A stretch of DNA of 64,000 bases from Candidatus Saccharimonadota bacterium (GTDB taxonomy: Bacteria; Patescibacteriota; Saccharimonadia; Saccharimonadales; UBA4665), in NCBI GenBank assembly GCA_029288485.1, contig JARIHC010000004.1, positions 124,001 to 188,000 on the forward strand, read 5' to 3'. Below, in pieces: positions 1-64,000 of this stretch. The notes below the pieces were generated by a model that was not told where the DNA came from, did no database searches, and was given only the letters and a program-made list of their open reading frames with translations. Positions within the stretch are counted from its first letter, which is position 1. Each line of letters opens with the position of its first letter. Made by a program: the position numbers and the translations under genes.

Positions 1-333
1 GCCAATGTCTGATCCCATCCTCTGCGAAGCCATGTGAAGTGCCGCATGACGATCAGAAGTTCGGCTGGCAAATATTTCATAAACCTCGTTGGTCATTATG
101 TCCATAACCTGACCCTCTTCGTCGACGCAGCGGCCTTTTATATATAAATCTTCGCCCCGGTGTTTCTCTAGCGTCAGCAAAATTGCCTGGATAGAGTCAA
201 CGTGAGTCGAAAGCAGTATCTCTGTTTCGGTGTCACGGTCAGTCTGCGTCAAAGGAAATTCATGATAAACACGGGGCACTATGCAAGTATTGCCGCCATC
301 TTCAAAATATTGAGAGTTATCAAGCTCGCTCAT
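1..333 (-). CDS. hypothetical protein, C-terminus off the window
   Basis: The first 111 codons of a minus-strand gene read without a stop to the window edge. The start ATG is at 331-333 (MSELDNSQYF...). The visible part is acidic and soluble, with no membrane segment or motif I recognise. A TATGCT hexamer lies just upstream (338-343, minus strand), suggesting a very short leader. Function unknown. Confidence 0.6.
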   Translation of the reverse strand, partial: MSELDNSQYFEDGGNTCIVPRVYHEFPLTQTDRDTETEILLSTHVDSIQAILLTLEKHRGEDLYIKGRCVDEEGQVMDIMTNEVYEIFASRTSDRHAALHMASQRMGSDIG

Positions 334-360
334 TTAAAGCATAGAATATCACTTTTATAG

Positions 361-825
361 TTATTTGTAAATGTCCAGGTCATCTTTGATGCGAATATGC
401 AGACCGTGAAAACCATATTCAGAACTATCCCTAGCAAACACAAACCAATGCAAGTGCGGCGCGGTCATATAGCCGGATAATCCAGTTTTCGCTATCATTT
501 GGCCGGCGCGCACTTTATAGCCAACTTTGACCAATATCGAGCCGTGGGCTAGATGGATTAGGTCGGAGGTCTCTCCGTTCGCATGAGCAATCTGAACGTA
601 GTTAGCAAATTTGGCAAATTTAGGATCATTGCCATACTTATCGTGAGCATCTAAAACAGTTATAATTTCGCCATCAAAAGGCGCCAACACGTCGGTGTCA
701 GGTTCCACTGCAAAATCGACGGCGCCTTTATATGGCCCAGGATGACCAGGCCCGTCGCTAACGATTTTTAATATTTTTGTTTCAGGCAGCAGTGGAAGTA
801 TATAAATATTTTGCGTAGGCTGCAT
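361..825 (-). CDS. M23/LytM-like peptidase domain protein (possibly degenerate)
   Basis: This 154-residue protein has the layout of an M23 (LytM, lysostaphin-type) endopeptidase domain. The segment KGAVDFAVEPDTDVLAPFDG matches the usual HxGxDfaa...GtpV.A...dG block. The second metal motif HLH is present in APHLHWFVF. The first ligand His of HxGxD is not in its usual place (Tyr-Lys-Gly-Ala-Val-Asp), so metal binding may differ or be lost. No signal peptide is visible. The frame is open further upstream, but I chose the start at 825 because a TATAGT hexamer (832-837, minus) ends 6 nt before that ATG. The gene is divergent from the helicase at 857. Confidence 0.7.
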   Translation of the reverse strand: MQPTQNIYILPLLPETKILKIVSDGPGHPGPYKGAVDFAVEPDTDVLAPFDGEIITVLDAHDKYGNDPKFAKFANYVQIAHANGETSDLIHLAHGSILVKVGYKVRAGQMIAKTGLSGYMTAPHLHWFVFARDSSEYGFHGLHIRIKDDLDIYK

Positions 826-831
826 GACATC

Positions 832-849
832 ACTATAACAGGTTACAAT
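832..849. promoter_or_regulatory. divergent, overlapping leaderless promoters
   Basis: On the minus strand TATAGT (832-837) ends 6 nt before the peptidase ATG. On the plus strand TACAAT (844-849) ends 7 nt before the helicase ATG. Both transcripts should start at or next to the start codon. No good -35 hexamer is evident for either. Confidence 0.5.
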
Positions 850-856
850 ATAACCA

Positions 857-3800
857 ATGGGCAAATACGAGACAGAGTATAAGTTGCTGAACGCGCAGCA
901 GCAAAAGGCAGTGGACGCCACAGAAGGGCCGATACTGGTGGTGGCTGGACCGGGCACCGGCAAAACGCAGCTGCTCAGCATGCGTGTGGCTAATATTTTG
1001 CGCAAAAACGATGTAATGCCAGGCAACATTCTTTGCTTAACTTTCACTGACAATGCGGCGCGGAATATGCGCGAGCGGCTCACTAGCATCATCGGCCAGC
1101 CGGCATATCATGTTGCCATACATACCTTCCACAGCTTCGGTACCGATGTTATTAATCATTATCCGGATTATTTTACCGATCGACAGCTATTACAGCAGAT
1201 TGACGAGCTAGGGCAGTACGAGCTATTGCAAGCAATTTTTGAAAAGCTTCCGCACAACAATCCGCTCAGCACGAAGGTCGGCGAGCAGTTTATATTCTTG
1301 AAGAATACTTTGGATATAATTGGCTGGTTGAAACAAAACGGCGTAGCGCCAACAGAACTACACGAGTTATTAAATGCTAATGAAAAGTTCATCAAGGCGA
1401 TGGATCCGGAGATTACCGAGACATTTACTGTATCACCGTCAGCCAAACAGCTGCCAGCGTATAAAAAGTTGCTGGCAAGTATACAAAAACACGGTAGCGG
1501 CCAAAGATATTTTGGTTTTCCAGAGTACGCAGTAGAGTGCGCAGCCGAACTAGAAAAAGCCATAGCCGAAACTGACCCATCCGGTCATTTTGCCAAACCA
1601 ATCACTGCCTGGCGCAACAATTGGTGCAAAAAAGACGCCGACGGTAAACACGTTTTTAAAGACGGCGGCCAGAATTACCGTAAGATGCACGCTTTAGGCA
1701 ACATATATCAGCATCTGGTCGATGATATGGCAGCGCAGGGCTTATATGATTTTGACGACATGGTTATAGAGGCTGTGCACGCCATGGAAAAAAACGATGA
1801 ACTGCGTTTTAACCTTCAAGAAAAGTATCAATATATTTTGGTCGACGAATTTCAGGACACTAACAAAGCGCAGCTAAGAATGTTAACGGCGCTGGGTAAC
1901 AACCCCGTTCATGAAGGCCGACCGAACATTATGGCTGTCGGCGACGACGATCAGGCTATTTACGCTTTCCAGGGCGCCGAAGTATCAAATATGGCAGCCT
2001 TTTTAAAACTGTTTAAAAAGCCGGAAACAATAAACCTGAAAGATAATTATCGCTCTAACGCCAATATTTTGCAGGCCGGCGAGATAATCGCTAAGCAAAT
2101 TAGCGACCGTTTAAGCAGCGACAAGGATTTAACGGCTAAAAAGAGCTATGACATTAATCAGCTTGGCGCGACCACATTCCCGAGCGAACTAGCGCAATAT
2201 AGTTGGGTGGCTAACGAAGTAGAGAAGTTAATTAAAAGCGGTTCAAAACCAGAAGACATAGCCATAATCGCGCCGCGGCACCGTTATCTGGAGCGGCTAA
2301 TGCCGTATCTGGGCGAAAAGCATGTCCCGGTAGCTTATGAGCGGCGTGAAAACATCTTAGAAGCACCCATAATCACACAATTAACGCGCATGGCCGATCT
2401 TGTAGTAGCTCTGGCGGAAAACCGCCAGACCGAGGCTGATGCATTATTTGGCGAAGTATTAGGCTACGATTTTTGGAGTATTCCGCCCGAAATACTCATG
2501 CAAGTTAGCCTAGAGTGCTACGACAAGCATAAACACTGGCTGGAAGTCTTATCCAAGCACAAAAGTTTGAAAGCAGTTGCCGCCTGGTTCGCAAAGTTAG
2601 CTAAAAACAGTCGGCTTGAGCCCATGGAATATATGCTGGACCAACTGATTGGCACGGGTGAAGCAGGCTCGCCATCGCCGCTAAGAGCCTACTACTTTAA
2701 CCAGGAACGCTACGAACAGGCTACAGAAGCTTATTTAATGCTACTGGGGCAACTATCCACGCTGCGCCAAAACTTGCGTCAATGGCAGCCTAATAAAACG
2801 CTTTATTTGCATAACCTGGTGGAATTTGTAGAGCTGCACATGAGCGCCGGACTAAAAATAGTCGATACCAATCCGCATACCCAAACTACCAACGCCATAC
2901 AGGTTATGACCGCCTATAAAGCCAAAGGATTGGAATTTGGCACCGTCTTTCTCATAAATGCCCAGGACGAAGTCTGGGGACCAACCGCACGGTCGGGATC
3001 TTCGCGCATCAGCTTGCCTCGTAATCTTCCAATCGCTCCGACCGGCGAAAGCGATAATGACCGCTTACGTCTGTTATTTGTCGCCATGACGCGCGCCAAA
3101 CACAGTTTGCACATCGCAGGATATAGCCATACCCTGGAGAACAAGCTGTCGCCGCCGCTCAGCTTCTTAGAAAACGTTGAATTGCCTCGAGAATCCATTG
3201 ACAAGCCGGCGGCGCCGGAAGCAGCTGAGATACTAGCTACCGATTGGGCCTATCGTTTCCGCCAGATAATTGCCGACAAAAAAACCTTGTTTGAGCCGAT
3301 TTTGGCCAATTATAAGCTTAGTGTAACGCATCTTAATAACTTTATAGATCTCAAAGAGGGCGGGCCAGAGTATTTCCTAGTTCATAATCTGCTGCGCTTT
3401 CCGGAAGCACCAACTCCATCTGCCGCTTACGGCGACGCCGTACACAAAACCCTGCAGTGGGCACACGCCGAACTAAAAGCCAAAGGCGATTTGCCGGTGA
3501 CCGCTAAAATCCAGAGTTACTTTAGCGACTTACTAGCTCGCAAACACTTGCAAGCCACCGACCATCGCAAACTAGATAAGCGCGGCCAGGAAGCGTTGTC
3601 GCACTACTTGAATGAGCGCGGCAAAAATATGAGCGCCAGGGACTTTGTGGAACGCGGCTTTAATAACGAAGGTGTAGTCGTAGCTGGCGCTAATTTAAGC
3701 GGCAAGATCGACCTATTGCACTTTATTGACCAATCTAGCGTGGAAGTGCGCGACTTTAAGACCGGCAAACCCGCCCGAGCCTGGAAAGGCAAAGACGAAT

Positions 3801-4117
3801 ACGAGAAGATTAAGCTACATAAATACCGGCAACAGTTACTATTTTATAAACTGTTAGTAGAAGGTTCAGCTAGTTTTAATGGCAAACTGTCTGTTGTTAG
3901 AGGCGCGTTGGAATTTATCGAGACCGATGAAAACAATAAAATGATCGACAACCTAGAACTCAGCTTCGACGAAGTCGAGCTACAGCGGTTCATGCGGTTG
4001 ATTGGCGCTGTGTGGGCCCACATCATGAACCTGGACTTTCCGGATACTTCTAAATATACCAAGAACTTAACAGGCATTCAGCAGTTTGAACAAGATTTAA
4101 TTGAAGGCAAAATATAA
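857..4117 (+). CDS. UvrD/PcrA-type superfamily 1 DNA helicase with C-terminal PD-(D/E)XK nuclease domain
   Basis: This 1086-residue ATP-dependent DNA helicase-nuclease probably acts in DNA repair or recombination. The SF1A motifs occur in order: Q motif LNAQQQKAV (about 11-19), Walker A GPGTGKT (31-37), motif II DEFQD (about 329), motif III GDDDQAIYAFQGA (about 360), motif IV DNYRSN (about 394), motif V TAYKAKGLEF (about 684) and motif VI VAMTRAKHSL (about 740). The last 250 residues carry a RecB/Cas4-like nuclease core, with DFKTG near 965 and the downstream Q-LLFYKLL helix. Plain PcrA proteins of 700-750 residues lack this domain, so the architecture is closer to AdnAB/AddA-like proteins. 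No partner subunit is adjacent. Confidence 0.9.
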   Translation: MGKYETEYKLLNAQQQKAVDATEGPILVVAGPGTGKTQLLSMRVANILRKNDVMPGNILCLTFTDNAARNMRERLTSIIGQPAYHVAIHTFHSFGTDVINHYPDYFTDRQLLQQIDELGQYELLQAIFEKLPHNNPLSTKVGEQFIFLKNTLDIIGWLKQNGVAPTELHELLNANEKFIKAMDPEITETFTVSPSAKQLPAYKKLLASIQKHGSGQRYFGFPEYAVECAAELEKAIAETDPSGHFAKPITAWRNNWCKKDADGKHVFKDGGQNYRKMHALGNIYQHLVDDMAAQGLYDFDDMVIEAVHAMEKNDELRFNLQEKYQYILVDEFQDTNKAQLRMLTALGNNPVHEGRPNIMAVGDDDQAIYAFQGAEVSNMAAFLKLFKKPETINLKDNYRSNANILQAGEIIAKQISDRLSSDKDLTAKKSYDINQLGATTFPSELAQYSWVANEVEKLIKSGSKPEDIAIIAPRHRYLERLMPYLGEKHVPVAYERRENILEAPIITQLTRMADLVVALAENRQTEADALFGEVLGYDFWSIPPEILMQVSLECYDKHKHWLEVLSKHKSLKAVAAWFAKLAKNSRLEPMEYMLDQLIGTGEAGSPSPLRAYYFNQERYEQATEAYLMLLGQLSTLRQNLRQWQPNKTLYLHNLVEFVELHMSAGLKIVDTNPHTQTTNAIQVMTAYKAKGLEFGTVFLINAQDEVWGPTARSGSSRISLPRNLPIAPTGESDNDRLRLLFVAMTRAKHSLHIAGYSHTLENKLSPPLSFLENVELPRESIDKPAAPEAAEILATDWAYRFRQIIADKKTLFEPILANYKLSVTHLNNFIDLKEGGPEYFLVHNLLRFPEAPTPSAAYGDAVHKTLQWAHAELKAKGDLPVTAKIQSYFSDLLARKHLQATDHRKLDKRGQEALSHYLNERGKNMSARDFVERGFNNEGVVVAGANLSGKIDLLHFIDQSSVEVRDFKTGKPARAWKGKDEYEKIKLHKYRQQLLFYKLLVEGSASFNGKLSVVRGALEFIETDENNKMIDNLELSFDEVELQRFMRLIGAVWAHIMNLDFPDTSKYTKNLTGIQQFEQDLIEGKI

Positions 4118-4119
4118 AA

Positions 4120-4144
4120 CCGCTCGACGCTTTATGCCGAGCGG
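4120..4144 (-). terminator. rho-independent terminator of the aquaporin gene
   Basis: CCGCTCG and CGAGCGG form a 7-bp stem. Read on the minus strand it is followed by GTTTTAT. It lies 22 nt beyond the aquaporin stop and just after the helicase stop on the other strand, so it separates the convergent genes. Confidence 0.6.
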
Positions 4145-4166
4145 CTCTTAGAGCAAGCAGAAAAGA

Positions 4167-4862
4167 TTACTTCTTCTTTTTGCCGCTGGATTTCTTAGTA
4201 GTTGTAGTGCCAGAGCTGACTGCAGCAGCGAGGTTTTTTGCCCCGTCTTTAGTGAACAGTAACACGTACAAGTTAATGCCGATTACAGCGCCGATTACCG
4301 GACCGAGCACGTATGTACCCCAAACCCAGGCTTTGGCCCCCAGAGCTACTGCCGGGTTCAACAGACCGATAGCGGCCGAAGAAGCAGCGACAATACCGAT
4401 AGCGTAAGCCAAACCGGACACTGAAGAACGAACAGCCAAGTTCAGTCGCTGATATAGCGCCGAAGCCCAGACAAAGGCGAAGATGCCGGTGCCAACTGAC
4501 TCAGCTACTAAAATACGGCCGCTGTAGTGGCCGCCGATAGACTGGAAATGGTTATTAACAAGATAGGTGTACAAAGCGTAAGCACCCCATGCGCCAAGCA
4601 TTTGCGCAGCGATGTAAACAATTGTGCGAGCAGTAGTAACCTTGCGAGCTGTCCACAGGCCCAGCGTGATAGCCGGGTTAAAGTGTCCGCCCGAAGTGTC
4701 GGCCAGAGCAAACATCATGACCGTTACTGCTAAGCCGGCGGCCAAGGCCACGAAAAATGGCACGCCAATAGTTGAACGCTGCACACTGAGCACCAATAGT
4801 GTCAGTACGCCGGCACCAAGAAACTCAGCCACCAGCGCAGCTATTTTTTGTCTTCCAAACAT
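4167..4862 (-). CDS. MIP family channel (aquaporin/glycerol facilitator)
   Basis: This is an integral membrane pore for water or small neutral solutes, 231 residues with six hydrophobic segments. Both hallmark NPA boxes are present: GGHFNPAITLG (NPA at 62-64) and LLNPAVALG (near residue 168). The family core is complete. The C-terminus ends in a lysine- and serine-rich tail (SSGKKKK), which is not typical of the family and may contact membrane or nucleic acid. A GGAGG SD lies 10 nt before the ATG. Whether it prefers water or glycerol cannot be decided from the sequence alone. Confidence 0.93.
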   Translation of the reverse strand: MFGRQKIAALVAEFLGAGVLTLLVLSVQRSTIGVPFFVALAAGLAVTVMMFALADTSGGHFNPAITLGLWTARKVTTARTIVYIAAQMLGAWGAYALYTYLVNNHFQSIGGHYSGRILVAESVGTGIFAFVWASALYQRLNLAVRSSVSGLAYAIGIVAASSAAIGLLNPAVALGAKAWVWGTYVLGPVIGAVIGINLYVLLFTKDGAKNLAAAVSSGTTTTKKSSGKKKK

Positions 4863-4928
4863 TTTATTATTACCTCCACTTTAGTGTTATGACATAAGAT
4901 TACCGTGAAGTTTAATATTTGTAAAGGG

Positions 4929-5849
4929 CTACTTGATCAAGTACACTGGCAGGTCGCCTTTAGTAAGAACCGCCGAAGTAGCTAAAGTGTAAATCAGCTC
5001 GCTTAAGTAGGTTTGAGATTCAGCTGTAGTATCATGCGGGTTGAGACCGCTGGCGATATCTTCCATACGCCAAATATCAACCGCAAAGACTTGAGCCCGA
5101 CCGTTAGTAGCGCGGCGAACCAGCTCTTGATCAACCGTATAATCACGCACAGCGTTCAGTAGTATATATTTTTCATGGTGTTTACCGGCTAATTGCTTAA
5201 CAAATTTACCGGCTCTCATAATTTTGCCCATTACCCGGCGACCACTGTAATCTTCCGCGGCTGGCAGTTTATCTACGTAGTCGTAGAAGTTTTTGTAAAC
5301 AGTGTTTAGTTCGCTAGTGTCAGCACCGAGCACATCAATTACAGCGCGAATCTGCGACTCGTACTTTACAGCAGATCTTATAATCTTTGGTGCGTTATCA
5401 ATAGCCCCGCAACCGCTATTTTCACCGCTTGCATGTTCGTCGGTATGCGCACCGTAGTCCATATTTCGCTCATTTAATAACTTTATGGCGCTACTAAATG
5501 TTTCTCCGACACTACTGCCATCAGCTTGACCAGCACCAATCAAACTAGCTGCCGTCATAGCTACCGCGCCGCCAAATACCTTAGCCCGGTTTAGACTTCG
5601 GTTAAAGAACTGTTTTAGCCGGAAGATCAGCTTGACGCTGCGGCCATCACCGCAGCCGTCATCTTCTATAATATTGCCGTGTTCGTCGCGGCTAATCGGG
5701 ACCAGAATATCATCAGAGCGGATTGCTTCATCGGCTAAGGCCAAAACGTGCGGATCAGCTTCGCCAGAAATAGCTCCCTCGCCAAAACCCAACCCATCGC
5801 TAATTCGGATGGTTTCAAATTCAAATACAGCAGGGGATAGTTCGCGCAA
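4929..5849 (-). CDS. conserved-looking hypothetical protein (possible metal-binding protein)
   Basis: This 306-residue protein is not recognised with certainty. It starts at TTG (5847-5849), supported by an AAGGAGG SD 5 nt upstream. A single hydrophobic stretch (VFGGAVAMTAASLIGAG, near residue 100) follows a basic segment. A central motif with two His, an acidic run and a Cys (GAHTDEHASGENSGCGA) looks like a metal site. It faintly recalls the His/Cys ligand segment of cadmium-type carbonic anhydrases, but the spacing is not exact and I would not assign that function. It stands alone between aquaporin and mscL. Confidence 0.65.
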   Translation of the reverse strand: MRELSPAVFEFETIRISDGLGFGEGAISGEADPHVLALADEAIRSDDILVPISRDEHGNIIEDDGCGDGRSVKLIFRLKQFFNRSLNRAKVFGGAVAMTAASLIGAGQADGSSVGETFSSAIKLLNERNMDYGAHTDEHASGENSGCGAIDNAPKIIRSAVKYESQIRAVIDVLGADTSELNTVYKNFYDYVDKLPAAEDYSGRRVMGKIMRAGKFVKQLAGKHHEKYILLNAVRDYTVDQELVRRATNGRAQVFAVDIWRMEDIASGLNPHDTTAESQTYLSELIYTLATSAVLTKGDLPVYLIK

Positions 5850-5939
5850 GGCTTCCTCCTTGAGTTGTGTTTTATATCACAAAGCCAACAAATATCTTAA
5901 CTCTTATGAAACAGATATGCAACCCTTAGCCGCATCTGT

Positions 5940-5945
5940 TATGAT
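5940..5945 (+). promoter_or_regulatory. leaderless -10 element of mscL
   Basis: TATGAT ends 6 nt before the mscL ATG, which places the transcription start at the start codon. There is no SD between them. Confidence 0.5.
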
Positions 5946-5951
5946 AAAGGC

Positions 5952-6353
5952 ATGTTAAGAGACTTCAAGCAATTCATACTGCGCGGCAACGTCGTAGATT
6001 TAGCAGTTGCCGTAGTGATAGGCGCAGCCTTTGGCGCCATAGTAACGTCGTTAGTAAAAGATCTGATCACGCCCTTTATAGCCGCTATCGGCGGCCAGCC
6101 AGATTTTTCTAGTCTCTACTTCACAGTTAACGGCAGCAAGTTCATGTACGGCGACTTTTTAAACGCCGTAATTTCATTTGTTATCTTGGCAGCAGTCGTC
6201 TTCTTTTTGATAATCCAACCGATAAACAAGCTTACCGAGTACGCCAATAAGCGCAAAACCCCTGAAGATCCCTCCGAGAAGAAATGCGAATTTTGTCTCA
6301 GCGATATCCCTAAAGCCGCCTCCCGCTGCGCCTTTTGCACTAGCAAACTATAA
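5952..6353 (+). CDS. mscL: large-conductance mechanosensitive channel MscL with C-terminal zinc ribbon
   Basis: This stretch-activated channel releases solutes on osmotic downshock. The 133-residue protein has the classical N-terminus and TM1 (FKQFILRGNVVDLAVAVVIG), the periplasmic loop and TM2 (about 76-100). The usual C-terminal bundle is replaced or followed by CxxC-x10-CxxC (Cys 112, 115, 126, 129), a compact zinc-ribbon-like knuckle. The gene is monocistronic with a leaderless promoter. Downshock protection is the family function; the role of the ribbon is unknown. Confidence 0.93.
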   Translation: MLRDFKQFILRGNVVDLAVAVVIGAAFGAIVTSLVKDLITPFIAAIGGQPDFSSLYFTVNGSKFMYGDFLNAVISFVILAAVVFFLIIQPINKLTEYANKRKTPEDPSEKKCEFCLSDIPKAASRCAFCTSKL

Positions 6354-6356
6354 AGC

Positions 6357-6614
6357 TTAGAGCTTAGAAAAGCGTGGCACAGTATTACCGTCGTATTCGA
6401 CAGTTTCTAAGAAGTTCTTAGCCGTACGAACCCATACGATATGTTTTTCAAGTGAACGATAAACCACACAGGGCGCTTCGCTATCTTCTAAAAATCCAGT
6501 GGCAACTATCTCGTAGCGGCCGCCCTTATAATGCTGGTATTGATCGCCGTCTTTGGGCCGCTCCAAACCATGCCAGCCGACCAGTATGTCTTCAAGTGGT
6601 TTATGCTTGGTCAT
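6357..6614 (-). CDS. DUF1653 domain protein
   Basis: This 85-residue protein matches the small DUF1653 family through the block YQHYKGGRYEIVATG and the following VVYRSLE...IVWVR segment. The family is widespread in bacteria, often near housekeeping genes, and its biochemical role is not established. TATAGT (6621-6626, minus) ends 6 nt before the ATG, so the mRNA should be leaderless. Confidence 0.8.
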   Translation of the reverse strand: MTKHKPLEDILVGWHGLERPKDGDQYQHYKGGRYEIVATGFLEDSEAPCVVYRSLEKHIVWVRTAKNFLETVEYDGNTVPRFSKL

Positions 6615-6668
6615 TATTTGACTATACCAACAAGGTGCTGCCTAGTCGAACTAAGAGGAGTTTTAAGC

Positions 6669-7118
6669 TTAGCTGGTTTTAAGGCTTCCTGCGTGACGGA
6701 CAATGTGTAGAGTGTGACCGAGACCCTCAAAAGCAAGTTCTACGGGCTCTATATCTTCTTCAGGAACTAAGACCACACAGTCATCATCAATGTTACCAAG
6801 CAATTCGTTAAGCCCCGATTCACCATCAACGGAGTCAACACCACCGGCCATCAACAGATTGTCTCCCTGAACAGGACCTTGCTTGAACAAATTTATCTGC
6901 CAGCGAGGAACGCCGTCATCGCCGACCGCACCCGGTTCGTTATGGGCTAGCTTGAAAGGAGCTATATAATTTTCATCTTTGGCGTGTCGCCATAAAAATC
7001 CGAAGGGTAAACCAAATGTTTCATCTGGCAGTCCATCGGCTTCAACTAGGAATCTAAAGCTTATTCGTCCGGTTCGTTCTAAACCACCTTCCGGCACTAC
7101 CGCAGTTATCTCAGCCAT
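6669..7118 (-). CDS. hypothetical protein
   Basis: This is a soluble acidic protein of 149 residues with no recognised family. It starts with MAEITAVVPEGG and contains mixed alpha/beta-type sequence without Cys clusters or membrane segments. A GGGAGA SD lies 8 nt before the ATG. It sits 70 nt downstream of the end of the ATP synthase operon on the same strand and could be read through from it, but a separate unit is also possible. Confidence 0.6.
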   Translation of the reverse strand: MAEITAVVPEGGLERTGRISFRFLVEADGLPDETFGLPFGFLWRHAKDENYIAPFKLAHNEPGAVGDDGVPRWQINLFKQGPVQGDNLLMAGGVDSVDGESGLNELLGNIDDDCVVLVPEEDIEPVELAFEGLGHTLHIVRHAGSLKTS

Positions 7119-7188
7119 TGATCATTTCTCCCGCAGTTAATAACTTATCACTTATTTTAAACTAATTATCTAAATAGTGCAATTATGT

Positions 7189-7620
7189 CTAGCGCTGGCG
7201 TTGGTGGCGGCGTTTTAGACTGGCAACTTGCAAGCGCACTGCTTGGCGGTCGACTAGCGACTGTGCATGCTCCAGGCTAACTTGGTCTTTGGCTTCAGCT
7301 CGCATTTTCTCCGCGCGTTCCAAAGCTTTTTGAGCCTCAGCTTCGCTGATGTCCTCAGCGTGGTCGGCTTCATCTACAAGTACGCGCAGATTATTGTCGG
7401 CAACTTCTATGGCGCCGCCGTTAGTAGCAAAGTATTCACGGTCGCGGTCCGCGTCGCGAGGACCCCGGCGGACAGCGATCACACCGGTATCAACCACGCT
7501 GACCAGCGGCATGTGATCCTGCAAAACGCCGATCTCGCCGTCTTTAGTCGGCAAAATCACTTCATAGACTTCGTCTTCGAACTGTTTGCCGCTTAAACTG
7601 ACCAGCTTGAAGTGAAACAT
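7189..7620 (-). CDS. atpC: F1-ATPase epsilon subunit
   Basis: This is a central-stalk subunit of the F1Fo ATP synthase that couples rotation and can inhibit ATP hydrolysis. The N-terminal beta-sandwich is clear (FHFKLVSLSGKQFEDEVYEVILPTKDGEIGVLQDHMPL). The C-terminal half is helical and charged and ends in an Arg/His/Gln-rich tail. Its 143 residues are normal for the family. It is the last gene of the atp operon, 2 nt after atpD. Confidence 0.92.
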   Translation of the reverse strand: MFHFKLVSLSGKQFEDEVYEVILPTKDGEIGVLQDHMPLVSVVDTGVIAVRRGPRDADRDREYFATNGGAIEVADNNLRVLVDEADHAEDISEAEAQKALERAEKMRAEAKDQVSLEHAQSLVDRQAVRLQVASLKRRHQRQR

Positions 7621-7622
7621 AT

Positions 7623-9248
<1,626 letters not shown>

Positions 9249-9256
<8 letters not shown>

Positions 9257-10115
9257 TTAATGCCTCCGCTCCGCCAGTGATTTCAGCCAGTTCCTGGGTA
9301 ATTGCCGCCTGCCGGGCAGTATTTAGCTCCAACGTGTAGTCGCTAATCAGGTCATTGGCGTTATCGGTGGCGTTTTTGGTGGCCATCATACGCATAGCGT
9401 GCTCGCTAGCCATACTCTCGAGCACGGCTTGCCATACCTGCGCTTCAATTAAGCGAGTAGTGACTTCGTTAACGACCGTTTCAGCATCCGGTTCAAAGTT
9501 GCTGATGGGCACGTCAGGCTCTTCGTCAGCCGGCAGCGGAGCAGGCAGCAGCTGCAAATTTGTAGCTACTTGCACCAGGTTGGACTTAAATACTGTGTAG
9601 ATAACCCGTACATCGTCAATTTCTTCGTCTGCATACTTATCGACAATAGTGTTTAGGATAGGCCGGATGTCGTTAGCAGTGGGTTCATCGCCAAATGGCG
9701 GGTAAACAGCAGTTAGTTCTACGTCGTGAAGACGGCGAATAAATTGGGCGCCCTTGCTGCCAACGGTAATAACATGACTCTTGATCTTCTTAGATTGGTC
9801 TTCTTGCAAGCCTTGGGTGAGTAGCTTGAGCGCGTTGGCGTTGTATGCGCCAGCCAAACCAGTATTGCTGGTAATTATAATATATAAACGGTTTTTGACT
9901 GTGCGCTTGCGAAACAGCGGTGTTTGGTCGATCTCGTTCATGGCGCTTAAGCGGCGCAACAGATTGTAAGCCATATCTTGATAGTCGCGGCTTCTAGCAG
10001 CGTAGGCCTGAGCTTTACGCAGCTTGCTAGCGCTAACTAGTTCCATCGCCTTGGTTATCTGGCGCGTATTGCTAATGGAAGAGATTCGCCGTTTTAAGGT
10101 TATTGTGCTAGCCAT
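9249..10115 (-). CDS. atpG: F1-ATPase gamma subunit
   Basis: This is the rotor shaft of F1, 288 residues of normal family length. The two signature coiled-coil ends are present: N-terminal LKRRISSISNTRQITKAMELVSASKL and C-terminal ASEHAMRMMATKNATDNANDLI. The start overlaps the atpA stop by 1 nt, so the genes are probably translationally coupled. Confidence 0.97.
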
Positions 10116-11686
10116 TACTTAGCCTCGGCCTCCGCTTTCTTGACCTTGGATTCTTTGTAAGTCTCAGCAATTTTCTTAGCTAGCTTAACTACGGTCTCGT
10201 GCTGGGCGTCAGTCGGCTTGTCGCCGGTGTTGATAGCTTCAACCAGTTTAGCGTTCTTGGTCTTGAGTTCGCGTAGTAGCGACTCTTCGGCAATCTTCAC
10301 CTTTTCTAGAGGCACTTCGTCGAAACAGCCTTCGTTAGCAGCTGTTAGAGCAGCATACATCTCCCAAATAGAATAGGGGCTGTACTGGGGCTGTTTAAGT
10401 AACTCTGTCAAGCGTTGGCCGCGTTCGATCGTCTGGCGGGTTTCGGCGTCCAGGTCGGTAGAGAATTGGCTAAAGGCAGCTAATTCGCGGAACTGCGCCA
10501 ACGCCAATTTAAGGCCACCGCCAACAGCTTTGATAGCTTTAGTTTGAGCAGAGCCGCCAACGCGCGACACAGAAAGACCTACTGAAATAGCCGGACGAAT
10601 ACCCTGGTAAAACAGATTAGTCTCCAGGAAAATCTGACCGTCAGTGATGGAGATTACGTTAGTTGGAATGTAGGCGGATATATCGCCGGCCTGCGTTTCA
10701 ATAATTGGCAAAGCCGTTAGCGAACCAGCGCCCAGCTTATCGCTTAGCTTGGCGGCGCGCTCCAAAAGGCGCGAATGCAGATAGAAAACATCACCCGGAT
10801 AAGCTTCGCGGCCCGGCGGGCGGCGCAGCAGCAATGACATTTGGCGGTAAGCCGCGGCGTGCTTGGAAAGATCATCGTAAATGATCAAGGCGTGCTTCTT
10901 GTTATCGCGGAAGTATTCGCCCATAGCGCAGCCAGCGTATGGTGCTAGATATAGCAAGGCAGCAGGGTCAGCCGGACTAGTAGCAATGATGATGGACTGC
11001 TTCATAACGCCTTCGCGCTTTAAGCGTTCTTCAAGCGCAGCAATCTTAGACAGTTTCTGGCCGATAGCTACATAGACATTAATGACGCCTGTTTTTTGCT
11101 TGGCCTGGTTAACCATGGTGTCGACGGCAATGGCCGTTTTACCGGTTTGACGGTCGCCAATAATTAGCTCTCTCTGGCCGCGGCCAATTGGAATCATCGT
11201 GTCGATAGCCATCAGACCGGTCATCAGCGGCTCGTGGACGCTTTTGCGGTCTAGCACGCCAGGCGCCCGGCGTTCTACCGGACTGGTAGTTTTAGTCTTA
11301 ATAGCTGGTCCGCCGTCAAGCGGTTGGCCTAGCGGATTAACTACGCGGCCAACTAGCTCCGGACCAACCGGAACCTCTAGAACTTGGCCGGACAGCCGCG
11401 CCTTAGCGCCAGCTTTAATGTCTGTGTCGTCGCCCAGTAAAACGGCGCCGATTTCGTCTTCAGCAAGGTTAAAGGCAAAAGCGGTTATCTTTTGACCGTC
11501 TACGCCTTCGATTTCTAACATTTCGTTATAACCGCACTTACTCAAACCATAAATCCAAGCAATACCGTCGCCTACGCGGGTGACAATACCAACGCTTTCT
11601 ATTTCCGGCCGAGTTTTAAGGTCGGCAATTGCCGCCCGGATGTCGTCGGATAATTCAGTGATTGATAATTCCGTCTTGGTAGCCAT
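10115..11686 (-). CDS. atpA: F1-ATPase alpha subunit
   Basis: This is the non-catalytic nucleotide-binding subunit of F1, 523 residues. It has the P-loop [11 protein letters not shown], the family signature [17 protein letters not shown] and the conserved [27 protein letters not shown] block. The C-terminal 30 residues are rich in Lys and Glu and longer than in E. coli. The gene lies 10 nt after atpH. Confidence 0.98.
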
Positions 11687-11696
11687 TTACTCTTTG

Positions 11697-12107
11697 TTAA
11701 TCCTTTCCTGCGGTTACTGACTGTTTAAACAAATTTAATTTACTGCGAATACTTAGATCCAGCTGCCGGTTAGGCAGGTTCAAGCGCACGCCGCCGACTA
11801 CTTCCGGATCAATGACCTCATTAATGACGATCTGCTTAGCGCTCGGGTGCACTTTCTTGACCTCGCGCCGGATGTCGGCTTTAACCGACGCTGATAGCGG
11901 GTAGGCGCTGCGGGCTACAACTTCTACGTGCCCAACTTCAGCCCAGTCGGCTTGAATGTCCCTTAATAGGGAATCAAGTTCGTTGACTCGGCGCTCGCTG
12001 AGTAAATAAGCAGCTATTTCGCGGTTAAACTGCTTAGATGAACCCTTTTTTAGGGTTCGATCGGCCACCAGTTTAGCCAGCCGAGTGCGAGGGGCTTTAG
12101 CGCTCAT
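11697..12107 (-). CDS. atpH: F1-ATPase delta subunit
   Basis: This is the peripheral-stalk subunit that links the b subunits to the top of F1. At 136 residues it is shorter than the 170-180 typical of the family. The C-terminal domain is recognisable (VEVVARSAYPLS...IRREVKKV...VDPEVVGGVRLNLPNRQLDLSIRSKLNLF). The N-terminal helical bundle appears shortened. Position between atpF and atpA and the 4-nt overlap with atpF support the call. Confidence 0.9.
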   Translation of the reverse strand: MSAKAPRTRLAKLVADRTLKKGSSKQFNREIAAYLLSERRVNELDSLLRDIQADWAEVGHVEVVARSAYPLSASVKADIRREVKKVHPSAKQIVINEVIDPEVVGGVRLNLPNRQLDLSIRSKLNLFKQSVTAGKD

Positions 12108-12643
12108 GCCGCCTGCTTCTCCTTGCCAGTCAGCGCACGCTCAATTAGCTGAGCGTCTTTTCGCGCGTCAACCTTTTCGCCTATTACGGCTTCGGTGGCT
12201 TCAGCGACTAGGCCAGCCATTTCTTTTTCCAGTTCTTTGCGGGCCCTGGCCGTCTCGGTTACAATTCGGCCTTCAGCTTCTGTTACGATGTTATCCGCCT
12301 TACCGCGGGCTTTCTCTTCGGCCTCTCGAATAGTTTCGCGGGCTGTTTCTTGGGCGCCAGCGATCATCTTATCGGCCTCAGTTCTAGCTTCGTGCAGCTG
12401 TTCTTCGACTTTCTTTTCCAGCTCGACCTTTTCTTTTTGCATATCTTCGCCGAGTTTAACACCGCGCTCAATTGTTTCGCGCCGTTCGTCCAACAGCTTA
12501 GTGATCGGACCAAAAGCATAGCGCCGAAGCAGCAGGTAAGCCAGCACAAACGTTATGACCTGTATCAAAAACGCCTTACCATCAAAACCGAGCGCCCCTA
12601 CGCCAGACGTACTGTCTCCGAAAAATGAAATTGCACTTAGCAT
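12104..12643 (-). CDS. atpF: Fo b subunit
   Basis: This peripheral-stalk membrane subunit has 179 residues. One N-terminal membrane segment (AFLIQVITFVLAYLLLRRYAF) is followed by a long, highly charged coiled coil (about 50-170). The start MLSAISFFGDSTSGVGALGF is followed immediately by the membrane helix, as in other b subunits. Confidence 0.95.
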   Translation of the reverse strand: MLSAISFFGDSTSGVGALGFDGKAFLIQVITFVLAYLLLRRYAFGPITKLLDERRETIERGVKLGEDMQKEKVELEKKVEEQLHEARTEADKMIAGAQETARETIREAEEKARGKADNIVTEAEGRIVTETARARKELEKEMAGLVAEATEAVIGEKVDARKDAQLIERALTGKEKQAA

Positions 12644-12662
12644 GCTTGTGTCTTAAAACTCC

Positions 12663-12890
12663 TTATTTAACAATGAAGATCGAGGCAAAGGCCAGTAGGC
12701 CGAATAGCTCGACAATAGCTACAAAGATCAGGGCCTGCCCTAAGAACTTAGCAGCCTCCGGGTTACGGCCGACGGCCTGCAAGTAGTTGCCGCCGATCAG
12801 TCCAATGCCGATACCGGGGCCGATAAAACCGCCGCCGATCATCAAACCTTTGCCGATAATTGCTGTGTTTACTGCGTCTGCGATTACCAT
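12663..12890 (-). CDS. atpE: Fo c subunit (proteolipid, proton type)
   Basis: This 75-residue rotor-ring subunit has two membrane helices. The first is glycine-rich (GLMIGGGFIGPGIGIGLIGG), the polar loop is RNPEAA, and the second helix carries the ion-binding carboxylate in IVELFGLLAF. The residue after the Glu is Leu, and the Gln and Ser ligands of sodium-type rings are absent, so proton coupling is the likely mode. Confidence 0.96.
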   Translation of the reverse strand: MVIADAVNTAIIGKGLMIGGGFIGPGIGIGLIGGNYLQAVGRNPEAAKFLGQALIFVAIVELFGLLAFASIFIVK

Positions 12891-12948
12891 ATGTTCGCTT
12901 GACTCCTTCTTAAATTATTACTTTCCAAAACAAAATTAAGCCCGCCCA

Positions 12949-13818
12949 TTACGCTTTCCCGGCCTTTAGCTCCATTGTTTCAGGAAGCGTACCATCGGTC
13001 AACCCCTGAGCGTCTTCAGCAGATTCTTCCTCAGGGTGGGCGCTACTGTGGTTAACTGCGATGGCCAGGTACATAATGCTCAAGATAACAAATATATAGG
13101 CCTGCAGAGCAGCCACCAGGAACTCCAACAAGGTAAAGGGTAGGGCAGTAATCGGTGCAGCCACATGTCCCAGGTAGGCAAATACGGCGATAACGATCTC
13201 TCCGATGGTTATATTCAAGAAAAGTCGGAGGCTCAGGCTAATTACACGGGTCAGATCGGTAAACATTTCCAGTAAACCAATCACGAAAAACAAAGGGTTT
13301 TTAGGGCTGCCAACAAAAAAGTGGCGCAAATACTTAAACAAACCGCCAGATTCCTTGATAGAAGCACCGTAAACCAGCACCATCGTAAGCACGCCCATGG
13401 CTGCCGTACCGTCTAAGTCTCCGGTAAAGGGCCTAAATAGCGGCGCTCCGTTGTGTGTTTGGAGACCCTCGCCCACTATCGGCAGCAGCCCTAACCAGTT
13501 GTTAAATAAGATAAAAAAGAATAGTGTGACGAAAAAGGGCACATAACGGCGTCCGACCTGCTTGTCATCAAACGCACCCATTACTGTATTCTCAATAAAA
13601 TCGACACCAATCTCGACGATTTGAACAAAACCGCCTTTGGGCTTAACGGTTACGCGGCGGGCTACGGCTGAAAATAGAATAATCAACACTACTGAGCAGA
13701 TCCAGCCGTACAAAATCGAATTGGTAATACTAAAGTTGCCCCATTGAAACACTTCGGCCGGAGCTATATGTACGCTGGGGCCGCTATCCGCTAACAAACT
13801 AAAAAACCCACCTATCAA
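12949..13818 (-). CDS. atpB: Fo a subunit
   Basis: This is the membrane channel subunit that passes protons to the c ring, 289 residues with five or six membrane helices. The essential arginine helix is present (ISLSLRLFLNITIGEIVI), as is the later FTLLEFLVAALQAYIFVILSIMYL. The C-terminal 30 residues are acidic and hydrophilic. The start overlaps the stop of the upstream gene (ATGA). Confidence 0.96.
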   Translation of the reverse strand: MIGGFFSLLADSGPSVHIAPAEVFQWGNFSITNSILYGWICSVVLIILFSAVARRVTVKPKGGFVQIVEIGVDFIENTVMGAFDDKQVGRRYVPFFVTLFFFILFNNWLGLLPIVGEGLQTHNGAPLFRPFTGDLDGTAAMGVLTMVLVYGASIKESGGLFKYLRHFFVGSPKNPLFFVIGLLEMFTDLTRVISLSLRLFLNITIGEIVIAVFAYLGHVAAPITALPFTLLEFLVAALQAYIFVILSIMYLAIAVNHSSAHPEEESAEDAQGLTDGTLPETMELKAGKA

Positions 13819-14156
13819 GCTTGCTTCTCCTTTTTAATTTCTGTCGGGTTAACAGATCTAGCTTTTGGGGTTGGCGTTTGACTTGCCACTTGCGTGGTGC
13901 GCCATAGCACCAGGCCAAACCCCACCATGGCTATCACAAAACCAACAATGGTCACTAAAGGTGTGGTACCCAGACGGCTGTCTAGCTCGTAACTGCCAAT
14001 GATAGGGATCAGAACTACCAGCGCTAATCGCCAACTCATGTCCAAGGCCATGCCTACGAATACTGATTGCGGGGTCTCTGGCTTACCGACCGTAACCCCT
14101 GAGTTATTGGTTGATGGTTTAGGCGATGGCGTCTGCTGCGTCGTCGTCTCTGTCAT
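13815..14156 (-). CDS. AtpI/AtpZ-like ATP synthase accessory membrane protein
   Basis: This first gene of the operon encodes 113 residues with two membrane helices (about 45-60 and 68-88), flanked by a Pro/Thr-rich N-terminus and a basic tail. Size, topology and place before atpB fit the AtpI/AtpZ family, which helps assemble the c ring or serves ion supply. The motif GSYELDSRLGTTPL resembles the loop of AtpZ (usual form G.wLD..lgT.P). Family function is partly known; this assignment rests largely on context. Confidence 0.75.
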   Translation of the reverse strand: MTETTTQQTPSPKPSTNNSGVTVGKPETPQSVFVGMALDMSWRLALVVLIPIIGSYELDSRLGTTPLVTIVGFVIAMVGFGLVLWRTTQVASQTPTPKARSVNPTEIKKEKQA

Positions 14157-14165
14157 TTCCCCTGT

Positions 14166-14195
14166 ATTATATCAGATGTGAGCTATCTCACGCAA
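14166..14195 (-). promoter_or_regulatory. promoter of the ATP synthase operon
   Basis: On the minus strand TTGCGT (14190-14195) and TATAAT (14166-14171) are separated by 18 nt, and the -10 ends 9 nt before the first ATG. Transcripts should have almost no leader. The spacer holds an inverted repeat (GTGAG-ATAG-CTCAC) that could be an operator. Confidence 0.65.
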
Positions 14196-14242
14196 CCAGG
14201 AAATTATCTGAAATTTAAGTAAGAAGTAAAGATTCGGCACCC

Positions 14243-14270
14243 TTGACAAAACATTTATTTAATATATTGT
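14243..14270 (+). promoter_or_regulatory. promoter with consensus -35
   Basis: TTGACA (14243-14248) is followed after 16 nt by TATTGT (14265-14270), directly in front of the start of the next gene. This implies a leaderless or nearly leaderless mRNA. Confidence 0.55.
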
Positions 14271-14273
14271 TAA

Positions 14274-14657
14274 ATGATCATGCTTGATTATTTTGAGCAC
14301 CAGGCCTTCCATGGTCCAGTTCCCGAAGAGCCTTCAATGGTCAAAGAGAGATTTATGAAATGGTTTGGGCGGCCTGTGTACTTCGCGAAGCTGGTTAAAC
14401 TAACCTCGTCTAGCCACAGGATGGCCCAGCAAGAGTCTAGCGCTCGCGATGAAGCCTGTGCGCTCGACGAACTGTATGGCACTGATCCTGAATCAATGGA
14501 GAGGATTTACGGCAACGAAACCAGTCAAGAGTTTTTGCGCCGACGCCGGGAAGAACTTTTTACGCAAGGCCGCCAACAGTTAATAGAACACACTATCAGC
14601 TACCAGCTTGGTTCCGAGCGCTTTATCGGCCAGCTAGTACTACAAGCCGACGACTAG
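14274..14657 (+). CDS. hypothetical protein
   Basis: This soluble charged protein has 127 residues and no recognised family. It contains an Arg/Glu-rich helical segment near the middle (SQEFLRRRREELFTQGRQQLIEHTI). The start may be the first ATG (14274) or the in-frame ATG at 14280. With TATTGT at 14265-14270 the second would give the better leaderless spacing. A short hairpin (CTATAC/GTATAG) after the stop may help terminate. Confidence 0.6.
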   Translation: MIMLDYFEHQAFHGPVPEEPSMVKERFMKWFGRPVYFAKLVKLTSSSHRMAQQESSARDEACALDELYGTDPESMERIYGNETSQEFLRRRREELFTQGRQQLIEHTISYQLGSERFIGQLVLQADD

Positions 14658-14711
14658 CCGGCTCTAAATCTATACTTTACTTAGTATAGCGAGGCTGTTA
14701 TATTGTTTGTA

Positions 14712-14963
14712 ATGAGTAATGCTAACGTTACAGTTTATTCGGCTACGTGGTGTGCTTTTTGCCACGCCGCTAAAGAATATTTTGATAAATTAGGTGTTAA
14801 GTACACCGACAAAGACGTCGAAAAAGACCCCAAGAGCGGACTTGAGGCAGTTGATAAATCAGGCCAGCGCGGCATACCAGTAATAGACATTGGCGGCGAT
14901 ATTATAGTCGGCTTCGACCGGCCCAAAATTGACGCTGCGCTCAAGGCGCACAATTTAGCTTAA
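14712..14963 (+). CDS. glutaredoxin-like thiol-disulfide protein
   Basis: This small thioredoxin-fold protein of 83 residues is of the glutaredoxin/NrdH type, probably reducing disulfides in the cytoplasm. It has the active site WCAFC near the N-terminus, the cis-proline block GIPVIDIGG and the closing GFDRPKIDAAL helix. A TTG at 14703 is in frame, but TATATT (14699-14704) would then overlap the start. The ATG at 14712 lies 7 nt after that hexamer and is preferred. Confidence 0.9.
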   Translation: MSNANVTVYSATWCAFCHAAKEYFDKLGVKYTDKDVEKDPKSGLEAVDKSGQRGIPVIDIGGDIIVGFDRPKIDAALKAHNLA

Positions 14964-15139
14964 TCAGACCTGAAGGCTTTAGTGCTCTCTCTAAATATTT
15001 CGCTAGCTTGACCGCTTGCGACTATTACAAAAGCGCTGCTTGCAATGTGCCCGATTGCTGATATGTAGCGCCTCCACAAAGGCGCTTCAGAAGGTAAAAT
15101 TTCTTCGAGAGATGGCGCTAGCTCGCCGACTTCTGCCAT
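14960..15139 (-). CDS. small hypothetical protein
   Basis: A 59-codon reading frame (MAEVGELAPSLEEILPSEAP...) occupies most of the gap after the glutaredoxin gene on the opposite strand. An AAAGG SD-like sequence lies about 9 nt before the ATG and TATCAT-type hexamers lie further up. The middle is mildly hydrophobic (ISAIGHIASSAFVIVA). Its stop overlaps the glutaredoxin stop. No family is recognised. Confidence 0.45.
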   Translation of the reverse strand: MAEVGELAPSLEEILPSEAPLWRRYISAIGHIASSAFVIVASGQASEIFRESTKAFRSD

Positions 15140-15259
15140 ATTAAATACCTTTAAGTTGTTAAATAAATGATAGCATAAATTATTAAACGGTCACTTCTCT
15201 TAAGCCATCCCAGCAATTAGACTTACAGCACAGAATGTAGTATTTTAAGTCACATTGAG

Positions 15260-15868
15260 ATGAGTATCGAGATAGAGCAGCTAGAACGTCCGGTTTTAAC
15301 CGTAACAAGACTTATGGACTGCGAGATACAGACCCGACTAGCGATTGATGCATCGCGAGCTGCCCGAGTCGGCTTAAATAACCATGCATTTAATATATTA
15401 AATGCCGGCGACAGCGGCCTCCAGCTGATACCGGCGCAATATTATAATAAAGCGCTATCCCAGCGTGACGGTTTGCTCGACCAGCTACCGGTCTCTGAAG
15501 CCCAAGACATTCTTAAAGAAAATATTAAACAAACATCAACAGCATCAGACATTTTTATAGCTCAAACTTTTCGCACAGTTTGCTATGGCAGAAACTCTAT
15601 ATCTTTAATTTATTATGAGCTAGAGCCGCCTTTCGCCGACGAAGCGAAAAAGGACTGTATTAAGCTAGCTGAAACTCTAGACGACCTTAATGGCGCTTAC
15701 ACGCCATGGAACTTCACGCCTCGCATATTACTGGGCGCTATTCGCAGTAACCACCCACGAAGGCAAGCTTTGGTTGAAGCCTTCGAAGAGAAGCGTTCGA
15801 CTTACATAGGTTTAGAAGGCGCCAGCCCGTTGCTCATGCGGCGATTTGCGGACCTAGTCTTTAATTAA
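15260..15868 (+). CDS. hypothetical protein
   Basis: This soluble protein has 202 residues. I recognise no family. It has mixed alpha/beta character with a conserved-looking stretch NFTPRILLGAI near residue 155. TATTTT (15241-15246) lies 13 nt upstream of the ATG and could serve as the -10 of a short leader. No operon partners. Confidence 0.65.
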   Translation: MSIEIEQLERPVLTVTRLMDCEIQTRLAIDASRAARVGLNNHAFNILNAGDSGLQLIPAQYYNKALSQRDGLLDQLPVSEAQDILKENIKQTSTASDIFIAQTFRTVCYGRNSISLIYYELEPPFADEAKKDCIKLAETLDDLNGAYTPWNFTPRILLGAIRSNHPRRQALVEAFEEKRSTYIGLEGASPLLMRRFADLVFN

Positions 15869-15915
15869 ACTGTTAAGAACTTTTAGTATTTGCTATTCAG
15901 CATTATGCTGTAGTT

Positions 15916-16485
15916 ATGTTATCTAAGGATTTTAAAACAAAGCCGTCGGTGGTGATCGTGTATACGGGCGAAGGCAAGGGCAAGACTACAGCTTCGCTAG
16001 GGCTTTTGACTAGAGCACTGGGCAACCGTTCGCGCGTGGCTTTTATCCAGTTTATTAAATATTGGGGTGTTAGCGAGCACGTATTTCTGCGCGACATTCA
16101 GCCAATCTATAAAGATCAATTGTATTTCTACAGAGGCGGAAAGGGCTTTTATAAAGCTGGCGAACTCAGCGAGCAGCATATTAGCGACGAGCAGCATAAA
16201 AAGGCCGCGGGGCAAACTTACGACGAAGCGCTAAAAGCCGTTACCGACGGCGACTACGATCTAGTAATTTGCGATGAGATCAATAACGCCGTTCACGACG
16301 GCCTACTAAGCGAAGCTCAACTTAAAAAATTAATAGTCAGCCGCGCAGAGAAGACCAGTCTCTGCTTAACCGGTCGCGACTTTCCTAAAAGTTTAATTAA
16401 ATATGCCGATATTGCCACTGAAATGAGCAAGCTGAAACATCACTTCGACGATAAATACTTAGCCAACAAAGGAATCGATTTTTAA
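15916..16485 (+). CDS. cobO: CobA/CobO-type corrinoid adenosyltransferase family protein
   Basis: This 189-residue P-loop protein belongs to the family that adenosylates cob(I)alamin or cob(I)yrinate using ATP. The start VVIVYTGEGKGKTTASLGLLTRALG contains the family P-loop GEGKGKTT, followed by the conserved VAFIQFIK strand and the Walker-B-like DLVICDEINNAV. No other cobalamin genes are in the window, so the substrate is uncertain; salvage or another nucleotide role is possible. TATGCT (15904-15909) ends 6 nt before the ATG. Confidence 0.85.
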   Translation: MLSKDFKTKPSVVIVYTGEGKGKTTASLGLLTRALGNRSRVAFIQFIKYWGVSEHVFLRDIQPIYKDQLYFYRGGKGFYKAGELSEQHISDEQHKKAAGQTYDEALKAVTDGDYDLVICDEINNAVHDGLLSEAQLKKLIVSRAEKTSLCLTGRDFPKSLIKYADIATEMSKLKHHFDDKYLANKGIDF

Positions 16486-17174
16486 TCTTCCAATCTGACC
16501 GTGGATGATAGCGCCATCCGGGTAACTCTCACTGGATCAACGTCAGCAGTAGCCTGAGTAATAGCGTCAAAGGCATCTTCGCGCTGTCCCCAGTTAGCCA
16601 AATCAAGCTCCGCTACCGGTGACTGAATAGCGTTACCGGCCTGTTCTTCGACTTCGTAAACCATTTTTAGATCATCAAAGGTGTGGATTTGGGCTTTGTC
16701 CGAATCGAGCGCTATAGTAACGATGATCGTCTCAGGAGTAATAAGCCTGGAATTATCCATTTTAGTTTGGCAAGCGCCGCAAGGGTGCAGTGTAGGAGTT
16801 ATCCGATTCATAACCGCACGTATTTCTTCTGGATCATCGGTACCAGCTATAACCATACCGATAATGTGGTCGTAACCATCTTCGGTAGCGTGGTCTATAA
16901 CGTCCATCTCGGCACAGTATTTAGGCGTGTCTTGATCTGGTTTATAATTAGCTCCGCCAATGACAATAGGCGGCTTAGAGCCATCAAACTTAACAGCGTA
17001 AGCACTAGCGCCCACATGAAACTCACGGTAGGAAAAGGCTTCGTTTTCGGCACCGTGCCGAGCCATATTCACCATCAACGGTATAGCCGAAACGAATTGG
17101 CTATAATCAGTGCTTTCTTGAAGCTCTTGTTCTGGATCGGGCAACTCGCGCCCCTGACGCTCGCTACTTACCAT
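16482..17174 (-). CDS. cytidine deaminase-like protein
   Basis: This zinc-dependent deaminase-fold protein has 230 residues. The catalytic CAE (KYCAEMDVI) and the PCGAC zinc motif (LHPCGACQTKM) are both intact, as in tetrameric cytidine deaminases. The N-terminal strand FHVGASAYAV also matches. It is roughly 100 residues longer than CDA because of an N-terminal arm and a C-terminal helical tail, so the substrate may differ (another nucleoside or a nucleic acid base). TATAAT (17182-17187, minus) ends 7 nt before the ATG. The end overlaps the convergent corrinoid gene by 4 nt. Confidence 0.8.
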   Translation of the reverse strand: MVSSERQGRELPDPEQELQESTDYSQFVSAIPLMVNMARHGAENEAFSYREFHVGASAYAVKFDGSKPPIVIGGANYKPDQDTPKYCAEMDVIDHATEDGYDHIIGMVIAGTDDPEEIRAVMNRITPTLHPCGACQTKMDNSRLITPETIIVTIALDSDKAQIHTFDDLKMVYEVEEQAGNAIQSPVAELDLANWGQREDAFDAITQATADVDPVRVTRMALSSTVRLED

Positions 17175-17229
17175 ATTTGATATTATACAACTATTTTATA
17201 TATAAATCAATCCTATATAATTATCAGCG

Positions 17230-17742
17230 ATGGGAAAACCTGTTTTATATCTGTTTCTTGGCTATCCTGGAGCCGGCAAAACCACCGTTGCGCAGTTAAT
17301 CGCTAAGCATACCGGAGCGGTTCATATATGGGCCGATCTAGAACGACATAAGTTATTCGATCAGCCAACACACGACGAAGCAGAAAGCCGCCAGCTTTAT
17401 GATAAGCTGAATCAAACCACTGCTCAGCTGTTATCACAGGGTAAAAGCGTCGTTTTTGACACTAATTTTAATCGTTTTGACGACCGCGAACTGCTGCGAG
17501 GTATTGCCGCCAAACATGGAGCCGAGAGCAAGCTAGTCTGGCTAACAACGCCAACCGACGTAGCCAAAGAACGTGCCGTACACGCCAACGTAGTGCGCAA
17601 TGGTTACGAGTTTAAAATGAGTGCCGAGCAGTTTAGTAAGATCGCCAGTCATCTGGAGCCGCCGCGCGAAGATGAAAAAGTAATTAAAATATCAGGTATA
17701 AAAATTGACTCTAACGAAGTTATGCAGCTACTTAGTAAGTAG
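17230..17742 (+). CDS. P-loop kinase-like ATPase (AAA_33/zeta-toxin-like fold)
   Basis: This predicted small-molecule or polynucleotide kinase-like protein has 170 residues. It has the Walker A GYPGAGKTT (residues 11-19), an early acidic/Arg strand (WADLERHKLF) and the DTNFNRFDDRE block after a hydrophobic strand (SVVFDTNF), all typical of the AAA_33 kinase group. The substrate is not predictable. TATAAT (17216-17221) lies 8 nt before the ATG. The nuclease gene follows by 1 nt. Confidence 0.75.
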   Translation: MGKPVLYLFLGYPGAGKTTVAQLIAKHTGAVHIWADLERHKLFDQPTHDEAESRQLYDKLNQTTAQLLSQGKSVVFDTNFNRFDDRELLRGIAAKHGAESKLVWLTTPTDVAKERAVHANVVRNGYEFKMSAEQFSKIASHLEPPREDEKVIKISGIKIDSNEVMQLLSK

Positions 17743-17743
17743 C

Positions 17744-18328
17744 ATGCAACGGAAACACCTGGTAGCATTCAGCTTTTCGGCGCTCATAATCTTGGGCGGT
17801 GTTTTAACGTATGCAAATGAGTCTGGTGGGCTTGGTGATGTTGGCAATGCTGCCCAGCGATACCAGCCTGGCTTGTACCGAGTTAGCCGTTTTGTGGACG
17901 GCGACACAATTGCCGTAGACATGAATGGACACGTCGAAAAAGTCCGTTTTATAGGAGTAGATACACCCGAAACTCATAAACCCAACACTCCAGTCCAGTG
18001 CTATGGGCCCGAAGCAGCAGCCTTCACACGCCGCACGATAGGCAATCAGCTTGTACGGCTTGAGTCGGATCCGCTCAGCACCGACCGCGACCGTTACGAC
18101 CGACTCCTCAGATACGTCTATTTACCAGATGGCACTGACTTAGACGAGCAAATAATACGCCAGGGGTACGGCTTTTATTATCCGTACTTTCCATTCAGCA
18201 AATCGGCAGCGTTCAACGCCGCCGAGCAAGCCGCCATAGTCGCCCACAAGGGGTTGTGGGCTCATTGCCACCCCGTACCAACCGATAGCGGCGGCTACCA
18301 GTCAAATCCGGTAACTTCAGCTACATGA
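17744..18328 (+). CDS. secreted or membrane-anchored thermonuclease (SNase family)
   Basis: This 194-residue staphylococcal-nuclease-type enzyme should cut DNA and RNA outside the membrane. The N-terminal hydrophobic segment (LVAFSFSALIILGGVLTYA) is a signal peptide or anchor. The SNase core is complete: VDGDTIAV, the Arg/Asp/Glu block VRFIGVDTPETH and the second catalytic Arg in DRYDRLLRYVYL. The ATG at 17744 comes right after the upstream stop, and a farther TTG start is unlikely. It may supply nucleotides by degrading extracellular nucleic acid. The 3' end overlaps the convergent glycosyltransferase by 34 nt. Confidence 0.9.
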   Translation: MQRKHLVAFSFSALIILGGVLTYANESGGLGDVGNAAQRYQPGLYRVSRFVDGDTIAVDMNGHVEKVRFIGVDTPETHKPNTPVQCYGPEAAAFTRRTIGNQLVRLESDPLSTDRDRYDRLLRYVYLPDGTDLDEQIIRQGYGFYYPYFPFSKSAAFNAAEQAAIVAHKGLWAHCHPVPTDSGGYQSNPVTSAT

Positions 18329-19161
18329 GTAGTAGGATCTACGCGAGCGGGAATCTGTCTATACGCCAACAAGCGGCTCCACGAGAAACGCTCAAGTTTA
18401 GGATCATAGCCGCGGTGTAAAATCTTAGCTGGCAAGTAGCCTACCGCACAGACCGCCACTACCGAGTACATGTGCCAGCGCTCGCGGATACCATGCTGAG
18501 CGTAGGTCCGCGGCGAAACTAATACGTAGTTTAAGAACTCCAGATAGCTTACATCTATTCGGCGCGATGACACTTCTGCTTTCAATCGATCGTCAAAGGC
18601 CACCTTGCCGCCAATTTCTTGCAAGTGGATAGCAATGTCGTAATCTTCGTGCATGCCAGCCCGCCTGCACAAATACGGCTTGACCTGGCACCAAGCACTG
18701 CGGCGCATAGCCATGTTAGCCCCCCACAAGTAAACCCGATTTTTAAGCTGGCGCTCTAGGCGGCGGCGAAAAAAGAGGTCGATGGCGTTGAATAGTCCCG
18801 CAGCTGCCACATTGTAGTAAAGTGCTACCCCAGACACGGCGTCGACGCCGCCGCCGGCAAAGACTGCGCTGACCGAAGCCAACCAATCTGAGGGCAAAAC
18901 AGTATCAGCGTCAATCCGAGCGATAATATCGCCGCGGGCAGCATCAAAACCACGAGTACGAGCGTGAATAACACCTTGGCGGGGCTCATTCAAAATCTTA
19001 ACAAAATCGAATGCTTCGGCTACCGCAGCAGTGCCATCGGTCGAGTTATTATCCACTACAATTACCTCAAACGGCTGGATAGTTTGCCGGGAAATAGACC
19101 GCAGGCAGGCCGCTAGGTGATCAACTTCGTTGTATACTGGGATGACTATGCTTATTTTCAT
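18295..19161 (-). CDS. family 2 glycosyltransferase
   Basis: This 288-residue inverting GT-A glycosyltransferase probably acts on cell-surface polysaccharide. It begins KISIVIPVYNEVDHLAACLRS, has the nucleotide-sugar strand VIVVDNNSTDGT, and the metal motif DAD in RIDADTVLPSDWL. A basic amphipathic stretch and a moderately hydrophobic C-terminal segment (MYSVVAVCAVGYLPAKIL) suggest membrane association. It is divergent from the glycosidase-like gene, and the two could act on the same glycan. Confidence 0.9.
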   Translation of the reverse strand: MKISIVIPVYNEVDHLAACLRSISRQTIQPFEVIVVDNNSTDGTAAVAEAFDFVKILNEPRQGVIHARTRGFDAARGDIIARIDADTVLPSDWLASVSAVFAGGGVDAVSGVALYYNVAAAGLFNAIDLFFRRRLERQLKNRVYLWGANMAMRRSAWCQVKPYLCRRAGMHEDYDIAIHLQEIGGKVAFDDRLKAEVSSRRIDVSYLEFLNYVLVSPRTYAQHGIRERWHMYSVVAVCAVGYLPAKILHRGYDPKLERFSWSRLLAYRQIPARVDPTTHVAEVTGFDW

Positions 19162-19178
19162 TAATCTTTAACTATTAT

Positions 19179-20288
19179 ATGGCAAAACGTTCACGATCAT
19201 ATACTAATCAGCTGGCAAAAAGCTTAAAAAAAGTCTTTCGTTGGTGCTGCAAGTTTTGGCACAAAAACTTCTGGCACAAAATTCTAACCATACTAGTAGC
19301 TATAGTGATTCTGCTAGTCGGCGGCATGTACGGTGTTGCCCAATGGTACATTCAAAGTCAAACCAAGCAACCGCTAGAGCAAGGAGTTAGTTTTATCCCG
19401 GACTACGCCGAGAGTCTAGGCCTAGACCCGCAGCAAACTATGGACGCATTATTAGACATCAATGTGCGTTATTTCCGGCTTACCAGCTATTGGAGCGATA
19501 TGGAGCCCTCCTCGGGTCATTACGACTTTAGCCAACTAGACTGGGAGTTCAAGAAAGCCGAGGCGCACCACGCCAAAATACTTCTGGCGGTCGGGCTGCG
19601 CCAGCCGCGCTGGCCGGAATGCCACGCGCCCAATTGGGTTAATCTAAACCAGCCGGAAAAGGACTGGCAGCCGCAGCTCGAAAACTATATGCGGGTCGTA
19701 ATCAACAGGTACAAAGATTCGCCAAGTTTGCAAGCATATCAGTTAGAGAATGAATATTTCTTAAAAGGCTTTGGCTACTGTCCAAGCGCCAACCGGCAGC
19801 GCCTAATAGATGAGAACAACCTGGTTCGTTCAGCCGATCCCAGCCATCCAATAGTTATTCCTCGCAGTAATAACTCCATTGGCCTTCCTATTGGCCAGCC
19901 GCAACCTACTGGCGAGTTCAGCATCTCTGTTTATAAGCGAGTATGGGATGCTGGGGTTACTCACCGTTACTTCGAATATCCGTGGCCGGCTTGGTACTAC
20001 GGTTTTTTGGCCCAGCTACAAAAGATGGTTACCGGCAAAAACATGATAATTGGCGAACTGCAAGCTGAAGCCTGGCCGCCGAACGGCCAAACCATTCAAG
20101 AGACCAGCCTAGCAGAGCAAAATAAATCGTTGGATGCCCAGCGCCTGAGCGACCGCTTTGAATACGGCCGCGCTACCGGCATGCGCCAAATTTATCTCTG
20201 GGGGGGAGAGTATTGGTACTACCGACAAGTTAAGCTGCACGATTCGTCGCTTTGGAATGTCGCTAAAGACGAATTTTGCCGACACTGA
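19179..20288 (+). CDS. membrane-anchored glycoside hydrolase-like TIM-barrel protein
   Basis: This 369-residue protein has a basic cytoplasmic N-terminus, one membrane helix (ILTILVAIVILLVGGMYGVA, about 37-56) and an extracellular TIM-barrel-like domain of the GH5/GH42-type superfamily. Likely acid/base Glu is in YQLENEYF and nucleophile Glu in IIGELQAEAW, the spacing and strand ends expected for strands 4 and 7. The WSDMEPSSGHYDFSQLDW start is typical of clan GH-A. Substrate unknown; surface glycan processing is plausible from the neighbouring glycosyltransferase. Confidence 0.75.
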   Translation: MAKRSRSYTNQLAKSLKKVFRWCCKFWHKNFWHKILTILVAIVILLVGGMYGVAQWYIQSQTKQPLEQGVSFIPDYAESLGLDPQQTMDALLDINVRYFRLTSYWSDMEPSSGHYDFSQLDWEFKKAEAHHAKILLAVGLRQPRWPECHAPNWVNLNQPEKDWQPQLENYMRVVINRYKDSPSLQAYQLENEYFLKGFGYCPSANRQRLIDENNLVRSADPSHPIVIPRSNNSIGLPIGQPQPTGEFSISVYKRVWDAGVTHRYFEYPWPAWYYGFLAQLQKMVTGKNMIIGELQAEAWPPNGQTIQETSLAEQNKSLDAQRLSDRFEYGRATGMRQIYLWGGEYWYYRQVKLHDSSLWNVAKDEFCRH

Positions 20289-20299
20289 GGCTTGGCCTG

Positions 20300-21013
20300 C
20301 TATCGTTCAGCTTTTTGAAGCAAGGCGGCAATTCGGAAGTTGCCAGTTGAGTAGCGCTCATATTCAGCAGGATCATCTGACTGACCAGCTTCATCTATAG
20401 GCAGAGGTCCGCTGCGAATACATTCTAGGTCATGCACCGGAGCAACGGTTTGAATTAATTCATCCACATCGTGAGCGAACACTCGTAGAGTAGTACCCCA
20501 AGGGCTTTTTCTCTCTGTCCACCTCTTGAGGCTTGCGGCTTCGTCGTTGTACTGAGGGTTTACATCTATAAAGAAAAAGTGGCCACCAGGCGCCAAAACG
20601 TCACTAACCCGGCCAATTGTAGCCTCTGCCTCCTGATCATCCATAGCGTGCAGCACCATGGTCGCGATTACCAAATGAAAACCACCTGGAGAAAAGGGCA
20701 TTTCCGAAGCTTTACCCATTACCAAGCTCATATCTTGGGGCAAGGTGCGCGCGGCTATATCTAACATATTTATGCTTGGATCAAGCCCGGTGATGTTTCC
20801 GGACGGAACTCCGCGCTCAATTAGATGCCCGATCGCGCGGCCGCTACCACAACCGATGTCAAGCGTTTGCGTATCTTGGCCGCGCTGATAGTAATCACCT
20901 AAATAATCATCCATGCCAGGCCGCTCAATATGCAGCCAGGAAAAAGAATTATCGGCAAACGCAGCGTAGGCCGCAGACTGGTCATCATAGGTTTCGCCAT
21001 TTAATATGCTCAT
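20300..21013 (-). CDS. class I SAM-dependent methyltransferase
   Basis: This 237-residue soluble methyltransferase has the Rossmann motif I LDIGCGSGRAIGHLI, motif II acid in GLDPSINML, the APGGHFFFIDVNP motif, and the catalytic-loop region FHLVIATMVLHAM. The acceptor cannot be predicted. It is a single gene on the minus strand between the glycosidase-like protein and smpB. Confidence 0.85.
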   Translation of the reverse strand: MSILNGETYDDQSAAYAAFADNSFSWLHIERPGMDDYLGDYYQRGQDTQTLDIGCGSGRAIGHLIERGVPSGNITGLDPSINMLDIAARTLPQDMSLVMGKASEMPFSPGGFHLVIATMVLHAMDDQEAEATIGRVSDVLAPGGHFFFIDVNPQYNDEAASLKRWTERKSPWGTTLRVFAHDVDELIQTVAPVHDLECIRSGPLPIDEAGQSDDPAEYERYSTGNFRIAALLQKAER

Positions 21014-21079
21014 CGATGATTACTTTAACATCGTTATTGACATTTGTCATCTTTTGTAAACTTGAATACAATACTTGTT

Positions 21080-21550
21080 ATGGCTAACAAATCCCGGAGC
21101 GGGCAACAGCCCAAACAAATTAAGAACCGGCGGGCGCGGCACGATTATGAACTCGACGATTCTTTGGTGGTGGGTTTAGAGCTGACCGGCGCCGAGACTA
21201 AAAGCTTAAGAATGGGCCACGGTCACTTGCGGGGCGCTTATGTAACGGTTAAAAACGGTGAGTTATACCTGATCAACGCTACTGTAGCCGGCAGCAGCGG
21301 CATCCAGATTAGCGAAGATGATCAAACCAGGGCTCGTAAATTACTGGCTAAACGGCGTGAAATTGATGCTCTAATAGCCCTTAAGCAACAGGGTAGAACC
21401 ATTGTACCGCTAGATATTTTAACCAGCGGACGCTATATTAAACTGCGCATTTCAGCCGGCAAGGGTAAAAAACTTTATGACAAACGGCAAACACTCAAGC
21501 GCCGTGAAGATGACCGGCGCGCCCAAGCGGCAATAAAAAGCCGCCAGTAA
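21080..21550 (+). CDS. smpB: SsrA-binding protein SmpB
   Basis: SmpB partners tmRNA in trans-translation to rescue stalled ribosomes. The 156 residues include the family core KNRRARHDYELDDSLVVGLELTGAETKSLR, the G-rich loop and the C-terminal basic tail (KKLYDKRQTLKRREDDRR) that enters the decoding site. A longer in-frame start exists upstream, but TACAAT (21067-21072) ends 7 nt before the ATG at 21080, which gives the normal N-terminus. No tmRNA gene was seen in the window. Confidence 0.95.
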   Translation: MANKSRSGQQPKQIKNRRARHDYELDDSLVVGLELTGAETKSLRMGHGHLRGAYVTVKNGELYLINATVAGSSGIQISEDDQTRARKLLAKRREIDALIALKQQGRTIVPLDILTSGRYIKLRISAGKGKKLYDKRQTLKRREDDRRAQAAIKSRQ

Positions 21551-23359
21551 CTACTGCTGTACTCTTAAAAAGTTGGCTGATATCCCAGCGTTCGGCAAGT
21601 CTTGTTTTATTACATAAGGCTTATTCATCAGCCAAATGTCGTTGATAGTGTAGAGCGATACGGCTGCTATATCCTGATCAACAACCTTGCCAGCGCTTTG
21701 CAGCAGTTTTTGCCGCTGAGACTGGTCAGTTTCGGTGCTGGCCTGGGTTAGCAGATCAGCCAACTTAGAGCTACTGTAGTTTGCGCTGACTAGCGTGTTA
21801 GCGTAAATGTCGCCGGCATCCATAAAGTTGCTGCCGTAATCAACGACAAACATTGCATCCTGGCCGCTGTTGAAGCTGCTGACGAACTGATTAAAGTCGG
21901 CATGCTGGTCGACAGTAGCGGTTATGCCAACGCTTTTCAGTTCCTTAACAATCTCATTAGTAGCCTGCGGCGATTCGGCGGTTGAAAGAGTAAGCGGCAA
22001 GCCGTTCGAGTAACCCGCCTCTGCGAGTAGTTTTTTCGCTTTAGCTACATCTTGTTTATACGGCTTGATAGATGGATCGTAGCCGGCCAGGGTCGAAGGA
22101 ACTAATTGGCTATTAGGTGTTATTTGAGTGTTATGAGCGTTGCCAATAGACTGAGCACTCAGTGCGTAGCGGATGGCCTCGCGCACCTTTTTGTTTTGCA
22201 GCGGTCCGGTCTTAACGGTATTAAAGCCGACGTAGTAGACATCTGGCTGGCTGGTAATAAATTGTGTGGCATTGGTTTCCGCTTTGGCTTGACTGAGCGA
22301 AACTGGACCAGCGATATCATAGCTGCCGTCGTTTAGGCCGCTAATCAGAGCGTCGGAGTCGGCTGCGCTGCCAAAGTTAAGTGCTGCCGTGGTTGGCCGG
22401 CCACCGAAATAACTATTAAAAGCGGTCATTTGAACACTGGTTGCGCTTGGCGTGGTGCCAGATTTAATTTCGTAAGGACCAGTGCCGGCCTGGCTAGGTT
22501 CATCTGAAGCCGGCAAGTTATGGTCGATAACGTACAGGAATGTCAGCTTATTGAGCAGCGCCGGGTCTGGCTTGCTAGTGGTGATCTTAATCTGATTATC
22601 GCCAACGGTATCAACCGAAGCGATAGTGTCCGTAAAGGTCTGGGCTAGATCAGAGTTGCTAGCTTTGACAGCATCAAGGCTGTATTTAACATCAGCCGGT
22701 GTTAGGGTGTGGCCATCGTGAAACTTGACTCCATTTTGGATGGTAAATAACCATGTACTGCTATCTGGATTGCTCCATTTGGTAGCCAGGTCGGGGACAA
22801 TTTTGCCTTGATTTTGGTACTTAACTAGGCCGTCGAACATCTGGGCGTTGACCAGATAAGCATAGCTGCTGGTCGACATATTCGGGTAGAGGCTGCCGTA
22901 GTCAGCGTTTAGAATGCCGATGTTTAAATTGGCTACGTCGGAGTGTTTGATTGTCGTTTTGCCTGCTGACTTTTTAGCGACTAGTTTTTGATAAGCGAAC
23001 CATCCGCCTGCGGCGATTAGAATTAGGACAAGTATAAAAATTACTATTTTGAGCCAGCGTTTGCCGCCGCCGGACGGGGGAGCACTGGCTGGAGCCATAG
23101 GGCCGCCAGGCATTGGCGGAACTGGATTGCTCGGCGGCGGGCCGGCAGGCATAGGGGGCATAGAACCGCCAGAAACCACCGGACCAGGTTGCGGCATAGG
23201 ATTGCTGGGGCCGACCGGATCAGCCGGGCTAATCGGGCCGTTTGAGACATTTGGACTGCCGCTAATTATCTGTCCAGGCATTGGCGGGGCAATCGGCTCT
23301 GGCTCGGCAGGCAGTGGCTGCTGAAGTTGTTGCTGCGGCTGTTGAAAATCATCATTCAT
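21551..23359 (-). CDS. membrane-anchored family 5 solute-binding protein (peptide type), copy 1
   Basis: This 602-residue protein resembles the extracytoplasmic binding component of peptide/nickel ABC importers (SBP_bac_5). Residues 1-105 are a cytoplasmic Pro/Gln/Gly-rich tail, one membrane helix follows (IVIFILVLILIAAGGWFAYQ), and the binding domain fills the rest. Its signatures include LATKWSNPDSSTWLFTIQNGVKFHDG and SYSLDAVKAS-like blocks. It is a signal-anchored protein, not a lipoprotein (no lipobox). Copy 2 at 24871-26577 is a clear paralog, and no permease or ATPase gene is nearby. It has its own promoter. Confidence 0.9.
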   Translation of the reverse strand: MNDDFQQPQQQLQQPLPAEPEPIAPPMPGQIISGSPNVSNGPISPADPVGPSNPMPQPGPVVSGGSMPPMPAGPPPSNPVPPMPGGPMAPASAPPSGGGKRWLKIVIFILVLILIAAGGWFAYQKLVAKKSAGKTTIKHSDVANLNIGILNADYGSLYPNMSTSSYAYLVNAQMFDGLVKYQNQGKIVPDLATKWSNPDSSTWLFTIQNGVKFHDGHTLTPADVKYSLDAVKASNSDLAQTFTDTIASVDTVGDNQIKITTSKPDPALLNKLTFLYVIDHNLPASDEPSQAGTGPYEIKSGTTPSATSVQMTAFNSYFGGRPTTAALNFGSAADSDALISGLNDGSYDIAGPVSLSQAKAETNATQFITSQPDVYYVGFNTVKTGPLQNKKVREAIRYALSAQSIGNAHNTQITPNSQLVPSTLAGYDPSIKPYKQDVAKAKKLLAEAGYSNGLPLTLSTAESPQATNEIVKELKSVGITATVDQHADFNQFVSSFNSGQDAMFVVDYGSNFMDAGDIYANTLVSANYSSSKLADLLTQASTETDQSQRQKLLQSAGKVVDQDIAAVSLYTINDIWLMNKPYVIKQDLPNAGISANFLRVQQ

Positions 23360-23372
23360 AATGTATGTTTAT

Positions 23373-23406
23373 GCTAACGTTTAACTTAACCCCATAGTAG
23401 TGGCTG
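23373..23406 (-). repeat. 34-nt direct repeat, promoter copy 1
   Basis: A 34-nt block upstream of solute-binding protein copy 1 recurs exactly upstream of copy 2 (26590-26623). It covers the -10 and the 5' leader, so the genes were duplicated with their control region or are held under the same control. Confidence 0.85.
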
Positions 23407-23422
23407 CGCTGGCCGCCGTCAA
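23394..23422 (-). promoter_or_regulatory. promoter of solute-binding protein copy 1
   Basis: On the minus strand TTGACG (23417-23422) is followed after 17 nt by TACTAT (23394-23399). The leader is about 28 nt with no SD. The -10 and leader lie in the repeated block. Confidence 0.7.
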
Positions 23423-23429
23423 CTAATGC

Positions 23430-24857
23430 TTAACCGGCAGGTGCTTTCAGAGGTATACGCACGGTGAAAGCAGAGCCTCTGCCTGGTTCGCTTTCTACGC
23501 TGATCCGGCCGCCGTGCTGATCCACAACTAGCTTGGTTAAATAGAGGCCTAGCCCAACACCTTCATAATCGTATGTCAGAATATCCGTGCCGCGGTGGAA
23601 CTTAGTAAAGAGTTTGGGCGTCTCCGCAGTGGAAATGCCAATACCGCTATCAGTTACCTTAAATACCAGCTGATCAGCCTCGAGTGCGGCACCAACATCA
23701 ATTGAGCCGCCTTCTTTAGTAAACTTAATAGCATTATCTAAAATGTTACCCAGCGCAGTCCGCATGTTTGGCTCGTTAAGTTGACCGACTGAACTTGTTG
23801 GTATATCGTTTTTAAATTGCCATTTTATGCCTTTTTTCTCGGCTAAAAGTTTAAAATCGGCCGTGCTTTTATCCAAAAAGCGAGACAGTTTGACTTCAGA
23901 CTTAGTCATTATTTCGGTTCCGGACTCCAGCGTTGAAACCGTCATTAGATCCTCAGAGAGCAGGTTTAAACGGGTTACACCGTCTTGAATGCTAGTAATA
24001 ATAGCTTTTAATTCATCGACCGTTTCAGCGTCTTTGGACACTTCCAGGTAACCGCGCATGATAGTCAGCGGCGTTCGCAAATTATGAGACGCAATCATTA
24101 AGAATTCTGATTTGAGCTTATCAACTTCGCGCAGCTTAACGATGTCGGATTTTAGGGCGTCAGCCATCCGGTTGACGGCTCGTGCGAGCTTGCCTATTTC
24201 GTCTTTGTCCCTAGAAATTATTTGTTGGTTATAGTTGCCGGCACTAATAACATCTGCCGAATGGCTGACTTCGCGCAGCGGTTTTATAAATAACACATTC
24301 AGCGCCCAGCTGGCCGCTATGATGCCCAGCACCAGGGTTATAAAACCTGTATACAAAACCACCCGGACCGCATCACTAATACTATGCTCAATCCGCTTAG
24401 TAGAGATCTCGTAAACCATTGAGTACCTATGAGCGCCGGAATCCTCGAAATACGGCTCTATGACTTGGCGTACATAACCATTTTTATTGCGAATATATTG
24501 CGGATCAAACGATTCAGCTAAATTAGCCGATATAGGCTGGCTGGAGCCGCCCTGGCTGCTGTATAGTGGTTTGCCTTCTAGCGAAACAATTCGCAGGCTG
24601 GTCACATCGGGATCAAGCGCTAGATACTTGTCGACTTGTTGGGTAATTTTAATGCTGCCGGAGTCTTTATAGAGTAAAAAGGTGTTGCCGATCGGCGAGG
24701 TGGCTAACGCCGCAAACGATTTGGACTGCTGATTAAGACTGGCTTGCTGCTCGTTAATATTACGCGTCAGCGCCAAGTACATGCTCAGCACAAAAACAAC
24801 AGTAAGGAATAAGCTGACAGTAGCGATAACCTTGGCGCGCAGGTTAAGCCTTATCAT
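23430..24857 (-). CDS. membrane sensor histidine kinase
   Basis: This is a two-component sensor kinase of 475 residues. TM1 is at about 9-30, followed by an extracytoplasmic sensor region of about 130 residues, then TM2 (VVLYTGFITLVLGIIAASWAL), HAMP, HisKA with SHNLRTPLTIMRGYLE (phospho-His), and HATPase_c with N box NILDNAIKF, DSGIGIS and GVGLGLYLTK. All catalytic boxes are intact. It starts 14 nt after solute-binding protein copy 2, so the two are co-transcribed. No response regulator is adjacent. The context suggests that it reads the occupancy of one or both binding proteins. Confidence 0.95.
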   Translation of the reverse strand: MIRLNLRAKVIATVSLFLTVVFVLSMYLALTRNINEQQASLNQQSKSFAALATSPIGNTFLLYKDSGSIKITQQVDKYLALDPDVTSLRIVSLEGKPLYSSQGGSSQPISANLAESFDPQYIRNKNGYVRQVIEPYFEDSGAHRYSMVYEISTKRIEHSISDAVRVVLYTGFITLVLGIIAASWALNVLFIKPLREVSHSADVISAGNYNQQIISRDKDEIGKLARAVNRMADALKSDIVKLREVDKLKSEFLMIASHNLRTPLTIMRGYLEVSKDAETVDELKAIITSIQDGVTRLNLLSEDLMTVSTLESGTEIMTKSEVKLSRFLDKSTADFKLLAEKKGIKWQFKNDIPTSSVGQLNEPNMRTALGNILDNAIKFTKEGGSIDVGAALEADQLVFKVTDSGIGISTAETPKLFTKFHRGTDILTYDYEGVGLGLYLTKLVVDQHGGRISVESEPGRGSAFTVRIPLKAPAG

Positions 24858-24870
24858 TCTCGCAGCTTAG

Positions 24871-26577
24871 TTATGGATTATGGACTTTATAAAAGTAGAC
24901 CGGTAACGAAGCACTTGGCATGTCTTGCTTAATCACATAGTTCTTGTCCATTAGCCAAAGGTAACTTTGGGTACTAAGGGGAACAACTGCTACGTCTTTA
25001 TCCGCGATAACCGCAGCATCTTGCAGTAACTTTAAGCGCTTAGCTGGATCAACCTGGGTGTTAGCTTGGTTCAGCAGATCAGTGAACTGCTGGTTATTAT
25101 AGTTAGCAGTTGGCAAAGTGGTATTGTATATATCAACTCCATCTAGGGTATCGCTAGTGTAGTCGACGCTAAACAACTGTGCTTTTCCGGTGCTGAAATA
25201 GTTTATGAATTCGTCAAAGTCGGCGTGCGAGTCAACTGTGGCGGTGATACCGGCCTGTTTAAGTTCCTTAACAATTTCGTTGGTGCTTTTAGTAGCATCA
25301 GCCGATACAGAGAGCGTAAGAGCGAGACCGTTCGGGTAGCCAGCTTGCGCTAAAAGTTGTTTAGCTTTGTCGATGTTTTGTTTATACGGCGTAATGGCCG
25401 GGTTATAACCAGGGACCGAGGGCGGTACCATCTGACTAAGCGGCGTTACCTGGCTATCGCTGGCAGCACCGATAGCTTGAGGATTAACCGCGTAACGAAT
25501 AGCTTCTCGGACCAGTTTGTTTTGGAGCGGACTCGGGTTAACGGTATTAAAAGCTATGTAATTCACATCCGGTCCAGTGCTGGTAAAACGGAATGCCGAA
25601 GAGGATTTAGCCTGCTCGGGCGACGCGTAACCGACTATGTTATATTTGCCAGCCTGAAAATCTTTAACCATTTTGTCGGCATCAGAAACTCCGAAAAATT
25701 CCAAAGCTTTAGTTTGCGGTTGGCCATCGTGGTAGTTGTTATATGCAACCATCTGGACTTTAGTGTCAGTTGGCGCAGTGCCGGGCTTAATGAAATACGG
25801 ACCAGTGCCAGCCTGGCTCGGCTCGGCTCCTTTGGGCAAATTAGCGTCAATAACATATAAAAACGTCAGCTTGTTGAGTAGCGTCGGATCGGGGTCTTTA
25901 GTAGTAATTTTGACTTGGTCGCTACCAACTACATCAACGGAAGATATGGTATCGGCAAAGGTTTGAGCAAAGTCGGAATTGCTTGCCATAATACTGTCTA
26001 AACTATACTTGACGTCGCTTGGCGCCAATGTGTGGCCATCGTGGAACTTTACATTCTTCTTGATTGTAAAAATCCAAGTTTTGTCGTCAGGATTCTTCCA
26101 GTCGCTAGCTAAATCTGGGGCTATTTTGCTGATATTTTCGTAGCGCACCAACCCTTCGAACATCTGGGCGTTGGTGGAATAACTATAGTCGTTTACCGAC
26201 ATATCAGGGTAGAGCTTGCCAAAGTCCGCGCTATCAATACCGATTTTTAATAATGCTACGTCTTTGCTTTTTGATGTAGCAGTTGTGGCGGGCTGTTTTT
26301 TGAACCATTTTTGATAAGCAAACCAGCCGCCCACAGCCAGTAAAGCTATAACGATCAGTAAAATCAGCACCTTGAGCCACCGCCTACCGCCACCAGAACC
26401 GCCAACAGTAGCTTGCGGCGGCGGACCACCAATAGCTCCATCACTACCAGTTGTTACTGTAGAGCCGGGCAGGGGGGGAGTTATAGGTGTATTATTACCA
26501 CCGATCCCTCCAGAGGCTGGTTGATCTTCTTCCGGTTGCCCAGCAGGAGGTTGATTTGGCTTAAAGTCGCTGTCCAT
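24871..26577 (-). CDS. membrane-anchored family 5 solute-binding protein (peptide type), copy 2
   Basis: This 568-residue paralog of the protein at 21551-23359 has the same plan: a Pro/Gly-rich cytoplasmic tail (about 1-70), a membrane helix (VLILLIVIALLAVGGWFAYQKW), then an SBP_bac_5 domain (LASDWKNPDDKTWIFTIKKNVKFHDG). The frame continues upstream, but I place the start at MDSDFKPNQ (26575-26577), matching the start of copy 1 (MNDDFQQ). The upstream alternative would run through the promoter. It is co-transcribed with the histidine kinase. Confidence 0.9.
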   Translation of the reverse strand: MDSDFKPNQPPAGQPEEDQPASGGIGGNNTPITPPLPGSTVTTGSDGAIGGPPPQATVGGSGGGRRWLKVLILLIVIALLAVGGWFAYQKWFKKQPATTATSKSKDVALLKIGIDSADFGKLYPDMSVNDYSYSTNAQMFEGLVRYENISKIAPDLASDWKNPDDKTWIFTIKKNVKFHDGHTLAPSDVKYSLDSIMASNSDFAQTFADTISSVDVVGSDQVKITTKDPDPTLLNKLTFLYVIDANLPKGAEPSQAGTGPYFIKPGTAPTDTKVQMVAYNNYHDGQPQTKALEFFGVSDADKMVKDFQAGKYNIVGYASPEQAKSSSAFRFTSTGPDVNYIAFNTVNPSPLQNKLVREAIRYAVNPQAIGAASDSQVTPLSQMVPPSVPGYNPAITPYKQNIDKAKQLLAQAGYPNGLALTLSVSADATKSTNEIVKELKQAGITATVDSHADFDEFINYFSTGKAQLFSVDYTSDTLDGVDIYNTTLPTANYNNQQFTDLLNQANTQVDPAKRLKLLQDAAVIADKDVAVVPLSTQSYLWLMDKNYVIKQDMPSASLPVYFYKVHNP

Positions 26578-26589
26578 AAAGTATATTAC

Positions 26590-26623
26590 GCTAACGTTTA
26601 ACTTAACCCCATAGTAGTGGCTG
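26590..26623 (-). repeat. 34-nt direct repeat, promoter copy 2
   Basis: Exact match of the block at 23373-23406, here in front of solute-binding protein copy 2. Confidence 0.85.
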
Positions 26624-26639
26624 AGGCTGCCGCCGTCAA
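26611..26639 (-). promoter_or_regulatory. promoter of the binding protein 2 - histidine kinase operon
   Basis: On the minus strand TTGACG (26634-26639) is followed after 17 nt by TACTAT (26611-26616). This is the same geometry and hexamers as the promoter of copy 1, with a different spacer sequence in its outer half. Confidence 0.7.
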
Positions 26640-26699
26640 CCATACGCCCGCATGTTTACAGATTGGACGGAAGTCTATAGAATAGTTTGGTACTGATAT

Positions 26700-26774
26700 T
26701 CCGGGGTAGCTCAGCGGTAGAGCGGGTGGCTGTTAACCACTAGGTCGCTGGTTCGAATCCAGTCCCCGGAGCCA
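26700..26774 (+). tRNA. tRNA-Asn (GTT)
   Basis: A complete cloverleaf is present: acceptor TCCGGGG/CCCCGGA, D arm GCTC-AGCGGTA-GAGC, anticodon arm with loop CTGTTAA (anticodon GTT), T arm with TTCGAAT, discriminator G and encoded CCA. The 3' half overlaps the end of the recombinase gene on the other strand, which marks it as a probable integration site. Confidence 0.97.
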
Positions 26775-28211
26775 ATTTCCATTTTCGGAGCAAAAAGCCA
26801 TTGTATCGAATGGTTTTTTTAATTCCCACCCCAGTTCTTTGCCCTTGAGTTGCAAGTTCGAAAGTACGAGATTGATTAATGAGCGTTTCTGCTCATTATT
26901 AGCCCTTTTAAACAACTCAGGAGTCTTTTTAGCTAGTGATAACAGGTGATTAACGGTAGCGAAGTAGTCGTCTTCAACCTGTTCGACATTCAAGCGTTTA
27001 TTTTGTAGCGTCTTTTGGGCGTTACGATACTGTTCAAACTTACGTTTATAGAGCAGCTCAGGAATGGTCTCGTCAAGATAGTCTTCGTACACCTTATCCA
27101 TACGTTTCTGATACTTCTCGATCTCTGTGTCGAGCGTTCCCAGGGCTTTAGCACGTAGCGTCTTTTTGTCTTCTTGCGCGGTCCTGAGGGCCATGCTGAC
27201 CTCCTGGTAGGCCACCTCGGGCACCTGTATGCTCTTAAAGACATTCATGAGTTGGTTGGTCAGGAGGTCTTCATTGATGTACTGTGCACCATGTTTGCCG
27301 CGGTATTGAGTACAGTGGCCATAGATATATTTACCTTTCTTCTTCTCAAAGGTAATACGACAACCACAGTCGGCACATGTAATTAAGCCTCTGTAGGCGT
27401 AGGGTAGACCACCCCATCTATGTGGCTTAGCCTTGTAACCCCGCCTTACAGCTTCGGCCTGTTTATATAGTTCTAGTCCAATAACGGTATCGTATTTGTG
27501 CGGGTAGAGCTTACCCTTGACCAGCATTTCTCCGCAATAAAAGGGGTTTTTGAGCACTTTATCAAGCTGGCTAGTGCCTAGTTCTAAAGTAAATTCTGCC
27601 CTCAATTTTTCTTTAATTATTTTTAATGAATAGTTGCCAGACGCATACCATTCAAATGCAGATCTAACAGCTTCAGCCTTAAGAGCGTCTATCTCAACCC
27701 ATTTCTTCCCGTTAGGTAAATCAACATTTTTGTAACCCAAAGGTGCTTGACCTATCCACTCACCATCTCTCAACTTCTGCTCAAAACGACGTCTAACGTT
27801 ATCGCTGATGGCGTCAGAATAATATTGCGACAACACCTCACCTAACCCAAGTCTCATAAGATCAGTAGCAGGTGAGTTTTGTGTTATTACTAAACCTTCA
27901 GACGGGAAGTGTAGTTCAATCTTGCCAGCTTTACACAGCTTTCTTAATACTTTCACCTCATCAGACGCAGAATCCCGTGTATACCGATCAATCTTGTCGA
28001 ACACCACGGCCGCGCTTTCCTCAGAATCATTAATTAACTTGATTACGGCCTTAAACTTATTGCGGTCTCCTTTGTATGCGCTTTCGCTTAACTCAATCAA
28101 CTCACAATCAAACCCTTTTCGCTTTGCATAATCCTTAAGCCTGTAAATCTGCGCTGGTAGTGCATCCTTCTGATCTTCGGTTGAAACTCGTGCTATAAGA
28201 TATGCTTTCAT
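26733..28211 (-). CDS. large serine recombinase (site-specific integrase)
   Basis: This 492-residue serine recombinase/resolvase-family integrase has the N-terminal catalytic domain AYLIARVSTEDQ (nucleophile Ser about 10), the Recombinase domain (APLGYKN...) and the zinc ribbon LITCADCGCRITF...YGHC, then a long coiled coil (about 340-440). The last 13-14 codons and the stop lie inside tRNA-Asn read antisense (ending LRGLDSNQRPSG), so the C-terminus is supplied by the tRNA gene. The start is taken at ATG 28209-28211; a GTG 9 nt earlier is possible. It is the last gene of a three-gene operon. Confidence 0.93.
   Translation of the reverse strand: MKAYLIARVSTEDQKDALPAQIYRLKDYAKRKGFDCELIELSESAYKGDRNKFKAVIKLINDSEESAAVVFDKIDRYTRDSASDEVKVLRKLCKAGKIELHFPSEGLVITQNSPATDLMRLGLGEVLSQYYSDAISDNVRRRFEQKLRDGEWIGQAPLGYKNVDLPNGKKWVEIDALKAEAVRSAFEWYASGNYSLKIIKEKLRAEFTLELGTSQLDKVLKNPFYCGEMLVKGKLYPHKYDTVIGLELYKQAEAVRRGYKAKPHRWGGLPYAYRGLITCADCGCRITFEKKKGKYIYGHCTQYRGKHGAQYINEDLLTNQLMNVFKSIQVPEVAYQEVSMALRTAQEDKKTLRAKALGTLDTEIEKYQKRMDKVYEDYLDETIPELLYKRKFEQYRNAQKTLQNKRLNVEQVEDDYFATVNHLLSLAKKTPELFKRANNEQKRSLINLVLSNLQLKGKELGWELKKPFDTMAFCSENGNWLRGLDSNQRPSG
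26768..26775. other. candidate attachment site (left)
   Basis: GGAGCCAA spans the tRNA 3' end including the encoded CCA. The same 8 bp occur at 32039-32046, just before the first gene that looks chromosomal. This would make an element of about 5.27 kb. An 8-bp match in 5 kb is expected by chance roughly 1 time in 13, so this is only suggestive. Confidence 0.3.
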
Positions 28212-28219
28212 ATATCTCA

Positions 28220-28612
28220 CTACCTCACCGATCCATCTCGTCGATTTCTATAAGAATACGAAAGAACTCTATCAGTTGAGCTAACCCCGGGGTTTCCTCT
28301 CTGCGATCTTTCTTCTTGACGGGCTCTGGCATGACGTTCGTATGTACTCGCCGACACCAAAAAACCTGGCACGGCAAATACAAATCCTTGATGATTAATA
28401 TTTGCTGTACCAGGTTCAGGGGCTTCTATCTCCCAGAGCTGATAACCATGCAATGCACGGGTTAAGTAAAACTGTGTCTGATCCTCATCTAACAGTGGAG
28501 TGCTCCCCAGAAAGGAGGAGCCTGTTTGTTGCCGGACCAGGTTCCCTTTACTGTGCATCGATTCTACTACGCTTATGTTTGACATGTCAATGATAAGCTT
28601 TTCGTATATCAT
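28220..28612 (-). CDS. hypothetical protein of the recombinase operon
   Basis: This 130-residue soluble protein has no recognised family. It ends with a basic, Arg-rich segment (RHARARQEERSQRGN...YRNRRDG), suggesting nucleic acid binding. The start overlaps the upstream stop (ATGA), and the stop lies 8 nt before the recombinase ATG, so translation is coupled. It could be a directionality or accessory factor, but nothing in the sequence proves this. Confidence 0.65.
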   Translation of the reverse strand: MIYEKLIIDMSNISVVESMHSKGNLVRQQTGSSFLGSTPLLDEDQTQFYLTRALHGYQLWEIEAPEPGTANINHQGFVFAVPGFLVSASTYERHARARQEERSQRGNPGVSSTDRVLSYSYRNRRDGSVR

Positions 28613-29040
28613 TCCGAATTTTCCCCTGACATAATCTGACGATTAAGTTTGTTCATTTTTGTACCCCAACGCTGGCGTTCCTTGATTAATTCGCCTATGT
28701 GATAAGTATCGCGCTTCTGCTGCGCGTCACTGTATTCAACATCGCCGCTTTCATTATTTTTAAGTTTAGCTACGTATTCCATCTCTGCGGAAACGGAATT
28801 GATCATAGCGTCAAGCATACCTATTGTGGTTTTGGTAAAGTCAGAATTGGCATGTGCACTGATACTACTGGCCACAACGAGAAGATCCTTAAGAAGTTTT
28901 TGGTGTTCCTTGATGAGGCGACCATAAGTTTCTTTTGAAGGCTCTATATCTTCAAGCGCAATAATACGCTTAAAAAGCCCGGTGATATGAACCATAATTT
29001 TCACCTGTATCTCATTGTTGTTAATGTCGAAGTCAGTCAT
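28609..29040 (-). CDS. hypothetical helical protein, first gene of the recombinase operon
   Basis: This 143-residue, mostly alpha-helical charged protein (LLKDLLVVASSISAHANSD... then a long Glu/Lys/Gln/Arg helix) has no recognised family. An ATG 18 nt further up is open, but the GGAG SD lies 9 nt before the ATG at 29038-29040 (MTDFDINN), which I prefer. It overlaps the next gene by 4 nt. Confidence 0.65.
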   Translation of the reverse strand: MTDFDINNNEIQVKIMVHITGLFKRIIALEDIEPSKETYGRLIKEHQKLLKDLLVVASSISAHANSDFTKTTIGMLDAMINSVSAEMEYVAKLKNNESGDVEYSDAQQKRDTYHIGELIKERQRWGTKMNKLNRQIMSGENSE

Positions 29041-29605
29041 TCTGAAGATCTCCATCAAAGTTATTTAGTAATTCCTGACGACAACTAAAAAGCTCGCCGC
29101 CAGTGATAGCCGAAGCTACCTACAGACCTTTCGGAATGTAACTACATGGAAATAGTGCTCTGACGACGAGCTTATTATTTCCATGCAGTTTTGATGATCA
29201 TACCTTCGCTCGCGCGTGGCTTTAGATCGAGGCTGCAAAAGTAGCTTATATATTATTATAACAGAGGTGAAGATGTTTTTTCGTAGTATATACAAAAAGC
29301 CAGCTCCAGCGGTACCGTAGGCGTTGCGATATTAGCTATAGGTAGTAGTTTTTACTACGTTGAAAGTTATCACCTAAGCCGGGCGCGACAATGCATGTCC
29401 CTCTGTTAAGAGTGTATATTTCTCTATTAAAAGTTGTTGACACAAATAATTATTCTGTGAGCACTACAACAGCAAATTTAATAAATAGTTAATTATTTTA
29501 ATATAAGGTTTAGGGGGCTCTTACTCTAGATCAGAATTAAGAGTACTTATCTGACAAACGAGTAGAAAAAGAGGTACACTTACATAAAAGTGGGGTTTTG
29601 CAAAA
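29041..29605. other. 565-nt intergenic region inside the putative element
   Basis: No convincing gene is present. It holds an imperfect long hairpin (29145-29185), a small hairpin GTAGT-TTTT-ACTAC (29345-29358), several AT-rich stretches, and a candidate promoter for the downstream ATPase (CTGACA 29551-29556, 18 nt, TACACT 29575-29580). It separates the two divergent halves of the element, so it probably carries both promoters. Confidence 0.5.
29145..29185. repeat. interrupted inverted repeat / hairpin
   Basis: CATGGAAATA (29145-29154) pairs with TATTTCCATG (29176-29185). Inside it GCTC (29157-29160) pairs with GAGC (29168-29171) around a 7-nt loop. It could be a protein-binding palindrome or a folded RNA. 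Confidence 0.6.
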
Positions 29606-31246
29606 ATGTTTATAAAATCAATTACGGTCAGCAACTATCGCTCGTTAAAGAATGATAACTATACTCTCGACTTTGCGATTCCTAACGGCAAGCCGGGGAG
29701 TGGACTTACTGTCGTTGTGGGGCCAAATAACGTAGGTAAGTCGAACCTGTTTCATGCAATGGACTTTGTGTTCAATAAAACTGGCACGGAGAATGTGAAG
29801 CACAAACAAAGACCCGAAGCTGATGCTATTGTACAGCTAGAATTTCAAGATAAAGACATTGAAAGTTCAATTGATGAGTACGTGCAAGAAAACAAAAAAG
29901 AGGCTTTTAAGAAATTGGTCTACATAAAAGATAGCAATAAGACATTTTCTATTCAGCGCATATACGATACTAAAGCTCAATATATAAACATATGGCACGA
30001 AAAAGATTCGAGTTTCAAAAATGTTGCTGGTATAGACGGTCCTATTGAAGCATGGTTAACTTTCTTGCCTTTGTGGGCTAATACCAGCACAGAAGAAGTC
30101 GCTACTTACAGCGCTAAGAGTATCATTAATAAGCTCTTGGGAAAGATCGTCGAGGAAATTCAAAGCGATAAGGGCTACATTGACTTACATAAACAATTTG
30201 AAAAGATATTTGGTGGCGATGAGAAATCTGTTTTGGGCAGCAAAACATCAACTATATCTAACGAGGTCTCAACACTTATACACGAACAGTTTGCCGATGT
30301 TGGTATTAAGTTTCAGGCTGATCCGCCAAAAATTGACCAATATATTAAGCAGATTCGCACTCTTGTGCATGATGGCGACGAAACCGAAATCACAGAAAAG
30401 GGAAACGGACTTCAACGGGCAATTATGATTGCCCTTATTCAGGTGTATGCAAAATCGCTCAACAAAGGTAAGTCAAAGAAGCCTTTTTTTCTGTTTATTG
30501 ATGAGCCCGAACTTTACCTAAATCCTCAGTCTCAGAAAATACTCTTAAAATCTCTTCGAAAAATTGCTGCAAATGAGCAAGTCTTCTTAGTTACTCATTC
30601 TCCGTACTTTGTCGGCTGGAAAGACTATACAAACGGAGCAAAAGTTGGTCGCGCTAAAAAGGAAAGCGAGTCAACGATTATTAATTGCTTAAATCCAAGT
30701 ACCGATTATTCATCACTAATCTCTAATGACGTTCAAGAATGGCAGAGACCATATATACTCGATACAACCGCTAAAGAGCTTTTATTTGCCGATAAGGTTC
30801 TTTTTCTGGAGGGACAAGAAGATGTAGGCCTAACCAAAAAATGGCTGTCCGAAACATCGAAAGAAATCAAATTTGACCTATTTGGTTATGGCGTTGGTGG
30901 ATTCGGCAATTACTCCGCATATTTGAAGCTTGCGAAGGATCTTGGCCTAACAAAGGCGGCTGCAATTTACGATAATGGAACAAACGAAAAAGCTAAGATG
31001 GATTCCGATAAAAAAATTCAGCCAGACTATTTACTTTGCCAGCTAGATGCCAATGACATACGCGACAAACTTAGACCTTGCTACAAATGCACTAAATGTA
31101 AGGCGCAAAAATACAATGAGTGCAGCGCAAAAACCAAATATAAAACAGGTTGCTTTGATGAGAGCGGGAACCCTAAAACCGCTAGTTTAGAATATAAAGA
31201 TTTCTGTGCTAAATTCGAGTCAATTATTACGTATATGGAGAAGTGA
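29606..31246 (+). CDS. OLD-family ATP-dependent nuclease (AAA ATPase + TOPRIM-like domain)
   Basis: This 546-residue protein has an SMC/RecF-like ABC ATPase: P-loop GPNNVGKSN (about 40), signature GNGLQRAIMIAL, Walker B FFLFIDEPELYLNPQSQ and H-loop VTHSPYF. A TOPRIM-like part follows (VLFLEGQEDVGL with the first Glu; AAIYDNG for the later acidic strand). The C-terminus has a Cys-rich run (CYKCTKCKAQKYNEC...GCF), which may bind metal and is not standard for the family. Single-gene OLD proteins act in DNA processing and phage exclusion. No GajB-like helicase is adjacent, so it is not a Gabija pair. Location in a putative element makes a defence role likely. Confidence 0.85.
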   Translation: MFIKSITVSNYRSLKNDNYTLDFAIPNGKPGSGLTVVVGPNNVGKSNLFHAMDFVFNKTGTENVKHKQRPEADAIVQLEFQDKDIESSIDEYVQENKKEAFKKLVYIKDSNKTFSIQRIYDTKAQYINIWHEKDSSFKNVAGIDGPIEAWLTFLPLWANTSTEEVATYSAKSIINKLLGKIVEEIQSDKGYIDLHKQFEKIFGGDEKSVLGSKTSTISNEVSTLIHEQFADVGIKFQADPPKIDQYIKQIRTLVHDGDETEITEKGNGLQRAIMIALIQVYAKSLNKGKSKKPFFLFIDEPELYLNPQSQKILLKSLRKIAANEQVFLVTHSPYFVGWKDYTNGAKVGRAKKESESTIINCLNPSTDYSSLISNDVQEWQRPYILDTTAKELLFADKVLFLEGQEDVGLTKKWLSETSKEIKFDLFGYGVGGFGNYSAYLKLAKDLGLTKAAAIYDNGTNEKAKMDSDKKIQPDYLLCQLDANDIRDKLRPCYKCTKCKAQKYNECSAKTKYKTGCFDESGNPKTASLEYKDFCAKFESIITYMEK

Positions 31247-31304
31247 CACTATAAGCAGGGCTTTCAAACCTGATGTTTCGTAGAGCTCAGCTCCTCAACC
31301 ATAG

Positions 31305-31331
31305 AAAAACCCGCCGGCATAACCGGCGGGT
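31305..31331 (-). terminator. rho-independent terminator of the RHH operon
   Basis: A 9-bp GC-rich stem (ACCCGCCGG / CCGGCGGGT, loop CATAA) is followed on the minus strand by five T. It lies 27 nt after the RHH gene stop. On the plus strand there is no U tract. Confidence 0.8.
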
Positions 31332-31357
31332 CACTACAGTTCTAATGAGCTTTAAAG

Positions 31358-31564
31358 CTATCTAAGAGCGACTCTATTAGAATTGTTTTCCTTACTTATA
31401 GTAAGGTGTATAGAATCATTTTGCTTTAAATCCTCCAGTGCTTTTTTTAGTAATATCTCTACAAGTTTTTTTGTAGACATGCCGAGAGAGACCGATAGAT
31501 CCTTAATCTCAACATATAGAGATTCTTCTATTCTTACCGGCGTGTGCTTATCGCTCATCGCCAT
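31358..31564 (-). CDS. ribbon-helix-helix (CopG/Arc-type) DNA-binding protein
   Basis: This 68-residue protein has a short beta strand (TPVRIEESLYVEI) followed by two helices with the turn SLGMSTKKLVEILLKKAL, the fold of small ribbon-helix-helix repressors. An AAAGGAG SD lies 6 nt before the ATG. It is the second gene after the 91-residue protein. The palindrome inside the operon promoter is the natural binding site, so autoregulation is likely. Confidence 0.75.
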   Translation of the reverse strand: MAMSDKHTPVRIEESLYVEIKDLSVSLGMSTKKLVEILLKKALEDLKQNDSIHLTISKENNSNRVALR

Positions 31565-31609
31565 ATTCTTCTCCTTTCTGTTTGGACGCTAGACGGTTAG
31601 CCACCTTAA

Positions 31610-31885
31610 CTACTTCTTCTTAAATTTGTTAATTTGATGATATGCCACCTCATCTAGGTTCAGTACTTTTTTCAGCTCCCTAATGTACTTATCTAACGTT
31701 TGCTGTTCTGCTTTTACGATTACACTTGTGCCTTTGTCTCGACCATCGCGGCGTAACTCAGTTAGACTTGTGCTAAGTGTCGCTGCTTCAAAATGCTTAA
31801 GTGTAATTTCAATTAGTCTTTCAGTTTCCAAGTTGCCGGTTTTTTGATTGCTACCGACAAACAATTCAAAAGTTTTAGAGCTCAT
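31610..31885 (-). CDS. small protein, possibly DUF3574-like, partner of the RHH protein
   Basis: This 91-residue alpha/beta protein (FELFVGSNQKTGNLETERLIEITLKHF...) resembles the DUF3574 pattern loosely: a strand-rich start, an acidic helix, then VIVKAE and a Tyr/Ile helix. That assignment is tentative. Its position before an RHH gene resembles a toxin-antitoxin pair, though in the less usual order and without a recognised toxin fold. Confidence 0.6.
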   Translation of the reverse strand: MSSKTFELFVGSNQKTGNLETERLIEITLKHFEAATLSTSLTELRRDGRDKGTSVIVKAEQQTLDKYIRELKKVLNLDEVAYHQINKFKKK

Positions 31886-31947
31886 ATTGAAATGTAGTTG
31901 TTTCCGCGTCCTAGTTGTTAAGGTATCGGCTAACCGCCTGATTTAAA

Positions 31948-31976
31948 TGTTACCAAAGTGATACCACTTTGTCAAA
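31948..31976 (-). promoter_or_regulatory. promoter with palindromic operator
   Basis: On the minus strand a consensus TTGACA (31971-31976), 17-nt spacer and TAACAT (31948-31953). The spacer and the edge of the -35 hold the perfect palindrome CAAAGTG-ATAC-CACTTTG (31955-31972). A repressor bound there would block RNA polymerase. Confidence 0.8.
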
Positions 31977-32038
31977 GATTGAAGTTGGGACTCCCCAGGC
32001 AGGATCGTCTTCTAGGTCACGAAGTATATCCACTAAGG

Positions 32039-32046
32039 GGAGCCAA
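32039..32046. other. candidate attachment site (right)
   Basis: GGAGCCAA matches the tRNA-Asn 3' end at 26768-26775. It lies after the RHH operon promoter and 25 nt before the next gene, where the right end of the element would be expected. Evidence is weak. Confidence 0.3.
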
Positions 32047-32071
32047 GACAATAATTTGGTATGCTAGTAAT

Positions 32072-32413
32072 ATGAATAAATATCTTGCGATTTTTCACGG
32101 CCCAGCTTCAGAAGAAGATAAAAATGCAATTACCCCTGAAAAGGAGCAACAGTTTATGGGCGCGTGGAAAGAATGGGCGCAAAAGAATAAAGAAGCCATC
32201 GTAGATGCGGGCACCCCTCTGAGCAAGACGAAGCAAGTGACGGACGGCAATATCTCTGATATTACAAATGATTTAGTCACTTATACTATCGTGCAAGCCA
32301 AATCCCATGATGCAGCAGCCGAAATATTTGCGACCCACCCTCACACCACAATGTTCCACGGAACACGCATCGAAGTGATGCAGTGTCTTCCGGTTCCTGA
32401 AAATATGTTCTAG
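32072..32413 (+). CDS. YCII-related (YciI-like) protein
   Basis: This 113-residue small ferredoxin-like alpha/beta protein has the start KYLAIFHGPASEEDKNAIT, the FMGAWKEWAQKNKEAIVDAGTPL helix and the final HTTMFHGTRIEVMQCLP strand, as in the YCII-related family. The family includes probable hydrolases or dehalogenase-like enzymes; function unknown here. The ATG is chosen because TATGCT (32060-32065) ends 6 nt before it. Confidence 0.8.
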   Translation: MNKYLAIFHGPASEEDKNAITPEKEQQFMGAWKEWAQKNKEAIVDAGTPLSKTKQVTDGNISDITNDLVTYTIVQAKSHDAAAEIFATHPHTTMFHGTRIEVMQCLPVPENMF

Positions 32414-32477
32414 ATCAGCGCGCTGAGCCAATATGAGAGCAATTTTACACAAACACATGCTCTGATACAGTATGCAT

Positions 32478-32741
32478 ATGAACATATATTTTGCGGGTTT
32501 TTACTGCACCCCAACTGAGCACGTAGAGACTTCGGCCCACCAAAGACCAATTAATATTATATTCACGTTGCTTGGCGTTACCTACGTTGGCTTAGCAGTT
32601 TGGCTATTGAGAAAATTCGGCAGACTCCCTCTCGGCAAGCGAATAGCAATATGTATACTTTTACTGCTTGGAGTGGTAATTGGTTTATTAAGCTTTTGGT
32701 TTGTAAGTGCTTTCACTGCACCTAACTGGTGCGGCAATTAA
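32478..32741 (+). CDS. small two-helix membrane protein
   Basis: This 87-residue protein has two hydrophobic segments (IIFTLLGVTYVGLAVWLL and IAICILLLLGVVIGLLSFWF) joined by a short basic loop. Two ATGs (32472, 32478) are in frame. TACAGT (32466-32471) gives leaderless spacing to the second. No family is recognised. Confidence 0.6.
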   Translation: MNIYFAGFYCTPTEHVETSAHQRPINIIFTLLGVTYVGLAVWLLRKFGRLPLGKRIAICILLLLGVVIGLLSFWFVSAFTAPNWCGN

Positions 32742-32763
32742 AATTTATGTTTGGCTATACTTC

Positions 32764-32775
32764 TATACCGGTATA
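32764..32775. repeat. 12-bp perfect palindrome
   Basis: TATACCGGTATA lies between two genes and could be an operator or a two-way -10 element. Confidence 0.4.
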
Positions 32776-32803
32776 CTTGGTGTATGGCAATATTAAGTAA
32801 CTT

Positions 32804-32824
32804 GCTCCCAGCTCCCAGCTCCCA
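32804..32824 (+). repeat. short tandem repeat (7 bp x 3)
   Basis: Three exact copies of GCTCCCA in a non-coding stretch, directly beside the dispersed repeat at 32826. Confidence 0.8.
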
Positions 32825-32825
32825 G

Positions 32826-32843
32826 ACCGGCACGCCGAGCCAA
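32826..32843 (+). repeat. dispersed direct repeat, copy A
   Basis: ACCGGCACGCCGAGCCAA differs by one base from the copy at 34006-34023. The two flank the minus-strand gene 32934-33875. A more distant relative ends at 32431. Confidence 0.65.
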
Positions 32844-32933
32844 ATTAGACGCCCAAGGTGAATGTAATCCGTTAAGTGCCACACAGTTTTATGCACAAAC
32901 CGTAAAAATTATAACGGTTAGGGGGTGGAGTTT

Positions 32934-33875
32934 TTAACCTAAAGCAATGCGAGCAGGACAATTAGGCGCAGCATCTTTATGCTCAAATTTAGTAGTAACT
33001 TGCTCCAACTGCGGCACTCCAATACCATCACCTTCCAGAATAGAGGTCCATGGCACTCTAAATATTCCGCTGTGTACCTCTTGCTCAGGCAGATCAAAGT
33101 GGATAATATCAGCTCTTGCAAAAGATTGAGAAGAGACACCGACGAACCGATCGCCCCGAGCACGAAGAACATGCCAATAGGTAACTGATTCTAACGGACT
33201 GGGGACTTTAAGGTACGGGTAGTCAACCTGTAGCTCTGATAATGTAACGCGCAGCTCCTCCACGCTGCCACGTGTTTTAGGATGCGGCTTGTTCGGAATT
33301 AAGCTAAAGACCGCTATGTTACAGTTATCAGGATTAGTGCCCGAGATTTGTTCGGGAGTGTACTTTTCATATAATTGCCTACCTGTCACAAAAGTCCTGC
33401 GTGATTGATTTTTGCCAAAAGACTTAGCAATTTCAACGAGCCCTAAATCAGTTACGGTTATATTACGTGTCGCCACTAACGTAAAGCGAAGAGCAGGGTC
33501 AGCTTCTTGGGCAGCAATAACATAAGCTAGCTTATCGTCTGTGAACCAGGCCTTAAACTCGGCTTCGATATCTTCATTAAATGTTTCGGGATAGAAGTCC
33601 TCATCATAAAGCACAGTGTCTACGGCTTTTAAACCTTTTATTGCCGCAGGCAATTGTTTTGCGAGAGACTCTTTGCTATCAATAATTGGTACTTCAACGT
33701 GACCATCTATCGTTTGGGCGGCGTTCTCTACTGCAATTGAGCCAGCTTCAAAAGGTAATTCCAAACCGCGTTTACGGGCAACTTCCGCCATTTCCTGAGC
33801 AAAATCAATAAGCTGAGCATCTTCTTGTTCTGCCGGGTCAACTTGCACATCTAAACCGTTAATTCGAAGTTCCAT
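32934..33875 (-). CDS. hypothetical protein
   Basis: This 313-residue soluble acidic protein is of unknown family. It begins MELRINGLDVQVDPAEQED, has mixed alpha/beta sequence, no Cys clusters and no membrane segments. It lies between two near-identical 18-bp direct repeats, so it may have arrived as a unit or been lost and gained. A gene of this size with ordinary codon use is very likely real. Confidence 0.7.
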   Translation of the reverse strand: MELRINGLDVQVDPAEQEDAQLIDFAQEMAEVARKRGLELPFEAGSIAVENAAQTIDGHVEVPIIDSKESLAKQLPAAIKGLKAVDTVLYDEDFYPETFNEDIEAEFKAWFTDDKLAYVIAAQEADPALRFTLVATRNITVTDLGLVEIAKSFGKNQSRRTFVTGRQLYEKYTPEQISGTNPDNCNIAVFSLIPNKPHPKTRGSVEELRVTLSELQVDYPYLKVPSPLESVTYWHVLRARGDRFVGVSSQSFARADIIHFDLPEQEVHSGIFRVPWTSILEGDGIGVPQLEQVTTKFEHKDAAPNCPARIALG

Positions 33876-34005
33876 GATCTATAATGTCATTCTGTATTAC
33901 AAATCATAATTATAGTACTTTTATTTATAGATGTCAAACATCTAGTTTGATGCTCAGCGCACAATACTTTGTTTAGCTACTTTTGCTATTTCTAAAAAGT
34001 TCCAA

Positions 34006-34023
34006 ACCGGCACGCTGAGCCAA
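34006..34023 (+). repeat. dispersed direct repeat, copy B
   Basis: ACCGGCACGCTGAGCCAA has 17 of 18 bases in common with copy A at 32826-32843. Confidence 0.65.
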
Positions 34024-34050
34024 GACGGCCGGCAAGAAACAGTTGTAGAT

Positions 34051-34200
34051 ATGACAACTAAAGGGTGACCTACATATAAAATTGATCAAGAGACTGGAAG
34101 AACAACACGCATTATTAATGGTAAAGAAAAACTTGCAGATTTATTTGCAAAAAACGCACTAGCCCGTAGACTCCGGCCCCTTGCGATCAAGTACGACTGA
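34051..34200 (+). pseudogene. small gene interrupted by an in-frame TGA at codon 6
   Basis: Reading from ATG 34051 gives MTTKG, TGA (34066-34068), then 43 more codons (PTYKIDQETGRTTRIINGKE...RPLAIKYD) to a TGA at 34198-34200. The second part looks protein-like and ends in a basic helix. A CGA-to-TGA change would create the stop. No other start is obvious after it. Confidence 0.35.
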
Positions 34201-34287
34201 AAAGGTTTACTCGAGATCTTATTTTATAAGACAGCGCAACAATGAGGTCACTAAGGATTAAGCTTTTTATTTTGCTATGATTTATTA

Positions 34288-34563
34288 GTGACCAGCGTTA
34301 GAGATTTATTCACCAACAAAAAAGACAAAATTGTAATATGGCAAACGCCTAATATACCCCTGGTCGCTTGGTTGGCATTCTTTATGTTGGCCAAATTGCT
34401 GCACACCGGCAACTGGCACACTTGGGCGGGGTATTTAAGCAAAGTTTCATTGCTAGTTTGGTCAATATTGGAAATTGGGTGGGGAGCAAGCTACTTTCGC
34501 CGCAGCCTAGGCCTGCTTGTGCTGAGCGTGACTTTTTATACGATTATTCAAACAATTGCTTGA
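34288..34563 (+). CDS. small two-helix membrane protein
   Basis: This 91-residue protein starts at GTG. It has hydrophobic segments around residues 25-38 and 48-65 and a third weaker one at the C-terminus. The GTG start is supported by TATGAT (34276-34281) ending 6 nt upstream. No family is recognised; it resembles small integral membrane proteins common in this type of genome. Confidence 0.65.
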   Translation: MTSVRDLFTNKKDKIVIWQTPNIPLVAWLAFFMLAKLLHTGNWHTWAGYLSKVSLLVWSILEIGWGASYFRRSLGLLVLSVTFYTIIQTIA

Positions 34564-34601
34564 CTTAGACTTTTGCGCTGAATTAGTTTATAGTTTTTGT
34601 A

Positions 34602-35066
34602 ATGTATGCAGATTTGGGAGCTGAAGCAGGCAAGGAGGCGCCAACCGGTTTAGGGCCGGAGTTCTTTACTTTCTGTCCAGGCTGCCCTTTGATCGCCGCG
34701 ATGGAGGAAGAAGCAAAAGAAGATCCACGCAATTATTTTGTGCATTTTATACCCGAGTTCTCGCATGAAGCCGACGACCCCCGCTATCCATCGGAACAAG
34801 AGGCATGGCTCGTGGGACTCATAACCTGGAAGGGTGGTAAAAGTAAATATTTACTATTAGGTGTTAGCGGAGATGAAACTCTAGATGAACTAGCAGACGA
34901 AGCCGCATACGCCACGCAAAGATGTCCAAAACCCATCATTACAGAGCCCGGCAAACTCGCCAGACTTGTTGGAATATCCCCAACATCGAAATGCGGGGCA
35001 GGGATCATATCGATACGCGAGCCTAGGCGTTTACCTGTGTCTGAAGCCAATTACACCATAAGGTAA
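34602..35066 (+). CDS. hypothetical protein
   Basis: This 154-residue soluble protein has a CPGCP motif (FFTFCPGCPLIAAMEEEA) near residue 25 and two more Cys later, so redox or metal binding is possible. No family is recognised. TATAGT (34589-34594) ends 7 nt before the ATG. Confidence 0.65.
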   Translation: MYADLGAEAGKEAPTGLGPEFFTFCPGCPLIAAMEEEAKEDPRNYFVHFIPEFSHEADDPRYPSEQEAWLVGLITWKGGKSKYLLLGVSGDETLDELADEAAYATQRCPKPIITEPGKLARLVGISPTSKCGAGIISIREPRRLPVSEANYTIR

Positions 35067-35170
35067 TCAACAAATTCTGGCACTAGACTAAGCCAAAACG
35101 TCGTCAATGGCAGCCCTAACACTTAAAGAAAACGTGCCGCACCAATAGGCCTTACGCTAAGCAGGTATCG

Positions 35171-35199
35171 TTGAAAATATTTGCATAATAATGTATAGT
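35171..35199 (+). promoter_or_regulatory. promoter
   Basis: TTGAAA (35171-35176), 17-nt spacer and TATAGT (35194-35199), 9 nt before the next ATG. Confidence 0.55.
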
Positions 35200-35208
35200 T
35201 GCTAAATC

Positions 35209-36015
35209 ATGGTCACTTTTGAAGGTTTGTCTCAAGATACAGTTATTACAGAAGACATGAACCCAGAGCTGTACGCGCGCGTCGAAGACGCCATAACTTT
35301 CAGCCGCCTAAGCGACGACTCTACTAAGCTCTTAGAGGTAGTCGAGGAGCAAGATGGAGAAAAATTCGTCACTCGCTGTTATACTCCTGACGCCGTAAAT
35401 GATATGGAAATGCGCGAGCACAGTTGGGGAGACGCGGATTTCCCGCAGGTATGGAGAGCATTTCGTACGGCTTTTTCACGAGCGAAGGTCCCTACGGTTC
35501 CAAGCGTACTGCTTGAAGACGTGAAAGATTATCAGTTTGTGATAGTTAGCGATTATATAGAAGACGAGGTGCCGGTTGCTGAAGCACCGTCCGGGGCAAA
35601 GCAAGAAATGGCCGCCAATCTCGGCAAACTAGTAACCGCTAGCGCCGGCGGCCTCATTAAGCTAGCTCTTAGTCCTGAGATAATACAGGAAGGAATGTTC
35701 ATGATCGCCTCCGCTGAAAATGAACGGCTATGCGTCACTTTTACTGATATGGATCCTCTGCTGAAACCGAAATTTGATATAAGCGACGACAGCCGTAGAG
35801 CAGCGTTTATCATTCGTGCGACCGATCTACTCTGGCGTTGGTCAAACGGAGAAGAGAGAGAGCAGGTAATTGGTAGTTTTTTGAATAATCTTAGTGATTC
35901 GATTACCGATGATTTCTCTTTAACTAGCGTGACTAGCGCCGCTTTTACAAGAGCGCACAACGTGATGCACGGAGCCGATCCAGACCATGCAGGCGTTGGC
36001 CAAATTAGCGGCTAA
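35209..36015 (+). CDS. hypothetical protein
   Basis: This 268-residue soluble acidic protein is not recognised. The alternation of short strands and a long central helix (AKQEMAANLGKLVTASAGGLIKLAL), then a FTDMDP strand, is faintly reminiscent of kinase-like lipoyl/aminoglycoside kinase folds. No catalytic motif is clear, and I would not assign it. Confidence 0.65.
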   Translation: MVTFEGLSQDTVITEDMNPELYARVEDAITFSRLSDDSTKLLEVVEEQDGEKFVTRCYTPDAVNDMEMREHSWGDADFPQVWRAFRTAFSRAKVPTVPSVLLEDVKDYQFVIVSDYIEDEVPVAEAPSGAKQEMAANLGKLVTASAGGLIKLALSPEIIQEGMFMIASAENERLCVTFTDMDPLLKPKFDISDDSRRAAFIIRATDLLWRWSNGEEREQVIGSFLNNLSDSITDDFSLTSVTSAAFTRAHNVMHGADPDHAGVGQISG

Positions 36016-36103
36016 GCTCTAATTAACGAGCCGCACAATAGAAATAAAGGCGGCTACTATTGTGTACTGTGAGCCGGGGATATAGCATGGTATTGGAGGC
36101 CAG

Positions 36104-37204
36104 ATGAAGAATTTAAAAATCTTGGCAGCAACAGTTTTTGTTGGCATCGGCGTAGCCATAACTTACTTTTATTTCGAATACGCTGTACGGCACTCTACAG
36201 AATATGTGTGGCACGATTTATTTAATACTGATTCTCGGCGCCTTTTAGTTTTACCGCTTTCTATCGCATTAACGCTGCTATATTTTGGAGCCCAACACAT
36301 TTTTGACCCAAAGTCAGAAAAACAAGAAAGTCACGGCTTGGGCAGCGCGCCGCCTCCGTCAGTCGTTAATTTCATTAAAATTATTGGCATAGGCTTCCTG
36401 TCGCTGCTAGCCGGAGCGTCACTCGGACCGGAGGCTATTCTGGTGCCAGCCTGCATTCTGCTCGGTCAGTACGCAGGGAAGAATTTCCTAGGCAATAGCA
36501 AACCGGCAATTAACCTGCTTGGTGCCGCCGGTTTTATTGCGCTATTGGCGGCATTCTTTAACTCTTTTGCGGTTGGAGTTTTGTCGCTTTTATTAATTAA
36601 GAAACAGATGGGAGCTAAACTTACGCCGCTCCTCATCGCTGTCGGTATTGTTGCCTCTGGCAGTACGGCGATAGTGCTAGGAAGGTTAAAAAACTCAGCT
36701 TATGTCGCATTGCCTCACTACGATTGGAGCATAGACATGAGCACTATTTTCATATTAGCGGCCTTGGGCTTTGCGGGTTGCGCGATGACTTACGGCCTAA
36801 GTACGATTCATGATATTAGCGCCGCCGCAGTCTCCAGACTAACAGGCCGCGGGCAATGGTGGCTACGCGGACTGGTAGCTGCCGCCGGCTTGTCGGCCCT
36901 GTACCTGTTAGGCGGGTCGCTAGTGCAGTTTACCGGTAACGACTCCATCGGACCAATGCTAAAGCAGTCTGCCTCGCTTGGGTTTTGGGGGCTAGCCTGG
37001 ATCTTTATTATGAAGCTTTTTGCGATCAGCTGGTCGAAGGCCAGCGGTTACCGCGGCGGTTTAGTGTTTCCAACTGTCTTTGCAGCTAGCGTCATCATAG
37101 CCATAGCCAAGTTATACGTACACGACATTAACTTAATCTACGCACTCATAGTAGTGATGGGCGGCGCAGTAATTGCCGACTCAAGATTAAAAATCTTACT
37201 TTAG
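36104..37204 (+). CDS. ClC-type chloride channel/transporter family protein
   Basis: This 366-residue multi-helix membrane protein belongs to the voltage-gated chloride channel family. Conserved elements are LLAGASLGPEAILVPAC (the GxxxGPE region at the start of helix F) and SGYRGGLVFPTVFAA (the GxFxP region at helix N). The usual helix D GSGIP selectivity motif is not obvious, and there are no CBS domains. At 366 residues it is shorter than E. coli ClcA (about 470). Anion transport is likely but the mechanism is uncertain. A GGAGG SD lies 4-5 nt before the ATG. Confidence 0.85.
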   Translation: MKNLKILAATVFVGIGVAITYFYFEYAVRHSTEYVWHDLFNTDSRRLLVLPLSIALTLLYFGAQHIFDPKSEKQESHGLGSAPPPSVVNFIKIIGIGFLSLLAGASLGPEAILVPACILLGQYAGKNFLGNSKPAINLLGAAGFIALLAAFFNSFAVGVLSLLLIKKQMGAKLTPLLIAVGIVASGSTAIVLGRLKNSAYVALPHYDWSIDMSTIFILAALGFAGCAMTYGLSTIHDISAAAVSRLTGRGQWWLRGLVAAAGLSALYLLGGSLVQFTGNDSIGPMLKQSASLGFWGLAWIFIMKLFAISWSKASGYRGGLVFPTVFAASVIIAIAKLYVHDINLIYALIVVMGGAVIADSRLKILL

Positions 37205-37249
37205 ACTAGATAATTTAACACCCAAATATAGAATCAATCGAGCTTTATA

Positions 37250-37277
37250 TTGACAAATAATACTTATATTGTATTAT
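37250..37277 (+). promoter_or_regulatory. leaderless promoter with consensus -35
   Basis: TTGACA (37250-37255), 16-nt spacer and TATTAT (37272-37277), which ends 7 nt before the ATG. Transcription should begin on the start codon. Confidence 0.75.
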
Positions 37278-37284
37278 TTTTAAT

Positions 37285-37755
37285 ATGTCTGAACTTAGCC
37301 CTGAATTTCCAGATTTAGCGACCGATGCAGCTGCTAGAGCTTCCAGCGCGGAAGATAGCGATTGGCTTATGCATGCCCGCATTTTTGATCCTGGAGCACT
37401 AGCAAAAGGTAAAGTTGGCGGATTATGCCTGGAAGCAGCTGTAAACGGAGACTTCGATATAGAAATTACAGCGGAAGGTTTGTTGATGTACAGTGCCCGA
37501 CTTGGGCACATTGCGAAAGAGGCTGAGCTTGACTACACTCGGACCGGAAAGCTTAACAAAGTGTATAGCGCTCAAGGTCTAAGCCGTATAGAAATTGACG
37601 TTCAACCGTTCGGTATGCCTCGTTTTACCTTCTTTCGCGACGGCAGCATATCGCGCACAAAAGATGATGGACTTGAGAAGCCGCTAGGATTCTGGGCTTC
37701 AAGACTCTTGCACAGGCAGTTAACTCCGTTATACGTAGTGCCGCAATACACGTAA
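37285..37755 (+). CDS. hypothetical protein
   Basis: This 156-residue soluble protein is of unknown family (MSELSPEFPDLATDAAARAS...). A beta-rich second half (LSRIEIDVQPFGMPRFTFFRDG) contains no recognised motif. Good promoter and leaderless start. Confidence 0.65.
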   Translation: MSELSPEFPDLATDAAARASSAEDSDWLMHARIFDPGALAKGKVGGLCLEAAVNGDFDIEITAEGLLMYSARLGHIAKEAELDYTRTGKLNKVYSAQGLSRIEIDVQPFGMPRFTFFRDGSISRTKDDGLEKPLGFWASRLLHRQLTPLYVVPQYT

Positions 37756-37782
37756 CTAGCCTTTTTTGATATACTTAAAGTC

Positions 37783-37992
37783 ATGCAAAAAATAGCCACT
37801 CGTATATTTATTTACGCTTCTCTCACATTTGGGATCATAGGTATATTGTTAGTCCTGACGGCTTCCGGCCCGGACAAGCCGGATTCTAAATTAAGCGAAA
37901 TACTTATAAGACTTCTTTTTATAAACGTGTTTATTATATTGCCCTCGTTCGCGCTTAGTATCGCCGGCAAGTATTTAAACGGCAAATCTTAA
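37783..37992 (+). CDS. small two-helix membrane protein
   Basis: This 69-residue protein has hydrophobic helices at about 10-27 and 44-62 separated by a polar Pro/Asp/Lys loop. TATACT (37770-37775) ends 7 nt before the ATG. No family is recognised. Confidence 0.65.
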   Translation: MQKIATRIFIYASLTFGIIGILLVLTASGPDKPDSKLSEILIRLLFINVFIILPSFALSIAGKYLNGKS

Positions 37993-38061
37993 CTAAAGCT
38001 TAAGGCAACGCTGCAACAAATACCCACTTAGAAAGAAGTTTTGTTTGTTATAGTAAACTCA

Positions 38062-38454
38062 ATGAATTTGTTAGAAATGATCACTAAGCAAATTAACGCT
38101 GACTCCGCCGCATTGATGGTCCCTAACGAAGAGAAGCGGTATAACTACTGCTATGACAGCTACAATATGCCGCTGGAATGGACAGCAATTAAAAATTCAT
38201 TCGACGAAAAAGTACCTGGCGGCAACGTCGAGGTTTACAAAACCGGCAAGCCCGCCATAACGAACCATCTTAATAAACTGCTGGAAGGACATCACCTTGA
38301 ATCCGTAATGATCGTTCCTGTGCTCAGAAAGGGCCAGACTATTGCTACGCTTGAATTGGTGCGCAGTGACAACAAGGATGACTTCACAGAACGTGATCTC
38401 GCAACCGCGCAGCAAGTTGCAGAACAGTTTGCGTACCAGCTACTCAAACAGTAA
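38062..38454 (+). CDS. GAF-domain protein
   Basis: This 130-residue single-domain protein has the GAF fold order: start helix, ADSAALMVPNE strand, a variable ligand-binding middle, then the conserved SVMIVPVLRKGQTIATLELVRS and the final TERDLATAQQVAEQFAYQL helix. It probably binds a small ligand or senses redox state. No output domain is present. Start chosen by TATAGT (38049-38054), 7 nt upstream; a farther in-frame TTG is less likely. Confidence 0.85.
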   Translation: MNLLEMITKQINADSAALMVPNEEKRYNYCYDSYNMPLEWTAIKNSFDEKVPGGNVEVYKTGKPAITNHLNKLLEGHHLESVMIVPVLRKGQTIATLELVRSDNKDDFTERDLATAQQVAEQFAYQLLKQ

Positions 38455-38516
38455 GACTGCATCCGCTAAGAGGATCCTTATTTGCCAAATATGTATTTTT
38501 GTGGTATTTTATCATT

Positions 38517-39812
38517 ATGGAAACTAGTTCTATGGCACCGGGCCAACAAGAGATACTAACCGAATCAGATGTAGTTCTGAGGCGACTTACAATTGATGAC
38601 GCGCCGGCTATGTTTGCTCTAATTGATTCAAACCGCGAACACCTTAGCCAACATAACGACGACACCGCAGATAAGTATCCTACGTTGCAGGCCCTAGAAG
38701 AAAGCATAACCACTCCAGAGAATCCAGATCGCCAAAGATACGGCATATGGGCTGGCGACACAATGGTCGGCAGCATTAATATTACCCCGGCAGATGAAAC
38801 AGCAGCCGAGATAGGCTACTGGCTGGCTAGCGAACATACTGGTAACGGCTATGCGACTCTTGCGGTCAGAGCATTAGCTACCTACGGACTAGAAACCCTT
38901 GGATTCAAGTCTATAGTCGCCAATGCGCATTCGAATAACATCGAAAGTCATAACGTATTGTTAAGGTCCGGATTCACTTACGATATGCCCAACTTCAGCC
39001 TTCTGGAAATATTAGACCAAGACGTAGATTTGCCTTTACCTGATAACAAAACGCACTTTAAGTTCATCCCCGAGCTAAAAGCTCGAGTTAACGTTCCTCA
39101 GGATGTAATCGATAGCGATATAGCAAAAGGCAAGTTTAACCTAGCGGCTCATATGGATTTTTCTGCAGAGCAAGCAATTGACCACTTAGCCGCAACTCCA
39201 CAAGCTGAACTTGTTTGGAAGGTATATCAAACTTCGCATGGCGAACAAACCGAGTTAGCCTCTGTGCAGTCTTATGTCAATAAGCTCCTTAAAAAAATGG
39301 ATCTGAGCGATGCCGACGAACAAAGAGTAATTATAGAAGAGAAACCAGAGACATTAGGCGAGGAAGAATTTATAAGAGTTTGGGCAGTGCGATCGGCTTT
39401 AACTTTACTGGCATGGCAATGTCTTGACGCCGCCACTTTCCCGGAAGAGCTAAAAAGTAAATTTAGCACGGACGAAGAACACTTGGGCGGCAAGGGGTTT
39501 GACGAAGCTGTTTTCGGAGTGTTGAGATGGGCAGAGCATAATCCAGACAAAAACTTGCCTATAGAGATAGCTCCAAAAATAGAAAAACAAATTAAACGCG
39601 TTTATCAAAAGGGGGAAGAGTTAATTCAGTTTTACAACACCAAGCGTCCTTTGTTGGATGTCTATAGGGTGCCTCAGTCCCGTCCAAATGAGTGGGCAAT
39701 ACCGGACGAAGAAATTAGCCGACTGAACGTTGTCGCTGGCTTAATATCGTTCCTTGCAGGAGACGAAGCGGGAAATAGGTTCTTAAGCGAAGCGGGATAC
39801 AGAGAGTTGTGA
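38517..39812 (+). CDS. GNAT (RimJ/RimL-type) N-acetyltransferase fused to an unknown C-terminal domain
   Basis: Residues about 10-170 form a GNAT domain. It has VVLRRLTIDDAPAMFALID at the start, the acyl-CoA loop in EHTGNGYATLAVRAL, and NIESHNVLLRSGF at the end. Residues about 175-431 are an uncharacterised, acidic, mostly helical domain. GNAT proteins of this class are usually about 180 residues, so this is a fusion. TATTTT (38505-38510) ends 6 nt before the chosen ATG. The end overlaps the next gene by 4 nt. Confidence 0.85.
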   Translation: METSSMAPGQQEILTESDVVLRRLTIDDAPAMFALIDSNREHLSQHNDDTADKYPTLQALEESITTPENPDRQRYGIWAGDTMVGSINITPADETAAEIGYWLASEHTGNGYATLAVRALATYGLETLGFKSIVANAHSNNIESHNVLLRSGFTYDMPNFSLLEILDQDVDLPLPDNKTHFKFIPELKARVNVPQDVIDSDIAKGKFNLAAHMDFSAEQAIDHLAATPQAELVWKVYQTSHGEQTELASVQSYVNKLLKKMDLSDADEQRVIIEEKPETLGEEEFIRVWAVRSALTLLAWQCLDAATFPEELKSKFSTDEEHLGGKGFDEAVFGVLRWAEHNPDKNLPIEIAPKIEKQIKRVYQKGEELIQFYNTKRPLLDVYRVPQSRPNEWAIPDEEISRLNVVAGLISFLAGDEAGNRFLSEAGYREL

Positions 39813-40429
39813 CAAGCACGCCTTTTTTGATACGCGGCCACCATTTGAGTGTTTATGCGGAGTTAGCGTCATGGAGAGCAGACCCTCGCGCTTTAGCAAG
39901 GTCTCTCGTAGAGAGCCGGCTCCATGAACGCCAAGGAAGCGAAGAAAAGCAAGCCTACTCTCAAGACGTTGTCGGCACCACTCAAGAGGAAGCCGAACTA
40001 GTCGCCAGCCGCTACAGAACTCTTTTTACAACATTTGAAGAGCTTGGTCAAGATGATTTAATAGTCATCACAACTGGCGCCAAAGACGGTATTTGCGAAT
40101 CATGCGTAATCGGCGACCACTGCAGCAATCGCGGTTTTGAAATGGCGGCCGAAACCGAACATGGAGCCCTGCAGGTCTACGAGTCGGACTTCCAGGACAT
40201 GCGCAGTATAAGCGCATTTAAGAAACTTGCCGGAAGACTTGCTGCTCAAGGCAAACTTGACCCAGAGTTAGGGTCTCCTTCAATCGCAGAAGTACCGGCG
40301 CCAACCGCGGACGCCACACCGATTCTCAAAGCCCATAAAGTAGATTTTGAACCGCCCCTGCAAGCTGGCGCGGGTTATGTAAAAGCAGTGCTCTCTCATT
40401 GGGGTTTAGCGCAACAGTTGCGCTATTAG
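39809..40429 (+). CDS. DUF1284-like protein
   Basis: This 206-residue protein has the DUF1284 hallmarks: an early LIRGHHLSVY and a Cys pair in GICESCVIGDHC, which could bind metal. It starts at GTG overlapping the acetyltransferase stop, so the two are co-translated and probably work together. The C-terminal 60 residues are Pro-rich and specific to this protein. Confidence 0.7.
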   Translation: MTSTPFLIRGHHLSVYAELASWRADPRALARSLVESRLHERQGSEEKQAYSQDVVGTTQEEAELVASRYRTLFTTFEELGQDDLIVITTGAKDGICESCVIGDHCSNRGFEMAAETEHGALQVYESDFQDMRSISAFKKLAGRLAAQGKLDPELGSPSIAEVPAPTADATPILKAHKVDFEPPLQAGAGYVKAVLSHWGLAQQLRY

Positions 40430-40467
40430 CCAGTTGTTGCTAGCCAACAACACTACGCTAACTTCTG

Positions 40468-40476
40468 TGGTATAAT
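40468..40476 (+). promoter_or_regulatory. extended -10 promoter of the RRM gene
   Basis: TGGTATAAT is an extended -10. It predicts a leader of about 120 nt before the RRM-protein ATG, unusually long for this region and reminiscent of cold-shock-type leaders. Confidence 0.65.
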
Positions 40477-40604
40477 AAAGATTAGCAAGGTAATACTACT
40501 ACTTGACCAAGTCTACGCTGTAAGCTAAAGAGCTTAATCCTATTCTCGGCTAAAGCACGCGTTGCATCTCGCACCAATACTAGCTCATAGAAAGGCTTAC
40601 AATT

Positions 40605-40937
40605 ATGTCAACTAAACTATTCGTGGCGCAATTATCATTCGACACCACGGACCAGGGACTGCGAACCTTTTTTGAAAAACACGGTGCCGTCGCCGACGCC
40701 CACGTCATAACCGACCGCGTCACCACTCGGTCTAAGGGTTTCGGCTTTGTCGAAATGACAAACGACGATGAAGCTCAAGCAGCCATTAAAGCTCTGGATG
40801 GGCACGAACTTGACGGCCGCACCATCGCGGTCAGCGTGGCGCGGCCTCAGACAAGCAGGCCGCCAAACAGCACGCCGCAGAAAAGCAACTACGATAAACG
40901 GAGCAAGAACTTCCGGAGCGGCTTTCGGCGACGCTAG
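40605..40937 (+). CDS. RRM-domain RNA-binding protein
   Basis: This 110-residue protein has one RNA recognition motif. RNP2 is KLFVAQLSF and RNP1 is SKGFGFVEM, with the family's closing DGRTIAVSVARP. The tail is basic and Asn/Ser/Arg-rich (KRSKNFRSGFRRR). It resembles cyanobacterial Rbp-type RNA chaperones induced by cold. The long leader and an AAAGG SD suggest post-transcriptional control. Confidence 0.93.
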   Translation: MSTKLFVAQLSFDTTDQGLRTFFEKHGAVADAHVITDRVTTRSKGFGFVEMTNDDEAQAAIKALDGHELDGRTIAVSVARPQTSRPPNSTPQKSNYDKRSKNFRSGFRRR

Positions 40938-40981
40938 CCCACCCAAACGTTTTTTCTTCTAGAGATAACAAGAGCAATATT

Positions 40982-41476
40982 ATGCGACATATAGCCGGCT
41001 ACACGAAGAACGGCCAGGTTGTGTATGTAGATCTAATTAAATCTCAAGCAGCCCGCCACATAGCAGCCCATCCCCACTTGCTTGGATTAGCAGGGGAAGC
41101 AATCGCACATATAAAAACAAAGAACCAGCGCGTCAAATTTGAGTATAATGTTGGCCATATAGTAGGTTATGAGAACGTGGTAGAAACGCCGCCGGAGGAG
41201 AGAGTCTTGTACGCCCGGCTGCTCAACGACGATCTCTTTAGTCGCTTCACCAGAAAGGGCGAACCGATGCACACAAAGTACGTGTCGGTTACTCTTGAAC
41301 GTGAAGAAGACGGTAGCTATGATCTTGTGGACACGTGGATGGGCCGACTAAAACCACCCAGGCCGGGCAGTCAAAACGAAACCTCGGCAAGCCGCACATA
41401 CTGGTCAAACCATGCCTTTCTTTTAGATACACAGTCAATGGAAAAGAACACCAGGACCGAAATATGTCCGTACTAA
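40982..41476 (+). CDS. hypothetical protein
   Basis: This 164-residue protein starts MRHIAGYTKNGQVVYVD and is soluble and basic, with no recognised family. It follows the RRM gene by 44 nt on the same strand and could share its transcript. Confidence 0.65.
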   Translation: MRHIAGYTKNGQVVYVDLIKSQAARHIAAHPHLLGLAGEAIAHIKTKNQRVKFEYNVGHIVGYENVVETPPEERVLYARLLNDDLFSRFTRKGEPMHTKYVSVTLEREEDGSYDLVDTWMGRLKPPRPGSQNETSASRTYWSNHAFLLDTQSMEKNTRTEICPY

Positions 41477-41482
41477 ACCGCT

Positions 41483-42010
41483 TTATGAGGTAATAGACAA
41501 GAGCAAAAGGGCTAGCGAAATTGGTAGGCCGAAATCCCAAATTAAGATCAAAGTATTATTCGGCGCATAGTTTTTTTGGCGGATAATTTCCTTCAAATGA
41601 TTTAGACCGGCTAAGAATAGAAAAGTCATAACCGGCCAAGAAATAGCTATCCATGATTCCACACCGTGGCTCACGGCATAGAAACAGCCTATACCAAGCC
41701 CTAGCGAGACCGCGGCGATTTCATACTGAAAGCCGTTGGTCTGCCAGCCAATGGATTTAGCCATCTTTTTGGCAAAAAGAGAGTGCATTATAGATGAAAA
41801 AATAAATACGAAGCCGGCAAAATACAGAAGCCAGCGAATATCAGCATGAGTAGTGGGCTCTCCGGTTATGGAACCGGGCGCTGTCGAGCCAGACAGAGCC
41901 ATCACCCAGGCCAAAATAAAAAGACCGGGCAAAACAAGTCCTGAAAGGGTTTCGTCGAGGTCTTTTTTACGGTTAGTGCTGGACATGTTTGTAGTCTTAT
42001 CAGTTAACAT
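41483..42010 (-). CDS. multi-pass membrane protein (possibly DUF6790-like)
   Basis: This is an integral membrane protein of about 175 residues with four hydrophobic segments. The phrase TNGFQYEIAAVSLGLGIGCF resembles the FQYE motif of the DUF6790 family; this is tentative. The start is uncertain: candidates are ATG 42010 (after TATGAT on the minus strand) and ATG 41986 (MSSTNRKKDLDE). Confidence 0.7.
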   Translation of the reverse strand: MLTDKTTNMSSTNRKKDLDETLSGLVLPGLFILAWVMALSGSTAPGSITGEPTTHADIRWLLYFAGFVFIFSSIMHSLFAKKMAKSIGWQTNGFQYEIAAVSLGLGIGCFYAVSHGVESWIAISWPVMTFLFLAGLNHLKEIIRQKNYAPNNTLILIWDFGLPISLALLLLSITS

Positions 42011-42100
42011 AAGCATCATAGCACGTTTCGCGATCATTCAATAGCGCGTGAAGTACCATGAAACCTCTACGTATGTAGAGTTTTGGAGTAAAATATAAAT

Positions 42101-42631
42101 ATGCCTATGATGAATTTTCAAGCAACTCCCTTTAAGATCGGATCATGGAATATATTGCTATTACCGGAGAGCGTAAGCGTTAAACTGCCATCACGCGGAA
42201 TGGTGCTCGTTAAAGGCACTATCAATGGCCAAAAATTTAAAATTCCGCTTGAGCCGGACGGCAGAGGAAGCCATTGGCTAAGAATTGAGGAAGGCATGAA
42301 TGCCCCTGAGGGCAGCTTAGCAAAGCTAGCTATCGAGCCCTCAAAAGAGTGGCCCGAACCGGAAATACCAGCAGACCTAGATAAAGCCCTGTCCGCTGAC
42401 AGCGAGGCGCGCAGCATATGGAAAGACATCACTCCTATGGCACGCTGGGACTGGCTGCGCTGGATAGCTTCCACCGCCAACTCGGAAACGCGCCAACACC
42501 GGGTTAACGTAGCGCTCTCTAAGCTCAAGCATGGAACCCGCCGGCCGTGTTGCTTCAACCGTGCTATGTGCACCGTTCCTGAAGTGTCAAAAGGCGGTGC
42601 GCTGTTAGTGCCACAAACTTCCACTAAGTAA
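42101..42631 (+). CDS. YdeI/OmpD-associated family protein with DUF1905 domain
   Basis: This 176-residue protein has an N-terminal beta-barrel DUF1905-type half (VLVKGTINGQKFKIPLEPDGRGSHWLRI) and a C-terminal helical block (LDKALSADSEARSIWKDITPMARWDWLRWI...RQHRVNVALSKLKHG) that matches the YdeI/OmpD-associated family. Its molecular role is not established. A TATAAA/TAAAAT stretch at 42089-42099 gives a leaderless start at 42101 or 42107. Confidence 0.8.
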   Translation: MPMMNFQATPFKIGSWNILLLPESVSVKLPSRGMVLVKGTINGQKFKIPLEPDGRGSHWLRIEEGMNAPEGSLAKLAIEPSKEWPEPEIPADLDKALSADSEARSIWKDITPMARWDWLRWIASTANSETRQHRVNVALSKLKHGTRRPCCFNRAMCTVPEVSKGGALLVPQTSTK

Positions 42632-42677
42632 ATCCACTCATTGGTAAAATATTAGCTTTTGTGTTATTTTAGGCGTT

Positions 42678-42725
42678 ATGAGTTTTATTGATAGAGTTAA
42701 AGGCAGCCCGGCATGTTCAATTTAG
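42678..42725 (+). CDS. possible 15-codon leader peptide
   Basis: ATG 42678 is preceded by a TATTTT element ending 7 nt upstream, as at the leaderless genes nearby. It encodes only MSFIDRVKGSPACSI. Its end overlaps the ATG of the next gene in another frame, so it could couple translation, or it may mark a frameshift in the N-terminus of that gene. Confidence 0.35.
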   Translation: MSFIDRVKGSPACSI

Positions 42726-43183
42726 GGCGCGAAGAATACCCCACATTAGGCTGGACTAGGCAAACTCGCCAGGCTAGCGAAGCCGCTCCAGGTTTACTGA
42801 AATGCACCGTCAACATGTCTTATCTAGTAACCTTAGAAGAAATGGTGATTAACTCTACCGGTTCAAATCTAAAAGAGTTAGCAGAAACAAGACCAAGGGA
42901 CGCCTACGCGCATATATATTACTTATTCGCAGATCAGTTTGTGCAGGCAAGAGATGATGATTGGGCTATAGGCTCTCCGGAAGAAGATGGTGAACGCGCC
43001 TATAACGGCTTGATGAAATACATGGAAGAAAACCGTGCACCTGACCCCGACATTGAAGAAATTGATATTGTTATAAATGTCTGGAAGCGTGCCAGCTTTC
43101 TCGAAAAGTTGAAGGGCAGGCCATACGACATTGAGGAAACAGTGCGTTTTCGCGTCGGCCCGCAAAACTTAGCTGCCATATAA
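42713..43183 (+). CDS. hypothetical protein
   Basis: This 156-residue soluble acidic protein is of unknown family. It contains a predicted helix-rich middle and a VRFRVGPQNLAAI end. The ATG has only an AAAGG at a poor distance, and translation probably depends on the overlapping short frame upstream. Confidence 0.6.
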   Translation: MFNLGREEYPTLGWTRQTRQASEAAPGLLKCTVNMSYLVTLEEMVINSTGSNLKELAETRPRDAYAHIYYLFADQFVQARDDDWAIGSPEEDGERAYNGLMKYMEENRAPDPDIEEIDIVINVWKRASFLEKLKGRPYDIEETVRFRVGPQNLAAI

Positions 43184-43209
43184 ACCTATTCGCCAAGTAA
43201 TATATCGCA

Positions 43210-43237
43210 TTGACGGCGCATACCCCGGGTGTATAAT
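43210..43237 (+). promoter_or_regulatory. promoter of the VOC gene pair
   Basis: TTGACG (43210-43215), 16 nt, TATAAT (43232-43237). A leader of about 27 nt with a GGGGGA SD precedes the ATG. Confidence 0.7.
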
Positions 43238-43270
43238 GCGGCTGTAAACAAGCGGTAAATAGGGGGAATT

Positions 43271-43675
43271 ATGAGCGATAATCCAGTGGTGCATTTTGAA
43301 ATGCCATATGAAGACGCCGAGAGAGTGGCAGACTTTTACAAAAAGGTCTTTGGTTGGGACATGAATAATATGGGCGGCCAGATGGGCAACTACATAGTAG
43401 CTGGCACAGCTGAGACCGACGAGAATCGTATGGTCAAGACGCCTGGCACCATCAATGGCGGTTTTTACCAGCTAAGCGACTCGCCCAACTCCAAGGAACC
43501 TTCAGTCATCATCAGCGTTAAAGACATCAAAAAAGCCATGGAAGATATTAAGAAGGCAGGCGGCGATTTGATACACGAAGAACCTATGGAGATCCCTGGT
43601 ATCGGACTATATGTAGCTTTTCGCGACAGTGAAGGTAACCGCGTGGGCGTGCTTGAGCCGCGCAGAAAGGATTAA
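43271..43675 (+). CDS. VOC-superfamily (glyoxalase-like) protein
   Basis: This 134-residue protein is of the vicinal oxygen chelate fold: VVHFEMPYEDAERVADFYKKVFGWDM and a C-terminal repeat unit with FRDSEGNRVGVLEP. The metal ligands resemble those of the family (His near residue 8, Glu near the end). The reaction cannot be predicted. It is followed after 3 nt by another VOC gene. Confidence 0.88.
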   Translation: MSDNPVVHFEMPYEDAERVADFYKKVFGWDMNNMGGQMGNYIVAGTAETDENRMVKTPGTINGGFYQLSDSPNSKEPSVIISVKDIKKAMEDIKKAGGDLIHEEPMEIPGIGLYVAFRDSEGNRVGVLEPRRKD

Positions 43676-43678
43676 ATT

Positions 43679-44140
43679 ATGGCGCAAAAAATTACACCAA
43701 ATTTATGGTTTGACGGCATCGCCAAGGAAGCAGTCGATTACTACGTATCAGTTTTTCCGGATAGCAAAGTAGTAAATACAGAATACTACCCCAAGAGCAC
43801 AGAAGAAGGTTTGGCGGACTTTCAGAAAGATCTAGCTGGTAAGCCGCTAGTAATAGATTTTGAGCTTGCCGGTCAGCGGTTTATGGCTATCAACGCTGGC
43901 CCAGAGTTCAAATTTAACGAAGCTGTGTCCTTTGCTATCTCCTGCAAAGACCAAGAAGAGATCGACTACTACTGGGAAAAACTATCTAGCGTACCCGAAT
44001 CGGAACAATGCGGTTGGTGCAAAGATAAATTCGGCCTGAGCTGGCAAGTTGTGCCTGCAAATATGGACGAGCTTATGAAGCGGCCGAATGCATATGCCAA
44101 ACTCATGAAAATGAAGAAACTTGTTATAGAAGATTTCTAA
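43679..44140 (+). CDS. PhnB/3-demethylubiquinone methyltransferase-like VOC protein
   Basis: This 153-residue protein belongs to the PhnB-like branch of VOC proteins: ITPNLWFDGIAKEAVDYYVSVFPDSKV and GWCKDKFGLSWQVVPANMDEL. Despite the family name it is not a methyltransferase by sequence. It is co-transcribed with the glyoxalase-like gene. Confidence 0.9.
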   Translation: MAQKITPNLWFDGIAKEAVDYYVSVFPDSKVVNTEYYPKSTEEGLADFQKDLAGKPLVIDFELAGQRFMAINAGPEFKFNEAVSFAISCKDQEEIDYYWEKLSSVPESEQCGWCKDKFGLSWQVVPANMDELMKRPNAYAKLMKMKKLVIEDF

Positions 44141-44146
44141 AATTAA

Positions 44147-44180
44147 AGACTCCCGGTTTTACCCGAGAGTCTAAGTTTTT
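44147..44180. terminator. terminator between convergent genes
   Basis: AGACTC...GAGTCT with an inner CCGG/CCCG pairing is followed on the plus strand by TTTTTT. It lies between the VOC pair and the convergent SPW gene. Confidence 0.75.
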
Positions 44181-44204
44181 TGTTTGCGGCGCCAATAACA
44201 GCGC

Positions 44205-44567
44205 TTATGCGTGTGAGTGATGCTGGCGCTCTACTTCGCTCATTTCTGCGCCGTCCCATACAGACAGCACAAATGCGATGACGGCGAACACTGCCTGGTT
44301 CCAAGCCGCGCCGGTGCTCATAGTAAAAGCAAATGCTGATATGAACAGCCAAACGGCCGCGACAGTGTTTAGCCAACTTGGCAGGGCATTAATCCAAAAT
44401 AACTGGATCAGGCCAAGCAGGGCTACAACAGCACTGGTGATGAGAATGCTTACCAAAGCAGCGCCTGTCATTGAGATTACTAGCGGCGTAATTAACATCC
44501 AAGCTCCAACCGCTATCATGAGCACGCTAGCCACTCTTGATTGTGCTAGTTTGTTCTCTACGTCCAT
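44205..44567 (-). CDS. SPW-repeat membrane protein
   Basis: This 120-residue membrane protein has four helices made of two similar units, each with a GAWMLITP-type or SWLNTVAAVWLFISAF-type motif, as in the SPW repeat family. A longer frame is open upstream, but an AAGGAGG SD 8 nt before ATG 44565-44567 (MDVENKLAQ) fixes the start. Family role unknown. Confidence 0.85.
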   Translation of the reverse strand: MDVENKLAQSRVASVLMIAVGAWMLITPLVISMTGAALVSILITSAVVALLGLIQLFWINALPSWLNTVAAVWLFISAFAFTMSTGAAWNQAVFAVIAFVLSVWDGAEMSEVERQHHSHA

Positions 44568-44632
44568 GGCGTTTACCTCCTTTCCATAATCATAGTAGCT
44601 AACTATCAAACCAATCGCAGTGAGCAAAACTA

Positions 44633-44740
44633 CTATGCTGGTATAACTTGATCGTCTATTACCGGATGCGGCGCGGCACCAAAAGGGAAAATACCGCTTG
44701 GATCCGGTTCTCGGCAACCGCTTGTCTCAAATGCGTACAT
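44633..44740 (-). CDS. possible 35-residue protein
   Basis: A short frame (MYAFETSGCREPDPSG...) lies upstream of the SPW gene on the same strand. A GTG 6 nt earlier with AAAGGA 9 nt before it is an alternative start. Pro- and Gly-rich; no family. Weak case, resting on SD and position. Confidence 0.35.
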   Translation of the reverse strand: MYAFETSGCREPDPSGIFPFGAAPHPVIDDQVIPA

Positions 44741-44818
44741 CGTCACTTTAATGAATCCTTTCCTCCGTATAAGTAAGCGGCACCGGGTAATATGGTTTGA
44801 TTAAGCGTTTAGTAAGAA

Positions 44819-44977
44819 TTAATCTGACTTGGTTGGCACTTTTTTGCCTTTTTGCCTGGCCTTGCTTAAACCGACTGCGATTGCTTGTTTACGGTTCTTA
44901 AATTTACCTTCATGCTTGTGTTCGTGCATGGTTTTTTCAACGTCTTTTTGGGCGCTGGGATCATACTTGCGAGCCAT
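44819..44977 (-). CDS. DUF6496-like small basic protein
   Basis: The 52-residue protein MARKYDPSAQKDVEKTMHEH... with RKQAIAVGLSKARQKGKKVP matches the pattern of DUF6496 proteins, small Lys-rich proteins common in soil bacteria and CPR. They are probably DNA- or RNA-associated and stress-related. A perfect GGAGG SD precedes the ATG. Too short for many gene finders. Confidence 0.75.
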   Translation of the reverse strand: MARKYDPSAQKDVEKTMHEHKHEGKFKNRKQAIAVGLSKARQKGKKVPTKSD

Positions 44978-45077
44978 ATGTCCTCCTTTCTGACCTTGAA
45001 ATTAGTTGTTTGTTAATAAGTAAAGCGGAAGCTATGAGGTGCTCCCGCCCTAAGTAAGTGTGATTGAGGTAGCCAGC

Positions 45078-45272
45078 CTAGTCGTTCTGGTGGCTATGCC
45101 GACCACCTTCGCGCTTTGCCTCAACCGGCTGGTTCTGAGCGCCTTTTTTGCCAGCTTCGCTAGCCTTGCGGCGATCGTTGGCGAAATTGCCTGGGTTATT
45201 CTCCTTACCTTGGGACTGTCCTCCCCGGCGTTCTGCCTCACTAGGGGACATTGATTGATCTTCGTCTGCCAT
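45078..45272 (-). CDS. KGG-motif stress-type protein
   Basis: The 64-residue, very hydrophilic protein has NPGNFANDRRKASEAGKKGAQNQP, the KGG/con-10 motif found in general stress proteins. An AGGAG SD lies 7 nt before the second ATG (MADEDQS), preferred over the ATG 6 nt upstream. It forms a same-strand set of small stress-like genes with the DUF6496 and SPW genes. Confidence 0.8.
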   Translation of the reverse strand: MADEDQSMSPSEAERRGGQSQGKENNPGNFANDRRKASEAGKKGAQNQPVEAKREGGRHSHQND

Positions 45273-45364
45273 ACGCATACTCCTTTCTTAAAAAATTACG
45301 TCGACAATACCTAGTGTAGGCAAGCTACGTAAAGCTCGCAGTAAGATTCTCCGCTTGTAGGTCG

Positions 45365-45373
45365 TGGTATAAT
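45365..45373 (+). promoter_or_regulatory. extended -10 promoter of the aldo/keto reductase
   Basis: TGGTATAAT is an extended -10, the same as that of the RRM gene. The predicted leader is about 100 nt, ending in an AAAGGAGG SD. Confidence 0.65.
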
Positions 45374-45480
45374 TCGCCACTTCCTTAAAATATGTTCCTG
45401 ACCTCTGTAGCTGTTAATTAAATAACTGCGCGAAGCCGGGATGCTAGCTTACGATACGAGTCGTTAAAAGGAGGTGGTTT

Positions 45481-46293
45481 ATGAATTTAAAATCTGTAAT
45501 TACATTACATACAGGCCGAGAAATGCCAATCTTAGGATTAGGTACTTGGCAGCTAAATAACGATACGGCCAGCACCATTCAACGAGCACTTAAGTTAGGT
45601 TATGCCATGATTGACACATCTGGCGACTATGGCACTCAGCCCGGTATAGGCGAAGGTGTTAGAAAAAGCGGTCTCGACAGATCAGATTTTTACCTGGTTA
45701 CTAAAGTAGAGGAAGACGATATAGCTTACGAGGCCACGAAAGACAACTTGACTGAACTGCATCTTAAATACGCCGACCTCATGTTGCTGCACCGGCCGCC
45801 GCGCTACGGTGTTGGCGACGGCTTATGGCGCAGTCTAATAAAAGCCCGGGAAGATGGCTTAGCCAAAGATATCGGTGTTAGCAACTATTCAATTGAGCAG
45901 ATACAAACTCTGATCGATAAAACTGGCGAGATACCGGTTGTTAATCAAATTGAGTGGTCGCCATTCGGTCATAGCAAAGAAATGCTCGGATATTGCCAAG
46001 AAAATGGCATCATTATTCAAGCCTACAGCCCCTTAACCCGCGGCGAGCGGCTAGAGGATCCTACTCTGCAGTCGATAGCACAGGTACACGGTAAAACCGC
46101 CGGGCAAGTTTTGATTCGCTGGAACCTGCAGCAGGATATAGTACCGATAGTCAAAGCTAATCAAACAGAGCACCTGAAAGAAAATATTGACGTCTTTAAC
46201 TTTGAACTCGACGATAACGAAATGCGCAAGCTGGACCATCTGAACGAAGAGTACTCGTCACTCGGGTCGCACCAGCTTTCGTATATGCGTTAA
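45481..46293 (+). CDS. aldo/keto reductase
   Basis: This 270-residue NAD(P)H-dependent carbonyl reductase has the TIM-barrel AKR fold. The catalytic tetrad is present: Asp and Tyr in MIDTSGDYGTQ, Lys in LVTKVEE and His in LLHRPP. The C-terminal cofactor loop VPIVKANQTEHLKENIDV also matches. The substrate is not predictable; detoxification of aldehydes is common. A strong AAAGGAGG SD precedes the ATG. Confidence 0.95.
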   Translation: MNLKSVITLHTGREMPILGLGTWQLNNDTASTIQRALKLGYAMIDTSGDYGTQPGIGEGVRKSGLDRSDFYLVTKVEEDDIAYEATKDNLTELHLKYADLMLLHRPPRYGVGDGLWRSLIKAREDGLAKDIGVSNYSIEQIQTLIDKTGEIPVVNQIEWSPFGHSKEMLGYCQENGIIIQAYSPLTRGERLEDPTLQSIAQVHGKTAGQVLIRWNLQQDIVPIVKANQTEHLKENIDVFNFELDDNEMRKLDHLNEEYSSLGSHQLSYMR

Positions 46294-46350
46294 AGCTCAC
46301 GCCGGAAGGTAGAATTTTGCTAAAAGAAAAACGAACTTTCTAGATCTGAT

Positions 46351-48045
46351 TTATACCGGACGCCGCGCAAAAGCTTTTTCCGCCGCTTGGCAATAAATGT
46401 CAGCTAAACGGTCACCAACTTTAAGGTGCCTGACAGCAGAGAAAAGTGTGTTGCGCGCTACCTCCCAGGCCTTTTCATGAGACATTTCGTCGCTCTTTAG
46501 ACACAAGGCGGCGTAAGCTGCCAAGCCGCCGTATTCCCGAAGTATCTTTTTGGCCGCAGCGCGTTTAATAAAGCGATTCTTGTGGTCTTCTTGATAATTA
46601 ACAATGAACTTGGCTTCCTCTTCTGGCGTACTGGCGTACAGTGAGCTATTTTTGCAGCGCGATAGATAACTTTGAGCCAGCTTTTCTAAATTACCTTCAG
46701 CCGCCGTTGCGACTAGTTCGGCGCGGCGCTTAGCTACCTCTCGCCGCAAATGCTCAAGCCTTTGCCACTCAACTTCTTCAGCTTCTTTATTAAGCCAATA
46801 GCCAGGGGTTTGGCCGCGCCGGTTAGCAGCAGAAATCGTATCCGATACGTGGTCAATATATGTTCGTAGCGGCGGGGTGTACGCACCTTCAAGCTTTAGT
46901 TCTTCTCGGTCGTTCGAGCGCAGTCCAGTCATATGTTGCAGCCTTTTTAGTGCTTTGTCTTCGATTTGGCGTATTCGTTCACGCGTAACATTTAGCACTC
47001 TGCCGACTTCCTCAAGTGTTCTGGGCTCGCTGCCGTCTAAACCAAACCTCAGCTCTATCACCGTTTGATAATTATCGGGTAGGAGCTCGACAGCATCACC
47101 CAAATTGTCGCGGAGTACGCTCAAGAATGTTTGCTCAATAACCTCTTCACCTGCGGCTTCGTCTTCGGCAACCTCATGTAACGGCCTCTCTTCTCCTTGC
47201 CGGTCCAATACAAAACCGTCAAGAGATATCATAGGTCTTTCAGCCCTTAGAATATCTTCGGTATCATCAACTGCTTTTTTTACAGCCTCATCATGCGCCC
47301 GTTGAGCTCTATTAATAACATATTCCGGATAAGGACCGCTGGATTCATCATATTCTTCTTCCGGGCCGCCTCGCCCCATTAACTCCGGCGGCTTAGGCGG
47401 CATCATGCCCGCCCGCTCAGCAATTTCATGGGTAGTCGGCTCACGCCCAAGCTCCGCGCCTAGTACGCTCGATACTTGTACTAAGTCCCGCGCTTTTTCA
47501 TGCAAGTTCGCCGGCAGGCGGATAATGCGACTCTTATCCGCTAAGCACCGGTGCATGCCGTTAGAGATATACCACCTAAAGTATGAAGCGATAGTGCCTT
47601 CCTGGGCTCGTCCTTTTTCGGGGTCTACCTTTTCAATCGAGCGCATAAGCCCGAGCATGCCTTCTTGAATCATATCTTCCATGGGCATGCGCAGACGTTT
47701 CGACTGCGGATACATCTGCTTCGCGTTCCAGACTACAAAACGCTGGAAGTGCAACATTAACTTAGCTTTGGCATCTAGATCGCCTGTCCGGTAACGATCC
47801 ACCAGTTCAAGTGACTGTTCATGCGAGATTGGCGGATAGGGCGCGCAGTTAGCAAGAATCTGCTCCATAGGGGACTCCACCCAGCGCCGGTCTCGCTCAT
47901 CTTGGTCGACGCTGTCTATACGTATGCGCCAATGATGCTGCACATTTTGCGGATGATGCGAACTAGACCCGAGCGGCATATTGTCGTATACGGGGTAAGA
48001 AACTTCTGGGGCTGTAATTTCTGGGGTTAACTCAGGCATAAGCAC
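46351..48045 (-). CDS. sigma-70 family RNA polymerase sigma factor with long C-terminal extension
   Basis: This 564-residue sigma factor has region 2 (AKLMLHFQRFVVWNAKQMY...DMIQEGMLGLMRSIEKVDPEKG, then YFRWYISNGMHRCLADKSRIIRLP), region 3 (LHEKARDLVQVSSVLGAELGREPTTHEIAERAG) and region 4 (LLPDNYQTVIELRFGLDG...TLEEVGRVLNVTRERIRQIEDKALKRLQ). About 190 residues follow region 4, mostly helical and basic, where primary sigmas normally end. Region 1.2 is weak. It may be an alternative group 2/3 sigma. An ATG at 48039 is an equally good start. Confidence 0.88.
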   Translation of the reverse strand: MLMPELTPEITAPEVSYPVYDNMPLGSSSHHPQNVQHHWRIRIDSVDQDERDRRWVESPMEQILANCAPYPPISHEQSLELVDRYRTGDLDAKAKLMLHFQRFVVWNAKQMYPQSKRLRMPMEDMIQEGMLGLMRSIEKVDPEKGRAQEGTIASYFRWYISNGMHRCLADKSRIIRLPANLHEKARDLVQVSSVLGAELGREPTTHEIAERAGMMPPKPPELMGRGGPEEEYDESSGPYPEYVINRAQRAHDEAVKKAVDDTEDILRAERPMISLDGFVLDRQGEERPLHEVAEDEAAGEEVIEQTFLSVLRDNLGDAVELLPDNYQTVIELRFGLDGSEPRTLEEVGRVLNVTRERIRQIEDKALKRLQHMTGLRSNDREELKLEGAYTPPLRTYIDHVSDTISAANRRGQTPGYWLNKEAEEVEWQRLEHLRREVAKRRAELVATAAEGNLEKLAQSYLSRCKNSSLYASTPEEEAKFIVNYQEDHKNRFIKRAAAKKILREYGGLAAYAALCLKSDEMSHEKAWEVARNTLFSAVRHLKVGDRLADIYCQAAEKAFARRPV

Positions 48046-48063
48046 TCTGCAAACTTAGCTTAT

Positions 48064-48090
48064 ATTATACTATCTGTATTAATTTGTCAA
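48064..48090 (-). promoter_or_regulatory. promoter of the sigma factor gene
   Basis: On the minus strand TTGACA (48085-48090) and TATAAT (48064-48069) are 15 nt apart; TAATAT at 17 nt is an alternative -10. The leader is about 20 nt. Confidence 0.5.
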
Positions 48091-48113
48091 AGACCGCTAC
48101 TACGCTCCTAAGC

Positions 48114-48142
48114 TTGCCGAATTAATACAGCGAGACTATTAT
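48114..48142 (+). promoter_or_regulatory. leaderless promoter of kup
   Basis: TTGCCG (48114-48119), 17-nt spacer and TATTAT (48137-48142), ending 7 nt before the GTG start. Confidence 0.65.
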
Positions 48143-48149
48143 TATATTT

Positions 48150-50312
48150 GTGCGACTAAAACTTCCTGGGAAACGTAAGACGCCAGAAGAGCGTCTGCCT
48201 CTTAACCTGGCTTTAGTAATTGGAGCTATAGGCGTTGTTTACGGCGACATTGGCACCTCGCCGCTATACGCCGTTAACGAGGCTTTTTTTGGAATCGGCC
48301 GCATACCGGCTACGCACGACAACGTTTTGGCAGTCATCAGCCTGATATTTTGGTTGCTAACTTTAGTGGTTACCTGTAAATACATCTTCTTTGTGTTACG
48401 CGCCAGCTACCAAGGGGAAGGCGGCGTGTTTGCCCTGCACGAGCTGGTAGCAACAGTGCAACGCTGGAGCACACCGATATTACTATTGTTATTAGTATTT
48501 GCCGCCAGCTTGCTGCTGGGCGACGGCATTATCACCCCATCCATATCTGTTATGTCGGCGGTCGAGGGCCTCAACGTAGCTACTAACTTCTTTACTCCTT
48601 ACATCGTGCCAATTGCCGCTTTAATTCTGACTGCCTTGTTCTTAGTGCAACGAAAAGGTACTTCTAGAATTGGCAAAGTATTCGGCCCGGTGACCGCGCT
48701 TTGGTTTGTTGTTATAGGCGTGCTTGGTTTGGTGGAAATCATACAAGTTCCGGCAATATTATCAGCCCTTAACCCAGCCCACGCCCTGGAATTCGCCAGC
48801 CGGATAGGCATTCATCGCTTCTTAGTCGCCATGGGAGCTATCATGTTAGCCGTTACCGGCGCCGAGGCGCTATACGCCGACCTAGGACATTTTGGTAAAC
48901 GCCCCATTCGCCAAGGGTGGTTTTATCTGGCTTATTGGGCTTTAGCGCTTAATTATCTAGGCCAGGGCGCGTATCTGTTAAGCGGCCAGAGGATTGCCAG
49001 TGGCAACGTTTTCTTTAGTTTGCTGCCGCACACCACCGTAGGCACTCAATTAGCCGGCACGCTGCCGGTTTGGGCCGTGGAGCTCCTAAACCACGCGCCG
49101 ATATATCTGATGGTGTTTTTAGCCACTACCGCCACTGTCATTGCCAGCCAAGCCCTGATAACTGGGGCCTTTTCGCTAGCTTCACAAGCTATTGCACTAG
49201 ATATGGCGCCGCGGCTTAATATTATTCATACCAGCCGCCGACACAAAGGACAGGTCTATATTCCAGCTATCAACTGGATACTCTACGCCGGCTGCATAAC
49301 CCTAATTTTGGTCTTTCACTCTAGTACTAAACTGGCAGACGCCTACGGTTTAGCCGTATCCGGCGTGATGGTCTCGACCACCGCCGCAATGTTTCATATT
49401 GCCCGCCACCGTTGGAAATGGAAAACCTGGAGCACAATACTATTGTTTGGCGGCTTTATGATTATTGACCTTGTTCTACTGACTGCCACATCTTTGAAGT
49501 TCTTAACCGGCGGTTATATTCCAGTTTCTATTGGGCTGCTATTGTTCGCTATTATTCTTACTTGGGACTGGGGTCGAGATCTGGTGCGCGGCGCATACTC
49601 GGCATACTTATCCTACGCTTCGCCGCGCGATATTGCTTGGCTGGTAAAAGTTAAAAAACATTTGGAAAAGCACGTGGAGTACATCGAGCGCCCACGGCCA
49701 CGACGGCTTGTAGAACTGGATAGGGCGGTAGTATTTTTGGTGTCTAAACCTGTATCCAAGCCCACAGACAATATTCCGATTATTCTGCGTATTTTTATGA
49801 AACGGCACGGCGCTCTACCGAAGTACATAGTACTGCTGACTATAGTGCAGGATAAAGTACCGTTCGTCAGTATTAAAAAGCGCGTAAAAGTGACCGATTT
49901 CGGGCACAACATGTTAGCGGTCAGCGCCCATTTCGGATTTATGCAAAGCCCTAACGGATTAGATATTTTGCACATATTGAAAGAAGAGGGCTATATGGGA
50001 CGGCGACTCCACCGCTGCACAGTCGAAGCCGCCGAAGAGGAAGTGTTTATAACTAAAAGCACCCAGTTTATTGATAAACTCCGCGTTAAAGTGTACCTGC
50101 TCTTTAAAAAGGTATCTCCAGAGGCGTACCATTACTTCCGACTCGACAGCAAGCCAGGTCTTTCTAAGACCATTGTTCCGATCGTTTTAGGCAAAGAAGG
50201 GTGGCGCATAGACATCCCTGAGTTTGCGCTAGAGGACAGCGAAGAGCATATTGACCCCGACACACGCAAGCCAACCGACATTCGCTTCGCTCGGTCTATG
50301 GTCGATTTGTGA
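48150..50312 (+). CDS. kup: Kup/HAK/KT potassium uptake protein
   Basis: This 720-residue potassium-proton symporter in the membrane begins with the family signature GVVYGDIGTSPLYAVNEAFF, followed by CKYIFFVLRASYQGEGGVFALHELV and later GAEALYADLGHFG. About 12 membrane helices fill residues 20-460 and a cytoplasmic domain the rest. The start is GTG and appears leaderless. The stop lies in the loop of a long hairpin. Confidence 0.97.
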   Translation: MRLKLPGKRKTPEERLPLNLALVIGAIGVVYGDIGTSPLYAVNEAFFGIGRIPATHDNVLAVISLIFWLLTLVVTCKYIFFVLRASYQGEGGVFALHELVATVQRWSTPILLLLLVFAASLLLGDGIITPSISVMSAVEGLNVATNFFTPYIVPIAALILTALFLVQRKGTSRIGKVFGPVTALWFVVIGVLGLVEIIQVPAILSALNPAHALEFASRIGIHRFLVAMGAIMLAVTGAEALYADLGHFGKRPIRQGWFYLAYWALALNYLGQGAYLLSGQRIASGNVFFSLLPHTTVGTQLAGTLPVWAVELLNHAPIYLMVFLATTATVIASQALITGAFSLASQAIALDMAPRLNIIHTSRRHKGQVYIPAINWILYAGCITLILVFHSSTKLADAYGLAVSGVMVSTTAAMFHIARHRWKWKTWSTILLFGGFMIIDLVLLTATSLKFLTGGYIPVSIGLLLFAIILTWDWGRDLVRGAYSAYLSYASPRDIAWLVKVKKHLEKHVEYIERPRPRRLVELDRAVVFLVSKPVSKPTDNIPIILRIFMKRHGALPKYIVLLTIVQDKVPFVSIKKRVKVTDFGHNMLAVSAHFGFMQSPNGLDILHILKEEGYMGRRLHRCTVEAAEEEVFITKSTQFIDKLRVKVYLLFKKVSPEAYHYFRLDSKPGLSKTIVPIVLGKEGWRIDIPEFALEDSEEHIDPDTRKPTDIRFARSMVDL

Positions 50313-50331
50313 ACCATAAATCGACCATAGA
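50295..50331 (+). terminator. 14-bp perfect hairpin around the kup stop codon
   Basis: A 14-bp stem (50295-50308 with 50318-50331) closes a 9-nt loop that contains the kup TGA. No U tract follows, so it may be a stability or processing element and not a classical terminator. Confidence 0.5.
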
Positions 50332-50384
50332 GCCAGCAACAGCCCTTGTATAATTACTGTGTCTATGAGATTATATATGGCAAT

Positions 50385-50624
50385 ATGGCGCAGTCCTCAG
50401 AGTTTATGCTAGATGATATTAGTCCGCCAAGACTGACCGCACCTCAAGCTTTCAATTTAGCGCGCGGTGTAGTCGCAGACTGGGCAAGAGAAGACGCCCA
50501 CTACAACCGAGGCACAACGTGGACAACCGAGACTTACGAGGCAGAAGTCCGTCGTTACGCTCTTATCCATATGTCTCCGGAAGACCGCTCTAAATTCGAG
50601 GAGCAACACGGTGAGTGCCTTTGA
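50385..50624 (+). CDS. small hypothetical protein
   Basis: This 79-residue soluble protein (MAQSSEFMLDDISPPRLTAPQ...) is of unknown family. It overlaps the next gene by 14 nt, so the two are co-translated. A frame start further up (50346) exists, but TATATG/TTATAT right before ATG 50385 favours this start. Confidence 0.6.
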   Translation: MAQSSEFMLDDISPPRLTAPQAFNLARGVVADWAREDAHYNRGTTWTTETYEAEVRRYALIHMSPEDRSKFEEQHGECL

Positions 50625-51216
50625 AGAACAGCCTTGTGTTGGTTTATTTGGAACATGCGGCGACTCTACCTTTAGGCAGGAGCTTTTTATTCCCGCATAC
50701 GACAAACACGGAGTCGATTATTTTAATCCTCAAGTCGACGATTGGAATCCCGAATTAGCAGACATAGAATCTGATCATTTAGCTTTTGATGTTGTGCAAT
50801 GCTGGCCGGTGCTCGGTTCAACTTATGGAACCGGCAGCTTGGCCGAACAGGGGTATTCCATAGCTAGCAGTATGCGAGCGCCGTCACCTTTGCCTAAGTT
50901 CATTATTCCAATGATAGCAATGGAGCTGGACGACTCCTTAACAGATGAAGTCGCTCGAAAAGAATCGCTGCGCGCTCGGAAACTGGCGTCAACTCATATG
51001 GAGAATAGCGAATCGCCTTTTATCTACAGAGTTGAGTCTTTGGGCGAAATGCTTGAGGTCAGCATGGCGTTATACGGAGCAGCAAAAGCCTTGGTAGAGG
51101 CTTCGCGGTCGCACAACCCTTCTTTGCATCGTTTTATGGAAGGCCGTCAACAACAGAGAGCTTTCGCCGATGCGGTAGCTAGCGGGAGACTAGGCTCTAA
51201 CGCTGCAGCCCGATAA
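50611..51216 (+). CDS. nucleoside 2-deoxyribosyltransferase-like protein
   Basis: This 201-residue protein starts at GTG. The start VGLFGTCGDSTFRQELFIPAYDKHGVDYFNPQVDDWNPELAD has the pattern of the nucleoside 2-deoxyribosyltransferase-like family (GG..GST.WR, then YFNPQV..W). Family members cleave or exchange the base of deoxynucleosides. The C-terminal third is helical and Arg-rich. It lies directly upstream of the operon with a PurA-like enzyme, a possible functional link. Confidence 0.75.
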   Translation: MSAFEEQPCVGLFGTCGDSTFRQELFIPAYDKHGVDYFNPQVDDWNPELADIESDHLAFDVVQCWPVLGSTYGTGSLAEQGYSIASSMRAPSPLPKFIIPMIAMELDDSLTDEVARKESLRARKLASTHMENSESPFIYRVESLGEMLEVSMALYGAAKALVEASRSHNPSLHRFMEGRQQQRAFADAVASGRLGSNAAAR

Positions 51217-51260
51217 GTTAGCGCATTGCTGTAAAGTTGCGCTTAACACCTTAAAGCTTT

Positions 51261-51289
51261 TTGACAATTAAGCGAAAGATTAGTATAAT
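51261..51289 (+). promoter_or_regulatory. perfect consensus sigma-70 promoter
   Basis: TTGACA (51261-51266), 17-nt spacer and TATAAT (51284-51289). It is the only promoter in the window with both hexamers perfect and ideal spacing. It drives the four-gene operon through a leader of about 165 nt. Confidence 0.85.
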
Positions 51290-51296
51290 TATATTG

Positions 51297-51460
51297 AATT
51301 GTTCTGTGGGCTCAATCTTGAGGACGCTTATTTGCTTTAAGTGTTGCGGGACAGTTGCCCCTTAACAATTTACTTACCAAAACAAAAAATACTAAGGAGT
51401 TTAGAGATGTTAATCTCTTAGCCAAACCATACATATCGACCACGGAAAGGGTGCTTTGGT
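51297..51460 (+). promoter_or_regulatory. structured leader of the four-gene operon
   Basis: The leader contains a strong AAGGAG SD (51394-51399) 7 nt before a four-codon frame (MLIS, 51407-51421). This start lies within the hairpin AGAGAT-GTTA-ATCTCT (51403-51418). A separate AAAGGG precedes the GTG of the first gene. The arrangement could attenuate or time translation. Confidence 0.55.
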
Positions 51461-52270
51461 GTGATCCTAACACACGGCACAACGCAATACGAAGTTGAGC
51501 GATTGGTCGCGAAGGCTGCTACGTACCGCGTGTATATCTGCAAAGATCATGCCACGGGCGAGCAGCACTTGCTTCAGATCGCTTCAGAGACCAAATACAA
51601 CGGCAGTCTTGACCGGGCAGCATTCGTGCTGAAAGAGTTCAAGCAGACCTCCGATCTCCTAGAGGCGGAGTACGCAAAAGACAACCCGGACAATCAGCTC
51701 AACTACGACCGTTTGTTCCCGGAAGTCGTCGACAGTTTCGTTTCTAACGAGCAGAGTAACCGCAGGATCAACATCCTGTCGCTTAAGGACGTCGGTGCCA
51801 TCACCAACATGGTGCCGTTGTCCAACCTGACCGAAAGAGACAAGTTGCGCGTCGATCTCCCAACCAGCGCCTGGATCATGGGTCGGCTGCTGAAGCTGTT
51901 GGGTTTTGCCCACAGCCAAGGCATAGCCGTTCGCACTCTGCTGGGGAAAAACGTGCTGATCGAACCCGACAACCACTTCACGGTGGTTTTCGACTGGACT
52001 TCAGCGCATACCTACCAGCAAGATGTTCCCAGGGAAGCATGCCAAGACGACATCGTGCACGCCGCAAAAGCGGTATTCACGGCCATTGGCGGCAATCCAG
52101 ACACCCTCGACTTTCCGTACGATCTGGACGATCGCCGGTACGTCGAACTCCTCGAGCGCTTCGCGCGCGGCAAGGAGAGTAACGCGGAGGAGGCCCACGT
52201 CATTTTCTACCTTCTGGTAGACGAGGTCTTCGGCCGCGGTTTCCGTCCATCCAAAATGCTGCCCCTATAA
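51461..52270 (+). CDS. protein kinase-like fold protein (probably inactive or atypical)
   Basis: This 269-residue protein, GTG start, is the first gene of the operon. It shows traces of a eukaryotic-type kinase: RVYICKDHATGEQHLLQIAS where the N-lobe Lys strand would be, then LLGFAHSQGIAVRTLLGKNVLIE at the position of the catalytic loop (HRDxxxxN becomes AVRTLLGKN) and VVFDWTSA for DFG (DWT). The catalytic Asp is replaced while the Asn and the DFG-type Asp remain. It may be a pseudokinase or bind a nucleotide. Confidence 0.6.
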   Translation: MILTHGTTQYEVERLVAKAATYRVYICKDHATGEQHLLQIASETKYNGSLDRAAFVLKEFKQTSDLLEAEYAKDNPDNQLNYDRLFPEVVDSFVSNEQSNRRINILSLKDVGAITNMVPLSNLTERDKLRVDLPTSAWIMGRLLKLLGFAHSQGIAVRTLLGKNVLIEPDNHFTVVFDWTSAHTYQQDVPREACQDDIVHAAKAVFTAIGGNPDTLDFPYDLDDRRYVELLERFARGKESNAEEAHVIFYLLVDEVFGRGFRPSKMLPL

Positions 52271-52298
52271 GGCAGCCTGACCAAAGGAGAACATCGCA

Positions 52299-53435
52299 AT
52301 GGGAAGGGAGACCTTTTCACGCAGTTCTTACGAGTCGACGACTACTCGTCTCGGCGTCCCCAAAAGTGGTTCCGTAACCCGGCGCGCAGAGCAGGAGGCT
52401 CATGCCACCGGCAAACTGGATCCGCTGGTCGACCCGTCGGGGTACGACCTCATCCGGCGTTCCTTGCCGCGTCTCGAGCAACGCGAGAGCGACAAGCTGT
52501 TCGAACTCACTGTCGGCACTCCGCTGCCGATCGAGACCAGGCTGGACACCACTGGCAGCATGGGAGGCAATGTCAACAAGGCCATGGCCGCGTTGCCGGA
52601 CCTGCACGAGCGTTGCAGCCACGTGCTGCCGGGGTACGACCTACAGATCGCCACCGGCATCTTCGGCGACTGCGTCGACACGTTCGTGCTCTGCCGGCCG
52701 CAGTTCGAGATGGAGGCCGAAAAACTGGTTCATCAGCTTACGCTGATGGTGCCAGAGGGCAACGGCGGCGGTAACGGCGGTGAGGACCCCCAATACGGGC
52801 TCTTCGGCGGTGCTTACCTCACCGACAGCTACATCGAAAAGATCGGGCTCAAGGGCTACGATTTCACCATCTCAGACGAGCCCGCAAGGGTTCAGCTCGT
52901 CGATCAGCAGCTCAAACGGATCTACGGCGACGAGGTGTACGAGAAGGTCAAGGCCAATGGCTTTGACATCACCCCCGACAACCTGCCCACGATCTATGAG
53001 GTCGTGCAGGACCTGCTCAAACGGACCCATGCCTTCTTTCTAGAGGTGCCGGGTTGGTACAGCGGGGAAATCACTGAGTTCTGGAACGGCGTGTACGGAT
53101 CGGAGCGAGTGATCACCCTCCCGAGGATCGAGGTGCTGACCCAAGTGCAGGCCGTCATCATTGGCCTCACCGAGGGCACCTTCGGCCTCGACCAGGTGAA
53201 GGATTTCCTGGCCGAGGAGAAGGTCGGAGAGGAAGACGCGAAAGCGATCATCCGTTCCGTTAGCAACATCCCGATTGGTGCCCAAGCGGCGCTGCCGGGC
53301 TACGACAAACGACCCCAGAAGGGCGACCTGTTCAAAGAGAAGACCGACCTCTGGCCCATCAGCCCGAGCGAAGTTCCATCGGAAGAGCAGGCCAATCCCG
53401 AAGAGGAGTCGGAGAAAGGTCCCGACTGGCTGTAA
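52299..53435 (+). CDS. von Willebrand factor A (VWA)-like protein with MIDAS motif
   Basis: This 378-residue protein is the second gene. RLDTTGSMGGNVNKAM has the MIDAS form DxTxS after a hydrophobic strand, then a strand IATGIFGD, and a glycine-rich acidic loop GNGGGNGGEDPQYGLF near the third metal contact. The C-terminal 130 residues are alpha-helical and end in an acidic Pro/Glu tail. VWA proteins often act as metal-dependent docking parts in ATPase or kinase systems. Codons are GC-rich compared with most of the window. SD AAAGGAG. Confidence 0.75.
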   Translation: MGRETFSRSSYESTTTRLGVPKSGSVTRRAEQEAHATGKLDPLVDPSGYDLIRRSLPRLEQRESDKLFELTVGTPLPIETRLDTTGSMGGNVNKAMAALPDLHERCSHVLPGYDLQIATGIFGDCVDTFVLCRPQFEMEAEKLVHQLTLMVPEGNGGGNGGEDPQYGLFGGAYLTDSYIEKIGLKGYDFTISDEPARVQLVDQQLKRIYGDEVYEKVKANGFDITPDNLPTIYEVVQDLLKRTHAFFLEVPGWYSGEITEFWNGVYGSERVITLPRIEVLTQVQAVIIGLTEGTFGLDQVKDFLAEEKVGEEDAKAIIRSVSNIPIGAQAALPGYDKRPQKGDLFKEKTDLWPISPSEVPSEEQANPEEESEKGPDWL

Positions 53436-53479
53436 AAAGCCATTAATCCGTTAACCAGCAACCGAGAGAGGTGGCGATA

Positions 53480-54865
53480 GTGACCAGCAAAGTCTATGTC
53501 GTCACCGATCTCGGACCTGGTGACGGCGGTAAGGGCGGTGTGATTCACAAAATCTGCGACATGTCGCAGATTCATACCGTCATAAAGCGCGGCGGAGCCC
53601 AGGGAAGCCACGGCGTCCACACCTCAAGCGGCGAGAAGTTCGCTTTTAGCCAATGGGGTTGCGGTACGTTTAGCGGCATCCCGACGCACATATCGGAGCA
53701 GATGATAATCTCTCCGGAAGGGCTACTCAACGAGGCAGAACACCTGAAGTACCTCCACGGCATCCAGAACGCCTTCAGTCTGCTAACCGTAGACGAAGAG
53801 GCATTGTGCGCCACGCCGTTCCATGGAGTAGCATCCCGCTTGCGAGAGCTGGCGAGAGGCAATAACCCCCGCGGGACGATTGGCACTGGTGTCGGCGAGG
53901 CCTACCGCAGCTATCAGAAGTTGCCGGAGCTCGCAATCAAGGCTAGGGATCTAGCGATTCCTGACCTGCGAGACCGGCTGGCTGCTATTCGAGACCAAGT
54001 ACGGTCTGAACTCCAACCGATCATCGCCGGCGACTTTCTGGCCGACGATGTGACTGCTGTAACCAAAGAAGTTCGGCTGCTAGAAGATGATGGGTTCTTG
54101 AACTACATCATTGACCGGTTTGCCGAGGTCGCGAAACAAGTTCGCGTAGTAGGCCACGAATACTTGGGAGAGATTATTCTCGCCCAAGAGGGAGCGGCCG
54201 TGGTGGAGACCTCGCATGGCGTTCTAACCGACCGCCTGGCAGGCTTCCACCCTCATACCAGCGCCATCCGGACGCTACCGCGCTTCACGCACGGAATGCT
54301 AAGGAATGCTGGCTACAAGGGGCAAATTGTGGATCTAGGGGTAACCCGGGCCTACGCCATCAGGCACGGCGCCGGACCCTTGCCGACCGCTGACCCTGGA
54401 ATGACCGAACGATTGCTTGACGGCAGCGCCAAGCATGGTAACCGTTACCAGGGGAAAGTCAGGGTCGGACCCATGGATTTCGTACTGCTTAGATATGCGA
54501 TTGAAGCTTGTGGCGGACCACGCTCATTTGACGGGCTGGCTGTTACTTGGTTCGATCAAATCCTGGCAGACGGAGTTTGGGAGATGTGCGACCATTACGC
54601 CAATGCCGATGATCCGGCCTTTTTCGAACCTTCGGGTAAGATCAAGACTAGTCAGAGCGGCGGCGCGCAGCAACTTGAGCACCAGCACGCTCTCGGGCGA
54701 AAATTGCTGGACTGCTCTCCAGAAATCACTCGACTACCGGTTAACGCAGATGTTAGCAAAGACGAGCTATACGGCGTCTGCGCTAGCACTTTGGAGTCGC
54801 ATGTCGACATACCGGTGCGGATGGTTTCTACTGGGCCTACGGAGCTAGACAAGCTCTGCAGGTAA
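53480..54865 (+). CDS. adenylosuccinate synthetase (PurA)-like enzyme, divergent
   Basis: This 461-residue protein aligns along its length with PurA. PGDGGKGGVIH matches WGDEGKGKVID (catalytic Asp kept); GGAQGSHGVHT matches GGNNAGHT (catalytic His kept); ISPEGLLNEAEHL, RGTIGTGVGEAYRSY, ILAQEGAAVVETSHG and DLGVTRAYAIRHGAGPLPTAD match later blocks. Differences in the substrate loops suggest another substrate than IMP, perhaps a modified or deoxy nucleotide as in PurZ. GTG 53480 is preferred, with an AGAGG 8 nt upstream; GTG 53471 overlaps that SD. Confidence 0.85.
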   Translation: MTSKVYVVTDLGPGDGGKGGVIHKICDMSQIHTVIKRGGAQGSHGVHTSSGEKFAFSQWGCGTFSGIPTHISEQMIISPEGLLNEAEHLKYLHGIQNAFSLLTVDEEALCATPFHGVASRLRELARGNNPRGTIGTGVGEAYRSYQKLPELAIKARDLAIPDLRDRLAAIRDQVRSELQPIIAGDFLADDVTAVTKEVRLLEDDGFLNYIIDRFAEVAKQVRVVGHEYLGEIILAQEGAAVVETSHGVLTDRLAGFHPHTSAIRTLPRFTHGMLRNAGYKGQIVDLGVTRAYAIRHGAGPLPTADPGMTERLLDGSAKHGNRYQGKVRVGPMDFVLLRYAIEACGGPRSFDGLAVTWFDQILADGVWEMCDHYANADDPAFFEPSGKIKTSQSGGAQQLEHQHALGRKLLDCSPEITRLPVNADVSKDELYGVCASTLESHVDIPVRMVSTGPTELDKLCR

Positions 54866-54903
54866 GCTACCCAAAACACAAATAGAAAGAGAGACAAATA
54901 AAA

Positions 54904-56019
54904 ATGAGCGAGGAACCGACGACCGTAACGGTCGCAGACAAGCTCACCGAGTACGACCTCGACAGCGAGGGCGTCAAAAAGATCGAAACGGAGTTCGGGG
55001 CCACCAGCCTCGACGACCTGGCCGTGCTGACCGAGGAAGACCTCGTCAGTGCCGGCATGAAGGTCGTGCCAGCGCGCAAGTTGCTCGCTGAGCTCCAACC
55101 GGCCAGCCCGGCCAGCGAGGCGGCAGCAATTGGTGCGGCCTCCATCGAGAGCGTCTTGCCCGGCGTGCCGGACGACGGCTCCTGGCTGGAGGCACTCAAG
55201 GTTGGTGGCGTACTGAGGGTCGAGGACTCGACCGTCATCTCCGCCATCCGGGCAGCCCTGGCAGCCCGCGTTGGTCTCTACCAGCTCCCCAAGAAGTTGG
55301 TGGACGCCATGGAGGCATTCGCCGAAACCAACGACGAGCAAGTGGACCCCGCGTTCTTCGACCTGCGCCAGCAGGTAACGCGCCGGTCCTACGCGGAGGT
55401 CTTCGAGGCCGTTCCCGGTCTCGACGGCAACTACGTCACGGATGCCCGCAAGCAGCAGCTGTTCGAGCGGATCGACAGCTACCTGTGGCCGTCCATCCTG
55501 ACGTTCAACGAACAGCTGAAGGGCTGGGTCGAGACGTGGCAGCAGCAGGGGATGAACCCCACCATGCTGGCACAGATCATCGCCGGCGCACCCATGGCTC
55601 AGGCCATGATGCAACCGCCGGACACGGGCGTGCTCCAAGCCAGCGCTGAAGCTGTCAACGACGCGCTCAACAGGGTGTTCGCAGGCACCGGCGTGCAGAT
55701 CACTGCCGGAGTGGCCTACGAGGCGACGCAGATCAAGAAAACGCTGGAGGACTCACGTCTCCCCGCGTTGATCGGTGCCGCCAACCGCGACCAGATGCTG
55801 AAACAGCTGGACGCCGGAGTAAGCTCCAGTTACACCAGGCTGGAGAAAAGCCTGACCAAGTTCGTCTTGGGCTGCATCAAGGCCAAGGACGTGCCGGCAG
55901 GTGACGAGGAGGCGCAGTACTTCTTCTCGCTCTACGCACTCGGCAACCAGATCGCTTGGGGCGAGCTGGGCGGCGGAAGTGGTGCAGTGACGGCAATCGG
56001 TGGCCGTAAAGACCTCTAA
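54904..56019 (+). CDS. helical protein with N-terminal SAM-like domain
   Basis: This 371-residue protein is the last gene of the operon. Residues about 10-65 (VADKLTEYDLDSEGVKKIETEFGATSLDDLAVLTEEDLVSAGM) resemble a SAM/helix-hairpin-type protein-interaction domain. The rest is predominantly helical and without catalytic motif. It has strongly GC-rich codons like the VWA gene. It may be a scaffold or effector for the other three products. Confidence 0.7.
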   Translation: MSEEPTTVTVADKLTEYDLDSEGVKKIETEFGATSLDDLAVLTEEDLVSAGMKVVPARKLLAELQPASPASEAAAIGAASIESVLPGVPDDGSWLEALKVGGVLRVEDSTVISAIRAALAARVGLYQLPKKLVDAMEAFAETNDEQVDPAFFDLRQQVTRRSYAEVFEAVPGLDGNYVTDARKQQLFERIDSYLWPSILTFNEQLKGWVETWQQQGMNPTMLAQIIAGAPMAQAMMQPPDTGVLQASAEAVNDALNRVFAGTGVQITAGVAYEATQIKKTLEDSRLPALIGAANRDQMLKQLDAGVSSSYTRLEKSLTKFVLGCIKAKDVPAGDEEAQYFFSLYALGNQIAWGELGGGSGAVTAIGGRKDL

Positions 56020-56040
56020 GGTCTCTTAAACATCGACCCC

Positions 56041-56084
56041 GGCCCGATGCAACCTTCGCAACCAGCGTACGGTTGCATCGGGCC
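56041..56084 (+). terminator. 14-bp GC-rich hairpin after the four-gene operon
   Basis: GGCCCGATGCAACC (56041-56054) pairs perfectly with 56071-56084, leaving a 16-nt loop. It is followed by a second, U-tailed structure. Confidence 0.8.
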
Positions 56085-56090
56085 ACCTAC

Positions 56091-56148
56091 GGGGCACTCT
56101 CGATTGATCGACACTTTACCAGTGTCTCTCGAGCAGCGCCCCTTTTTT
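56091..56148 (+). terminator. compound rho-independent terminator
   Basis: The outer stem GGGGC/GCCCC, middle CTCGA/TCGAG and inner GACACT-TTACC-AGTGTC end directly in TTTTTT (56143-56148). It ends the four-gene operon just before the convergent gene. Confidence 0.85.
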
Positions 56149-56153
56149 CATAC

Positions 56154-57938
56154 CTAATTTTCAGGTTTTTCGAGCTTGGGCAAAAAGATAGTATCGATAA
56201 ATAACTTAGTGGCCAGCCGGCGATAACCAGCGTCCCAAAATAAACTATCACCATCTACTGCAGAACTCCGCGTCCAATCCGGTCTAGCAGCCAAAGGAAA
56301 GTGCCGCGCGTAACCTTTATGCATTAAGCGGTATTGTAGAGCATCTTGTTCGAGCTTCTCCAAATGCAGCTGGCGATTAGAATTGTCATAAAAATAAGCA
56401 GGAAGCACTTTAGCTTGCAACTCAGCAATAACTGGCTCATCACCTACCCAAGCCGCGCCGAACAACAGATGGTTTGAGCAGCTGTCAGCCGTATGGCGGT
56501 CGAAATCAGCGAAGTCTCGGATCTGCAACTGGCCCTCGTTAGTATCCTCTAACCAAAACTCAGTCAATTCATAACGCCGGCTAGATCCTAGAACAGTGCT
56601 CATCAGTTCGCGAATCCGCTCCCGGTCAGATTCTGGCACTCCCGGCTTCACGAATATCTCGATGTCTATATCTGAACGATCTTCTCCGTAACCCTTCAAG
56701 CGCGAGCCGCCCATTAGGACAACTGGGTAGAATAATCGGTTGAGCTCTGTGTTAGACGCCATCTCGGCAGTAACTTGCTTTAGATGCTCAACCGCATCAG
56801 CCATGTGGGGCAAGTTTTCCGACCAAGGGGTTTCTAGAGAAGGTGTAGTGATCGGTTGGTCATCGATAGAAGCAGAAGGAGTGAGGTGCATCTGATGATA
56901 GCGCCGAGCGGTGGACGCTAGCCGCTCTCTAAGACGAGGATCAGCGCCCTCCCAAAGCATCGCTAATTTTTCTTCATAAACTGCGTATAACTCAGCAGCT
57001 CGATCTCTGTTACCGGCGATCAGTGAAGCCTCCACGGCCCTATACACGCCTTCCACGAACACTTCCTCTGCGCGATATGTATCGCTAGACAACTTCTTGT
57101 GTAGCCGCTCAGGAGTTAGGTCTCCGTTCAATAAGCCGTCGGCGACCTGTTCAGCCCCAGATATAACATGTTTTTCTAGTCTTTCTTCCATTAGCCACCT
57201 GTGGCGGGACGTAGTTGTCGCAGAGGAAGTCGAAGCAGTTTGAGGTCTGGGGTTATAATCGGTGATATCTTCGCCATGATAAGCCCCCAAACCCTCAGAT
57301 AAGCTTTGCCACAGCACAGGGTCATCAATCGAATTAAACCAGCTGTTGACCTCCGTCTCGGCAATCAAACCGCGCTCTATTAAAAACGGTGTTATATGCG
57401 CAGCCTTAACCACTCGAAGCGGATCGGTATCGCGATGTTCTAGCTCTAGGACGTCTCCATCTACAAAGTTGGCACGCACATCGTGCACACCCAGTAGATC
57501 GCGCCAAGCAAGCATATAGGCTTCTTTGAAGCGCCTCAGCGCCTTGTTAAGGCTAGGGTTTTCTGGCAACCACGAAGCTTCAGGAATGTATTCTACCGGT
57601 AGATACAGCGTCAACCGCTTATACTCGTCATCTTCTAACAGATCGCTTAGGGCTTCATAAAAATTTGTAGCTTGCGTCTCTTCTACGCCACCTGACTCTA
57701 CAGCTTCCTGCAGTGTGACAGTAGGATCCTCAAGTTGGTCAATTACACTTTGAATTGATTCAGATTGTTCAGTGCGTCGCTGGATTTGATCAGCAAACAG
57801 AGGGTCGGCATTAGCTATTTCAGGCCATATTTGGGCGGCTTGCAACGGATCGCCTAAAACTTCGTTAACCGGCGGCGTGACAATTATGTTTGGCGCCAGT
57901 TTAAATTCAGGGGTATTACCAACAGATTCCATAATCAT
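56154..57938 (-). CDS. nucleotidyltransferase-domain protein
   Basis: This 594-residue soluble protein has a Pol-beta-type nucleotidyltransferase core in the last third: VVLMGGSRLKGYGEDRSDIDIEIFV carries the GSR helix and the DxD metal pair, with a later DFADFD strand that can supply the third acid. The first 380 residues are acidic, helical and unrecognised. It could be a minimal-NTase (AMPylation-type), tRNA-editing or antibiotic-type transferase. It lies convergent to the PurA-like operon. Confidence 0.8.
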   Translation of the reverse strand: MIMESVGNTPEFKLAPNIIVTPPVNEVLGDPLQAAQIWPEIANADPLFADQIQRRTEQSESIQSVIDQLEDPTVTLQEAVESGGVEETQATNFYEALSDLLEDDEYKRLTLYLPVEYIPEASWLPENPSLNKALRRFKEAYMLAWRDLLGVHDVRANFVDGDVLELEHRDTDPLRVVKAAHITPFLIERGLIAETEVNSWFNSIDDPVLWQSLSEGLGAYHGEDITDYNPRPQTASTSSATTTSRHRWLMEERLEKHVISGAEQVADGLLNGDLTPERLHKKLSSDTYRAEEVFVEGVYRAVEASLIAGNRDRAAELYAVYEEKLAMLWEGADPRLRERLASTARRYHQMHLTPSASIDDQPITTPSLETPWSENLPHMADAVEHLKQVTAEMASNTELNRLFYPVVLMGGSRLKGYGEDRSDIDIEIFVKPGVPESDRERIRELMSTVLGSSRRYELTEFWLEDTNEGQLQIRDFADFDRHTADSCSNHLLFGAAWVGDEPVIAELQAKVLPAYFYDNSNRQLHLEKLEQDALQYRLMHKGYARHFPLAARPDWTRSSAVDGDSLFWDAGYRRLATKLFIDTIFLPKLEKPEN

Positions 57939-57983
57939 GTTAATAATACAATATTTATGAATAAATTACAATTACTTGGGCGT

Positions 57984-58370
57984 TTACCGACCGTACATCA
58001 GCACGCCAATAACAACCGATAAGTTCATAACTTCCCAGAGACAAAAGCTAACTATGATGCTTTTGTCTTTATGCGCTAGGCCATACAAAATCCAGGGGAA
58101 AGTGACAACGAAAATCAGCCCCCAGGTAGCCAGCGATACACCCGGGGCCGCATGATGACGAAAGATGCTAATACTCTGCGGCAACACCGTAAATGGACCG
58201 ATAACACCGACCACGAACGTCAATTTATCCAGAAAAACTAGATAGCGTGATTGGTGTTTTGTGTGGAATTCTTCGTGATGTTCGTGTTTATGCCTGAGAC
58301 CCAGGTAGTGCATGGTTTTAACTATAGCATAAGCGTAAATCATCAAGAGCGCAGTATTGAATTTTATCAC
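57984..58370 (-). CDS. PQ-loop / SemiSWEET-like membrane protein
   Basis: This 128-residue protein has three helices in the C-terminal part: VVGVIGPFTVLPQSISIFRHHAAPGVSLATWGLIFVV contains the PQ motif and the SLATW start of the next helix, typical of SemiSWEET half-transporters. An extra N-terminal helix and a His-rich loop (RHKHEHHEEFHTKH) may bind metal. The start is GTG 58368-58370. Sugar transport as a dimer is the family role, not proven here. Confidence 0.85.
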   Translation of the reverse strand: MIKFNTALLMIYAYAIVKTMHYLGLRHKHEHHEEFHTKHQSRYLVFLDKLTFVVGVIGPFTVLPQSISIFRHHAAPGVSLATWGLIFVVTFPWILYGLAHKDKSIIVSFCLWEVMNLSVVIGVLMYGR

Positions 58371-58444
58371 AAAATATGTTATTATACTACCAACCTTCGG
58401 GTAGATTTGTCCATTAGGGCTAGCCCCTTAACAAAGGAGAGTTT

Positions 58445-58777
58445 GTGAGAAAGGTAGCAGGTGTTCTCATCGGTATAGCCGGTGTGCTGGCGGCTGGCTA
58501 CGTCGGTGTCGTCGTTTTTTTCATCGGCGGCATTGAAAAGATCGTGGACGGCGTGAACGCCCATCCCACGGATGGTCACGAAATTGCATGGGGCGTTATC
58601 CAGATTGTGGTTTACGACTCAGTGATCGGGGTGCTGGCACTTCTGGCCATCGGCATTGGCTATTTCATAGCTGTTGGAAGCCCGCCCAGATGGCTCAGGC
58701 GTCGTCGCCAACACCAAAACCGGCAAGACGGACCCCTCCTTGGAGGACCCGCGGCCAGAAAACCGCCCCGCTGGTAA
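58445..58777 (+). CDS. small membrane protein, possible frameshift at the C-terminus
   Basis: This 110-residue protein, GTG start with an AAAGGAG SD 6 nt before it, has two helices (VAGVLIGIAGVLAAGYVGVVVFFI and SVIGVLALLAIGIGYFIAV). The tail in this frame is Arg/Gln-rich (WLRRRRQHQNRQDG). Another frame continuing from about 58674 to 58883 gives a more natural hydrophilic tail. Either a frameshift occurred or this is a coincidence. No family is recognised. Confidence 0.55.
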   Translation: MRKVAGVLIGIAGVLAAGYVGVVVFFIGGIEKIVDGVNAHPTDGHEIAWGVIQIVVYDSVIGVLALLAIGIGYFIAVGSPPRWLRRRRQHQNRQDGPLLGGPAARKPPRW

Positions 58778-58799
58778 GCAAAAACCAGCATCTCACACC

Positions 58800-58840
58800 C
58801 CTGTCCAGGTAGAAAAGGATTCTAATCCGTCCTGGACAGG
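58800..58840 (+). repeat. long hairpin
   Basis: CCTGTCCAGG (58800-58809) pairs perfectly with CCTGGACAGG (58831-58840), and inside it GGATT (58817-58821) pairs with AATCC (58824-58828). It could terminate transcription or begin a structured RNA. Confidence 0.65.
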
Positions 58841-58863
58841 ACTCACCCCGCAAGGTTGCAAGA

Positions 58864-58998
58864 CCTGGATACCCAGGCTATAGGATAGCAGTTAATAAGT
58901 TGGTCTTAGTGACTATGTCACCCCGCTTATCGAACTTCTCATCCTATACTTTCACTTCCGTAAGTTAAGTACTTGCGCTGACGAGCTCTAAAAGAGCG
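58864..58998. ncRNA. candidate structured RNA or control element
   Basis: This gene-free stretch holds nested complementary segments: CCTGG/CCAGG (58864/58873), TATAGGAT/ATCCTATA (58879/58941), AAGTT/AACTT (58897/58933), GTGAC-TAT-GTCAC (58909-58921) and GCTCT-AAA-AGAGC (58986-58998). It does not match RNase P, SRP, 6S or tmRNA signatures that I know. Strand unknown. Confidence 0.35.
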
Positions 58999-59021
58999 AA
59001 AAGTGGAGACATATGCGACAT

Positions 59022-59726
59022 CTATTGATGCGCTTTTTTAGCGGCGCTTATAAGATCAGAGCCGCCGCGCTCATACCAGCGCTGATAAGTGGGGCTAGTG
59101 CCAGCGTGCCGCTCGCGCCACATGTTAAAAGCATCTCGCGAATACACTACTGTTTGGGCGTCCTGCAGCCCTTTACCCTCTTCTAGGTGCAGCCCCGCCA
59201 ACGGGCCGCCATTATAACTAGCAGCCACTAGTTCAGCGGTGGTGTCCCATGACGGGCCTTGCTTATATGTCCCGAAAGTGTCGCGGAGATAGGCAAGATA
59301 AGCCGTACCGAATTCAATATTGATAGCCGGATCATACAGATTATATTTGGCGACCGGCTTTTTAAGGTATTTGCTGGCTATATCTTTAGCTGTTACAGGG
59401 GTAATTTGCATTAGCCCCTGCGCCTGACCACTGTTAGCCTTGGCATAACCGCCGGACTCCATGGTCATGATAATAGCTATAAAATTAGGGTCGATATTAT
59501 ATTTCTTGGCATTTTGGTCGATAGGAGTCTGCCAGTGTTTAACAGTAGAAGGAATCCACTGGCTGGTTATGCTTTCAGCCTCTGGTTTTAATGGTGTTTG
59601 CGAATGGTGCATCCAAGTTACAATACCAACCCCTACAAGGATGATCAAAGCGCCGCTAGCAAACATAGACCACTCGTGGCCTGATCTCGGCCAGCGCCGG
59701 CGCAAAGCTCTACTAACACCGCTCAT
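59022..59726 (-). CDS. membrane-anchored lytic transglycosylase (Slt/GEWL fold)
   Basis: This 234-residue protein has one N-terminal anchor (MFASGALIILVGVGIVTWM) and a goose-lysozyme-type domain: catalytic Glu in IIMTMESGGYAK, then GQAQGLMQITPVTA and AASYNGG. It cuts peptidoglycan, either in its own wall or that of a host cell. All motifs are intact. Confidence 0.93.
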   Translation of the reverse strand: MSGVSRALRRRWPRSGHEWSMFASGALIILVGVGIVTWMHHSQTPLKPEAESITSQWIPSTVKHWQTPIDQNAKKYNIDPNFIAIIMTMESGGYAKANSGQAQGLMQITPVTAKDIASKYLKKPVAKYNLYDPAINIEFGTAYLAYLRDTFGTYKQGPSWDTTAELVAASYNGGPLAGLHLEEGKGLQDAQTVVYSRDAFNMWRERHAGTSPTYQRWYERGGSDLISAAKKAHQ

Positions 59727-59754
59727 ATTAGTTATTATAACAGAGAACCATCCA

Positions 59755-59783
59755 TTGACTTTTAATCGTATTAATTGTATTAT
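59755..59783 (+). promoter_or_regulatory. promoter of the GH25-like gene
   Basis: TTGACT (59755-59760), 17-nt spacer and TATTAT (59778-59783). A leader of about 18 nt carries an AGGAG SD. Confidence 0.7.
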
Positions 59784-59807
59784 GATTAGATATTTTATAG
59801 GAGTTTA

Positions 59808-61010
59808 GTGTTGAGCGAAACAAGCCGCCTGGCAACTGACCAATCGCCTGGAATTTTACAGCATATAGATGAGCTATCCAATCGGGTTAGAGGCATTACT
59901 ACAGTTTTAGCCGCTAGTTTGGCGCTGAGCGCTGTCGGTACAGCTGTTGAAAGTTTAATTGATGCAGCCGAGGCAAACGCCCAAGCGCCCGCGGCTCATG
60001 CAAGTAAACGTCACCCTAAACTGATTCAAGAATATGTAACCGTAAATGGCGGCGGCACTCACACATTTTTAGAAAAATGCAAGGACAGCGGGCATCAGGT
60101 TAAGCGCCAGGTGGCTTATAAACATCCTGACCAGCCGCTAGGCAAATGCGATGTTGGCAGCTCCGTGATAGTCACCGATAAGACCACCGGCGCTCTAAAA
60201 CGCGTCGCCCATACGAACAGCAAGAACAACCACTTTGTATTCAACGAAGAGCCTGCTCAAACGCCAGCCGGCGGATCTGCCAATGGGGGAGCCAGCGCTG
60301 GCGGCAGTGAAGGCGGCAGCACCGGTGGTGGCGGTGGTGGTGGCGAAACCGGCGACCCATACGCTTCAGGCAACGTGGGCGTCGATGTATCTTGGCCGCA
60401 GTGCGGCACTGCCGACATGACGCCTAGCGGTTATGATTTTGGTGTAGTTGGCATAAACGCCGGCCTGACATACTCCGTTAATCCATGCCTGCAAACCGAG
60501 GCCGACAATTTTGCCGGCAAACAGCTTAAACTATACGTAAACACTGCTTGGAACAGCGAATCCAGCCACATAAACCCGGACAGCCCGATTGAGTGCGCCG
60601 AAGGCGACGAAAATTGCTTGGCTTATAATTACGGTTATAACGCTGGTGTAGCCGCCGCCAACGCTGCCATAGATGTTGGTATATCGATGAACACGGAAGT
60701 ATTTGAAGACGTTGAGCCAGATGCCACCTGGTCGACAGACACTGAGCAAAATCAGCAAAGCCTGCTTGGCGAGCACGACGCGCTGATAGATAATGGCGCC
60801 ACGAACGTTGGCATTTACAGCTACACGACGGCTTGGAACGATATTACGGGCGGCTGGCAAAACGGCTGGGACTCCTGGGGCTTTACTAGCTGGACCACGG
60901 CCAGTGACGCCATGTCATTTTGCACTGGCCACCGATTCACCGGCGGCCCATCCAAGATGATGCAGTTCACCCCCGACGGCAGCAACCTCGACCACGACGT
61001 CGCCTGTTAG
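59808..61010 (+). CDS. GH25-like glycoside hydrolase with G-rich linker (secreted lysozyme-type)
   Basis: This 400-residue protein has a hydrophobic segment at about 31-50 (export or anchor), a spacer region to residue 155, a Gly/Ser-rich linker (about 150-180) and a C-terminal TIM-barrel domain starting VGVDVSWPQCG with FGVVGINAGLTYSVNPCL. This is the form seen in actinobacterial secreted proteins related to GH25/DUF1906. Paired Cys may form disulfides. Substrate is probably peptidoglycan. Start GTG 59808; TTG 59811 has a slightly better SD distance. Confidence 0.85.
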   Translation: MLSETSRLATDQSPGILQHIDELSNRVRGITTVLAASLALSAVGTAVESLIDAAEANAQAPAAHASKRHPKLIQEYVTVNGGGTHTFLEKCKDSGHQVKRQVAYKHPDQPLGKCDVGSSVIVTDKTTGALKRVAHTNSKNNHFVFNEEPAQTPAGGSANGGASAGGSEGGSTGGGGGGGETGDPYASGNVGVDVSWPQCGTADMTPSGYDFGVVGINAGLTYSVNPCLQTEADNFAGKQLKLYVNTAWNSESSHINPDSPIECAEGDENCLAYNYGYNAGVAAANAAIDVGISMNTEVFEDVEPDATWSTDTEQNQQSLLGEHDALIDNGATNVGIYSYTTAWNDITGGWQNGWDSWGFTSWTTASDAMSFCTGHRFTGGPSKMMQFTPDGSNLDHDVAC

Positions 61011-61261
61011 CTAACTAGGCTCTTTAGCTCGGTTTGGTATTGGCTGACTAGTTCTTCCTCTTCAACTAGTACTGCCATCGCTAGGCTGATCCAATCAATC
61101 AGATTTATTAGATCGTTTTTCTGCAGCTGCTCAGGCTCTTTGTTGAGATGCCCGCGAATTTGGCGAACAATAAACCGATCAGCAGCAGGCCCTAGGTAAA
61201 CATATGACACTTCTACGACTTTTTTATAGAGATCGTTGTCGGTCCTGCTACTCATTCGCAA
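61007..61261 (-). CDS. small hypothetical protein
   Basis: This 84-residue soluble, helical, acidic-ended protein (YKKVVEVSYVYLGPAADRFIVRQIRGHL...) is of unknown family. It lies 1 nt after the membrane-protein gene at 61263, so the pair is one operon. The second Met (MSSRTDND) is an equally plausible start. Its end overlaps the GH25-like stop. Confidence 0.7.
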   Translation of the reverse strand: MRMSSRTDNDLYKKVVEVSYVYLGPAADRFIVRQIRGHLNKEPEQLQKNDLINLIDWISLAMAVLVEEEELVSQYQTELKSLVS

Positions 61262-61262
61262 G

Positions 61263-62177
61263 CTATACTTCTTCTATTTTTTGTAGTTTTCTAGCACCAA
61301 GAGCGATTAGCACAAAGCTAATAGCGAGTACGAGCAACACGGAGTAAACAATCGCTAATAGCCAATATAATGACAGCCCGTTAAGCCGCGCCGACAGGGT
61401 AGTTAAGTATTGAAAACCGATGGACATCACCACTAACCAGCCCAGCCCCAGAGCCAGAAGGTTCCAACTCTTTCTATACACTACGCCTGCGACTTTCCGC
61501 CGATATCGGTAGATTTCATATGTCGCTAGCATGCCGATAAACCACATATAAACGTAGGGCCCGACAATAGTAGTAAGTATTAGCCAGATAGGCATGTGGT
61601 ACACATCAGCCCGATGGTAAGTCGTAGCCACCAATCGATAGTAAATTAGACCTATATATACCAGCGCAATCACCATAATATTGGCCGAGCGATACGTTGG
61701 TCGGTGCTGTGCAAGTTCGCTCAAGCCGCGCGCTCCGATACCGATAAAAATGAATCCAACGAGAGGAAGTAGTAAGTTAATGTAGTTCTCTATGATTTTC
61801 ACCGCCGCCAACAAGCCATGGTGTTTTATAGCAATATAGTTTAGTATCGCTGACGCTACAGACGATACAGGCAGCCACATAACCAAGAAAAAGACACCCC
61901 TGGTAAGCTTGCTGACATGTTGGCCGTCTTTATCTTGGCGGATCAGGCGAGCATAGTCCTGAAGCTTTGCATAGCCGTAAAACCCAGCAAACCATATGCC
62001 AGCTAACAAGAGAATTATAGTTACGTCAATTAGCCGAAGAGTAAGCGGGCTGAGATTATAATGCAGAAGAATTGCTGGGTCTGGAGCCGGCAAAAGCACG
62101 AAAGCAATGTAAAGAAGCAGAAATATTAGGTAGCTGTAGAAAAGTTTGGATTGTAATTTCAAACCAGTAGCCTCCAA
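61263..62177 (-). CDS. multi-pass membrane protein
   Basis: This 304-residue protein has about eight hydrophobic helices throughout, short basic loops, and no recognised signature. It ends in KIEEV and is followed by the 84-residue gene. Function unknown. Confidence 0.75.
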   Translation of the reverse strand: MEATGLKLQSKLFYSYLIFLLLYIAFVLLPAPDPAILLHYNLSPLTLRLIDVTIILLLAGIWFAGFYGYAKLQDYARLIRQDKDGQHVSKLTRGVFFLVMWLPVSSVASAILNYIAIKHHGLLAAVKIIENYINLLLPLVGFIFIGIGARGLSELAQHRPTYRSANIMVIALVYIGLIYYRLVATTYHRADVYHMPIWLILTTIVGPYVYMWFIGMLATYEIYRYRRKVAGVVYRKSWNLLALGLGWLVVMSIGFQYLTTLSARLNGLSLYWLLAIVYSVLLVLAISFVLIALGARKLQKIEEV

Positions 62178-62347
62178 TTACACGAAGATCGGATACATTG
62201 TATGAAGTGCGTCGTCTGACTGCCGAAGCACCCTTTGCAATACTAAAACAAGCTCGGCGACGGTCTTTGTGAGATAACTTACAGACAGTATCATAACTTC
62301 TTAGCTTAAGAGATATACCTTTTGTCTATAAGTTATTGTAGACGATA

Positions 62348-62377
62348 TTTACACAGAGCATAAACCGGGCGTATGCT
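62348..62377 (+). promoter_or_regulatory. promoter of the aldolase-like operon
   Basis: TTTACA (62348-62353), 18-nt spacer and TATGCT (62372-62377). A short leader with AAAGGAG (62394-62400) follows. Confidence 0.6.
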
Positions 62378-62405
62378 GCGGGTGTAGCTAACGAAAGGAG
62401 TCATT

Positions 62406-63590
62406 ATGGACGTACTTGCTGCACCAGCCACGCCTGAACGGCGTCAGATTCACATATTTGGCGGCGCTACGACAGAATCAACTAACGACAACCCCCTGAG
62501 CGGGCAGATTGCCAAGCGTATTGGCGAGCTGACCCAGGTGTTTATGCCACAGCTTGATACCCGTCTGCATCTAACCGACCAGGCTGGCGGAGAACTTGGT
62601 ATAGCAACTGACGAGGATCTATATAACGCTGCCCACCAAGTCGCCGCCAACTATCCGACCAAAATGGTCTTTTGGGTGCCGGATAGCCCCAGCGCCCGCG
62701 AAATCGCACCAATCTTCCGGCAAGAACAGGTGGATGGTATGGCGCCGCGTAAAGACATATTTTTAGTCGGCATGACAGCCACCAAAGGTGCTGCCGGCGC
62801 GGAACAGTTTGATCAAGGCTTAAACTTCGTGAAAGGCGCCAGCGCGAACCTAGATCTAGCTTACGATTACGGCACCAGAAACGGTATGGTCGTAGCCCCC
62901 GAAGAATCCAGATATGAAGAAAGTACCGAATTCGATATGGTACTGCGAGGGTTGATGGAGATGTCCTATTTACGCTCTCAACTTACTTTTACGCGCTCGA
63001 CCGTTATAGGTGGAGAGCCGGTTGACTGGAATGGTCCAGAAGTATATCCGACACTGCGCCAAGTCGTCGACTACTGTATCGAGAACGGCGCCTACAAGCC
63101 GTTCATGGGAGTCACCGCCGGACACTTTGCTTGTAAGGTCGGCGATACCGAGTTCTTAACGTCGCGGCGCAAAACCAACTTTAACGACTTGGGCAGCAGC
63201 GGACTGGTCAGGGTAATAACCGACGGACCGGATAAGGTAGTCGCCATGGGTGGCAAACCGTCCGTAGGCGGTCAATCCCAGCGGATCGTGTTTGAGCATC
63301 ATCCGGAGCGCGACAGCATCGTTCACTTCCACTGTCCGCCAAAAGAGGGTTCTAAAGTGCCTGTGGTTTCGCAGCGAGAATATGAATGCGGCAGCCATGA
63401 ATGTGGCCAGAATACCTCTGATGGCTTGGCTCTGGTTGATGACGGTATTGAAGCAGTCATGCTAGACAACCATGGCCCGAATGTGGTCTTTCACCATGAA
63501 GAAAATCCGGCCAAGATCATAGAGTTCATACGTGATAACTTCGATCTAACTAAGAAAACCGGCGGCTATGTACTGCCGACGGCGGTGTGA
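62406..63590 (+). CDS. two-domain protein: CoaB/DFP-like N-terminus and class II aldolase/adducin-like C-terminus
   Basis: In this 394-residue protein the first 180 residues look like a Rossmann-type CoaB/DFP half (ending FVKGASANLDLAYDYGTRNGMVVAPEE). Residues about 185-390 form a class II aldolase/adducin domain with SIVHFHCPP supplying metal His ligands and LDNHGPNVVF the later region. The reaction is unknown. It is followed by a CoaB-like gene 13 nt downstream, so the two may work in sequence. Confidence 0.75.
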   Translation: MDVLAAPATPERRQIHIFGGATTESTNDNPLSGQIAKRIGELTQVFMPQLDTRLHLTDQAGGELGIATDEDLYNAAHQVAANYPTKMVFWVPDSPSAREIAPIFRQEQVDGMAPRKDIFLVGMTATKGAAGAEQFDQGLNFVKGASANLDLAYDYGTRNGMVVAPEESRYEESTEFDMVLRGLMEMSYLRSQLTFTRSTVIGGEPVDWNGPEVYPTLRQVVDYCIENGAYKPFMGVTAGHFACKVGDTEFLTSRRKTNFNDLGSSGLVRVITDGPDKVVAMGGKPSVGGQSQRIVFEHHPERDSIVHFHCPPKEGSKVPVVSQREYECGSHECGQNTSDGLALVDDGIEAVMLDNHGPNVVFHHEENPAKIIEFIRDNFDLTKKTGGYVLPTAV

Positions 63591-63603
63591 GGAGCATAAG
63601 ACT

Positions 63604-64000
63604 ATGGAAACCGAGGAATACAACTGTCCGGATGTCGTAATTACCGCCGGAGGCACAAGAGAATATGTAGATGACGTCCGCTATCTAGGTAACTTTTCCG
63701 GGGGCAAGCTAGGACACGCTCTAGCCAGTACTTACGCTGAACTAGGGCAGCGGGTGTTGCTGCTAGCGCCAAATTGCGTACTAGAACGGCATGGCGAAAT
63801 AAATGGAGTGGAGCACCAGCCGTATACTTCGGCGGCTGATCTGCAAGCCGAGCTCTTGGCTGTGCCAGCCGCCCGGCTGGTGCTCCACGGCGCCGCTGTC
63901 TCCGATTACACACCCGATAAACTCGAAGGCAAGATCTCCTCTAATGAAGAGGAGTTGGTAATCCGCTGCCGGCGCACACCTAAAATTTTGCCTCAGCTGC
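63604..64000 (+). CDS. phosphopantothenate-cysteine ligase (CoaB)-like protein, 3' end off the window
   Basis: The visible 132 residues begin METEEYNCPDVVITAGGTREYVDDVRYLGNFSGGKLGHAL, the classical CoaB/DFP nucleotide-binding start (ITAGGTxExID.VR.isN.SSGkmG). GAAVSDYTPDKLEGKISSNEEEL matches the next block, and TPKILPQL the third. It acts, if orthodox, in coenzyme A synthesis (4'-phosphopantothenate plus cysteine). The gene continues beyond position 64000. Confidence 0.85.
   Translation, partial: METEEYNCPDVVITAGGTREYVDDVRYLGNFSGGKLGHALASTYAELGQRVLLLAPNCVLERHGEINGVEHQPYTSAADLQAELLAVPAARLVLHGAAVSDYTPDKLEGKISSNEEELVIRCRRTPKILPQL

Follow-up and report, generated by a model that had tools for sequence, protein, structure and literature searches.

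Two neighbouring genes of a Candidatus Saccharimonadota bacterium, encoding a membrane-anchored solute-binding protein (SBP1) and a sensor histidine kinase, probably constitute a dedicated two-gene co-receptor for a molecule outside the cell and not part of a transporter, a reading to which a probability of roughly 0.7 is assigned. The genes lie within a window of 64,000 nucleotides, the whole stretch of DNA that was analysed. Sensing instead of transport had been proposed in a first-pass annotation made from the sequence alone and is now well supported: the signalling reading is favoured because a cognate permease is absent from the genome and from nearly all relatives, and because SBP and kinase show near-strict co-occurrence and conserved adjacency.

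The cluster (21551-26577) is transcribed from the minus strand in the order SBP1, kinase, SBP2, so that two SBPs of the SBP_bac_5 family flank a complete class-I histidine kinase, as the first-pass annotation had described. SBP1 (24871..26577, 568 aa) consists of a tail (residues 1-69), a helix (70-88) and a binding domain from residue ~110. An open reading frame start at 26643 would enclose the promoter repeat within SBP1, and the start giving MDSDF was therefore preferred. Only 13 bp separate the SBP1 stop from the start of the kinase gene (23430..24857, minus strand, 475 aa), a spacing consistent with a single transcript for the two. SBP2 (21551..23359, minus strand, 602 aa), a paralogue of SBP1 with a tail at residues 1-104 and a helix at 105-123, shares 57% identity with it across 507 aa. 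Both SBP genes are preceded by a 55-nt repeat carrying TTGACG-17-TACTAT, one copy upstream of SBP1-kinase (26586..26640, minus strand) and the other upstream of SBP2 (23369..23423, minus strand). The repeat had been called identical in the first-pass annotation; it is indeed shared, but the copies are only near-identical, at 91%. The SBP identity together with the repeated promoter suggests that an SBP gene was duplicated along with its promoter.

On one side the cluster is flanked by genes for a glycosyltransferase, a glycosidase-like protein, a methyltransferase and smpB, and on the other by a tRNA-Asn with a serine recombinase. No permease, ABC ATPase or response regulator was present among its nearest neighbours, in agreement with the first-pass annotation. 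A small AAA/zeta-toxin-like kinase (PF13671, PF06414) is encoded near the cluster at 17230-17742, in a neighbour order common to the closest relative (G088). On the tRNA side, the large serine recombinase gene (26733-28220) overlaps the tRNA-Asn 3' end, and an OLD-like AAA/TOPRIM protein is encoded beyond it (29606-31246). The region 26700-31246 resembles an integrated element; a repeat of the tRNA-Asn 3' end was not found within the window.

The kinase contains HAMP, HisKA and HATPase_c domains with the H, N and G boxes intact, as in class-I sensor histidine kinases, and residues H258, N375, D403 and G405 are invariant across its members. Hydropathy indicates two helices (TM1 10-28 and TM2 173-191 in the window kinase) enclosing an extracytoplasmic sensor domain of 128-144 residues across members and ~144 aa in the window kinase. 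A match to dCache_1 was obtained for one of ten members and was weak (E 0.0028), and no PDB match was found for the sensor domain. AlphaFold models built from one or two input sequences (the kinase alone, or SBP1 with SBP2) had a pLDDT of 39 and were unusable.

Both SBPs match PF00496 (SBP_bac_5) with E ~1e-57, scoring 195 bits (SBP1) and 194.5 bits (SBP2) over a cut-off of 32.4 and covering positions 1-367 of the 368 in the profile. Each has a single helix by hydropathy, which upholds the earlier description of both as anchored in the membrane, and the tails preceding these helices are Pro-rich as described (17% Pro over 69 residues in SBP1, 30% over 104 in SBP2). Lys and Arg within 15 residues of the SBP helix average 3.6 on the tail side against 2.5 on the other, which agrees with a tail predicted to lie inside and a binding domain outside, although the bias is ambiguous in the window's own SBPs (3 vs 4 and 3 vs 5). 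Cysteine is wholly absent from 11 of the 14 SBPs of the family, and these 11 therefore cannot be lipoproteins. Anchoring by a helix also occurs in a second, widespread SBP type of these organisms that lies outside the pair.

The first-pass annotation had given the cytoplasmic tail a part in signalling, and a tail that relays the signal to a cytoplasmic partner would fit its presence on all 14 SBPs of the family, where it is always hydrophilic and spans 30-141 residues with 8-32% Pro. Of roughly 96 other proteins with a single helix encoded at the sampled loci, only 4 have such a low-complexity tail, a rarity suggesting that having a tail may matter, for example as a spacer or for localisation. 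The 14 tails nevertheless share no motif, and neither their length nor their Pro content is conserved, so a signalling role for them is unsupported and was rejected; a spacer or localisation role would account for the tail equally well, and relay through it is considered quite improbable.

If the SBPs served ordinary ABC import, their permease and ATPase would have to be too divergent to detect or missing from the assembly, which at 912 kb in 9 contigs and 97% completeness leaves a little room for such a loss. The BPD-type permease model (PF00528) found no match anywhere in the genome. This model gave a match in all 14 control genomes and in two of the 99 relatives (G019 and G070), neither of which carries this SBP type. 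Nor does the permease occur in any of the nine further genomes of the 99 that carry the pair, seven of which are more than 90% complete and one of which is a single contig (G093). The OppD/F-type ATPase (PF08352, oligo_HPY) was also absent, with no match in 60 genomes, the window's own included. Ordinary import is thus strongly disfavoured and held to be very improbable. The first-pass annotation had named oligopeptide permease genes that track the SBPs and not the kinase as the pattern contrary to sensing; within the reach of PF00528 and PF08352 this pattern is excluded, and the opposite is seen.

The second SBP_bac_5 type is a protein of ~590 aa that carries a basic tail at its N-terminus and is anchored by one helix. 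It is present in most relatives (L025-L044) and likewise occurs without any permease. An SBP relative of any kind was found in 68 of the 99 genomes, 58 of which are without the pair. The copy of the second type in the window's own genome lies downstream of an aminopeptidase-like gene (L003 1123-2904, contig C6). The frame RRQRQMCIRDR, with which contig C1 begins (L004 1-60), resembles a translated Nextera mosaic-end adapter, an artefact of assembly at this end of the contig; beside it is a second, partial copy of the widespread SBP type.

The distribution of the two genes links the SBP to the kinase. With a cut-off of E < 1e-60 for both, orthologues of the SBP subfamily and of the full-length kinase were found in an identical set of 10 of the 99 relatives. 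When 393 genomes were drawn evenly from the class, full-length kinases (at least 455 bits; the next best cover the kinase core only, with at most 273 bits) occurred in 11 genomes and full-length SBPs (at least 435 bits; the next best 159) in 10. Both were present in 10 genomes, the kinase only in one and the SBP only in none; the corresponding Fisher p of 5e-19 is uncorrected for relatedness and is to be read with care because the genomes are related. The pair-bearing genomes span 12 genera and six families. The order SBP then kinase, on the same strand and with a gap of 0-59 bp, recurs in 11 genomes drawn from six families. Two genomes that had been left out of the family definition, G294 and G312, have the SBP directly upstream of the kinase. 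Sequence divergence of the SBP is correlated with that of the kinase (r 0.67, Mantel p 2e-4). No other gene family recurred widely beside the pair among the neighbourhoods compared.

Two exceptions, G401 and G046, mean that the link is not absolute. In G401 the kinase is divergent and an SBP was not detected, and in G046 the two genes are split between contigs. The G046 kinase has a transposase-like fragment immediately before it (L259 1-414), which suggests that this pair was disrupted by an insertion element. In a draw across the phylum, full-length matches were restricted to G000, G093 and G614. The last of these belongs to another class, and its contig opens with a fragment similar to the C-terminal end of an SBP (weak, 5 bits) followed by a full-length kinase relative.

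Conservation extends to the pair and not to the trio that the first-pass annotation had wished to see checked. The closest relative, G088, which alone shares the smpB-side neighbours of the window, carries only one SBP of this kind next to its kinase. SBP2 is peculiar to the window genome and looks like a lineage-specific duplicate.

Regulators were also compared. The window genome encodes 10 response regulators, all away from the cluster, and none adjoined the pair in the ten genomes checked, where the nearest was ~5 kb away, in one genome. When the 71 regulators of ten pair-bearing genomes were clustered, several orphan single-domain receivers proved common to nearly all ten. The single receiver group that was tested is present in 85 of the 99 relatives irrespective of the pair, and this receiver is therefore core and not dedicated. 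A dedicated regulator among the broadly shared groups was accordingly rejected, as these groups look core.

The element TTAAGCRTAA, allowing up to one mismatch, was found within 60 bp upstream of 10 of the 14 SBP genes, compared with 11 of the 399 other genes; it was scored on the same SBP upstream sequences from which the pattern had been derived. In an 8-mer test that presupposed no pattern, none of 200 random gene sets (of 12) scored as high. The match in the window's own repeat is poorer, with 2 mismatches. In several genomes, sites resembling TTAAGCRTAA also lie close to a core PAS-kinase/long-regulator locus; a link between the element and this locus is a lead only, being post hoc and drawn against a background sample rich in regulator genes. 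The regulator concerned (L099 4162-5715, with orthologues in ten genomes) is a core protein of ~290-590 aa in total, comprising a receiver and a long C-terminal part that gave no Pfam match in the three scanned; a PAS kinase is adjacent in both of the two loci scanned for it.

Co-occurrence of SBP and kinase could also mean shared regulation instead of docking. The kinase might sense a signal of its own and merely regulate the SBP, which would scavenge its ligand or pass it to a non-ABC carrier. The kinase does possess its own sensor domain, and the shared element upstream of the SBP genes is compatible with feedback control. However, an importer of the cognate type is absent, the SBP gene leads the operon, and no genome was found to have the SBP without the kinase, making this arrangement unlikely. 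In the co-receptor reading, SBP1 would be tethered on the outer face of the membrane and bind a small ligand. It would then dock onto the extracytoplasmic sensor domain of the kinase and change autophosphorylation, both the docking and its gating by ligand being proposed from sequence and gene content. Phosphate would presumably pass to a response regulator encoded elsewhere, possibly a core orphan CheY-like receiver. SBP2, apparently a lineage-specific duplicate under a copied promoter, would probably serve the same kinase as a variant for a second ligand.

The nearest solved relatives of the SBPs by sequence are varied and include AgaA, a peptide-type SBP, the heme-binding HbpA and DppA. In DppA, the amino end of the peptide is bound by the Asp D408, and R355 is a further peptide-contact residue. 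The D408 column holds Asp in 9 of the 14 SBPs (D476 in SBP1) and Asn in SBP2; should this position be important, the two SBPs of the window would differ in what they bind. The DppA loop with R355 is absent from these SBPs, where it aligns to gaps. The peptide and host sensing put forward in the first-pass annotation is possible but not supported; a peptide ligand is plausible, a guess given somewhat less than even odds. SBP1 thus resembles SBPs of DppA/OppA-type importers in its SBP_bac_5 domain and in keeping the D408 equivalent. It differs from them, as does SBP2, in that no permease or ATPase is present in the genome, a helix anchor replaces the cleaved signal peptide or lipidation, and the Arg355 loop is missing. 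The defining features of a Dpp/Opp importer, a BPD permease and an oligo_HPY ATPase, are lacking.

As in three-component systems, the SBP is adjacent to and co-inherited with the kinase; a regulator is not in the cluster. The CBP of Vibrio cholerae belongs to the SBP_bac_5 family. In the CBP-ChiS system, a periplasmic binding protein controls a HAMP-bearing membrane sensor kinase, as is proposed for the window pair; unlike in that pair, CBP has a role in transport as well, and ChiS, a hybrid kinase, itself binds DNA (PMC10208484). In the three-component system CuaD-CuaS-CuaR of Ruminiclostridium cellulolyticum, CuaD binds CuaS, and a dedicated signalling SBP is encoded beside a membrane sensor kinase, as in the window (PMC10384115). 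There, the cellobiose-binding lipoprotein CuaD shares its operon with the regulator, and what is controlled is an ABC importer (PMC10384115); the SBP of the window, by contrast, is a helix-anchored SBP_bac_5 protein with no neighbouring regulator and no importer. In XylFII-LytS of Clostridium beijerinckii, as cited in PMC9769921, an SBP sits on the extracytoplasmic domain of the sensor kinase, as is proposed for the window pair, in a complex that has been solved; that SBP is a sugar-binding protein of another family, paired with a LytS-type kinase and with a transporter to regulate. By analogy, the window pair would work like these SBP-kinase systems, with a helix anchor and without a cognate importer or a clustered regulator. 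No description of this SBP-kinase pair was found in the open-licence literature.

SBP-assisted kinases are already known, and the described cases that were found regulate or share an importer. A pair kept over several families in an importer-less clade would be a clean case of an SBP retained for sensing alone. A broader scenario is rather doubtful: in this small-genome, probably epibiotic lineage, SBPs of a peptide-importer family might have lost all link to transport and become membrane-tethered subunits of receptors, in which duplicate SBPs would each report a different ligand, possibly a host-cell peptide, to one kinase. The same question arises more broadly for the other anchored SBP type, which is widespread and shares these permease-less genomes, and the pair would offer a tractable entry to what these presumably host-dependent bacteria sense.
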